From Candidatus Sulfotelmatobacter sp. (lineage in GTDB: Bacteria; Acidobacteriota; Terriglobia; Terriglobales; Acidobacteriaceae): a stretch of DNA of 38,233 nucleotides. A program made the position numbers and the translations under genes. The notes under the pieces are model-generated. The model was not told the origin of the DNA, ran no database searches, and saw only the letters and a list, made by a program, of their open reading frames with translations. Positions 1 through 38,233 of the stretch are shown piece by piece. Location: the NCBI GenBank assembly GCA_030041415.1, contig JASHNX010000069.1:1-38233 (forward strand), written 5' to 3'. The stretch's first letter is position 1. Each line of letters starts with the position of its first letter.

Positions 1-1524
1 ATGGCGCACCAGTCAGCCGTCATGCCTGTGGCGCTCGACGTCAATACTCTGGCGCAGTTTGTCGATCCGCTTCCGATCCCCGAAATTACGCAGCCTCACG
101 GATTTCGGCCCAGTCCTGCCGACGCTAAGACACGCGTCCCTTTTTACCGCATTCATGCGCAGGCGATTCGCAGCAGAGTTCACCGGGATCTGAAGCCCAC
201 CACTTTCTGGAGCTTCGGGCCATCAGCGCCGGGTCCTACATTCGAGACACGCACCGGCATGCCGCTATTCGTCGAGTGGGTAAACGGGCTGCCCAACCAA
301 CATTTCCTTCCGATTGACCAGACTATTCACGGAGCTGAGGCCGACAAACCCGCGGTCCGCACCGTCGTACATTTACACGGAGCCAAGACCCGTCCCGAAA
401 GCGACGGATATCCCGAGGACTGGATTGTGCCCGGGAAGGCGGCGCTCTATTACTACCCGAATGAGCAAGATGCGGCCATGCTCTGGTATCACGATCATGC
501 GTTGGGGATCAATCGCCTGAATGTTTACGCAGGATTGCTGGGAGCGTTCTTTATACGAGATGACATCGAGGATGCGCTTGATCTTCCGAAAGGCAAATAT
601 GAGTTGCCACTCATCGTTTATGACCGCCTGCTGACCCGAGATAGCCAGCTTCTCTATCCAATTTCGACAATTCCGGAGTCACCCTGGGTTTCGGAAGTTT
701 TTGGCAATGCGATTCTAGTCAACGGTAAGCTTTTTCCATACCAAGAGGTCGAGCCGCGAAAATATCGTTTGCGGGTGCTGAATGGGTCCAATGCCCGCAC
801 CTACCACCTGGCATTTGCCGATGATGCCCCGTTTCACCAAATTGGGACCGACCAGGGACTATTGGCTGCGCCGGTCTCGCTCACAGAGATTGAAATTTCG
901 CCGGGGGAGCGTGCCGACCTGGTTGTCGATTTCAGTGAGCATCGGGGCACGCAGGTTATCCTTAAAAGCGATGCTTTTACGATCATGCAATTTCGCGTGT
1001 CGGCAGGGAAGGTACCGGACACAAGTTCGTTGCCAGCCACCCTCCGACCGGTGCCGAAGATCCCGGAATCACAAGCTGCTCAAACCCGCTTGCTCACGCT
1101 CGATGAGTATGTCAACAAGTCGGGCAATCCTGCCATGCTTCTGCTGAATGCCTCCCACTGGAAGATGCCCATCACGGAAAAGCCGGTACTGGGATCGACA
1201 GAAATCTGGACGCTGATCAATCCGACGAACGACACTCATCCGATTCATTTGCACCTGGTACGCTTTCAGATTCTGGACCGTCAACCCTACGAACCATGGC
1301 TGTACCAAAGCAAGCGTCAGCTGCATTTCATGGGACCGGCACAACCTCCCGGTCCGGGTGAGGCCGGCTGGAAAGATACAGTGCGCGCCTATTCTCGAAT
1401 GGTCACGCGCATCATTATCCCTTTCACTGGTTTTACCGGACGCTATGTATGGCACTGCCACATCCTCGAACACGAGGATAACGAAATGATGCGTCCTTAT
1501 GAAGTCGTCGCCGGCGCCGGATAA
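1..1524 (+). CDS. CotA-like multicopper oxidase (laccase/bilirubin oxidase type)
   Basis: This is a three-cupredoxin multicopper oxidase that would oxidise phenols, bilirubin-like compounds or metal ions and reduce O2 to water. All copper ligands are visible: H124-L-H126 and H164-D-H166 in the first domain, H413-P-I-H416-L-H418 and H485-C486-H487...H491 with axial M496 in the last. The N-terminus (residues 18-29, LAQFVDPLPIPE) resembles the start of Bacillus CotA, so the protein is nearly full length at 507 residues, the usual family size. No signal peptide is seen. However, the first ATG is base 1 of the window, so the true start, and perhaps an export signal, may lie upstream. It is convergent with the signalling cluster downstream, with a hairpin between them. 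The family call is secure; the substrate is unknown. Confidence 0.93.
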   Translation: MAHQSAVMPVALDVNTLAQFVDPLPIPEITQPHGFRPSPADAKTRVPFYRIHAQAIRSRVHRDLKPTTFWSFGPSAPGPTFETRTGMPLFVEWVNGLPNQHFLPIDQTIHGAEADKPAVRTVVHLHGAKTRPESDGYPEDWIVPGKAALYYYPNEQDAAMLWYHDHALGINRLNVYAGLLGAFFIRDDIEDALDLPKGKYELPLIVYDRLLTRDSQLLYPISTIPESPWVSEVFGNAILVNGKLFPYQEVEPRKYRLRVLNGSNARTYHLAFADDAPFHQIGTDQGLLAAPVSLTEIEISPGERADLVVDFSEHRGTQVILKSDAFTIMQFRVSAGKVPDTSSLPATLRPVPKIPESQAAQTRLLTLDEYVNKSGNPAMLLLNASHWKMPITEKPVLGSTEIWTLINPTNDTHPIHLHLVRFQILDRQPYEPWLYQSKRQLHFMGPAQPPGPGEAGWKDTVRAYSRMVTRIIIPFTGFTGRYVWHCHILEHEDNEMMRPYEVVAGAG

Positions 1525-1560
1525 GCGCGATGATGGTTCTTGTATGCTCTCAGGTTAGTC

Positions 1561-1582
1561 GAGCATCCCCGCAGGGGAGCTC
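1561..1582. terminator. Hairpin between convergent genes, likely bidirectional terminator
   Basis: Arms GAGC(A)TCCCC and GGGGAGCTC pair over nine base pairs with one bulged A and a GCA loop. It lies in the 64-base gap between the convergent multicopper oxidase and receiver genes. There is no long T-run, so intrinsic termination is inferred from position and stem strength. Confidence 0.55.
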
Positions 1583-1588
1583 TTCGCG

Positions 1589-2047
1589 TTAGGGCAAATC
1601 GGCCGCCTGCCGTGTTTGTTCGCTTCGACCCTTTTGTGCATCGTCCCCGCTTTCCTGGTTATTCAGGAGCCGTCGAAGTTCTTCCCACAGAGCAGGAGCG
1701 TTAATAGGCTTGGACAAATATCCGTTGAACCCCGAATTCAATATCTTCTCTCGGTCGCCGAGCATGGCATATGCAGTGACAGCAAGCACCGGTAGTTTGG
1801 AAAATCTGGCATCCTCCCGGATTCTACGAACGGTCGCATAACCGTCAAGCACCGGCATGCCAAGATCAAGCAGCAGTACGTCAGGCACGGTTGTTTCCAG
1901 GAGTTCGAGAACTTCCTGTCCGTTGCCGGCCTCCAGCACCCCATACCCGCGGGCTTCCAGCAGTTCGCGCAGTAATTCGCGATTCACCCGATTATCTTCG
2001 GCTACTAGAATGTTGACCATAAATATTTCAGCGTTCTCACTGTTCAT
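1589..2047 (-). CDS. Stand-alone response regulator receiver protein (DivK/CheY-like)
   Basis: A single REC domain of 152 residues with no output domain. It presumably receives phosphate from the hybrid kinase encoded immediately upstream. Visible features are the acidic pair in VAEDN (residues 15-19), the phospho-acceptor D61 in LLLDLGMPVLDG, the conserved T in AVTAYA, and the lysine in YLSKPI. The ATG overlaps the TGA of the kinase gene (ATGA at 2047-2044), which implies translational coupling and supports this start; a second ATG nine codons in (2020) is possible. The C-terminus (about residues 130-152) is polar and without a domain. Its output partner is not in the window. Family call secure; phosphotransfer from the neighbouring kinase is inferred. 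Confidence 0.92.
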   Translation of the reverse strand: MNSENAEIFMVNILVAEDNRVNRELLRELLEARGYGVLEAGNGQEVLELLETTVPDVLLLDLGMPVLDGYATVRRIREDARFSKLPVLAVTAYAMLGDREKILNSGFNGYLSKPINAPALWEELRRLLNNQESGDDAQKGRSEQTRQAADLP

Positions 2048-4392
2048 CGCGAGGCTGCTGCTTTGGCAGACTTGTGCTGGATCACTCGATTAACTTCGGC
2101 AATGAGCTGCTGACGCCACGAGCTGCCCTTCTGAAAGAGCGCTTGCGTATGTTCGCTAAGCAGTGAAATTTCCTGCTCGCTCAAGGTCTTTGCGGTCACA
2201 ACGAAGATCGGCAGCTCCTTGAGATTCTCCTGCTGCCGGATATGACGGATGACTTCGAAGCCGTCCATCCCCGGCATCAGCAGGTCGATGACGAGCCCGC
2301 GGACAACGCTGGAGGATAATATCTCCAGCGCATTCGCACCGCTATCCACGCAGTGAACGTCGTATCCCTCCGAATCCAGGGTCTCAGCCATGAGGTCTAG
2401 AGTGCGCCTGTCGTCGTCTACAACCAAGAGCAATGGGCGTATGTTTCTTTCAGCTTGAACATGTTTGCGGATACAGTCGAGCAACACCTGCCTGCCGATC
2501 GGCTTGACGAGATATTCATTCGCACCCACGGCGAACCCTACTTCGCGCTGATCCACAACTGAGAGGATGATCACGGGAATGTTGGCAGTGACCGGCGATT
2601 TTCTAAGCGCGACCATGGTCTCGAGTCCGTTGCCTTTTGCCATCAGGACGTCGAGCGTAATGGCGTCGGGGCGAAGATCGTGGGCCTTTTGCAAGGCTTC
2701 AACGCCCGACTCGGCCATCGCCACGCGATACTCCGATCCCAGATAACTAGCGAGAAGCTCTCTCGCCGGCAACTCATCGTCCACGATCAGAATCAGAGGC
2801 TTATCGTGCTGCTGTTCCTCCGTACGAAAGACTGAATCGGCTGGTTTCAGGCGTTCGCCGATCGGCTTCAGAAGTACACCCGATCCACTGGGCAGAGTAA
2901 AACTGAAACAACTGCCCTTGCCCACTTCGCTTGTCAATGAGATGCTGCCTCCCTGCTGTTCCACGAGGCGCTTGGTGATCGCGAGTCCCAGTCCCGTGCC
3001 TTCCTGCATTTCGCCAGAGTTTTCGGCTTGCCGGAATTCCTCGAACACGATCCCGTGATCCTCCGGCCGGATGCCGACACCGGTATCTGAAACCGAGATG
3101 CGGACAAAATCCTCTTCCTGCCGGCAGTCGATGGTGACTCGCCCCTGTTTGGGCGTAAATTTCACCGCATTGCTTAGAAGGTTGTAGAGGATTTGCTTGA
3201 ATCGCACGCGGTCGGCATGAATTGAGACGTCGTCTTCGAGGTTCTGCTCGACATTGATTCCCTTCGCCATGGCCAGCGGACGGACAGTAGACAAAACTTC
3301 AGGCAAAGCATCCTTGATCTGGAAATTTTCCGGATGGATCTCGATCTGACCGGCCTCAATCTTGGATAGATCGAGGATGTCGTTAATCAATTGCAGCAAG
3401 TGGTGAGCCCCATTGCGCACGTGACCGACAAAGCGCCCCTGCTTGTCGGTGAGCGATCCTACTGTCTGCTCGGCGAGAAGATCGGAGAAGCCGATGATGG
3501 CATTTAATGGGGTCCGCAACTCATGGCTCATGTTGGCCAGAAACTGGCTCTTCAATTTCGTGGCGCGTTCCACTTCCCGGTTCTTGAGTTCCAGTTCCTT
3601 GTTGGTAGCCGCCAGTTGGGTGGTGCGCTCGAGGACGCGTGCTTCCAGCTCATCGCGCCCTTTTTGCAGCGCCGCGTCTCTCTCCTGGATTTGCGCCAGC
3701 ATTTCGTTGAATGCATCGATCAAAGTCGACACTTCATCCTGACTTCCGGTTGGGGCGGCTCGAATCGAGTAGTTTCTTTCTTGGGAAACGGTACGAGCGG
3801 TCTCAGCGAGTCGCATGACCGGCTGCGAGATAACTCGTTGCGATATTCGGGAAACTACCAGGGCGAAAACGAGGGAAAGCAGCAGCACGACGATCGAGAT
3901 AAATGCATAGCTTTTGAGTCGTTCGTGAATAATGACGCGGAGATCCGCGCGCAGGTAAACGAAGCCCGTCAGCCGCTGCTGAAAGACAATGGCATGGAGC
4001 ACGGCAACCTGCTGGCCATCAAACCAATCGGTTTGATCGTGGCCCTGTGGAAGAGCCGGCAGAGGCAAAGCCTGTTCATCGCGATCGCGCCAGTAATCCG
4101 CGAAAGGCTTGCCGTCCGGCGTGTAGACCCCTGCATACAGGACGTTTGGAGAGGCTTTAAGCGCCGATAGAGTGTTTTCCGCAGATCGGGCGTCATTGAA
4201 CAGCAGCGCAGAAACCGAATTTGAGCCGACAATATCGGCCCCAGTCGACAGAGTGCGGGCTATGCTCAGGCGGAAGCTGTAGAGGTCGTAGGCGAAAAAC
4301 GCCGCGCAGGCGAGCATCAATGCAGCGCCGCTCACGAGCATATTCATCCACGTGAGCTTCAGCGAGATCGAATAGTGTCGAAGATTAAGCAT
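2044..4392 (-). CDS. CHASE8-type hybrid sensor histidine kinase with two receiver domains
   Basis: A 782-residue membrane kinase. The order is TM1 (about 15-36), a periplasmic segment of about 130 residues resembling CHASE8 (phrases such as SALLFNDARSAENTLSAL and GVYTPDGKPFADY), TM2 (about 162-182), HAMP (about 183-240), coiled coil (about 240-285), HisKA with phospho-acceptor H290 in MSHELRTPLN, and HATPase with N-box NLLSNAVKFTP, DTGVGI and GTGLGLAI. Two REC domains follow: the first with D539/D581/K630, the second with D659/D660/D703 and K755. CHASE8 is the sensor of YfiN-type diguanylate cyclases that YfiR controls, and a YfiR-like gene sits six bases upstream. This kinase is therefore plausibly the inner-membrane partner of that protein. 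It is co-transcribed with the receptor, the YfiR-like gene and the single receiver. Confidence 0.93.
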   Translation of the reverse strand: MLNLRHYSISLKLTWMNMLVSGAALMLACAAFFAYDLYSFRLSIARTLSTGADIVGSNSVSALLFNDARSAENTLSALKASPNVLYAGVYTPDGKPFADYWRDRDEQALPLPALPQGHDQTDWFDGQQVAVLHAIVFQQRLTGFVYLRADLRVIIHERLKSYAFISIVVLLLSLVFALVVSRISQRVISQPVMRLAETARTVSQERNYSIRAAPTGSQDEVSTLIDAFNEMLAQIQERDAALQKGRDELEARVLERTTQLAATNKELELKNREVERATKLKSQFLANMSHELRTPLNAIIGFSDLLAEQTVGSLTDKQGRFVGHVRNGAHHLLQLINDILDLSKIEAGQIEIHPENFQIKDALPEVLSTVRPLAMAKGINVEQNLEDDVSIHADRVRFKQILYNLLSNAVKFTPKQGRVTIDCRQEEDFVRISVSDTGVGIRPEDHGIVFEEFRQAENSGEMQEGTGLGLAITKRLVEQQGGSISLTSEVGKGSCFSFTLPSGSGVLLKPIGERLKPADSVFRTEEQQHDKPLILIVDDELPARELLASYLGSEYRVAMAESGVEALQKAHDLRPDAITLDVLMAKGNGLETMVALRKSPVTANIPVIILSVVDQREVGFAVGANEYLVKPIGRQVLLDCIRKHVQAERNIRPLLLVVDDDRRTLDLMAETLDSEGYDVHCVDSGANALEILSSSVVRGLVIDLLMPGMDGFEVIRHIRQQENLKELPIFVVTAKTLSEQEISLLSEHTQALFQKGSSWRQQLIAEVNRVIQHKSAKAAASR

Positions 4393-4398
4393 TCAGGT

Positions 4399-4989
4399 TC
4401 AATCTCTCCTCGCAGCGTTTCCTCTGACTGTGGTCGCGACCTTGAGGAGTTCTGAGCTGAGAGTCAGCCCGGCTTGCTGCGCAGCGTCAAGGTTGACCTC
4501 GAACCGGACGCGGCTCTCTTCCGTGACGAATTCGATCATGCCGCCATGTCGCGAAAACTCGGGTATGTCGCTGACCGTCAATACGGCTTCCTTGTCCAAA
4601 GCTTCCATGATCTTTCTCAGTCGATTCGCCTCAGTGGAACCGAGAAAGAGAATGCGGCAATGGGCAGATACATCCAGACTCGAGATCCGCTTGGCGGTTA
4701 CGGGTTTTCCGCCAATCGCAGCGCCGGCAAGCGCGGCATCGAGAGCCGAGCCAAAGGGGTCCTGACCAAGAATGCAAACGGTGAAGTCGGTGTCTTTGTC
4801 GGAAACGCTGGCCGGCCATTGAACAAACTTGCCGAAGTTATACAGATAGATTGCCTTTACCTGGTAATCAGTGGGCTTCTGTTGTCCATACAGGGAAAGA
4901 GCAAAAACGGCGAATGGGATCAAGAGCAGGAATGTATGAACGCACAGCGAACGCAGAGCGCACGGCCAAAGTCTTCTCTCGGAAAACAT
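4399..4989 (-). CDS. YfiR-like periplasmic protein (DUF4154 family)
   Basis: A secreted protein of about 196 residues. It starts with a basic N-terminus and long hydrophobic signal (LFLL-type, LLLIPFAVFALSLYG) and is followed by the YfiR hallmarks YQVKAIYLYNFGKFVQWP, VCILGQDPFG and EFSRHGGMIEFV. In Pseudomonas, YfiR is a periplasmic inhibitor of the CHASE8 diguanylate cyclase YfiN. Here the following gene encodes a CHASE8 histidine kinase, so an analogous inhibitor/sensor role is inferred. The ATG at 4989 is preferred because it gives a normal signal peptide. The frame stays open to a TTG at 5019, but no Shine-Dalgarno sequence precedes that TTG. It lies between the TonB-dependent receptor and the kinase on the same strand with short gaps. 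Confidence 0.88.
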   Translation of the reverse strand: MFSERRLWPCALRSLCVHTFLLLIPFAVFALSLYGQQKPTDYQVKAIYLYNFGKFVQWPASVSDKDTDFTVCILGQDPFGSALDAALAGAAIGGKPVTAKRISSLDVSAHCRILFLGSTEANRLRKIMEALDKEAVLTVSDIPEFSRHGGMIEFVTEESRVRFEVNLDAAQQAGLTLSSELLKVATTVRGNAARRD

Positions 4990-5107
4990 TGTGGACTCGG
5001 ATCCGGTTATTGATGCCAATTCGGTTTACCCGCACACTTGGTGTCTGTGGCGAGCTGCTTTTATTCCAATCGATGCGATCTCCCTGAGTTCATCAGAACG
5101 AGGGGGC

Positions 5108-7168
5108 TCATTTTTCGCTGCTGCGCCACACTAGATTCGCGTAAACACTGCGCTTCACTTCGACCGGCCCGTCCGGATCGCCTCCGAACTGGGCAAAATG
5201 CGGCTGCAACAGATTGCGACCGTTTACGGAAAATTCCATTTGTTTCGTAATATGCCAGCCGACTCTGGCATCCATCGTCTGGTAGCTTGCGACCGATTGC
5301 GCCGGCAAGGCGCTTACATAGCGGTAAGTCTGATCAAACTCCAACTTTCTTGGGAGATTTACCAGGGACTGAACTACGAACTGATTCCGCGGACTAGACC
5401 CTTCATAGCCGGCAACGCTGGTTGGATCGTTGCTTGTTGGCTTATTTTCCAGTTCCATCTCCAGATGCGAGTAGCCTGGCCTGAACTGCCACCAACTCAG
5501 CGGCTTCCAGTCGGGCATGATTTCGAAGCCTTTTGTGTTGCCGCGGATTCCGTTGCTCGTCAGCAGGGGAAGTACGGCATGCGCTGGCGCGGGAGAAGTT
5601 TCGAGGAAAGGCGCTTCTACCTGAAAACTGTAGAGATCGTTGTAGTCGTTAAAAAACGCTGCGAGATCAATATAGAAGTGAGACCTTATTAAAGTCCGGT
5701 AGCCGGCTTCGTAAGCGATCAATTCTTCGGAATGAAATTGATGGTTGCCGTAAACACGCAAGTAAATCGGCAAGCCTGATTGAATTCCCGCGAAGTCTGT
5801 AAGTTCGACGTCTTCATCGATCCGGGATGGGGCCCGCACGGCGCGTGTGACCGCACCCCAGAATGACTGCTGCGGTGTAGGTGTCCACAACAATCGTCCG
5901 CTGGGCTGCACTTCAAAACCGGTGTAGTTATTGTGTTCCAACTTTGATCCCAGCGTGAAAAAAAGCCGCCGGTCGAGCACAGGGATCATATCTTGCGCGA
6001 ACCCGCTATAAACCTGGTCAGTCAGCTTGTATGGAAGAAATGCAATAGTCGGGACGGTCTGTATGTCATTTGCCGGGCTGATCCGAATTCCGAGTCCCCA
6101 GAGGAAGTCTTGCTGCCGCGGAAGTGTCAGATGGTGAAGGAAATCAACGTCGAAAGTGTCGCGAGTCTCGCCGAATTCCGGCTCGAAGTGGTTGGTGCGG
6201 TCAAAATAGGCCTGAATCTGGAAGTCGGACCCCGCGTTGATCGTCCGTTTCCAGCGAGCCAACAAATTGCCACCCGTGAACTGCCCGTCGCCGTAGACGT
6301 AAACCTGCGACGGCGTCGAGTAGAGAGCGTACTGACTCGCCTCGCCTGCGATCTCACGATAGATGTCGCCCTGGAACGTGAAAGCATCGCGAGCGCCTTG
6401 TTCCCAATCAGTGCGGAATCCGGCTTGCCCCATTCGCCAATCGTCGAAGTTAGGACCCTCGGGATGAAAATCGGGACCGCGCGTGAATCCCATTCCGTAC
6501 ACGCGATAGTTGAAGCCGCGGTCGTTGCCGCCTCCGTAGCGGGCTGTGCCGAGCCCTTGATCAACGTCGCCGCCACCTGTCGAGACGAGGGTGCCGTGCG
6601 TATTTCGGGCGCTCTTGGTGATGATGTTGATGATGCCGTCGACGGCGTTGGCGCCCCAGATCGTCCCGCCGGGGCCGCGAATCACTTCAATCCGCTCGAT
6701 GTCTTCAATCGGTGTGTTCTGGACCTGCCAGTAAACGCCGGCGAACAGCGGCGTGTAGACACTTCGCCCGTCGATCAAGACCAGGAGTTTGCTTGCCAGC
6801 ACCGCACCAAAGCCGCGAATCGATACCGACCAGTGATCGGAATCCACCTGCGCCACTTCAACCCCGGGAACCAACCGCAACGCTTCCGGTATGCTGGTTG
6901 CCCCTGAACGCCGAATGTCTTCCTGCGTCAGGACAAATACAGCCGCCGGAGTCTTCCAAACCTCTTCTGGTTCTTTGGTGACGGTTGTGACCTCGACTTT
7001 GCCGAGATCTGAAAGGCTCATCTGGCGAAGAGCATCGGCCTCGTCTTGATTGTTTGCTGGATCAGCCAGACTTTCACTGACTAATGCGACAACTAACAAC
7101 GCGACAACGAAAAGCTGTTGCACAACCGAAATGGCTTTGCGTATGGAATGACTGGATAGAAATTGCAT
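5108..7168 (-). CDS. TonB-dependent outer-membrane receptor
   Basis: A 686-residue outer-membrane receptor. It has a signal peptide (about 1-35), a TonB-box-like stretch LGKVEVTTVTK (about 55-65), a plug domain (about 70-190, with TPAAVFVLTQEDIRRSGATSIPEALRLVPGV and the IEVIRGPGGTIWGANAVDGIINIITK signature), then a 22-strand-type barrel to the C-terminus. The substrate cannot be read from sequence. It heads a minus-strand run with the YfiR-like, hybrid kinase and receiver genes, so it may be both an importer and an upstream signal input. The 5' leader carries a near-identical direct repeat (7203-7217 and 7282-7297). AAGGTG sits about ten bases before the ATG. Confidence 0.93.
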   Translation of the reverse strand: MQFLSSHSIRKAISVVQQLFVVALLVVALVSESLADPANNQDEADALRQMSLSDLGKVEVTTVTKEPEEVWKTPAAVFVLTQEDIRRSGATSIPEALRLVPGVEVAQVDSDHWSVSIRGFGAVLASKLLVLIDGRSVYTPLFAGVYWQVQNTPIEDIERIEVIRGPGGTIWGANAVDGIINIITKSARNTHGTLVSTGGGDVDQGLGTARYGGGNDRGFNYRVYGMGFTRGPDFHPEGPNFDDWRMGQAGFRTDWEQGARDAFTFQGDIYREIAGEASQYALYSTPSQVYVYGDGQFTGGNLLARWKRTINAGSDFQIQAYFDRTNHFEPEFGETRDTFDVDFLHHLTLPRQQDFLWGLGIRISPANDIQTVPTIAFLPYKLTDQVYSGFAQDMIPVLDRRLFFTLGSKLEHNNYTGFEVQPSGRLLWTPTPQQSFWGAVTRAVRAPSRIDEDVELTDFAGIQSGLPIYLRVYGNHQFHSEELIAYEAGYRTLIRSHFYIDLAAFFNDYNDLYSFQVEAPFLETSPAPAHAVLPLLTSNGIRGNTKGFEIMPDWKPLSWWQFRPGYSHLEMELENKPTSNDPTSVAGYEGSSPRNQFVVQSLVNLPRKLEFDQTYRYVSALPAQSVASYQTMDARVGWHITKQMEFSVNGRNLLQPHFAQFGGDPDGPVEVKRSVYANLVWRSSEK

Positions 7169-7643
7169 TTACCCACACCTTATTGTTGCGTTTTTTAACA
7201 ATTACACGACAGGTAAGAGAACGCTAATTACCGAAGTTATGCGGGAATAACTGTATGACTAACTGTCGGGAAAGTCCGACCTACACGAACAGGTAAGGTT
7301 GCGATACCCGTGCCCGTTGACGGCAGTAAGGCAGGTTGTCACGAACCCGATGTAGTGATAACCGGGATTGTGCAGTTTTGCAGACGATTTCGGAATTCGT
7401 GGGCGACGCCCGGTCGCCTGCATTCGACGGCCGCCGGAGCTGCCATTTGAAAGCGAAACTGCCATTGCCGGTTCTGTTGCCGGGACATCAGTGACGAGGG
7501 CCGCCATTTCTCGCTAGACCTCGCGGGGAGAACGGATCCGCCAGTATTCAACGACAGTTTTAAAGGCTTAGTGAAAGATTCGCTCTCAGTTCTGCTATAG
7601 TTCGTTCCCTCACTGGTTCGCGTACGATTGATCGGAGGATTTC
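7169..7643. other. 475-bp intergenic region between divergent genes
   Basis: It separates the divergent TonB-receptor gene (minus) and the amidohydrolase gene (plus). I see no convincing gene: the small open frames lack ribosome sites and domains. It contains an imperfect direct repeat near the receptor start and a weak sigma70-like -10 (TATAGT near 7596) before the amidohydrolase. No cobalamin or other riboswitch core could be recognised. Confidence 0.6.
7203..7297. repeat. Near-identical direct repeat in the receptor leader
   Basis: TACACGACAGGTAAG at 7203-7217 recurs as TACACGAACAGGTAAG at 7282-7297, differing by one inserted A. The copies are about 80 bases apart, 35-130 bases upstream of the TonB-receptor start. 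A hairpin GTCGG/CCGAC (7264-7279) lies just before the second copy. The pair could be two regulator sites or a structured leader. Confidence 0.5.
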
Positions 7644-8537
7644 ATGCCACGAATCGTTCGATGTGCTTTAATCCAAGCATCTAATGCGTTGAGCACGGAC
7701 CGGGATCTCAGTCAGATCAGGAAAACCATGATCGACAAACACCTGAAGCTGATCGGCGAAGCCGCGCGAAAAAAGGCGCAGATTCTGTGCCTGCAGGAAT
7801 TGTTTTACGGACCGTACTTCTGCGCCGAACAAAATACACGTTGGTACCAGTTGACCGAACGCGTGCCGGACGGACCCACGACGCGATTGATGCAGAAGGT
7901 CGCGGCGAAGCACCACATGGTGATAGTCGTGCCTGTGTATGAAGAGCACATGCCGGGGGTTTACTTCAATACTGCGGCTGTCATCGATGCCGACGGCCGA
8001 TATTTAGGAAAATACCGCAAACATCATATTCCGCATTGTCATCCCGGATTCTGGGAGAAGTTTTATTTCACTCCCGGCGACCTGGGATATCCGGTGTTCG
8101 AAACCAAATACGCGCGGGTCGGTGTTTACATTTGTTATGACCGGCATTTTCCTGAAGGAGCGCGAATTCTGGGACTGAATGGCGCCGAGATCGTGTTCAA
8201 TCCCTCGGCGACCGTGGCTGGCCTTTCTGAATATCTGTGGGAACTCGAACAACCGGCCCACGCCGTCGCTAATGGCTATTTTGTCGGCGCGATCAATCGC
8301 GTGGGCACTGAGAAGCCTTGGAGCATCGGCGAATTTTATGGGAAGAGCTATTTTTGTAATCCGCGGGGAAAAATCATAGCCCAGGCCAGCCGCGACAAAG
8401 ACGAAGTTGTGGTTGCGGATCTCGATTTGGAAATGATCGCCGAAGTTCGCAAAGTCTGGCAGTTTTTTCGCGACCGGCGTCCGGAAACTTACGGCGCGTT
8501 GACGATGCAGAGCACGAATTCGGTCGCCGCGGACTGA
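7644..8537 (+). CDS. Beta-ureidopropionase-type carbon-nitrogen hydrolase
   Basis: A 297-residue nitrilase-superfamily amidohydrolase. The catalytic triad is visible: E52 in CLQELF, K126 in KYRKHHIP and C164 in YICYDRHFPEG. The insertion HCHPGFWEKFYFTPGD and the C-terminal FFRDRRPETYG match beta-ureidopropionase/N-carbamoyl amidohydrolase proteins. The likely reaction is hydrolysis of N-carbamoyl-beta-alanine (or an N-carbamoyl amino acid) to the amino acid, CO2 and NH3, which is the last step of reductive pyrimidine or hydantoin breakdown. GGAGG five bases before the ATG supports the start. The downstream nucleobase permease, the dihydropyrimidinase and the LLM oxidoreductase support this pathway. 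N-carbamoylputrescine amidase is the main alternative. Confidence 0.9.
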   Translation: MPRIVRCALIQASNALSTDRDLSQIRKTMIDKHLKLIGEAARKKAQILCLQELFYGPYFCAEQNTRWYQLTERVPDGPTTRLMQKVAAKHHMVIVVPVYEEHMPGVYFNTAAVIDADGRYLGKYRKHHIPHCHPGFWEKFYFTPGDLGYPVFETKYARVGVYICYDRHFPEGARILGLNGAEIVFNPSATVAGLSEYLWELEQPAHAVANGYFVGAINRVGTEKPWSIGEFYGKSYFCNPRGKIIAQASRDKDEVVVADLDLEMIAEVRKVWQFFRDRRPETYGALTMQSTNSVAAD

Positions 8538-8579
8538 ACCGGGTGTGACGAAAGAGGATCGACAGACGAATGTTCCATC

Positions 8580-10028
8580 GTGGCCAAAATGACTAAACCG
8601 ACATCGCTGGAACTCAACCCTCGCGTCGAGTCAAGCCCGCTCTACAACCAGGATCTTGCTCCCGCATCGAGGGAGCAACGGCATTGGGGCACATACAACT
8701 TCGCGGCCCTGTGGATTTCGATGTCTGTCAACATCCTTACCTACATGCTGGCCGCAAGCTTGATTCAGGGAGGAATGGACTGGAAGCAGGCAGTTGCGAC
8801 GATTTTCGTCGGGAACATGATCGTATTGATTCCGATGTTGCTGAACTCGCATCCCGGCGCAAAGTACGGAATTCCTTTCCCGGTGCTCGCCCGGGCTTCT
8901 TTCGGTGTGCTGGGAGCAAACGTGGCGGCCGTACTGCGCGCCCTCGTCGCTTGTGGATGGTTCGGCATTCAAGCATGGATCGGCGGCGAAGCTATCAGTA
9001 CGCTGCTGGGGACGCTCGCGCCCGGATGGAAAAATGTCACTTATGGACCGGCAATCTGCTTTTTCATTTTCTGGCTGATAAACCTGGCAGTCGTGCTGAA
9101 AGGAATCGAGTGCATTCGAGTCCTGCAAGGGATAAGCGCACCGGTGCTGCTTGGCGTTGGGTTATTGCTCCTGGGATGGGCCTACACCACAGCGGGCGGT
9201 TTCGGCCCAATGCTCTCTGTTCCATCGCGCTTTATGAATTTTTCCGAGTTCCTGAAGTTCCTTATTCCTGCTCTAAATGGAACAGTCGGATTTTGGGCAA
9301 CGGTCTCGCTAAACATTCCTGATTTCACACGTTTCGCGAGAAACCAGCGAGAGCAGATCATTGGGCAGGCGCTCGCTCTGCCTACAACCATGACGCTCTA
9401 CGCCTTCGTCGGAATTGTCGTGACGTCCGCAACGGTTGTGATCTACGGAACGGCAATCTGGGATCCGGTTCAACTGCTCAGCCGTTTCCATTCGCCAGTC
9501 GCGGTGGTGATTTCGCTGGCTGCAATCCTGCTGGCCACGCTGAACGTTAATATCGGAGCGAACGTGGTTTCTCCAGCCAACGATTTCTCCAATCTGTGGC
9601 CGCGAGGAATCAGCTTTCGAACGGGCGGCGTCATCACGTGTTTTATGGGAATCGCCTTGATGCCGTGGAAACTTCTTTCCGATTACCGGACTTTCATTCT
9701 TGGATGGCTCGGCGGATATGCCGCATTTCTTGGACCTGTAGCCGGCATAATGATCTGCGATTATTTTGTCATTCGCCGGCGCGAATTGAAACTCAACGAT
9801 TTGTATTTGCGCGATGGGATTTACGAATATTCCCGCGGATTCAACTGGCGCGCTGTGCTCGCGCTTGCGCTGGGCGCGGGAACCGCACTTGCTGGATTGC
9901 TGATACCCGGTGCCCACGTTTTGTATGACTACTCGTGGTTTGTGGGATTCTTCGTTGCCTTCGGAACGTATTACGCCATGATGAGATCAACCGGCCGGGC
10001 GCTGCTGACTGCAGAAGAAGCAGTCTAG
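8580..10028 (+). CDS. NCS1-family nucleobase/hydantoin:cation symporter
   Basis: A 482-residue inner-membrane transporter with about twelve hydrophobic segments. The N-terminal region WGTYNFAALWISMSVNILTYMLAASLI and the HPGAKYGIPFPVLARASFGVLGAN motif are characteristic of NCS1 permeases (cytosine, allantoin, hydantoin, uracil). The late segment NIGANVVSPANDFSNLWPRGISFRTGG also matches that family. It presumably imports the pyrimidine or hydantoin substrate for the flanking catabolic genes. The frame begins with GTG at 8580; an ATG three codons later (8589) is an equally plausible start, and neither has an ideal ribosome site. It follows the amidohydrolase by 42 bases and is convergent, with only seven bases between stops, with the LLM oxidoreductase. 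The exact substrate is not determined. Confidence 0.92.
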   Translation: MAKMTKPTSLELNPRVESSPLYNQDLAPASREQRHWGTYNFAALWISMSVNILTYMLAASLIQGGMDWKQAVATIFVGNMIVLIPMLLNSHPGAKYGIPFPVLARASFGVLGANVAAVLRALVACGWFGIQAWIGGEAISTLLGTLAPGWKNVTYGPAICFFIFWLINLAVVLKGIECIRVLQGISAPVLLGVGLLLLGWAYTTAGGFGPMLSVPSRFMNFSEFLKFLIPALNGTVGFWATVSLNIPDFTRFARNQREQIIGQALALPTTMTLYAFVGIVVTSATVVIYGTAIWDPVQLLSRFHSPVAVVISLAAILLATLNVNIGANVVSPANDFSNLWPRGISFRTGGVITCFMGIALMPWKLLSDYRTFILGWLGGYAAFLGPVAGIMICDYFVIRRRELKLNDLYLRDGIYEYSRGFNWRAVLALALGAGTALAGLLIPGAHVLYDYSWFVGFFVAFGTYYAMMRSTGRALLTAEEAV

Positions 10029-10035
10029 GGAGCAA

Positions 10036-11037
10036 CTATTTCCGAGCGCCGGCAAATGCAGGCATAATGTCGCGCTCGTATATATCCAAAGTCTGCTCTT
10101 CATCTCCGCACATCAAATAGATATTGAACTGAGTAACGCCAACATGAGCAAGAGCGTGCAATTTCTTGCGATGAGCTTCAATGGGGCCAACCAGACAAAA
10201 TCGATCGACGACTTCGTCGGAGACGAAGTGTGCGTTGTCGCTTTCGACTTCACAGTGATGCTGATAGTCATAATGGCCGCGGTCCTGCACATATGACGTG
10301 AGAGCCGGCGGCAAATCTTCTGGCTTGTACTGGCGGATCAAATCCATGACGTGATTCGAGACCAGCGCTGGAAACCAGCGCACGCGTTCTCGCGCTGTTT
10401 TAATATCATCGGAAACCCACACCGGTGCGGCGGACATGACTTCGATCTCTTTGAAGTTTCTTCCGGCAGCGCGTGCGCCGTCTTTGACGAAGCTCAGGCA
10501 CCAATCGATGAGCGCCGGATCGGCAAACTGCAAAATAATGCCGTCAGCGACTCGTCCAGCCATGCTTAGAACTTTGGGCCCGTAACCGGCGATCCAAACG
10601 TGCGGAGAATTCTCTGTCCACGAAAGACGCGTAGGCTGTCCGTCGTGCTGAACTTCCTTGCCGCTCGTAAGTTCGCGAAACGTTTTCACAGCCGCTTCCA
10701 GTTGTGACCAGCTCACGGGTTTCTTTCCGAGGACGCGGCGCGAGCTATCGCCGCGCCCAATGCCAAGCTGCATACGGCCATGAGAGATCAGATTGAGTGT
10801 GGCAAATAAGCTGGCTGTGACGGTAAGGTCGCGGGTTGCGGGATTGGTGACGCAGGTACCCAGCCGCATGCGTTTAGTATTCATTGCCATCAGGGTGAGC
10901 AGAGGGTAGGGATCCATCCACAAAACATGCGAATCGAACATCCACCCGTAGTCGAATCCCGCTGCCTCGGCCTGCCGTGTGAGGGCAACAATCCGTTCAA
11001 CCGTCATATCGGGTTTAAAGGTGATACCAAATTGCAT
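10036..11037 (-). CDS. LLM-class F420/FMN-dependent oxidoreductase (TIGR03842-like)
   Basis: A 333-residue luciferase-like TIM-barrel oxidoreductase. It begins MQFGITFKPDMTVERIVALTRQAE, with GTCVTNPATRDLTVTA and GRMQLGIGRGDSSRR typical of F420-type LLM proteins. It resembles the TIGR03842 family, whose members I recall being found beside dihydropyrimidinase genes; that neighbourhood is seen here. The ATG at 11037 is chosen because GGGGAG precedes it and the protein N-terminus is conserved there. The frame remains open to 11193, but that extension would overlap the divergent dihydropyrimidinase start. The role is unknown: it could reduce or oxidise a pyrimidine or hydantoin intermediate with F420 or FMN. 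Confidence 0.87.
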   Translation of the reverse strand: MQFGITFKPDMTVERIVALTRQAEAAGFDYGWMFDSHVLWMDPYPLLTLMAMNTKRMRLGTCVTNPATRDLTVTASLFATLNLISHGRMQLGIGRGDSSRRVLGKKPVSWSQLEAAVKTFRELTSGKEVQHDGQPTRLSWTENSPHVWIAGYGPKVLSMAGRVADGIILQFADPALIDWCLSFVKDGARAAGRNFKEIEVMSAAPVWVSDDIKTARERVRWFPALVSNHVMDLIRQYKPEDLPPALTSYVQDRGHYDYQHHCEVESDNAHFVSDEVVDRFCLVGPIEAHRKKLHALAHVGVTQFNIYLMCGDEEQTLDIYERDIMPAFAGARK

Positions 11038-11140
11038 GGCTGGCTCCCCTTCGCAGCACAACAAGGTACTGAGGAGCGGCAGTGTAGCATAGAATTCCAC
11101 CTGGAATCCTGCTGCTTGGGTTGCCGCGAGACGGAGGACT

Positions 11141-12535
11141 ATGGGATTTGACACGATTATCAGGAATGGCATCGTGGCAACTGCGACCGACACTTACGTT
11201 GCCGACGTAGCCATCGAGAATGGAAAAATCGTGGCTCTGGGCGCGAGCCTTCCCGCGCAGAATGCAAGCGCAGCGATTGACGCTTCTGGAAAGCTCGTTC
11301 TGCCCGGCGGAATCGACGTTCACACGCATCTTGATATGCCCTTTGGCGGCACGACGAGCGCTGATGATTTTGAAACCGGAACGCGAGCCGCGGTATTCGG
11401 TGGTACGACTACGCTTATCGATTTCGCAATTCAGTACAAAGGGCAGCGATTGCGCCAGGCGTTTGATACCTGGATGAGCAAGGCTGCGAACAAAGCGGTC
11501 TGCGACTACGCGTTTCATTGCATCGTAACCGATGTTTCCGGCGGGCAACTTGCCGAGATGAACGATCTGGTGCGCGAAGGAGTTACCAGCTTCAAGCTAT
11601 TCATGGCTTATCCCGGTGTCTTCATGCTGGACGACGGAAGCATCTTCAAAGCGCTGCAAACTACTTCGAAGAACGGCGGATTGGTTTGCATGCATGCGGA
11701 AAACGGCAGCGCAATCGATGTGATTGTGCAGCAGGCTTTAGCCCAAGGGAAAAAAGCTCCAAAATATCACGCTCTAACCCGGCCCACGACTGCGGAAGCC
11801 GAAGCAACGGCAAGAGCGATTGCGCTGGCAGAAATGGCCGGTGCCCCGATCTATATTGTTCATCTTAGTTGCAATGATGCGCTCGAAAAAGTTCGCGAAG
11901 CACGGGATCGCGGACTGCCGGTGTATGCCGAGACGTGCCCCCAGTACTTGTATTTGTCGATTGAGAACTTCGATGCTCCGGGATTCGAGGGCGCCAAGTA
12001 TGTGTTTACGCCACCGCTGCGAGAAAAGTGGCACCAGGAAAAATTGTGGAATGGATTGACGCGCGACCATTTGCAGGTAGTTTCGACTGACCATTGCCCA
12101 TTCTGCTTCAAAGAGCAAAAAGAGCTCGGCCGCGATGACTTCACAAAAATTCCGAATGGCGGTCCGGGTGTTGAGCATCGCATGAGCTTGATCTTCTCAG
12201 GAGGGGTGGCAAGCGGGCGTTTTAGCGTAAATCGTTTTGTGGAACTGACCTCGACTACCCCGGCAAAATTATTTGGACTTTATCCCCGCAAGGGAACAAT
12301 CGCCGTCGGAAGCGATGCCGATCTGGTGATCTTCGATCCCAAGCGCAAACATACAATCAGCGCCAAGACTCATCATATGCGCGTGGATTACTCGATGTTC
12401 GAAGGGATTGAAGTCACCGGCATGCCCGATGTGGTGCTCTCGCGAGGAAGAGTCGTGGTTGACCGGGACAAGTTTCTCGGTCGCGCGGGGCAAGGAGACT
12501 TTCTGAGAAGATCTACTTATACGCAGACCAAATGA
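11141..12535 (+). CDS. hydA: Dihydropyrimidinase (D-hydantoinase)
   Basis: A 464-residue cyclic amidohydrolase that opens dihydrouracil, dihydrothymine or 5-substituted hydantoins to N-carbamoyl amino acids. The binuclear zinc site is complete: H61-T-H63, carboxylated K152 in TSFKLFMAYPG, H185 in MHAENG, H241 in VHLSCNDA and D317 in STDHCPF. Y157 is the usual catalytic tyrosine. The length is normal. GGAGG lies three to four bases before the ATG. It is divergent from the LLM oxidoreductase with about 100 bases between starts, and its product would be the substrate of the amidohydrolase encoded at 7644-8537. Confidence 0.95.
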   Translation: MGFDTIIRNGIVATATDTYVADVAIENGKIVALGASLPAQNASAAIDASGKLVLPGGIDVHTHLDMPFGGTTSADDFETGTRAAVFGGTTTLIDFAIQYKGQRLRQAFDTWMSKAANKAVCDYAFHCIVTDVSGGQLAEMNDLVREGVTSFKLFMAYPGVFMLDDGSIFKALQTTSKNGGLVCMHAENGSAIDVIVQQALAQGKKAPKYHALTRPTTAEAEATARAIALAEMAGAPIYIVHLSCNDALEKVREARDRGLPVYAETCPQYLYLSIENFDAPGFEGAKYVFTPPLREKWHQEKLWNGLTRDHLQVVSTDHCPFCFKEQKELGRDDFTKIPNGGPGVEHRMSLIFSGGVASGRFSVNRFVELTSTTPAKLFGLYPRKGTIAVGSDADLVIFDPKRKHTISAKTHHMRVDYSMFEGIEVTGMPDVVLSRGRVVVDRDKFLGRAGQGDFLRRSTYTQTK

Positions 12536-12555
12536 TCGCCGGACCTGCGAACCGC

Positions 12556-12571
12556 TTTGCCCTGCGGCAAA
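12556..12571. terminator. Hairpin between convergent dihydropyrimidinase and RND genes
   Basis: TTTGCC and GGCAAA form a six-base-pair stem around a CTGC loop. It sits in the 87-base gap between two converging coding regions, and A/T-rich ends on both sides could serve either direction. The support is structure and position only. Confidence 0.5.
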
Positions 12572-12622
12572 ACCTATACAGCGCGCCGAATGGAATTTTA
12601 TGGCAGGCGCCCGTGCATCCTT

Positions 12623-15600
12623 CTAATCGACATGTTCGCCGATCTCGAAGCTTTCTTCCGCTGGGGGCAGCACATCGCGCTCTCCTGCGATCCACACATA
12701 GAGCGTCGGCAATAAGAAGATGCTCATCACAAGATCGGCAATCAGCCCGCCCACAATTACGATGGCAAACGGCCGCTGCGAATCCGATCCAATCGCATGC
12801 GATAACGCGGCCGGCAAGAGTCCCAGTGTCGCCACCAGCATGGTCATCATGATTGGACGCAACCTTAGGACCGCGCCCTCCACCGCCGCATCTTCAACAC
12901 TGAACCGCCGCGCTCGCAGCTGGTTGATGTACTCGAGCATGATCACGCCCGTCTGCACCGAGACCCCGAACAGGGCCAGAAATCCTACACCCGAAGAAAC
13001 GCTGAAATTCGTGCCGGTGATCAGCAAGGCCAGCAGCCCCCCCACGCGCGCCATCGCCACATTGGCCAGGATCAGCAGCGCCCATTTGAACGACTTGAAC
13101 ATCGTATAAAGAATGACAAAGATAATTACGATGGTGACCGGCAGCACGATCAGCAGCCGCGCATCCGCCCGTTTCTTGCTTTGGTACTCCCCTTCCCAAT
13201 CGATGTGATACCCGGTCGGCAAGTTGACCTGGCGGTTGACCTTGTCCATAGCCTCTTCGACTGCACCGCCCAGATCGCGCCCGCGCACGCTGTATTTGAT
13301 CGCGACGTAACGCTGATTTCCCTCGCGATAGATTTCCGAGCCGCCATCGATCTCGTTGATCTTGCACAACTGCGCCAGCGACACCCGCTCTCCGCTCGGC
13401 GAAAGCAAACGGATGTTTTCAATTTCGTCTTTCGTATCGCGGTATTGCGGCAGGTAACGCAGCGTCAGGTCGTATCTGGCCTCGCCCTTCAGCACCTGCG
13501 TCAGCGCTGTCCCTCCGACCGCCGTCTGAACTGCATCCTGTACATCGGCAACGTTGATCTGGTATCTCGCCGCCGCCTGGCGATCGATCGTCACATTCAG
13601 ATTCGGTTGGCCGAGCACGCGGAACACACCCAGGTCTTCAATTCCTTTCACTCCGTGCATAATGCTGGCAATCTGATCGGCCTTGTCTTCCAGCACGTGC
13701 AGATCGTCGCCAAAGACTTTTGTTGCCAGCTCGCCCTTCACGCCACTGACCGCTTCCTCCATGTTGTCTTCGATCGGCTGAGAAAATCCCCATACTACCC
13801 CGGGAATCTTGTCCAGTTCACGCTGCATAGCGGCAATCAGCTCGTCTTCGTTCTGGTGAAAAATCGGCCTCCATTCCTTCCGCGGCTTGAGATCCACGAA
13901 GTACTCGGTGTTGAAAAACCCGGTCGTATCGGTTCCATCGTCCGGTCTCCCGACCTGGCTGGTGCACTGCGGAACTTCCGGGAACGAGCAGAGAATGATG
14001 CGCGCCTCGTTCGCCACGCGAATGCCTTCATCCGGACCGGTGCTCGGCGCCAGCGTGCCGCGCACCCACAGCGCGCCCTCATCCAGGTGCGGCAGAAACT
14101 CAGAGCCGATAAGGGTGCCGAACGCGAGGTAGATCGCTACAAAAAGGCTCAACACGCCCACGCCAACGATCAGCAAGCGCTTGTGAATCGCCCAGCGGAT
14201 CGCCTTGCGATAGGCGCTGGTGAGATACTGCATAACCGGGTTGTGCCATTCTTTTGTGCCCTTGGCGAACGCAAGACTGCACAACACCGGCGCAATCAAT
14301 ATCGAAAAAATCAGTGCACCCGCCAGGGCAAACGCCACCGTCCATGCCATGGGGTGAAACAATCTGCCTTCCACCCGCTCCAGCGTGAAGATTGGCAAAT
14401 ACGCAGTAATAATGATGGCAATGGCATAGAACACCGGCCGCTGCACTTCGTGCGACGCCTCGCTGATTTTTTCCCGCGGCGTCTTGAGATCCCCGGTATG
14501 GTGCGATAAGTGGCGGACAATGTTTTCCACCATCACCACTGCTCCGTCCACAACCATGCCGAAATCGAGAGCCCCAAGCGAAAGCAGGTTTGCCGGAATA
14601 TGCCTCAGATCCAGGCAGATCGAGGCAAACAGCAGAGAGAACGGAATCGTCGCTGCCACAATCAGCGCCCCGCGCACATTCCCCAGGAACAAGAAAAGAA
14701 TGATCGAAACCAGAATCATTCCCTCCGTAAGGTTATGCAGCACTGTATGGCTGGTGAAGTGAACCAGATCGCTGCGGTCGATGAACGGAACCACCTTCAC
14801 GCCCGGCGGCAGAATGTGATCGTTCAGTTCCTCAACTTTTTTGTGAATGCCCTGCAGGGCAATGTCGGCAACAGCGCCTTTGCGCAACAAGACAATTCCG
14901 GAAACCACGTCGTCGTTGTCGACAATTTTTCCGTCTTCGCGGTGAATCGCTTTGGCGAATTGTCCCAGCCGGATTTTTGGCCCCTGCGAAACCACCCCCA
15001 GATCTTTCACGCGCAAGGGCGTGCCGTTTTTCGTAAGAATGACCGTCTCGGCGATATCCTGCGCGCGGTCGACCAGTCCAACCTCCCGCACGTTGATCTG
15101 CTGCAGGCCTTCCTGGATGAAGCTTCCGCCTCCGTTGGTGTTGTTATTGGTGAGTTGCTGCTCGACCTGCGCGAGACTCAGGCCGTAGGCGACCAGCTTG
15201 TTCGGATCGAGCCGGACCTGATATTCCCGCGTCGGCCCACCGAAGCTCGCCACATCCACCACGTCGGGCACCGACTTGAAATTCTTTTCGATGACCCAAT
15301 CTTCAATCGACTTCAGCTCCATCGGGTCATATGCCGGGTTGGTGCTGCGCAGCGTGAAAAAATAAATCTGGCCCACCGGGCTCCAGTCGGTTCCCATCTG
15401 CGGCACCACGTTCGGGGGCAGCGTCACCTGGCTCAACCGCTCGAGCACACGCTCGCGGTTCCAATCGTTGTCCGTTTTGTCGTCGAAAATGAGTTTCAGA
15501 TCGGAGAGCCCGAACAGCGAGAACGACCGCAGGTGTACGACCCCAGGAATGCCGTTCATCACAATTTCCAGTGGAATGGTGACCTGTTGCTCAATCTGCT

Positions 15601-15775
15601 CCGCGGAAATTCCCGGCCATTGCGTGATCACCTCGACGTAGTTATCTGCGACATCGGGATACGCCTCAATGGGCAAATCGTGAAAGGCCACAATTCCGCC
15701 CGCGAACAGGATCAGCGCAAGCGCCAGCACGAGCAGACGGTTGCTCAACGCGAAATCGACAATCCGGCGAATCAT
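12623..15775 (-). CDS. CzcA/CusA-type heavy-metal efflux RND permease
   Basis: A 1050-residue inner-membrane proton/cation antiporter of the HME-RND class. TM4 carries the diagnostic acidic residues D404 and D410 plus E417 in LDFGMVVDGAVVMVEN, as in CzcA. It also has the N-terminal IVDFALSNRLLVL helix, DLPIEAYPDVADNYVEV, and the C-terminal MTMLVATLGLLPAALSHAIGSDSQRPFAIVIVGGL. Two large periplasmic loops lie at about 35-340 and 565-870. The length matches the family. It is the last gene of the TolC, adaptor, pump operon, four bases after the adaptor stop. The metal (Co/Zn/Cd or Cu/Ag) cannot be assigned with confidence from sequence alone. Confidence 0.95.
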   Translation of the reverse strand: MIRRIVDFALSNRLLVLALALILFAGGIVAFHDLPIEAYPDVADNYVEVITQWPGISAEQIEQQVTIPLEIVMNGIPGVVHLRSFSLFGLSDLKLIFDDKTDNDWNRERVLERLSQVTLPPNVVPQMGTDWSPVGQIYFFTLRSTNPAYDPMELKSIEDWVIEKNFKSVPDVVDVASFGGPTREYQVRLDPNKLVAYGLSLAQVEQQLTNNNTNGGGSFIQEGLQQINVREVGLVDRAQDIAETVILTKNGTPLRVKDLGVVSQGPKIRLGQFAKAIHREDGKIVDNDDVVSGIVLLRKGAVADIALQGIHKKVEELNDHILPPGVKVVPFIDRSDLVHFTSHTVLHNLTEGMILVSIILFLFLGNVRGALIVAATIPFSLLFASICLDLRHIPANLLSLGALDFGMVVDGAVVMVENIVRHLSHHTGDLKTPREKISEASHEVQRPVFYAIAIIITAYLPIFTLERVEGRLFHPMAWTVAFALAGALIFSILIAPVLCSLAFAKGTKEWHNPVMQYLTSAYRKAIRWAIHKRLLIVGVGVLSLFVAIYLAFGTLIGSEFLPHLDEGALWVRGTLAPSTGPDEGIRVANEARIILCSFPEVPQCTSQVGRPDDGTDTTGFFNTEYFVDLKPRKEWRPIFHQNEDELIAAMQRELDKIPGVVWGFSQPIEDNMEEAVSGVKGELATKVFGDDLHVLEDKADQIASIMHGVKGIEDLGVFRVLGQPNLNVTIDRQAAARYQINVADVQDAVQTAVGGTALTQVLKGEARYDLTLRYLPQYRDTKDEIENIRLLSPSGERVSLAQLCKINEIDGGSEIYREGNQRYVAIKYSVRGRDLGGAVEEAMDKVNRQVNLPTGYHIDWEGEYQSKKRADARLLIVLPVTIVIIFVILYTMFKSFKWALLILANVAMARVGGLLALLITGTNFSVSSGVGFLALFGVSVQTGVIMLEYINQLRARRFSVEDAAVEGAVLRLRPIMMTMLVATLGLLPAALSHAIGSDSQRPFAIVIVGGLIADLVMSIFLLPTLYVWIAGERDVLPPAEESFEIGEHVD

Positions 15776-15779
15776 CTGT

Positions 15780-16922
15780 CTATTGCTCCACTGTGTTCTG
15801 CATTACCAGCGCGCTCTGCACCACTTTGTCTCCCGGCTTCAAACCGGAGAGCACCTGCTGCAGGTTGTTGGGCAGCATTTTTCCCGTCATCACTTCCTGC
15901 CGCTTGAAATGTCCTGCCCCCAGCGGCGCATAAACCCAGTCGCGGTCGTGCAAATGCAGAATCGCTGTGGCGGGAATCGCCGCAAACGTCTCCGGTTCCT
16001 TGCCATAAAACGTCGCGGTCACGAACATTCCCACTTTCATGATTCCGGGATTTTCCACTTCAATGCGAACTTTCGCCGTTCGGATATTTGGATCGAGCAC
16101 CGGCAGGATGTTGTCAACGCGTCCTTTGAAAACTTCCCCGGGATAACTATTCAGCCGGATATCGGCAGTCTCGCCCACCTTCACCGCGTCCAGGTCGTTT
16201 TCGTAAACGTCGCAAACAATCCAGACATAAGAAAGGTCGGAAATCGTAAATGGATTCGGCGAACTGAGCCCCTGCACGCCCGATGAATTCGTAATCTGCT
16301 GATCGCTGATCACTCCCGAAATCGGTGCAACCACATCGACAATGCCCGAAGGATGGTCTTTATCGATACCCAGCAGCTTCAACTGTTCGAGCGCGGCATC
16401 AAGATCGGCCTGCGCGTCGTTCTCCACATCTTCCGCCTGCTCCACGGCGCTTCTCGCGACGGCGCCTTTGTCATACAGTGTTCGCTGCCTCTGTAATTGC
16501 ACGCGCGCCAGCAACTCGTCGTTTACGGCTTTGCGATAGGTCTGGTATGCCCCGGCAACATCGCCGCTTTGCACGCGCATGAGCACCTGGCCTTTTTTCA
16601 CTTCGTCGCCTAGCCGGGCCTTGATCTCCAAAACTCGCCCCGACGCCACTGTAGTCACCGGCACCGACCGCGCAATATCCGGTTGAATTACGCCCGTCAC
16701 ATCGAGCGCGGGAGCGGCCTTGTATTCCACCGCGGTCGCCAACGGAAATAGCTCCGGATGATCCACCTTGAAATCGTTCGCGTTCAGGTCCGGCACCACC
16801 GTCGCCTGGGGAGGAGCCTCCTGTTTTTGGTTGGCTTTGCCTTCATTGCATGCGGTCATTCCGAGCGCCAGAACCAGGCCCAGCACCCATCCGGCCAGAT
16901 ATCGAATAGATTCGTGCCTCAT
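15780..16922 (-). CDS. RND efflux periplasmic adaptor lipoprotein (CzcB/CusB-type)
   Basis: A 380-residue membrane-fusion protein that bridges the RND pump and the TolC channel. The N-terminus is a lipoprotein signal with lipobox GMTAC (Cys at about residue 25). It is followed by barrel-sandwich and hairpin elements: SGRVLEIKARLGDEVKKGQVLMRVQSGDV, a helical hairpin about 115-165, then the second lipoyl half DVVAPISGVISDQQI. A beta-barrel and membrane-proximal region end the protein (LSGLKPGDKVVQSALVM). Its ATG overlaps the TGA of the TolC gene (16922-16919), so the two are translationally coupled. No metal-binding extension (HHE or Met-rich) is seen. Confidence 0.93.
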   Translation of the reverse strand: MRHESIRYLAGWVLGLVLALGMTACNEGKANQKQEAPPQATVVPDLNANDFKVDHPELFPLATAVEYKAAPALDVTGVIQPDIARSVPVTTVASGRVLEIKARLGDEVKKGQVLMRVQSGDVAGAYQTYRKAVNDELLARVQLQRQRTLYDKGAVARSAVEQAEDVENDAQADLDAALEQLKLLGIDKDHPSGIVDVVAPISGVISDQQITNSSGVQGLSSPNPFTISDLSYVWIVCDVYENDLDAVKVGETADIRLNSYPGEVFKGRVDNILPVLDPNIRTAKVRIEVENPGIMKVGMFVTATFYGKEPETFAAIPATAILHLHDRDWVYAPLGAGHFKRQEVMTGKMLPNNLQQVLSGLKPGDKVVQSALVMQNTVEQ

Positions 16923-18277
16923 TGCAGTACCTCTTTGCCTACCGCTTGGTTCATCTGTGCCGCCGCGGTCAGATACGCGCCGACAAGGTTCACATAATTC
17001 AGCTGAACGGCGCGGTAATCACTTTCCGCGTTTAAAAAATCCAGCAGCGCGGCTCCGCCGTGTTGATACGAAAACCAGACCGTGTCTCGCACGTGCGTCG
17101 CCTGCGTCAGATATTGCTGCCTGTACAGCCGCAACAGAATCAGGTTGCTGTTCAGAACCGCATACGCCGAATCCACATCGTTGAACACCTGCGCCTGTGC
17201 CGCGTCCCGCAGCCTTTCATTGCGTTCAATGTCGAGCTTCGTGTGCAGCTTGTTTCCCTGATTGCGGTCGAAAACGCGCAGGGGGATGCTCACGTCCACG
17301 CCGAAATAAAGGTCGATCGGAGGATTCCGGCCAATGTCGAAACTGAAAGTTGGATCGGTCGACCCATTCGCCACCGCCAGTTTGTAATTGAGCTGCGCCT
17401 CTTGCACGCCCTGCGCCGCCGCCCGCAGATCCGGTCGATTGTCGAGCGCCAGTTGCCGGTAAAAATCCAGCGGATCGATCTGATCTTCGAAATCGAACTT
17501 TCCAGCAACGTCGAATTCATCGATAGGCGTGCGATCATTCAACAGCATCAGCAGCTGAATCTTTTCCGTCCGCAGATTCACCTCCGCTGTCTGCACGTCC
17601 GATTCAAATTGCACCCGCTGCAGTTCCAGCCGGTCGTAATCGATCTGCGCGATATCTCCCGCATCGAGCCGATCGCGGCTGATCTTCAGCACCTTGTTGT
17701 AGTAGTCGAGATTCTCTTTCGAAACCTCCAGCACCGCTTTCGCCTGCAGCGTTTGCACGAATGCGCTGCGGAGGTTGAACAACAATCCGCGCTCCAGATC
17801 GTCCTGTTGTGAAATCGCAATCGCCGTCGCTTCCTTCGCGACATCAGTACGCAGATCGCGTTTGTGCGCCCGCTCGTGCAGATAGCTCACCGTCGCCGAC
17901 GGCAGAAGATAAGCAAATGGCCCGTGCGACGGCCCTCCCGGAAACGGATCGATCTGATCCGACAGCAGCGTCAATTGCGGGTTGGGCCGGAAATGTGCCG
18001 TGATCTCATCCGCCTGGAATTCACTGATATTCAGCTTCCCCGCCAGCAGATTGGGATTGTTCAGCTCCAGCCGGTTCTTCACTTCCTCCCACGACCACAC
18101 TCTTGGAAACGGCCGCGGGCCCATTTGCGGCGACGACGGCGGAAGCGTCTGCGGCGAAGATTGCGCAGAAGGTTGCGGCTCGGGCGCCTGCGGAATCGTT
18201 TGCGCCCAGGCCAAACTGCCCGCGCATAACGCGCTCAGCCAAAGCCTTTTCCGCCAGAATTTTCCCTGCATTCCCAC
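16919..18277 (-). CDS. TolC-family outer-membrane efflux protein (CzcC/CusC-type)
   Basis: A 452-residue outer-membrane channel. It has a signal peptide (about residues 3-25, ending LAWAQ), a Pro/Gln/Ser-rich linker, then two OEP repeats with long helices (about 60-250 and 265-450). Phrases such as NNPNLLAGKLNISEFQADEITAHFRPNPQLTLLSD and SVPLRVFDRNQGNK-like text (here DVSIPLRVFDRNQGNK) are typical of CzcC-type proteins. The frame starts with GTG at 18277; the ATG at 18271 is two codons later and may be the real start. A 7-bp hairpin lies ten bases upstream. It is the first of the three pump genes. Confidence 0.92.
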   Translation of the reverse strand: MGMQGKFWRKRLWLSALCAGSLAWAQTIPQAPEPQPSAQSSPQTLPPSSPQMGPRPFPRVWSWEEVKNRLELNNPNLLAGKLNISEFQADEITAHFRPNPQLTLLSDQIDPFPGGPSHGPFAYLLPSATVSYLHERAHKRDLRTDVAKEATAIAISQQDDLERGLLFNLRSAFVQTLQAKAVLEVSKENLDYYNKVLKISRDRLDAGDIAQIDYDRLELQRVQFESDVQTAEVNLRTEKIQLLMLLNDRTPIDEFDVAGKFDFEDQIDPLDFYRQLALDNRPDLRAAAQGVQEAQLNYKLAVANGSTDPTFSFDIGRNPPIDLYFGVDVSIPLRVFDRNQGNKLHTKLDIERNERLRDAAQAQVFNDVDSAYAVLNSNLILLRLYRQQYLTQATHVRDTVWFSYQHGGAALLDFLNAESDYRAVQLNYVNLVGAYLTAAAQMNQAVGKEVLQ

Positions 18278-18286
18278 CCCATTTTC

Positions 18287-18306
18287 CCGGACTCCACGCA
18301 GTCCGG
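18287..18306 (-). promoter_or_regulatory. Leader hairpin just upstream of the TolC-family start
   Basis: CCGGACT and AGTCCGG form a perfect seven-base-pair stem with a six-base loop, ending about ten bases before the start codon on the transcribed strand. This would place a stable structure close to the ribosome site. It could modulate translation or be the end of a preceding transcript. No T-run follows it. Confidence 0.4.
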
Positions 18307-18351
18307 TCTACTCGTTTACCTGAATATTGCGATTCGTCGCCGGAGGTTCTG

Positions 18352-18373
18352 CTTCAGGAAAGAACTCCTGAAG
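18352..18373. terminator. Stem-loop between the small membrane protein and TolC genes
   Basis: CTTCAGGA and TCCTGAAG form a perfect eight-base-pair stem around AAGAAC. It lies between the stop of the 139-residue protein and the TolC start. Possible roles are partial terminator, attenuator or mRNA-processing structure. No T-run is present. Confidence 0.4.
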
Positions 18374-18443
18374 GATGAACCACTTCGCCCGCCGGGTGCA
18401 CAATTACGCTGGCGGCAACTGAATCGATACTTGTTTGGAGACC

Positions 18444-18863
18444 TTACCCGAGGAGGGAAAAAGGAGGCGCTCGGCCCGCATACGTAGTGCGAGCCTGCGT
18501 GAAGAAGGGTACATCAGAACTCGAAGCTTCGACCGAGGCAACTTCAAGAATCGGAAGCCTGGCAATACTTGCCGCGAGCGCCGGAGGCGATTGCAAACGG
18601 TTCGTCCACGCTGAAACCTTATCGCCGGCGATCTGCCGCACCGTTCGCTTGCTCGTCGCCGATTCTTCCATCTCTGCCCGCATCTCGTGCAGATCGTCGG
18701 AGGCAGAGATCACCGGAAACAGCAGCACCAGCACGCAACTCAGCGCCAACAGGCACTGCAGCGAACTCACACTTCGCATCGTGCGCGAACTCTCGCTTCG
18801 CCGCCATAGCCAATAGGCAGGCAGCGCCAGCAGCATCCACGCAACATTGAGCAATAACTCCAT
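18444..18863 (-). CDS. Hypothetical two-helix membrane protein at head of the efflux operon
   Basis: A 139-residue protein that I cannot assign to a named family. It has two hydrophobic segments (about 3-20 and 35-55) separated by a short basic loop WRRSESSRT, then a charged stretch DDLHEMRAEMEESATSKR and a low-complexity C-terminal tail. The predicted topology is an inner-membrane hairpin with a soluble C-terminus. It reads in the same direction as the TolC, adaptor and pump genes, about 170 bases ahead of them, so co-expression and an accessory or sensory role in metal efflux are plausible but unproven. No strong ribosome site precedes the ATG. The opposite-strand frame in this place is less convincing. 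Confidence 0.65.
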   Translation of the reverse strand: MELLLNVAWMLLALPAYWLWRRSESSRTMRSVSSLQCLLALSCVLVLLFPVISASDDLHEMRAEMEESATSKRTVRQIAGDKVSAWTNRLQSPPALAASIARLPILEVASVEASSSDVPFFTQARTTYAGRAPPFSLLG

Positions 18864-18960
18864 GTTTCACAATCGAGGTTTCGCAATCGCAACAAAATTC
18901 AATCGCGCTTGCTACACCTTAGCGCAATCAGTCTGTCAGAAATGTAAACCCGAAGTCAAT

Positions 18961-19003
18961 GTAACCGCCGGTAACGGGTCAAATTGACCCACTAGTAACC
19001 GCC
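18961..19003. promoter_or_regulatory. Palindrome flanked by direct repeats upstream of the efflux operon
   Basis: GGGTCAAATTGACCC (18976-18990) is a perfect seven-base-arm palindrome around a single A. It is flanked by two copies of GTAACCGCC (18961-18969 and 18995-19003). The block lies about 100-140 bases upstream of the first gene of the efflux operon. The architecture is that of a dimeric-regulator operator. The regulator is not identified. Confidence 0.5.
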
Positions 19004-19117
19004 TCATGTTTCTCCCGACAAGTTCGTTTGACGTCGGGCTGCCAATCTCCGCTCCAGAGAAAACGCCGACCCTCAATATATCCCTAAGTTGCAGAAGGGA
19101 AAACGTTATGGAAAATT

Positions 19118-19144
19118 CCGCCCACTGGCGGCGCAACTGTGCGC
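19118..19144 (-). terminator. Double hairpin after the GH26-like gene
   Basis: Reading the minus strand past the hydrolase stop, a stem GCGCA/TGCGC is followed at once by CCGCC/GGCGG and then AATTTTCC. The second stem plus the short T-run looks like an intrinsic terminator for the hydrolase transcript. Confidence 0.55.
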
Positions 19145-19150
19145 AATTCC

Positions 19151-20095
19151 CTACGGGTTGAAATAGGGATCGTTCGCCATGCGGCTGAACGACGCCTCCG
19201 ATGCAGGAGACGAGTTGATCCGCCAATCGGCTTCCTTGTTGATGTCGAACCACACAAGACCCTTGATGAGTGGAAAGTTTGTGCGCAGGGTGGGAACGAT
19301 CTCGTCGATCCACTTGCCCTTATCTCCCCCGGCTTCGGCAGAAGCCATCTCTCCAATCAGGATCGGTTTCTTCTTTTCTGCCAGAAGCGGGTAGATGTCT
19401 TCGAATACCTGTTGGAAGGTCTGCCAGCCACCGTTCTTCGTGCCCCAATTGTAGCCATCGACTCCTGTCCAATCGACATACGAATCGCCGGGATAGTAGT
19501 CCATGGTAGTACGGTTGCCTCCCTGGGTATCTGTGACGTTTGGACACCACGCCCAAACCACATTGGTGGCACCGGCAGCAATGAAGAGGTCGTGAATGTG
19601 CCGATAAGCGGAAACGTACAGGGGAGCGTTATTGCCGCTCCATGCTTCGTCACCATTCATCTCGGCGGCAAAGTCGAGGAAGAACTTCTTGCCGAGCGCT
19701 TTGGAGCCGCTGGCACGCGCGCTAATCGTCGCATCGAGGCTGCCGTCGATGATCTTAGCAAAGTCGATATTGTGGGGCTCCCAATTGACCAGAGGGATAC
19801 GTCCCGCCGCCAAATCTGCCTTGGTGACTGTACCGGTCCAATCAGCGTCCCACGCGTAGTACGTCAGGTGAATGGGAGGTGTCCGGCCGAGTCTCGCTGC
19901 CGTCTGGGTCATGTTCCCCGCGCCGTAGTAGAGTCCGAGCAACGCACCGGATGCGGGCTCGAGAATGGATGGTTCACTCGGCCCCGACTTGCCGGATGTC
20001 TGCGCGAGACATGCGCCCGCGAGGCCGGCCAGCAATGAGTAAATCAGAAAAATTCGCACAACTGGCCGAGCGGCTATGCAAAGAATCTTTCTCAA
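19151..20095 (-). CDS. Secreted GH26-like glycoside hydrolase (beta-mannanase type)
   Basis: A 314-residue secreted hydrolase. It has a signal peptide (about 1-31, ending GACLAQ) and a GH-A TIM-barrel core with the GH26 acid/base context FAAEMNGD (E145) and nucleophile context ILIGEMAS (E249). Supporting phrases are GLYYGAG, VNWEPHNID and VVWAWCPN. It would cleave beta-mannan or a related beta-glycan. The start is TTG at 20095: it is supported by AAGGAG eight bases upstream and by the intact signal peptide, and no ATG fits. It follows the SelA-like gene by 76 bases on the same strand, so the two are probably an operon. The substrate call is an inference from the family. Confidence 0.85.
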   Translation of the reverse strand: MRKILCIAARPVVRIFLIYSLLAGLAGACLAQTSGKSGPSEPSILEPASGALLGLYYGAGNMTQTAARLGRTPPIHLTYYAWDADWTGTVTKADLAAGRIPLVNWEPHNIDFAKIIDGSLDATISARASGSKALGKKFFLDFAAEMNGDEAWSGNNAPLYVSAYRHIHDLFIAAGATNVVWAWCPNVTDTQGGNRTTMDYYPGDSYVDWTGVDGYNWGTKNGGWQTFQQVFEDIYPLLAEKKKPILIGEMASAEAGGDKGKWIDEIVPTLRTNFPLIKGLVWFDINKEADWRINSSPASEASFSRMANDPYFNP

Positions 20096-20171
20096 CAGAT
20101 ATGGCTCCTTCAGGCGAATTTCGACTCCGCGGTTCTGCAGCGAAATTGAATGGCAAAATGTGGCAGAATGC

Positions 20172-21440
20172 TCAGCTGGTTGCCGCCTTCGCCAGGACGT
20201 CTCGAAGACGGAGCCCTACGATTGAGTCCTCGCCGGGTTCCAGCATCCACACTCCAACCACGATCTTATTGGGATCTTTCGGTATCCCCGCACTTCCCTC
20301 CGTTGAACCGGTCGCCGGATTTAATTCGATACTGGGCGTGCCGCTACGCAATTGTCTTGCGACTTCGAGAGGCGAGATTTTGACGCGCTCCTGGTCATAG
20401 CGGATCAGCAGGTGTGGAACGTGATTGGCGATAGGAGGGATAAATGTCTCGGATTTTAAAGTTGGAATATTCTTGAGCGCTCCGGTAATCCGATCGATGC
20501 GCCGCCGAAACTCAGCGTCCATCTCCGCATCGGACTGGCTTAGGAACCAATCAACCGCCGCCACCATGCCGACGATTTGCTCTTTGGCGACTTTCATTCC
20601 GCGGCCCACGGTGTCATCGTTGGGGCTGTTGTTCGCGGCGGCGGCAGCGATAAGGTCCTTCCTGCCCAGGAGCAGGCCCGCGTTTTGTGGACCTCTCATC
20701 CCTTTCCCGCCGGAGAAGGCAACCAGATCGAATCCCATTTGGGTATAGTTCCAGAGATTCGAGATGGGCGGAACGTCGGCAGCAGCGTCATTCAAGCAGG
20801 GAACTCCATGGGCGTGTGCGATCCGAATCCAGTCTTCCCGGCTGATGTTTCCTTCGTCGGCAGCATTGTAGAAAAAACACATGGCAGTATTTTTGTTAAT
20901 CGCTGCCTCATACTCCGGCAAGGTTTCCACCTCCACGAAACGAATACCGCAGCTCCGTAATGCGTGGTCGTAATCGTATCGGTGTGCTTTTTGAACGACC
21001 ACCTCACTCTTGAGGCCCACCATGTCGGTAGGGATCGCATGACCGGCGGAATCGCTGCCCACTGTTATGCACGCCGCCGTGGCCAGAGTGACTGCAGAAG
21101 CTGCGCCCGCGGTAACCATCGCCGCTTCGCAATGCAGTTGCCGGGCGAGGTATTCTCCAGCCGCTCTTTGCAAAGGAGCCAGTCGCACTGGATGTTTTGC
21201 GGCCCGTGCAACGGCTGCCTGCACCGAAGGCGGCATCGTGGACGCAGTTAAATGGGTATAGGTGCCGGCGGCATTAATAATTTTTGTAACGCCGAGCTTG
21301 TCATAGTAGTCCTCACCTTCATCGGCAAGCTTGGGTGTCGTAGCAGCCGCTCGAAATGGCAAAGTGTGAGCAAGCGTGCATCCGGCCAATGCTCTGTAGA
21401 TGTGCTCAAAAAAATTTCGTCGTGTGCCTAGGATGCTCAT
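20172..21440 (-). CDS. SelA-like PLP-dependent enzyme with Tat-type N-terminus
   Basis: A 422-residue fold-type I PLP enzyme of the SelA/D-glucosaminate-6-phosphate ammonia-lyase group. Typical motifs are TKIINAAGTYTHL (about 52-64), VTAGAASAVTLATAACI (109-125), LNDAAADVPP with the likely PLP-binding Asp (D218/D222), and GGKGMRGPQNAGLLLGR with the Schiff-base lysine K246. The reaction is probably elimination or transfer on an amino-sugar or amino-acid derivative, not selenocysteinyl-tRNA synthesis. Unusually, it begins with TRRNFF and a weakly hydrophobic stretch ending at about residue 33, suggesting Tat export of a folded cofactor-loaded enzyme. It is upstream of the GH26-like gene in the same operon. 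Its promoter region carries the element shared with the receptor gene at 23251. Confidence 0.83.
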   Translation of the reverse strand: MSILGTRRNFFEHIYRALAGCTLAHTLPFRAAATTPKLADEGEDYYDKLGVTKIINAAGTYTHLTASTMPPSVQAAVARAAKHPVRLAPLQRAAGEYLARQLHCEAAMVTAGAASAVTLATAACITVGSDSAGHAIPTDMVGLKSEVVVQKAHRYDYDHALRSCGIRFVEVETLPEYEAAINKNTAMCFFYNAADEGNISREDWIRIAHAHGVPCLNDAAADVPPISNLWNYTQMGFDLVAFSGGKGMRGPQNAGLLLGRKDLIAAAAANNSPNDDTVGRGMKVAKEQIVGMVAAVDWFLSQSDAEMDAEFRRRIDRITGALKNIPTLKSETFIPPIANHVPHLLIRYDQERVKISPLEVARQLRSGTPSIELNPATGSTEGSAGIPKDPNKIVVGVWMLEPGEDSIVGLRLRDVLAKAATS

Positions 21441-21555
21441 CTCGTCTTGACCTCAGAATATATATTTCACGACAAGCTGCATTTGCCCGCTTGTGGAATT
21501 TGCATTTCACACCCCGACGACATTTTGTCGCAGTAAAACATGCCATGAAACGGGA

Positions 21556-21602
21556 GTGAAGTGCCTAACAGTTGTGCGGAGGACTGTATCCCGATACAGT
21601 CC
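21556..21602 (-). promoter_or_regulatory. Shared operator-like element, copy 1 (SelA-like/GH26 operon)
   Basis: On the minus strand the 17-mer GTATCGGGATACAGTCC (21597-21581) is followed after 18 bases by ACTTCAC (21562-21556). The same arrangement with identical spacing precedes the receptor gene at 23251. Here the 17-mer is part of a palindrome with ten-base arms GGACTGTATC/GATACAGTCC around two bases. It ends about 115-140 bases before the SelA-like start. Confidence 0.65.
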
Positions 21603-21693
21603 GAAGATAACCGACTGATGCTGATTGTCTTGTCGGTCGGCGATCCAGCGGATTCAAAAAGAGGGTCAACCCAAACTCGCAACCGAAGTTCGA

Positions 21694-22941
21694 TTACCAG
21701 TAGTAAGAGGCGACGACCTCTGGAGATGCCGGAGAATTTGCAATCACCCTGACGTGTATCACAAACTGAAGATTCTTTTTTTGCCAGCCCTTGGGAGCAG
21801 ACTGCAGAATTTTAGCCAGCAGACCGGCATTGGTGATTAACTCCGCCGCCGCCTGGGTCCCGTATTGCTCGCACCCGCTGACCAGCATCATCATTTCATT
21901 TGTCTCGGGATAAAACGCACGCGAGATGATTGCGTAATCGTCATCGCTATGAAAATCCGCGCTGACATTATGTGGATACCACTCGGTGGGCTTTCCGTTG
22001 TCCGTGATTATGCCGTTCTCATCATCAATAAAGAAGCGGAAGTTTTTTGTGATCTCTTTCCACTGATTGCTTGAATATCCGATCAAAATCGCAGGAGCGT
22101 TGTGCAAGTCCTCGAAAGAAACAGCATTTCCGATCTTTACCGTGAAAGGATGCCCCCTGCGGCCCAGGAGTCCGGAAATCCAGGAAGCCGCCACGAGATC
22201 TCCTCCTCCGACGTACTGGTCAGTCAACAAAGTGAAATCCTTTACGGATGGGGGCCGAGTGGGCATGTAAACTTGCCCGTAGGCCGCCGCCAAAACTACC
22301 GGAGATTGGCTTTGTAACAGTGGCGCCCAAAATTGATCGAGCATCGTAGAAGAAGACCGAAACTCGAACCAGAACCCAGTGCAGAGGGCAATAACACTCA
22401 AGGGCGCGAAAATCGTCGCCCATATTCGCCAACGTGCCTTTCTCCGATGCGTCTCCTGATTTTTCGATTCTCCTGCGACATCTTCGGTGGTCAGATTCCC
22501 AGCAGAAAGAGCCGCACTTGTTTCATGCGCGTGGGCTGAGCGTTTGCAAAAGGTTGGAACATAACTGCCGACGGGCAATTCAATATGCACCGCCGCATTT
22601 TTTCCTCCTTCAGCATGGTAAAGCGCAAGCCTCTTTCGAACCTCACTCGCCTTCATCCGGACTATTCCGTCTTCGTTGGTGTCGTACGTATTCGACCGTC
22701 CAAAGACAGCTATGCCGATCGTGCGTTCCTTCAGGCCGTGCGGCAGGCCAGCGAGCGTTTGTTCCACAACGTATTCAAGGAAATCCTGGCAGCGCTTGCT
22801 CCCGTGGAATTGGGGACTTTGGAAGACGCGGCCGAGCTCGACGCGAATCGCATCTGCCTCGATATCCGATATCGAGTGAGTCTTTTCCTTGGTTTCTCCG
22901 ATTAAATCGACGGTGGCCGAGGCCTGGGTGTCCTCTGACAT
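21694..22941 (-). CDS. Membrane-anchored one-component regulator (ToxR/CadC-like topology)
   Basis: A 415-residue protein. The cytoplasmic N-terminus (about 30-130: VELGRVFQSPQF, RCQDFLEYVVEQTLAG, LKERTIGIAVFGR, DGIVRMKASEVRKRLALYH, IELPVGSYVPTF) resembles the putative DNA-binding domain of many Acidobacteriota proteins often labelled 'adenylate cyclase'. A single TM helix (about 172-193) follows a basic stretch HRRKARWR. Residues 200-415 form an extracytoplasmic domain I do not recognise. No cyclase catalytic domain is present. The likely role is to sense a periplasmic ligand and bind DNA directly. It sits between the SelA-like/GH26 operon and the divergent receptor gene, and copy 2 of the shared element is about 90 bases upstream of its own start. 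Confidence 0.75.
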   Translation of the reverse strand: MSEDTQASATVDLIGETKEKTHSISDIEADAIRVELGRVFQSPQFHGSKRCQDFLEYVVEQTLAGLPHGLKERTIGIAVFGRSNTYDTNEDGIVRMKASEVRKRLALYHAEGGKNAAVHIELPVGSYVPTFCKRSAHAHETSAALSAGNLTTEDVAGESKNQETHRRKARWRIWATIFAPLSVIALCTGFWFEFRSSSTMLDQFWAPLLQSQSPVVLAAAYGQVYMPTRPPSVKDFTLLTDQYVGGGDLVAASWISGLLGRRGHPFTVKIGNAVSFEDLHNAPAILIGYSSNQWKEITKNFRFFIDDENGIITDNGKPTEWYPHNVSADFHSDDDYAIISRAFYPETNEMMMLVSGCEQYGTQAAAELITNAGLLAKILQSAPKGWQKKNLQFVIHVRVIANSPASPEVVASYYW

Positions 22942-23250
22942 GGGGCAAAAATACCGGCGGCGATGTTAGCACAGTTTTATCCAGTCGGTTAGCGCTATTT
23001 CGCTGAAAATGGAAATGTTGTCCGCATATCGTATCGGGATACAGTCCCGGGCGAAACGGTTCGCTACTTCACAACGCGGATCAGGATGTGCTCCCCTTCT
23101 CAGCACAGTAGGGATCGCCATCGACCATGGTGCCGCAATCCTCTTTTGTTCAATTCCATTGGGCATGTATTTGGCCTGCATCCTGGTGGGTGGCGCGGGT
23201 TGGGCAATACCAGGGAGGAAACCGAGCCGTGGTGAACTAAGGAGGCTGCG
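22942..23250. other. 309-bp divergent control region
   Basis: It lies between the divergent regulator and receptor genes. It contains copy 2 of the shared 17-N18-7 element (23031-23072) and a CAGTCGGTTA (22982-22991) whose complement TAACCGACTG also recurs next to copy 1 (21608-21617). No gene is supported here. A strong ribosome site AAGGAGG precedes the receptor ATG. Confidence 0.65.
23031..23072 (+). promoter_or_regulatory. Shared operator-like element, copy 2 (receptor/hydrolase operon)
   Basis: GTATCGGGATACAGTCC (23031-23047), an 18-base spacer of which about half the positions match copy 1, then ACTTCAC (23066-23072). It reads toward the receptor gene just as copy 1 reads toward the SelA-like gene. 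The core GTATC/GATAC inverted repeat suits a dimeric DNA-binding protein. It ends about 180 bases before the receptor start and lies upstream of the regulator gene as well. Confidence 0.65.
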
Positions 23251-26200
23251 ATGAAACTACTGATCTGCTTGCGGATTGGAGTGCGAGTTCTCCTTGGGTT
23301 GGGTCTGGCAGCGAGTCTCCTGGCTCAGGTGGCCGGACGAGGCTCGTTGAGTGGGTTGGTGACGGATAGCTCCGGGGCGGCCATCGCGGGCGCCGCGGTG
23401 AAGCTCACCAACATCGATACCGGCGTTGTTGTGTCAGGACGGACGTCGGCCGGCGGATTGTATTCATTTCTCAGCCTAGTCCCGGGTAACTACCAGCTCA
23501 AGGTCGAACAGTCCGGCTTCAAAACATCGGTCCAAAACAAGATCACAGTTGCCGTGGATGCGGAGCAGCGGGTGAACATGTCGCTGCAGGTAGGTGGCGT
23601 AAGCCAAGAAGTAACCGTTTCGGCCGCGCCGGATATCGTCGCCACAACCAGCAGCACCACCGGGCAACTCATCCCCTCCGAGGTCATCGAGCGCACTCCC
23701 CTACTCACCCGCGACATATTTGGGCTGGTTCAGCTTGTTCCCGGCGTCATCCCCCAGGATGGCAATCCCACGTCGCTTGATTCGCAGCGGAATGAAGTTT
23801 CGAACTTCACCATCAATGGAGCGCCGCAGGGCACGGTCTACTACACGCTGGACGGCAGCCCACTGACCATTGGAGAAAACAATCAGGGCGTCGTCATTCC
23901 AGCTATGGAACCTCCGCTGGATTCAGTAGAGGAATTCGAGATGGAGACGAACGTCACTCCAGCGAGCATTCAGACCGGTGCGGCCGGAGTCATCAGTCTC
24001 GTCAGCAAGAGCGGCACCAATAACTTTCATGGCGACGTTTTCGGCTTTGCGCGGCCCAATGTTCTGGTCTCCAACGATTATTTTGACAGAGCAGCCGGGC
24101 AGCCCGTTCCGGACTTCCATCGTTATCAGTGGGGTGGCTCTTTCGGTGGCCCGATCAAGAGGAACAAAGTTTTTTTCTTCGGGGACTACGAGGGCACACA
24201 GCAGGCCAGCATAGCCACAACCACGCTCACGGTACCCACGGCTGCGGAAAAGCTCGGCGACTTCTCCGGCGATCCCGGACTTACCATCTACAATCCAGAC
24301 CCCTCGACTTGGGCTGCCGGCCCGACGCCCTGCATCGCTCCGGCCACCATCTGCCCGCAGCCGTTTCCCGGAAATAAGATCCCAAAGGGAATGATTAACC
24401 CGATTGCCGCTAAATATCTTCAGTACTGGCCAGCGCCCAACTTTCCCACCAGCGGGACCTACCACCCGCTCAACTTCTTTGCTTCCGGCTCTAGTCCTCT
24501 GGCCGTCGAAAGATTCGATGTCCGTCTGGACGACAACTTGAAATCGAACCAGCATCTCTTTGGGCGGGTTTCTGTGGCGCGTGAACACGATAGCACCCCG
24601 AACTATTTCAACAATCTGTTCTACCCCGCTAGCCTGAATTTCAACCATGACGGCAACTTAATGTTGGGCTATGACCGAACCATCTCATCGAACACCGTTC
24701 TCCAGTTGCGCGGCTCCGCAACTCGACATTATGAGAACGACGGACCGCAAGCCCAGGCCGGTTTCAATCAGACTACGCTCGGTTTCCCATCCTCGTTAGA
24801 AGCATCTTCGACCTATCCATCCATTCCATACATGTACCTCACTGGAAACGGAAATGACGCCCCAGCATCACTGGGCAGCCCCACCTTCTCCTTTTTCACG
24901 TTCGCCACCACCAACTACGACTTCAGCGCCACACTTAACACCGTGAAGGGGCGGCACCAACTGAGCCTGGGATGGGACTTTCAAATGTTTTATATGAATG
25001 TTGGCCAGACTCTCGACCCAGCTGGCGCCTACCAATTTGCTCCCGACGCCACCAGTTCGAGCGTTCCCGCCGCCGATGGTGATGCCTTTGCATCATTTCT
25101 CCTTGGTATCGGCTCGCTAGACCAGGGGCAGCCTAACTGGACGACCGATGTATTCGGCGCCAACAGCAATCGTTACGACGCACTCTTTATTCAGGACGGC
25201 TGGCACGCGACAGACAAGCTGACGATTAATGCCGGCTTGCGATGGGATCTGTTCCTCGGAGCGACCGAACGCTACAACCGCATGGAGTACTTCGACCCCA
25301 CGCTCGAGTACAAGGTGAACGGAGTTAACCTGACTGGCGGCGAAGTGTTCTCCAACAGTGCACACCGCAGCCCATTTCTTCCAAACTGGCGCGACTTCGC
25401 TCCCCGTTTCCTTCTGACTTACCAATTCTTGAAAAATGCCGTCGTGCGCGGCGGCTTCGGGATTTCCTACGGGCCTAGCGTGCACATGGCTGAAATCAAT
25501 CAGTTCAACGACGACTCGTATCTGGCTGAGACAACCTGGCTGGCATCCACGCTGGATCCCACGGGAAACTACCTGATTCCAGGTAATTCGCTTTCGAATC
25601 CGTTTCCGAGCGGCATCGTAAAGCCAACGGACGGGAGTCTCGGCGCCGCTACAAACGTGGGCCTCGGCGTGAACAGCTTATTGCATTCCCAACCGGAGCT
25701 GACGACGTACAACTTCAACTTCGGAGTGCAATACCAATTTCGCAATCAGGTGATCCTGTCCGTCGCTTGGGTCGGCAGTCGCGGGCTGCACTTGCCCTTC
25801 AGCAACCAGGGAAACACCGACCTCAACTCGCTTTCTCTGGGCACGATCGCGCAGTATCAGGGCAATCTGCTGAACATGGTCCCGTACCCCTACGCTGCTG
25901 CGATTACGAACCCTGACGCGCCGTGGCTTGGCGCGACGCAAGTACCGAAGTGGGTGATGCTCGAGAAATTCCCGCAGTTCTCCTATGGCCCGAGTCCCAA
26001 CAGTGTTGGCGCAGGAAGTGGAGTTCTGGAGTGGGGTGTCCCCTGGGGAGATTCCATCTATCATTCGCTGCAAGCGAAACTCGAGAAGCGGCTGACTCAG
26101 CACTTCACCACGCTCCTCTCGTTCACCTGGGGCAAACTGATCACCGACGACAATGCCGGTTCGCTCGCGTTTAACGGTAACAACTTCGCCCAGGCACAGG

Positions 26201-26814
26201 ACATCACCAATCTGAATCTGGAGCGGAACGTCAGCACCCAAGACATTCCTTTCTATTTTTCCGGGTTGCTGTCCTACGATCTGCCCGTCGGCGAAGGACG
26301 TGCAGTCAATCTGCGGGGCTGGGCCAATGGGGCCCTCGGCGGGTGGACGGTGACGGCCGTTGTCGCTCTTAGTGACGGGCAGCCGATCGCCACTCCCAAC
26401 GGCACGGGCGACATTTGGTTCAATCAACGCCCCGATATCATTGGCAACTGCGGTAAGGGCGCGCCCAGGATCGTTGCGGAATGGTTCAATTACACCTGCA
26501 TGGCGCAGCCGCCAAGCCAATACCTGCCGGGGACCGCCCCATCCATACTGCCCGGCATCCGCGCCGACGGCGCACACGATCTGGATCTTTCGATCACTAA
26601 ACATTTCAAGATAGGCGAGCACAAGGATCTCGAGTTCCGAGCCGCCGCTTACAATTTCACGAACTCAATTCAGTTCGGGTATCCGAATATTCTCTGGGTT
26701 CCGCCAACGTCCGGCACACAGCCTACTGCCGCTCAGATGCAGGGCTTCGGCCAAATCACGAACCAGGCAAATACCCCGCGTCAATTTAGTTTCGAGGCGC
26801 GGTTCAAGTTCTAG
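23251..26814 (+). CDS. Oar-like TonB-dependent receptor with carboxypeptidase-regulatory-like domain
   Basis: A 1187-residue outer-membrane protein of the large Acidobacteriota Oar/SusC-like class. It has a signal peptide (about 1-26), a carboxypeptidase-regulatory-like beta-sandwich (about 30-115: GSLSGLVTDSSGAAIAGAAVKLTNIDTG, GLYSFLSLVPGNYQLKVEQSGF), a plug-like region (about 120-260, with TRDIFGLVQLVPGV), then a long barrel ending in an aromatic FEARFKF. These proteins are thought to import or bind oligosaccharides and other large substrates. AAGGAGG with good spacing supports the ATG. The next gene starts 30 bases after the stop, and the upstream element is shared with the SelA-like/GH26 operon, which points to a glycan-derived substrate. 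The substrate itself is unknown. Confidence 0.93.
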   Translation: MKLLICLRIGVRVLLGLGLAASLLAQVAGRGSLSGLVTDSSGAAIAGAAVKLTNIDTGVVVSGRTSAGGLYSFLSLVPGNYQLKVEQSGFKTSVQNKITVAVDAEQRVNMSLQVGGVSQEVTVSAAPDIVATTSSTTGQLIPSEVIERTPLLTRDIFGLVQLVPGVIPQDGNPTSLDSQRNEVSNFTINGAPQGTVYYTLDGSPLTIGENNQGVVIPAMEPPLDSVEEFEMETNVTPASIQTGAAGVISLVSKSGTNNFHGDVFGFARPNVLVSNDYFDRAAGQPVPDFHRYQWGGSFGGPIKRNKVFFFGDYEGTQQASIATTTLTVPTAAEKLGDFSGDPGLTIYNPDPSTWAAGPTPCIAPATICPQPFPGNKIPKGMINPIAAKYLQYWPAPNFPTSGTYHPLNFFASGSSPLAVERFDVRLDDNLKSNQHLFGRVSVAREHDSTPNYFNNLFYPASLNFNHDGNLMLGYDRTISSNTVLQLRGSATRHYENDGPQAQAGFNQTTLGFPSSLEASSTYPSIPYMYLTGNGNDAPASLGSPTFSFFTFATTNYDFSATLNTVKGRHQLSLGWDFQMFYMNVGQTLDPAGAYQFAPDATSSSVPAADGDAFASFLLGIGSLDQGQPNWTTDVFGANSNRYDALFIQDGWHATDKLTINAGLRWDLFLGATERYNRMEYFDPTLEYKVNGVNLTGGEVFSNSAHRSPFLPNWRDFAPRFLLTYQFLKNAVVRGGFGISYGPSVHMAEINQFNDDSYLAETTWLASTLDPTGNYLIPGNSLSNPFPSGIVKPTDGSLGAATNVGLGVNSLLHSQPELTTYNFNFGVQYQFRNQVILSVAWVGSRGLHLPFSNQGNTDLNSLSLGTIAQYQGNLLNMVPYPYAAAITNPDAPWLGATQVPKWVMLEKFPQFSYGPSPNSVGAGSGVLEWGVPWGDSIYHSLQAKLEKRLTQHFTTLLSFTWGKLITDDNAGSLAFNGNNFAQAQDITNLNLERNVSTQDIPFYFSGLLSYDLPVGEGRAVNLRGWANGALGGWTVTAVVALSDGQPIATPNGTGDIWFNQRPDIIGNCGKGAPRIVAEWFNYTCMAQPPSQYLPGTAPSILPGIRADGAHDLDLSITKHFKIGEHKDLEFRAAAYNFTNSIQFGYPNILWVPPTSGTQPTAAQMQGFGQITNQANTPRQFSFEARFKF

Positions 26815-26844
26815 GCATGTGGTCACCTCAATCGAGGCAATCTG

Positions 26845-29103
26845 ATGGCTACTTCACGGCGTACTTTCTTGGGGACAACTATCGGCGCTGCTGCGTTAAC
26901 GGCCGTTCGCCCTCTGGCTGATGCAGTCGTTCCGTCAGCTCAAAATGCAACTTCGTCCGCGGCCGATGCCGCGGTAGTCCGGGTGCACGCAGCGCCGAAC
27001 CAGGTCGTGAACTCCTTTGATCCCGATCAGGCTTTCGCGACATCGATGGACATTCAATCGCGCGAATCGATCGATAAGATCTACACGCCGGAAAGCGTAA
27101 AAGTTTGCCTGTCTGCGGGCTGGGGGCCGATCAGCTACCGCCTGCATACTCCTGAGACCATCGATTATTGGCACTGGAATCCCAACGGCCGATGGACGGA
27201 TGAAGCAAAGAAATGCGGATATTTCGTCGGCAGCTCGGAACTGGCCGAACCGATTCGCGATTCATTTGGCTTCAGTCTCCCCCATCGTGGCTGCACCCAC
27301 AATGGCGGCACCGAGAGCGGCTATTCCCGCCTGACGGATGGTGATCCTAAAACCTTTTGGAAGAGTAACCCTTATTTGACTAAAGCATTCACCCATGAAG
27401 ACGACTCCCTACATCCGCAATGGATCATCGTCGACCTGGGCGAATACTACGACGTGAACGCGATCCGCATCGACTGGTGCGAACCATGCGCCAGTGAGTA
27501 CGAAGTCCAGTATTGGGTGGGAGCCGATCCCATGAACTGGGAAGAACCAGCCATGGATTCTACGGGCCAGGGCGGCGAGTATCTTCCTGTTGCCAATCAA
27601 GCGATGGGCAATTGGTTCCGTTTCCCCAAAGGTACTGTTCACGATGGCAAAGGTGGAAGCGCAACGCTGAAACTGGCGGACAATCTCATCTCAACCCGTT
27701 GGCTTCGCGTCGTGATGACGCGTTCGTCCAATCAACCCGGCCCGCATGGAAACGATGACGTTCGGCATCGAGTGGGCTACGCGATCTATGAAGTTTACGT
27801 TGGTCGACTGCAGGGGGATGGCAAGTTCGCGGATTTTGTGAAACACGCACCCGACGGCCGCAAACAGACCGCTACGTATTGCTCTTCGACCGATCCATGG
27901 CACACCGCGGAAGACCTGAGTCCCTATGGAGACCAGACCGGCTGGGATCTTTTCTTCACCAGCGGCATCACGAACGGCCTACCTGCACTCATAACCGTTC
28001 CTCTGATTTACAGCGTTCCCGAAGATGCTGCGGCTATGGTCGATTATCTGAAAAAGCGTGGCTATCCCATCAGCTGGGTCGAAATGGATGAAGAAGCCGA
28101 CGGGCAGTACTACATGCCGGAGGACTACGCTGCACTTTATATTCAGTTTGCGGACGCGATGCTCAAAGTCGATCCCACGCTCAAGGGTAAGTTGGGTGGG
28201 CCAGTGTTCCAGGGTATTAACCAGGACGTCTCGGTATGGCCCGATGCGCGAGGAGACAAGTCCTGGTTTGGCCGCTTTTACGATTATCTGAAATCGCACA
28301 ATCGTCAGGCGGACCTGTCATTCGCCTCATTTGAAATCTATCCCTACGAAGCCTGCACCATGAAGTGGGACGATTTGTACCGTAACCGCGAACTCACGCG
28401 TAAAACTCTGCAGGCCTTTCGCGATGACGGATTGCCAGCGTCGATTCCGCTCATGAACACCGAAAGCAATCTCTGCGGTTCGCTTTCGATCTACATGTCC
28501 GACATTTTCTCGGCTCTGTGGCTGGCCGATAATGTTGGCAGCTTTTTTGCCGAAGGCGGCGCGCTTTACGTTCATTCGCCCATCGAACCGAGCGGTATCG
28601 AGCATGGCTGCCAGGGCTGGGCAATTTGGGGAAATGCGCTTTGGGACCGCGATGCAAAGATCATTGGCTATACTGCCTTCTACTATGCCAGTCAGATGAT
28701 CAATAACGAGTGGGTCACGCATCGCAGCGGCACTCATCATCTGCACACTGTCGATGTCGGAATCGTAGACCCCGCCGGAAATGCTCTGGTCACAAGCTAT
28801 GCTGTCAGGCGCCCGGACGGCCAATGGGCTCTGCTGCTTATCAACAAAGATAGAGATCATGCGCACTCCGTTCGAATCGCCTTTGACGGCGCGGGCGGCG
28901 CAGGATATTTTGCAGGAACCGTTCGGACGGTCACGTTTGGCAGCGAACAATACGTTTGGCACGGCGAGAATGCCTCAGCCCACGCCGATCCTAACTTGCC
29001 GCCTGTAATTGCGTCCGTTGATGCCTCCGCGCAAACTGTGTTCGTGCTCCCCAACGCTTCGATCACCGTTTTGCGCGGCGAAGTCCAAGGCCTTGCGGCC
29101 TAG
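26845..29103 (+). CDS. Tat-exported discoidin-domain glycoside hydrolase-like protein
   Basis: A 752-residue exported protein. It has a Tat signal (SRRTFLG, residues 4-10, then an Ala-rich hydrophobic stretch), a discoidin/F5-8C-like carbohydrate-binding module (about 140-320: GYSRLTDGDPKTFWKSNPYL, WIIVDLGEYYDVNAIRIDW, TRWLRVVMTRSS), and a TIM-barrel-like region (about 365-640). The phrase EMDEEADGQY matches the EIGNEPD-type acid/base site of GH-A families (probably E417), and LMNTESNLCG offers a nucleophile (E540). A C-terminal beta-sandwich (about 655-750) follows. It resembles GH39/GH79-type enzymes but I cannot fix the family. It is 30 bases after the receptor gene, in an operon with it. 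Confidence 0.78.
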   Translation: MATSRRTFLGTTIGAAALTAVRPLADAVVPSAQNATSSAADAAVVRVHAAPNQVVNSFDPDQAFATSMDIQSRESIDKIYTPESVKVCLSAGWGPISYRLHTPETIDYWHWNPNGRWTDEAKKCGYFVGSSELAEPIRDSFGFSLPHRGCTHNGGTESGYSRLTDGDPKTFWKSNPYLTKAFTHEDDSLHPQWIIVDLGEYYDVNAIRIDWCEPCASEYEVQYWVGADPMNWEEPAMDSTGQGGEYLPVANQAMGNWFRFPKGTVHDGKGGSATLKLADNLISTRWLRVVMTRSSNQPGPHGNDDVRHRVGYAIYEVYVGRLQGDGKFADFVKHAPDGRKQTATYCSSTDPWHTAEDLSPYGDQTGWDLFFTSGITNGLPALITVPLIYSVPEDAAAMVDYLKKRGYPISWVEMDEEADGQYYMPEDYAALYIQFADAMLKVDPTLKGKLGGPVFQGINQDVSVWPDARGDKSWFGRFYDYLKSHNRQADLSFASFEIYPYEACTMKWDDLYRNRELTRKTLQAFRDDGLPASIPLMNTESNLCGSLSIYMSDIFSALWLADNVGSFFAEGGALYVHSPIEPSGIEHGCQGWAIWGNALWDRDAKIIGYTAFYYASQMINNEWVTHRSGTHHLHTVDVGIVDPAGNALVTSYAVRRPDGQWALLLINKDRDHAHSVRIAFDGAGGAGYFAGTVRTVTFGSEQYVWHGENASAHADPNLPPVIASVDASAQTVFVLPNASITVLRGEVQGLAA

Positions 29104-29222
29104 GAATTGGGCTGTCGTTACCTTATCCGTTTGCAACCCTCCATAATCGCAGTGGCGCCCCACTGGTTCGGGAAAGCCAAGCGCAGTTGTGTAGAGCCAC
29201 TCCGTTTGCTAGTTTGGCGTAG

Positions 29223-30596
29223 ATGCCGCCTGCCCCCGAACAACTCAACGGGACCCAGCTCAACAGAAACATCGAGGCTCTTTACCGGGCGGAATCGGGA
29301 CGCGTTCTGGCGACGCTCGTCCGCCTCCTGGGAGACCTCGATCTCGCCGAAGAGGCCATGCATGAAGCCTTCACCGCCGCCCTGGAGTCCTGGCCTCAGG
29401 CTGGTATTCCGGAAAAACCGCGCCCCTGGCTCATTTCAACGGCACGCTTCAAGGCCATCGACGGGATGCGACGTCGCGCGCGCTTTGATGACGCAACACA
29501 AAAAGATTTTGTGGTCTACACAGAAGCGCAGATCAATGACGCGCGCGACAACACAGCGCGCGGCCACGAAGTCGCCCTCGTCGGAAAGATCGATAGCAAG
29601 GCGATCGACGATGACGAGATCGAAGACGATCGCCTCCGCCTGATCTTCACCTGCTGCCATCCCGCGCTGCCCCCCGAACAACAGGTTGCGCTCACCCTGC
29701 GCGAAATCTGCGGTCTGACCACCGAGGAGATTGCCCGCGCCTTTCTGGTTACGCCGGCAACGCTCGCCCAACGCATCGTGCGCGCCAAGGCTCTCATCCG
29801 CGGTAAGTCGATTCCTTATCAGGTGCCAGGCTCGCAGGAACTACCAGCGCGATTGGAAGCTGTTCTCCTGGTCATATATCTGATTTTCAACGAAGGATAC
29901 TCGTCTGTAACGGCCGGCGCCGAACTCAGCGCCGAAGTCAGCAACGAGGCGATCCGCCTGGGGAGGCTGCTTCTCGAACTTCTTCCGCAACCTGAGGTGA
30001 TGGGACTGTTAGGGCTTATGCTGCTGCAGGAGTCGCGCCGCGCCGCCCGAACCTCCCCCGACGGAGACTTGATCCTGCTAGAGCAGCAGGACCGGTCGTT
30101 GTGGAATAAAGACCAGATCGCCGAAGGCATTGCGTTTACCGAAAGCGCTCTTCGATCGCGCCGCTTCGGCGCCTACACTCTGCAGGCGGCCATTGCGGCC
30201 GTTCACGCCAGCAGTTCCTCCGCGGCATCCACGGACTGGGGCCAGATTACGCTGCTCTACGACGGGTTGCTTCGGATTCAGGCATCCCCTGTGGTCGAAC
30301 TGAACCGCGCCGTAGCCGTTGCCATGAGTGAAGGCCCAGAGCGGGGTCTTCGTCTGATCGATGACCTGCTCGAACGGGATGAACTTTCTAACTACTACCT
30401 CGCGCACTCTGCCCGGGCGGATCTGTGCCGCAGATTAGGACGGATTGCGGAGGCCCTCGCTTCCTATGAGAAGGCGCTCGCCCTCGTTATGACTGGCAAA
30501 GATAAAGATGCGAAGGGAAAAGATCGGCAGGAACCGGAGCGGCGATTTCTGGCCATGCGGATTCAGGAATTGAAACAAAACAGTTCGTCTGCCTAG
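29223..30596 (+). CDS. ECF42-type RNA polymerase sigma factor with C-terminal TPR-like extension
   Basis: A 457-residue sigma factor, far longer than ordinary ECF factors. Sigma2 is at about 20-90 (ALYRAESGRVLATLVRLLGDLDLAEEAMHEAF, then PRPWLISTARFKAIDGMRRRAR). Sigma4 is at about 140-195 (RLIFTCCHPALPPEQQVALTLREICGLTTEEIARAFLVTPATLAQRIVRAK). The extension of about 250 residues begins with the ECF42 hallmark YLIFNEGYSS and contains TPR-like helices. ECF42 factors are typically encoded beside YCII/DGPF proteins and are not paired with anti-sigma factors; the extension is thought to control activity. The YCII/DGPF gene here is 5 kb downstream at 35814. No clear ribosome site precedes the ATG. 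Confidence 0.92.
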   Translation: MPPAPEQLNGTQLNRNIEALYRAESGRVLATLVRLLGDLDLAEEAMHEAFTAALESWPQAGIPEKPRPWLISTARFKAIDGMRRRARFDDATQKDFVVYTEAQINDARDNTARGHEVALVGKIDSKAIDDDEIEDDRLRLIFTCCHPALPPEQQVALTLREICGLTTEEIARAFLVTPATLAQRIVRAKALIRGKSIPYQVPGSQELPARLEAVLLVIYLIFNEGYSSVTAGAELSAEVSNEAIRLGRLLLELLPQPEVMGLLGLMLLQESRRAARTSPDGDLILLEQQDRSLWNKDQIAEGIAFTESALRSRRFGAYTLQAAIAAVHASSSSAASTDWGQITLLYDGLLRIQASPVVELNRAVAVAMSEGPERGLRLIDDLLERDELSNYYLAHSARADLCRRLGRIAEALASYEKALALVMTGKDKDAKGKDRQEPERRFLAMRIQELKQNSSSA

Positions 30597-30611
30597 CGGT
30601 CGAACTGTCCT

Positions 30612-30638
30612 ACTCAAGCGAAAAGCGGGTTTGAATGG
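30612..30638. repeat. Dispersed hairpin repeat, copy 1
   Basis: An imperfect inverted repeat of the form ACTCAAGC-AAAAGCGG-TTGAATGG. It is nearly identical to 34905-34930, differing by one substitution and a two-for-one change. It can fold with TCAAGC against GTTTGA. From memory, elements of this kind recur between genes in Acidobacteriota genomes. Confidence 0.6.
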
Positions 30639-30650
30639 GCGCGCCGCCCA
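30636..30650 (+). terminator. GC-rich hairpin after the sigma-factor gene
   Basis: TGGGCG and CGCCCA form a perfect six-base-pair stem around CGC, 40 bases after the sigma-factor stop and directly following the repeat hairpin. There is no T-run, so termination is inferred. Confidence 0.4.
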
Positions 30651-30766
30651 GATGCCAGACAGGAGCGGGACAAGAAAAGAGGGGTCCGACGACAGTGATT
30701 CCGGACGCGGGTTCCCCATTTCAACGCCTTGAAAGCTCAATCCGAACGGTGCCAGCCGTCGCACAT

Positions 30767-30919
30767 TCAGTTCTTTTTTGCAATTGCGGATCGCATCGTT
30801 GGTTCGCCGAACGCAACACACTGTGCGATCAGAGCCAGCACCCAGAGGTACCACGGAATCGGGTCATGATAATGAAATTGCAGGATGACACACACCAACA
30901 GGAGCAAGCCGTTCAACAT
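30767..30919 (-). CDS. Small two-helix membrane peptide (50 residues)
   Basis: A short gene below the usual length cutoffs. AGGAGG lies six to seven bases before the ATG at 30919. The product has two hydrophobic stretches: residues 3-15 (NGLLLLVCVILQF) and 23-37 (WYLWVLALIAQCVAF), joined by HYHDPIPW. A basic tail RSAIAKKN precedes the TGA. Trp, Pro and His at the turn and the positively charged C-terminus fit an inner-membrane hairpin. It lies opposite to the sigma-factor and phosphatase genes between which it sits. The ribosome site and hydrophobic pattern are the main support; no homologue is recognised. Confidence 0.6.
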   Translation of the reverse strand: MLNGLLLLVCVILQFHYHDPIPWYLWVLALIAQCVAFGEPTMRSAIAKKN

Positions 30920-31043
30920 AGTTTTCCTCCTAACGGACTTTTTAGGTTGAAGGCGAACTGTAGCACGGAGGCAAGAGCGAGTCAGTGATCAGGGATACGC
31001 TTCCCGTGCTTCACATCACAGCGTTGCACTTCCGCACGCTAAT

Positions 31044-32471
31044 ATGCTTGCGCGAGTGAGCGAAGTGGCTGGAAATCAAGCAATGCTAACGCCCCGCGCT
31101 GAATTCGCCTACATCATTCTCGCCACGATTTTTCTGTTCATCGGGGTTGCCGAATGCTGCATTGGTGCGGCCCGCGCCGGCAGCTCCCGGCGGATTCTAG
31201 TGTGGGGCGGCATCTTCAATGCAATGTACGGAGTTCGGCTGTTTGCCGAGGTGCCGGCCGCCTTCAGTTTGATCGCAGGACCGCTCTCGACTTACTCCTC
31301 GCAGATCATATGGATCATCACCTATGTGATCCTCATTCCAGGGATGTTGTTTTGGGCGGAGCTAAGCCTCGGCGCTCTACGCCGCTTATTGCGAATCATG
31401 GTGATTCCGACCTGTGCAGTTGCGGTCGCCGGCATTTCTGCTGTTCTGCTCCACAGACCTCCCAACAGTTTCATGCCCTATGACAATGTGCTGGCGATTT
31501 GCTTACTTCTTGTCATAGCGGTAACCAATGTTTTCCCGCGCATCGGGAGGAAGTACTTGGTAATCCAAAGCCGGGTATCGGCGGCTGGCACCTTACTTCT
31601 TGCGGCTGCGGTCATGTATGAGAATTCAAGAACATTTCTCAGCCTGCGTGAATATCGACTCTCCGGGCCGCTGGCCTTTGCGCTCTTTGTGTTCTCGCAA
31701 GGATGGGTCGCAGCAGAAAAAGTGTTTGCAGACGAACGCCGCTTGCTCGCGATCGAGAATGAACTCGCCGTCGCCCGCGAAATACAAGCTTCCATTCTAC
31801 CCAGCGACGTTCCCAAACTAAGCCGTCTGCGGATCAGCGCGGCTTATCGCCCGATGACCGCCGTAGCAGGAGATTTCTACTGGTTCATCGCCGTCGATCC
31901 GCACCGGGCTGGTTTCTTGGTCGCCGATGTCTCTGGACACGGTGTTCCAGCCGCGCTTATTGCCTCGATGATCAAAGTGGCAATGCAGTCGGTTGTCTCC
32001 TGCGCGAATGATCCACCATCCGTGCTGCGCGGGTTGGAACGCTCCCTTTCCGGACAGCTACGAGGCCAGTTCGTGTCGGCAGCGTACTTATGGCTCGATA
32101 CTGAAAGCCACAAGGCACTCTACTCGGCTGCCGGACATCCGCCGCTTCTTCGCTGGAGCCAAGGTGAGCTGGAGCGCATTCAGAGCAACGGACTGATCTT
32201 TGGGGTATTGCCGGACTGCGATTATCCGGTTCTTGAGATTTCAATCGCCAAAGATGATCGTTTTCTGCTCTACACAGATGGTTTGATTGAGCCGGAAAAC
32301 GTCAACGGCGAGCCGTTTGGGGACAGGAAGCTGGAGGAAGTCGTGCGCGGGAACCAGTTTCGTCCTTCTTCGGAGCTGTCTGATCGATTGCTTTCTGAAC
32401 TAAGGCAGTGGCAGCCAGCGTCGGCAGCGCAGCAAGACGACATCACTCTCATCGTGATCGACGTGCTTTAG
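31044..32471 (+). CDS. Membrane-anchored PP2C/SpoIIE-type serine/threonine phosphatase
   Basis: A 475-residue signalling phosphatase. The first ~225 residues hold about six or seven TM helices of an unassigned sensor region. A linker helix ENELAVAREIQASILPS (239-253, the RsbU-like entry signature) leads into the catalytic domain, with metal ligands D277 in AGDFYW, D295 in VADVSGHG and D465/D466 in QDDITLIVI. It would dephosphorylate an anti-sigma-factor antagonist or a similar protein; none is encoded nearby. The ATG at 31044 and a second at 31083 both fit, since neither has a strong ribosome site. It is convergent with the methyltransferase-family gene, with 13 bases between stops. Confidence 0.9.
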   Translation: MLARVSEVAGNQAMLTPRAEFAYIILATIFLFIGVAECCIGAARAGSSRRILVWGGIFNAMYGVRLFAEVPAAFSLIAGPLSTYSSQIIWIITYVILIPGMLFWAELSLGALRRLLRIMVIPTCAVAVAGISAVLLHRPPNSFMPYDNVLAICLLLVIAVTNVFPRIGRKYLVIQSRVSAAGTLLLAAAVMYENSRTFLSLREYRLSGPLAFALFVFSQGWVAAEKVFADERRLLAIENELAVAREIQASILPSDVPKLSRLRISAAYRPMTAVAGDFYWFIAVDPHRAGFLVADVSGHGVPAALIASMIKVAMQSVVSCANDPPSVLRGLERSLSGQLRGQFVSAAYLWLDTESHKALYSAAGHPPLLRWSQGELERIQSNGLIFGVLPDCDYPVLEISIAKDDRFLLYTDGLIEPENVNGEPFGDRKLEEVVRGNQFRPSSELSDRLLSELRQWQPASAAQQDDITLIVIDVL

Positions 32472-32484
32472 AGAAAGATGTCAT

Positions 32485-33174
32485 TTACCAGAGAAGAGGG
32501 ACGAGCCGGAAGCGTGTGCGCAGGCAGTAGTCGGCGTAGCCAGGCAGTTCCTGGCGCAGAACCGTTTCTTCGTTGAGGAGCCGGAAAACGATCAGCGGAA
32601 GTAGGAGGGCAAAGACGGGCAGGGCAAAGTAGGAGCCCAGCGCCAGCGGCGTGAACAACAACCACATCGCCGCGCCTAAATACATGGGATGGCGTACGAC
32701 GCCGTAGGGTCCGGTGGAAATCACTCTCTGTCCAGTCTCGACTCGAATCGTACTGGCAGCGAAACTGTTGCTCTTGAATGTCCAAAAAATCAGCAGGCAG
32801 CCGCCGAGAACGAATGCTTGCGCAACTGCCACCAGCCACAGGGGCGTGTGCGACCAGCCAAACCGATGATCGAAGCCAGGCAGCGGGAATGCGATCAGCA
32901 TCATCGCGGGGACGAGCATCATGATAACTTTCTGTTCACGCACAGTTTCCTGTCTCCACCCGCCTTTTAGCCTGCGCTCGATTAGTTGAGGATCGTGCCT
33001 ATAGAAGTAACCAAGAGCGGAAACAGCGAAGGCAAACATAATCACGAAATAAACCCAGCCCTGCCAAAACCTGAAGGAGCCAGCGGGAAGAAATAGAAAA
33101 CAACCCCACATAACTGGCATCAATACGAAGCGGAGGATCAATCTCGATTTGAGAGTCATCGGAGAAACTGCCAT
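32485..33174 (-). CDS. Isoprenylcysteine carboxyl methyltransferase-family membrane protein
   Basis: A 229-residue integral membrane protein with about five hydrophobic segments. The C-terminal half carries the ICMT/PEMT cofactor motif TGPYGVVRHPMYLGAAMW (about 152-169) and the late LLNEETVLRQELPGYADYCLRTRFRLVPLLW. These match bacterial ICMT-like S-adenosylmethionine methyltransferases. The substrate is unknown, and bacteria generally lack prenylated CaaX proteins, so lipid or small-molecule methylation is more likely. The ATG at 33174 has no strong ribosome site; a second Met at residue 6 is possible. It follows the MDR oxidoreductase on the same strand with a hairpin in the gap. Confidence 0.88.
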   Translation of the reverse strand: MAVSPMTLKSRLILRFVLMPVMWGCFLFLPAGSFRFWQGWVYFVIMFAFAVSALGYFYRHDPQLIERRLKGGWRQETVREQKVIMMLVPAMMLIAFPLPGFDHRFGWSHTPLWLVAVAQAFVLGGCLLIFWTFKSNSFAASTIRVETGQRVISTGPYGVVRHPMYLGAAMWLLFTPLALGSYFALPVFALLLPLIVFRLLNEETVLRQELPGYADYCLRTRFRLVPLLW

Positions 33175-33230
33175 GGTTCGTTCGGCGTTCGACCCTCGCT
33201 AATTCTCGTGGCAGGACGGACATCACTGCT

Positions 33231-33248
33231 GGCAAAGCCTCATTTGCC
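33231..33248 (-). terminator. Hairpin after the MDR oxidoreductase gene
   Basis: GGCAAA and TTTGCC pair around GCCTCA, extendable by a G-T and a C-G pair. It lies 25 bases past the oxidoreductase stop, before the methyltransferase-family gene. No T-run is seen. Confidence 0.4.
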
Positions 33249-33272
33249 GGAAGTCTCCGGTCGCCAACAATG

Positions 33273-34178
33273 TCAGGCCACCAGCAATATCTTCCCGACG
33301 GCGCCCTTTTCCGCCTCCGCTTGCGCTTCGGACGCGTCACCCAGCGGCAGTTTCTGGCTAATCGGAATTACCAGCTTGCCGTCCCGCACCGCTTCGGCCA
33401 TGAACTCGAGCGTTTTCCGGTCGAACTTCGAGAACACGTGCACCACCTTCACCGCTGGGTAAGTCGCGGCGTTCTGCGGCACCTGGACGACCGACGTGTA
33501 CACCCCTCCTGGCTTGACCTTGGCAATCAGCTTTTCGGCGATTCTTCCTCCGACCGTATCCGCCACCGCATCAAGCGGCGCGAGATTCGCAATCGCAGTA
33601 TCGTCGTCGGTTGCGACAACCTGGTCCGCACCGACGGACTTCGCCTCTTCCATCTGCCTCTTCAAGACACCAGCCATCACAGTCGCTCCGCGTTGTTTCG
33701 CAGTGAATACCGCTGAACGCCCAACATTTCCGGCTGCGCCCACGACCAGAACCGTCTGGCCCGCTTTGATCGCAGTTGCGGACATGAGCTGGCTGCCAGT
33801 TATCGTGACCAGCGGCAGCGCTGCCGCCTGAATCAAATCGAGCCCGTCGGGAACCTTTGCGAGAATCGCGGCTTTCACGGCGCAAAGTTCGGCGTAAGTG
33901 CTGTCCGCCATAGCGAACACCCGATCACCGACAGAAAAGCCTTCCACTTCCGGCCCAATCTTGATCGCGGTGCCCGAGATATCGGTTCCTATAATTCCGG
34001 GAAACTGGATGGGAGCGAGATCCTTCATTAGTCCGGCGCGCCGCTTGTAGTCGAGCGGATTCACACTCGTGGCGGCGACCCGAACCAGCACTTCGCCCTG
34101 ACCAGGCACCGGGTCAGGGTAGTCCTCGAACTTGAGTACCTCAGGACCGCCATACTGGTGGACAACAATTGCTTTCAT
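33273..34178 (-). CDS. NADP-dependent zinc-free MDR oxidoreductase (quinone reductase-like)
   Basis: A 301-residue medium-chain reductase. The N-terminal catalytic fold shows MKAIVVHQYGGPEVLKFEDYPDPVPGQGEVLVRVAATSVNPLDYKRR and GTDISGTAIKIG. The Rossmann dinucleotide motif is VLVVGAAGNVGRSAVFTAKQRGA (about 144-166). Structural and catalytic zinc cysteines are absent, as in quinone oxidoreductase and enone reductase relatives. It likely reduces quinones or reactive enones with NADPH in the cytoplasm. AAGGAG about nine bases before the ATG supports the start. It is not clearly linked in function to its neighbours. Confidence 0.92.
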   Translation of the reverse strand: MKAIVVHQYGGPEVLKFEDYPDPVPGQGEVLVRVAATSVNPLDYKRRAGLMKDLAPIQFPGIIGTDISGTAIKIGPEVEGFSVGDRVFAMADSTYAELCAVKAAILAKVPDGLDLIQAAALPLVTITGSQLMSATAIKAGQTVLVVGAAGNVGRSAVFTAKQRGATVMAGVLKRQMEEAKSVGADQVVATDDDTAIANLAPLDAVADTVGGRIAEKLIAKVKPGGVYTSVVQVPQNAATYPAVKVVHVFSKFDRKTLEFMAEAVRDGKLVIPISQKLPLGDASEAQAEAEKGAVGKILLVA

Positions 34179-34267
34179 ATTTCATCTCCTTCGTGCGGCC
34201 ACGCAAGCACACCTCTCACGAACAAACGCAAAGGTCATTTCTGGCGGTGGCGGTTTTTGGTAGCGTC

Positions 34268-34282
34268 CCGACTTCTAGTCGG
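34268..34282. repeat. Short perfect hairpin CCGACT-TCT-AGTCGG
   Basis: A six-base-pair stem with a three-base loop in the gap between the DUF6582-like gene and the MDR oxidoreductase gene, both on the minus strand. It could end the first transcript. Its sequence also resembles dispersed intergenic hairpins of this lineage, but no second copy is in the window. Confidence 0.35.
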
Positions 34283-34375
34283 AGGCGGCGAAGCGGACGG
34301 AGCTAAGAGCCTGCTCTGAGCCAAGTCAAAGGGATCTCCCTCGTAACCGGCTCTTCGCGAAAACGGAATGGCACC

Positions 34376-34663
34376 CTACGCTCTCTTCTTTTGAGGATGA
34401 ATGCCCAGATCGTGCCACGACGTTTCCGCGAGGTTAACATCGTAGTACTTTGCAGCTTTTTCGATGTTCGCGAACGCCAAAGCACGGTCGGCATCGGAGA
34501 CGTCGATGACTTGATCGAATCGCGCCACCGCGTTGCGCACATGTTGTGCATCAGTCAATGGTTCTTTACGCTGCTTTGGAAATGCGTAGACGCTGTCGGG
34601 CAAGTCGCTCTGCGTGGTTAGCTGTCCATGTTTCTCGTGAGGCTTCCAGGTTGCTTCCGGCAT
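34376..34663 (-). CDS. DUF6582-like small protein
   Basis: A 95-residue soluble protein with the signature LPDSVYAFPKQRKEPLTDAQHVRNAVARFDQV followed by DADRALAFANIEKAAKYYDVNLAETSWHDLG. This matches a widespread family (DUF6582 as I recall) often found in bacterial and phage-like contexts, with no established function. The family core is complete; the first 18 residues are variable. AAAGGA about ten bases before the ATG is an acceptable ribosome site. The flanking genes offer no functional hint. Confidence 0.78.
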   Translation of the reverse strand: MPEATWKPHEKHGQLTTQSDLPDSVYAFPKQRKEPLTDAQHVRNAVARFDQVIDVSDADRALAFANIEKAAKYYDVNLAETSWHDLGIHPQKKRA

Positions 34664-34904
34664 AGCTCTGCCATCCTTTCTTTAGGCAATCAGATCCGAT
34701 GCGCTCGGCTGAATTAATTGGACGATGGTTTCGCGATGTCTTTAGGTATTGGGTTCGTGCGAAAGAGTATGCGCCGATATCCGCCGTATGTCCATACTGT
34801 GGTACTGATCGGTGTCTTTGTCGAATTAGACTCGCCCTCGCGGTCTCTGGGCGTGGCGCCGGAAATTTATGAGAGCGCAGGCGGTATCAGGGATGGGAGT
34901 TCTC

Positions 34905-34930
34905 ACTCAAGCCAAAAGCGGCTTGAATGG
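34905..34930. repeat. Dispersed hairpin repeat, copy 2
   Basis: Perfect seven-base-pair stem TCAAGCC/GGCTTGA around AAAAGC, embedded in the same ACTCAAG...TTGAATGG frame as 30612-30638. The two copies are 4.3 kb apart in the same orientation, both in non-coding DNA. Confidence 0.6.
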
Positions 34931-34989
34931 TCCAATCCGTCCTCTACATCGGTGGCGGCTAGCAATCCAGTGCCCACACAAAAGGCGCA

Positions 34990-35024
34990 CGAGAGGTAGG
35001 GCACCCACGCCAAGGCGCCCTCTC
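34990..35024 (-). terminator. Hairpin after the secreted-protein gene
   Basis: GAGAGG with AGGGC on one side and GCGCCCTCTC on the other can form an imperfect G/C-rich stem seven bases beyond the stop of the minus-strand gene. No clear T-run follows, so this is a weak terminator call. Confidence 0.35.
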
Positions 35025-35030
35025 CCGCTG

Positions 35031-35489
35031 TCAATTGGAGCAGCTGTTGTTCACCCCGAACGTCGCCAAACCGGAGGCCTCACTCTCACCCGCGGTCAGA
35101 TCATAGATGCCGATACCGATTGTCCCAGTGCTACCGTTGGCGGGGGCGACGAGAACGACGCTGTCGTCCTCACCCGTCTCCGAGCCTACTCCGAAAGTCG
35201 CCATAATCGTCTTGCCGATAACCTGGAAAGTTCCAGAAAGCGGGCTGCTACCGGAACTCGCCAACGTTGCCGGGCCACTGTGCGGCCGCCCGATGCTGCC
35301 ATCATCGGTCAGCTCCAGACAGTAACTTAGGTTGGCGCATTTGATGTTGCCGGCGATGCCACACTTTGTCTCGGTCACGGAGACCGAATAGTTGCCGGTG
35401 AAGCTCTGCGCACCGGCGGAGCTGGGCATCAGTGCGAAGCCCAGAAGAGGCAATGCCATAGCCGCAGATGCAAGAATCCTTCTGATCAT
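35031..35489 (-). CDS. Small secreted protein of unknown function
   Basis: A 152-residue exported protein. It has a signal peptide (about 1-27, basic MIRR then a hydrophobic core ending SSAGAQ), then a Ser/Thr/Gly-rich beta-type mature part with three or four cysteines (TKCGIAGNIKCANLSYCLEL near residue 40-60, and C150). It carries no recognised domain. The start at 35489 is preferred because GGAGG lies nine bases upstream and the signal peptide begins there. The open frame continues to 35711 but with non-protein-like composition. It is divergent from the YCII gene. A lipocalin-like or surface role cannot be tested from sequence. Confidence 0.72.
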   Translation of the reverse strand: MIRRILASAAMALPLLGFALMPSSAGAQSFTGNYSVSVTETKCGIAGNIKCANLSYCLELTDDGSIGRPHSGPATLASSGSSPLSGTFQVIGKTIMATFGVGSETGEDDSVVLVAPANGSTGTIGIGIYDLTAGESEASGLATFGVNNSCSN

Positions 35490-35813
35490 TTTGTTTTTCC
35501 TCCCCCCGAAGGGAAATACACGTTGGTGTTGCCGCGACAGGTATACCGAAAGGTGACTCAGCCAGTTGTCAGGAAGGTGTAAAACCGTTGCAAAAACTCG
35601 ATCTCGCTTTGTCCTGGGGCTGGCCCAAAGTTGTTTTTGTGGTTGGACTGAGCTTTTACCTGAAATTGAAGAAAAAAATTCGTCCCCGCTGTCGATTTTC
35701 TCCCGCCGCAACGACTATAGGGTGAAGGGTCGATAGAATGAACGATCCAGCGCGCGAGGCTGTGCGGCTGGCCTCGCAAATGGGAAAATACGAAGACCGT
35801 TAAAGGAGAATTC
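35490..35813. other. 324-bp divergent intergenic region with a 21-codon upstream ORF
   Basis: It separates the secreted-protein gene (minus) from the YCII gene (plus). The only structure I see is a 21-codon plus-strand frame at 35738-35803, beginning MNDPAREAVRLASQ, whose TAA is ten bases before the YCII ATG. An in-frame stop lies just upstream of it, so it is not the tail of a longer open frame. Confidence 0.5.
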
Positions 35814-36167
35814 ATGGCCCAATTTTTGGTTGCGATTCAGTTGCCCGACGACTTCGATCCATCCAGCGTAGACCCAGCGATGGAGCGCGATATCGACGTG
35901 CTCAACGAAGAGATAACTGCTGCCGGTATCGGGGTTTTCGTCGGCGGCCTGCGCCCTGCAAGTGAGGCGAAATCGTTGCGGTCGCAGCCCGATGGCAAGG
36001 TGCTCGTCACCGACGGGCCATACCTGGAAACCAAGGAGCACATCGGCGGTTTCTGGATCATAGACGTCGCGAACATGGAAGAAGCGGTGGCGTGGGCACG
36101 CAAGGGCGTCGCCGCTTGCCGGGTGCCCGTCGAAGTGCGGGCCGTTTGGCGGCCTGGCGACAACTGA
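35814..36167 (+). CDS. YCII/DGPF-domain protein
   Basis: A 117-residue single-domain protein of the ferredoxin-like YCII/DGPF family. The hallmark appears as VTDGPYLETKEHIGGFWIIDVANMEEAVAWARK (about 65-97), with DGPY in place of the usual DGPF. The conserved GGLRPASEAKSLRSQPDGKV precedes it. Such proteins are commonly encoded next to ECF42 sigma factors, and the one in this window (29223-30596) is a natural partner despite 5 kb of separation. The biochemical function is unknown. AAAGGAG six bases before the ATG supports the start. It is followed by an 11-bp hairpin and the duplicated secreted proteins. Confidence 0.9.
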   Translation: MAQFLVAIQLPDDFDPSSVDPAMERDIDVLNEEITAAGIGVFVGGLRPASEAKSLRSQPDGKVLVTDGPYLETKEHIGGFWIIDVANMEEAVAWARKGVAACRVPVEVRAVWRPGDN

Positions 36168-36179
36168 ACGACAGCCTTT

Positions 36180-36210
36180 CCCGCTTCTCGCAAAAGAACC
36201 GAGAAGTGGG
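36180..36210 (+). terminator. Strong 11-bp hairpin after the YCII gene
   Basis: CCCGCTTCTCG pairs with CGAGAAGTGGG (one G-T wobble) around a nine-base A-rich loop, 13 bases past the YCII stop. There is no T-run. It could end the transcript or stabilise the 3' end upstream of the next gene. Confidence 0.5.
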
Positions 36211-36272
36211 GCATTCGCAGTCCACGCGAAAGGGCGCATGCGCTCAAAAGTCCCATTCTCAGGAGGAAAACA

Positions 36273-37076
36273 ATGCGGGAAATGAAGGTTGGCGCAATCG
36301 CAATCAAAAGCTCTGTGCTGCTTATCGTGCTCTGTATGGCGTACCTCGGTGTAGGGAACCTTCTTATGGCTAATCAGGCGACGGCACAGGATGCGGCAAT
36401 ACCTAATTCTGCGACGTCCTATCCCGGATCGCCTTATGGAAAGATGGCCCCGATCGACCAATACCTGATGGATCGCAACGATGAGATCGCCCTGGCCCGC
36501 AGCGCCGCGCCGGATGCCATCTCGCGCGACGCCACAGTAATCGTCTTGACTCGCCACGGATACGAAACCGCAGTCGAAGGCAAGAACGGCTGGGTCTGCT
36601 GGGTCGCTCGCGGATGGATGGCCATGTTCGACCACCCCGAATTTTGGAGCCCAAAAGTTCGCGCCGCAGATTGCCTCAACCCGCCAGCCGCGCGTTCCAT
36701 CCTGCCCTATGCCTACAAACGGACCGAATTAATCCTGGCCGGCCGCTCCAAGGTTGAGGTCATCGCCGCAATTGCGGCGGCATTGGACAAGAAAGAGTTG
36801 CCGGCCCTGGAGCCGGGGGCTGTGTCCTACATGATGTCGAAGTCGTCTTATCTTACCGATGGCGGCGACCACAACATGCCCCACGTGATGTTCTTCGAAT
36901 CGGCCAAGGACGATGCAGCCTCGAGCGTGGACGTGGCAAAGTCTCCGGTCATGGGGGTGAATTACTGGTACTTGTCCGCAGACGCGTATCCACAGCTCAA
37001 GAGCTTTCCTCCCATGGCAGTGTTTTTGGTAGGTGTGGACAAATGGTCTGATGGGACGCCCGGGCCGAACATGTAA
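36273..37076 (+). CDS. Secreted protein of unknown function, tandem copy 1
   Basis: A 267-residue exported protein that I cannot assign to a known family. The signal peptide runs to about residue 39 (TATAQ). The mature part shares with its neighbour the blocks APIDQYLMDRNDEIALARSAAPDAISRDA, HGYETAVEGKNGWVC, FWSPKVRAADCLNPPAARSILP, KRTELILAGRSK, KKELPALEPGAVSYMMSK and a C-terminal KWSDGT. Two conserved cysteines and the DQYL..EIALARSAAP stretch suggest a compact periplasmic or extracellular domain. AGGAGG lies six bases before the ATG. The leader up to and including the first codons is identical over 24 bases to that of the second copy. Confidence 0.8.
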   Translation: MREMKVGAIAIKSSVLLIVLCMAYLGVGNLLMANQATAQDAAIPNSATSYPGSPYGKMAPIDQYLMDRNDEIALARSAAPDAISRDATVIVLTRHGYETAVEGKNGWVCWVARGWMAMFDHPEFWSPKVRAADCLNPPAARSILPYAYKRTELILAGRSKVEVIAAIAAALDKKELPALEPGAVSYMMSKSSYLTDGGDHNMPHVMFFESAKDDAASSVDVAKSPVMGVNYWYLSADAYPQLKSFPPMAVFLVGVDKWSDGTPGPNM

Positions 37077-37214
37077 AGACCGCAAAATAGGAAAAGAGAC
37101 GCCATCTCGCAATGAGGGCTTCGAAAAAGTGTCGCCTGCAGACTGTCAAAAAAATGCGGTGCGCTAGACCCCAAACTCTCACTAGCGCTGGTTCATATTC
37201 TCAGGAGGAAAACA

Positions 37215-37940
37215 ATGCGGAGAAAGAAACTTGGCGCAACCGCTATGCAAAGCTTCGCCCTGCTGGGCGTGCTCGGTATGGCGCACCTAACGATGGCACA
37301 AGAAGCCGCGACACCTTACACGAAAATAGCCCCGGTTGACCAATACCTCGTAGCGGACCAGGCCACCGAAATTGCCCTGGCGCGCAGCGCAGCGCCGGAG
37401 TCCATTTCACGCGATGCCGATGTTCTCGTTCTCGGACGCCACGGTTTCGAAACGGCGGCCAAAGGCGAGAACGGCTTCGTGTGTCTCGTGGAACGTTCGT
37501 GGACTTCCGCACCTGACGCTGACTTTTGGAATCCGAAGGTGCGGACCCCGATTTGTTATAACGCGGCAGCCGCGCATTCCTTGCTTCTACGCAACCTCAA
37601 AAGGACCGAGTTGATTCTGGCGGGGCGCACGCAAGCTCAGACGGACGAAGCCATCTTCGCCGCCGTCGCGAAAAAAGAACTGCCGGCAATGGAACCGGGC
37701 GCGATGTGCTACATGATGTCGAAGCAGGGATACGGCGGCGACAGCATCCCACACTGGCCTTCGCACCTCATGTTTTTCTATTCGGAAACCGATCCCGCTA
37801 CCTGGGGAGCGAATCTGCCGGGTTCTCCCGTCATGGCTATGAGCGACGACCGCGAGCACTTGACTGAGTTCGTGGTTGCCGTGCAAAGGTGGTCGGACGG
37901 AACGGAAGCTCCGTCGGTGACGACCTCTTCTGTTCATTGA
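37215..37940 (+). CDS. Secreted protein of unknown function, tandem copy 2
   Basis: A 241-residue paralogue of the preceding gene, 138 bases downstream. The signal peptide ends at about residue 29 (TMAQ). It is shorter than copy 1 between the signal and the core, and near the C-terminus. Conserved blocks are APVDQYLVADQATEIALARSAAPESISRDAD, HGFETAAKGENGFVC, FWNPKVRTPICYNAAAAHS, KRTELILAGRTQ, KKELPAMEPGAMCYMMSK and QRWSDGT. Copy 2 has an extra cysteine (MCYMMSK) where copy 1 has serine. The same AGGAGG leader is used. Local duplication followed by divergence is clear; function is unknown. Confidence 0.8.
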   Translation: MRRKKLGATAMQSFALLGVLGMAHLTMAQEAATPYTKIAPVDQYLVADQATEIALARSAAPESISRDADVLVLGRHGFETAAKGENGFVCLVERSWTSAPDADFWNPKVRTPICYNAAAAHSLLLRNLKRTELILAGRTQAQTDEAIFAAVAKKELPAMEPGAMCYMMSKQGYGGDSIPHWPSHLMFFYSETDPATWGANLPGSPVMAMSDDREHLTEFVVAVQRWSDGTEAPSVTTSSVH

Positions 37941-37964
37941 ACAAAAAGCAGGACGCGGCGCGCC

Positions 37965-38006
37965 GGGATCCTTCGCTGCGCAAACGTAGGCTCGCTCAGG
38001 ATGACA
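37965..38006. repeat. 'CHPER'-type dispersed intergenic repeat
   Basis: GGATCCTTCGC at one end and GCTCAGGATGACA at the other, with G/C-rich sequence between them. On the minus strand this reads through as CHPERAY..., the familiar mistranslation of a very common repeat seen in Acidobacteriota and other soil-bacterial genomes. It lies between the second secreted-protein gene and the DHFR-family gene. Confidence 0.6.
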
Positions 38007-38056
38007 ACCGTAAGGAGCGACGCGACGCCGTAAATCGGAGGGGAAAGCACAATACA

Positions 38057-38233
38057 GTGAGAAAGCTAATCTACGCAATCAACACTACCCTGGATGGCTG
38101 CGTCGACCACACCAAACAATCGGTCGATGAAGAAAAACTTGAATATTTTACCCATCTCGTGCGAGAGGTTGACCTGCAGGTCTTTGGGCGCAAAACCTAT
38201 CAATTAATGGTTCCTTATTGGCCTGAAGTCCTC
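38057..38233 (+). CDS. Dihydrofolate reductase/RibD C-terminal family protein (5' part only)
   Basis: The first 59 codons of a gene that continues past the window edge. It starts with GTG at 38057, about fifteen bases after GGAGG, and reads MRKLIYAINTTLDGCVDHTKQ, then DLQVFGRKTYQLMVPYWPEVL. The RKLIY..N.TLDG start and the FGRKTY...YWP segment are diagnostic of the DHFR-like RibD-C family. Members are often found with YCII/DGPF genes and ECF sigma factors. Substrate and activity cannot be judged from this fragment. Confidence 0.85.
   Translation, partial: MRKLIYAINTTLDGCVDHTKQSVDEEKLEYFTHLVREVDLQVFGRKTYQLMVPYWPEVL

Follow-up and report, generated by a model that had tools for sequence, protein, structure and literature searches.

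PhoB/OmpR-type operators are direct repeats near -35, and in Bacteroidota SusR/HTCS regulators control polysaccharide loci. The locus described here comes from Candidatus Sulfotelmatobacter, a genus of Acidobacteriota, and lies in a 38,233-nucleotide stretch of DNA, called the window below. Its regulator gene sits beside a TonB receptor and glycoside hydrolases, as membrane sensor-regulator genes do in SusR/HTCS systems, but no two-component domains were found in the protein, which comes from a different phylum. It resembles ToxR/CadC-type regulators in having a DNA-binding-like N-terminal domain, one hydrophobic segment and a large C-terminal part that would be outside the cytoplasm, and in being encoded next to its probable targets. 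However, the N-terminal domain is not recognisable as PF00486 by Pfam or profile comparison, and because no OmpR-type domain was found by sequence we do not file the regulator under ToxR/CadC. In homologues of 54-57% identity, half-sites repeat at 10-12 bp and adjoin a TTGAC-like box, much as in PhoB/OmpR-type operators, whereas each window copy pairs a palindrome with one AACNGTT unit at a distance of 21.5 bp and has no short-spaced tandem.

A published census of transmembrane regulators, built on Pfam models of DNA-binding domains, counted somewhat more of these proteins in Acidobacteriae than in other groups (PMC10269533). Since the present family has no Pfam match, that census would probably have missed it. 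Our literature search, which included PMC3174227 and had subscription papers mostly outside its reach, gave no description of the family or its operator among the matches listed.

The locus and its regulator

An earlier note on this DNA had described a shared element upstream of the two transcription units that flank the regulator gene. In window coordinates, the features are as follows.

19151..20095, minus strand: GH26-like glycoside hydrolase, from domain search
20172..21440, minus strand: SelA/DgaE-like PLP enzyme, below NCBIfam cut-offs
21532..21537, minus strand: possible -10 box TTTACT of the SelA-like unit, one base nearer than the TATAAg of the VRVTAAE subclass (below); absent from the promoter scan
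21556..21597, minus strand: element copy 1 (17-N18-7), with the SelA-like ORF 116 bp downstream; kept in the orthologous loci L039 (spacer 19) and L040 (one core base changed)
21554..21575, minus strand: downstream unit of copy 1, ACAACTGTTAGGCACTTCACTC, with the 11-mer GTTAGGCACTT; rank 9 with the Thr-class matrix (below)
21581..21602, minus strand: upstream unit of copy 1, palindrome GGACTGTATC-GG-GATACAGTCC, centred 21.5 bp upstream of the AACTGTT centre
21608..21617, minus strand: left decamer, CAGTCGGTTA on this strand, a possible extra half-site
21694..22941, minus strand: regulator, 415 aa, hydrophobic segment at about residues 173-194, no Pfam or NCBIfam match
22537..22869, minus strand: conserved N-terminal domain of the regulator (residues 25-135), with the putative recognition helix VRMKASEVRKRL and Lys97
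22982..22991, plus strand: right decamer CAGTCGGTTA, a possible site for the regulator's own promoter
23031..23072, plus strand: element copy 2 (17-N18-7), preceding the receptor ORF; exact match, conserved
23031..23047, plus strand: upstream unit of copy 2, core GTATC-GG-GATAC with the right arm only; 5/7 pairs at -21.5
23053..23074, plus strand: downstream unit of copy 2, GAAACGGTTCGCTACTTCACAA, with the 11-mer AACGGTTCGCT; GGTTAGC in both orthologues; matrix rank 179
23251..26814, plus strand: TonB receptor (PF25183, 591 bits) with a carboxypeptidase-regulatory domain
26845..29103, plus strand: secreted-looking protein with an F5/8 type C domain, called a hydrolase in the earlier note

The regulator is probably anchored in the membrane, as predicted from hydropathy only, which peaks at 1.73 (19-residue mean) at residues 173-191. 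Its conserved N-terminal domain, which has a predicted helix around VRMKASEVRKRL followed by IELPVGSYVPTF, is inferred to bind DNA. No Pfam or NCBIfam model, two-component domains included, matched the protein; Pfam gave no shared match among 58 family members, and no PDB sequence gave a profile match to the domain. When the domain was aligned by hhalign with nine PF00486 (OmpR/PhoB-type) domains of the same genome, the probability was 0.8%, so that, with no Pfam match either, OmpR-type membership is unsupported by sequence profile. AlphaFold2, run on three close sequences, gave poor models (mean pLDDT 33.7 for the whole protein and 58.3 for the domain), and a PDB fold search with that poor domain model returned no match at E <= 0.001 and is given no weight here.

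The protein is the sole family member found in the window's genome at E <= 1e-3, and a sample of 300 genomes from the taxonomic family gave matches in 221 (E <= 1e-5). Copy number seems to vary widely, from one in the window's genome (G000) to 39 first-look, unconfirmed candidates in another (G201). Among the neighbouring proteins, twin-arginine-like N-termini were noticed by eye on the SelA-like enzyme (TRRNFF), the F5/8 type C protein (SRRTFLG) and a GH2 enzyme in a relative's locus, L225 (4502-7042; SRRQFLLG); they suggest export of folded proteins, which would be unusual for a SelA-like PLP enzyme.

The element pair and its conservation

The pair is present where the earlier note had placed it: GTATCGGGATACAGTCC-N18-ACTTCAC matches exactly at 21556-21597 (minus) and 23031-23072 (plus), a recount of the ungapped alignment gives the same 33 identities in 42 positions, and 100 dinucleotide shuffles contained no 17-N18-7 match. 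The palindrome claimed for copy 1 is also real, with ten-base arms at 21581-21602; copy 2 has ATATC where copy 1 has GGACT, and therefore keeps only the core GTATC-GG-GATAC and the right arm. A shared decamer, TAACCGACTG, likewise occurs on both sides as described, at 21608-21617 (plus) and 22982-22991 (minus), against 0.05 occurrences expected. In the element's own direction the decamer reads CAGTCGGTTA; it precedes the 17-mer by 10 bases on the left and 39 on the right, and may be a further CGGTTA half-site. The units also depart from the note's blocks, being more likely the palindrome and AACNGTTAG..ACTTCAC, with centres 21.5 bp apart.

The genome (4.81 Mb in 350 contigs) has no exact copy of the 17-mer besides the two at this locus, which rules out a dispersed genomic repeat, the high-copy case that the note had held up against its own reading. 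Allowing up to three mismatches gave eight matches and none in the reversed control. Besides the two exact copies, these were five sites with three mismatches and the copy-1 palindrome read in reverse (two mismatches). A search of the genome for further targets with SNGTTASSNACTTCAC at up to two mismatches gave 149 matches versus 221 in the reversed control, and so did not single out any site other than the two copies.

A scan of named genomes found regulators 88% identical to the window's in L039 and L040, both from Candidatus Sulfotelmatobacter MAGs. Both loci keep the two copies inside well-conserved blocks of both intergenic regions, where the blocks are conserved better than the flanking sequence, and the neighbouring receptor is kept too; the lack of conservation at orthologous loci that the note had also named against itself was thus not found. 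The left copy has a spacer of 19 versus 18 bases in L039 and one changed core base in L040, and the right unit reads GGTTAGC in both orthologues and GGTTCGC in the window. Genes were called by a longest-ORF rule, which placed the L039 left copy inside a spurious ORF. Also in L039, at about 4304-4418, the SelA-like gene is nearly all gone, with some 37 C-terminal codons left before GH26 and the left element intact.

In a survey of the genus, a regulator at least 88% identical is present in 3 of 45 genomes (the window's own, G314 and G317). Each of these three contains the core twice (at most one mismatch), and the pair occurs in none of the other 42; the only other genome with a core match at this cut-off, G312, has it inside a reading frame. 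Judged by their shared coordinates, the records of G314 and G317 are very probably those of L039 and L040, so the survey and the scan are not separate evidence. The element is intergenic, unique to the locus and kept with the regulator. Alternatively, the copies could bound a mobile cassette that contains the regulator, as its terminal inverted repeats, or stem from a recent functionless duplication, consistent with their inverted placement around one gene and with the patchy occurrence of close orthologues (3 of 45 genus genomes). However, no transposase-like ORF lies between them, copies and receptor are retained together in L039 and L040 with the blocks conserved above their surroundings, and relatives have a motif beside the receptor; we consider this very improbable, the least likely of the alternatives.

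Helix residue 97, putative operator cores and receptors in relatives

The family was compared across 157 loci (99 in a first set and 58 added later), which were best-scoring family matches plus a few further loci and not a random sample. At the position of Lys97 in the window, 83 have Thr (the Thr class), 34 Lys or Arg (the Lys/Arg class) and 40 another residue. This helix residue is linked statistically to the operator core. With similar upstream regions removed, AACNGTT was found upstream of 16/29 Lys/Arg, 4/71 Thr and 0/38 other regulators (reversed controls 5, 8 and 3; inside the gene 1, 6 and 4), and TACSGTA upstream of 0/29, 14/71 and 7/38 (reversed 2, 3 and 0), the residue-97 split and both cores having been chosen after looking at the first-set data. 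A tandem GTTASG (spacing 10-12, at most one mismatch, noncoding) occurred in 10/27 Lys/Arg versus 1/72 other loci of the first set; 60 permuted hexamers reached at most 6 of the 27 Lys/Arg loci. The second set, which served as a later check for this tandem only, gave 4/7 versus 0/51, but its loci L209 and L213 have almost the site of L135 from the first set, so that the counts exceed the number of independent events. At the same cut-off the tandem is absent from the window, L039 and L040, with best matches at two mismatches in the window and three in both orthologues.

Upstream of 74 Thr-class regulators, a motif search returned an approximately 20-bp motif, TACCGNAAGGANCTTG, with a log-likelihood gain of 295.5 versus 73-84 in three shuffled sets, and 49 of its 50 confident sites were directed away from the regulator. 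In cross-validation, with matrices trained on half of the loci and a starting seed taken from all Thr loci, 43 of 71 held-out loci had a site of at least 10 bits, all on the strand leading away from the regulator, against 1/71 reversed controls, 2/71 inside the gene and 9/71 downstream.

This motif follows the receptor. Relative to the regulator, a receptor homologue is divergent in 88 of the 157 loci; in 17 it follows the regulator on the same strand, in 3 it has another position, and in 49 none was found. Among 56 noncoding Thr-class sites of at least 13 bits, not made non-redundant and scored with a matrix trained on upstream regions, all 38 in loci with a divergent receptor lie on the receptor strand. 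Four are in loci with the receptor downstream, three of them on its strand and the fourth being the second copy of L225; the other 14 are in loci without a found receptor. Of the 50 sites that have a gene after them, 38 precede a receptor homologue, at a median distance of 125 bp, and the right unit of the window is 198 bp from the receptor ORF. L225, alone among the Thr-class loci, has strong sites on both strands: two outward-facing copies bracket the regulator, one before the GH2 gene and one before the receptor, an arrangement like that of the window. Such bracketing is uncommon: of 91 loci, 7 had shared noncoding stretches that outdid every one of 30 shuffles, with about 3 expected by chance. 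A second motif upstream of Thr-class regulators (for example in L109 and L208) is the palindrome GGGACGTATSATACGTCCC, which contains TATGAT and is probably part of the regulator's own promoter; GTATCAT occurs in 27/83 and GTATGAT in 29/83 Thr loci (1.3 and 2.4 expected).

The window block AACNGTTAG..ACTTCAC looks like the Lys/Arg-class counterpart of the Thr motif. The window units have 11-mers in common with K-class relatives: among the 157 loci, GTTAGGCACTT occurs only in the window, L040, L041 and L043, and AACGGTTCGCT only in the window, L063 and L067. With the Thr-class matrix, the left unit ranks 9th of 76,424 window positions but scores 8.1 bits, and the right unit ranks 179th with 0.2 bits; as a detector for the Lys/Arg class the matrix fails (4/29 loci versus 2/29 reversed at 8 bits). 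In the 54-57% homologues, GTTACGC/GTTAGGC is repeated three times, at spacings of 12 and 10 bp, up to a CTTTGAC or CTTGAC, and in L011/L043 these repeats lie within a 106-nt, 84% identical repeat upstream of a GDSL-esterase gene and of the receptor, with the regulator between. Over the upstream regions of all 99 first-set regulators, no direct repeats with 10-12 bp periodicity were found (z 1.0-1.9), and a motif search within the Lys/Arg class alone gave only a weak, diffuse motif.

Two of these loci have further repeats. Directly upstream of its first element copy, L011 has a perfect 19-nt inverted repeat with a 6-nt loop (427-470). In L136, an exact 22-nt inverted repeat, GGCTCTTCCGTACATTTGGTGA, surrounds ORFs adjoining the regulator (4234-4414 and 5958-6149 in regulator-plus orientation), perhaps as insertion-sequence ends.

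Unit spacing, promoter boxes and a probable two-unit operator

In both window copies the palindrome is centred 21.5 bp upstream of the AACNGTT centre, with 6/7 pairs in copy 1 and 5/7 in copy 2, the latter tied with another centre at -16. Within a Thr subclass, VRVTAAE, a palindrome of at least 5/7 pairs is centred 21-23 bp upstream in 6/16 sites (control positions: mean 0.8, largest 3). Two loci that look related, L060 and L083, have the core TATCGGGATA with the same 21.5-bp spacing, and account for two of only four occurrences of that core outside the window and its two orthologues, among 154 loci. No clear palindromic upstream unit emerged from the 54 Thr sites taken together, and a direct second copy of the unit at -21/-22 in Thr-class sites was weak (z 2.5-2.6).

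These patterns bear on the strongest rival, in which another protein occupies the palindrome: the regulator would bind only the AACNGTTAG unit, and the palindrome would be the site of an unlinked factor, such as a LexA-like protein or repressor. The palindrome is the best-conserved part of the element and most relatives have the unit without such a palindrome, both of which speak for this explanation; LexA-type boxes read CTGT-N8-ACAG, which copy 1 fits. However, copy 2 reads TCGT-N8-ACAG, leaving the box in copy 1 only, the palindrome occurs at this locus alone in the genome, and two Thr-class loci have a palindrome with the same core and spacing. We regard a second protein as unlikely, if worth keeping in mind.

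VRVTAAE has TATAAg at +39 to +44 relative to the motif; on that basis the two units would sit near -45 and -67, usual activator positions. Nothing resembling a -10 box was seen at the right copy, and an Rfam search of 21400-23300 found no structured RNA at the element; its single match, within the regulator gene, fell below threshold (19.9 bits, gathering 66.2). The promoter scan placed a sigma-70-like site at neither copy, which, together with two blocks at fixed spacing upstream of two units, could indicate that an unusual sigma factor, and not the regulator, recognises the blocks. This is very improbable, though: the element is unique to the locus, the VRVTAAE box is separate from and downstream of the motif, and the core varies with the regulator's helix residue.

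The best and most economical explanation of the pair, with a probability of roughly 0.7, is a two-unit operator of the regulator encoded between the copies, placed at both outward promoters. Each copy would present two units on one face of the DNA, centred 21.5 bp (about two helical turns) apart: upstream a palindrome with the core TATCGGGATA, and downstream AACNGTTAG..ACTTCAC, ending about where a -35 box would be. With the protein anchored in the inner membrane, its N-terminal domain would bind both units, and the C-terminal domain, outside the cytoplasm, would sense a signal that most likely turns the regulator into an activator of the receptor unit and the SelA-like/GH26 unit. Activation appears more likely than repression because of the position of the operator. 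Several observations count against this reading: both units score low with the Thr matrix, in which eight other window positions outscore the left one, the window has no tandem, the palindrome is restricted, the right copy has neither the outer left arm nor a -10 box, the domain fits no OmpR-type profile and two-copy bracketing is rare.

The earlier note had proposed control of both outward units together with autoregulation. The former agrees with the anatomy of the locus, the receptor-directed motif of relatives and L225, while the latter is possible but not established, since the family motif faces away from the regulator and follows the receptor. The only hint of it is the right decamer: on the regulator strand its TAACCG precedes by 23 bp a TAACAT that could be the regulator's -10 box (noticed by eye, then checked). 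Just upstream of the regulator start, TTAGCAC (22966-22972), found upstream of 9/34 Lys/Arg-class regulators with 0.8 expected, is possibly the regulator's -10 region.

More broadly, these loci may represent a large and undescribed family of membrane-anchored regulators with a residue-97 code (Lys/Arg with AACNGTT, Thr with a TACSGTA-like core), each controlling its local TonB-receptor locus through an operator near -35 that travels with the receptor; we are evenly divided on this generalisation. If the two-unit reading of the window holds, it would supply the family with a putative operator, predicted targets and a candidate residue for specificity, and sequence could be used to match acidobacterial uptake loci with their regulators.
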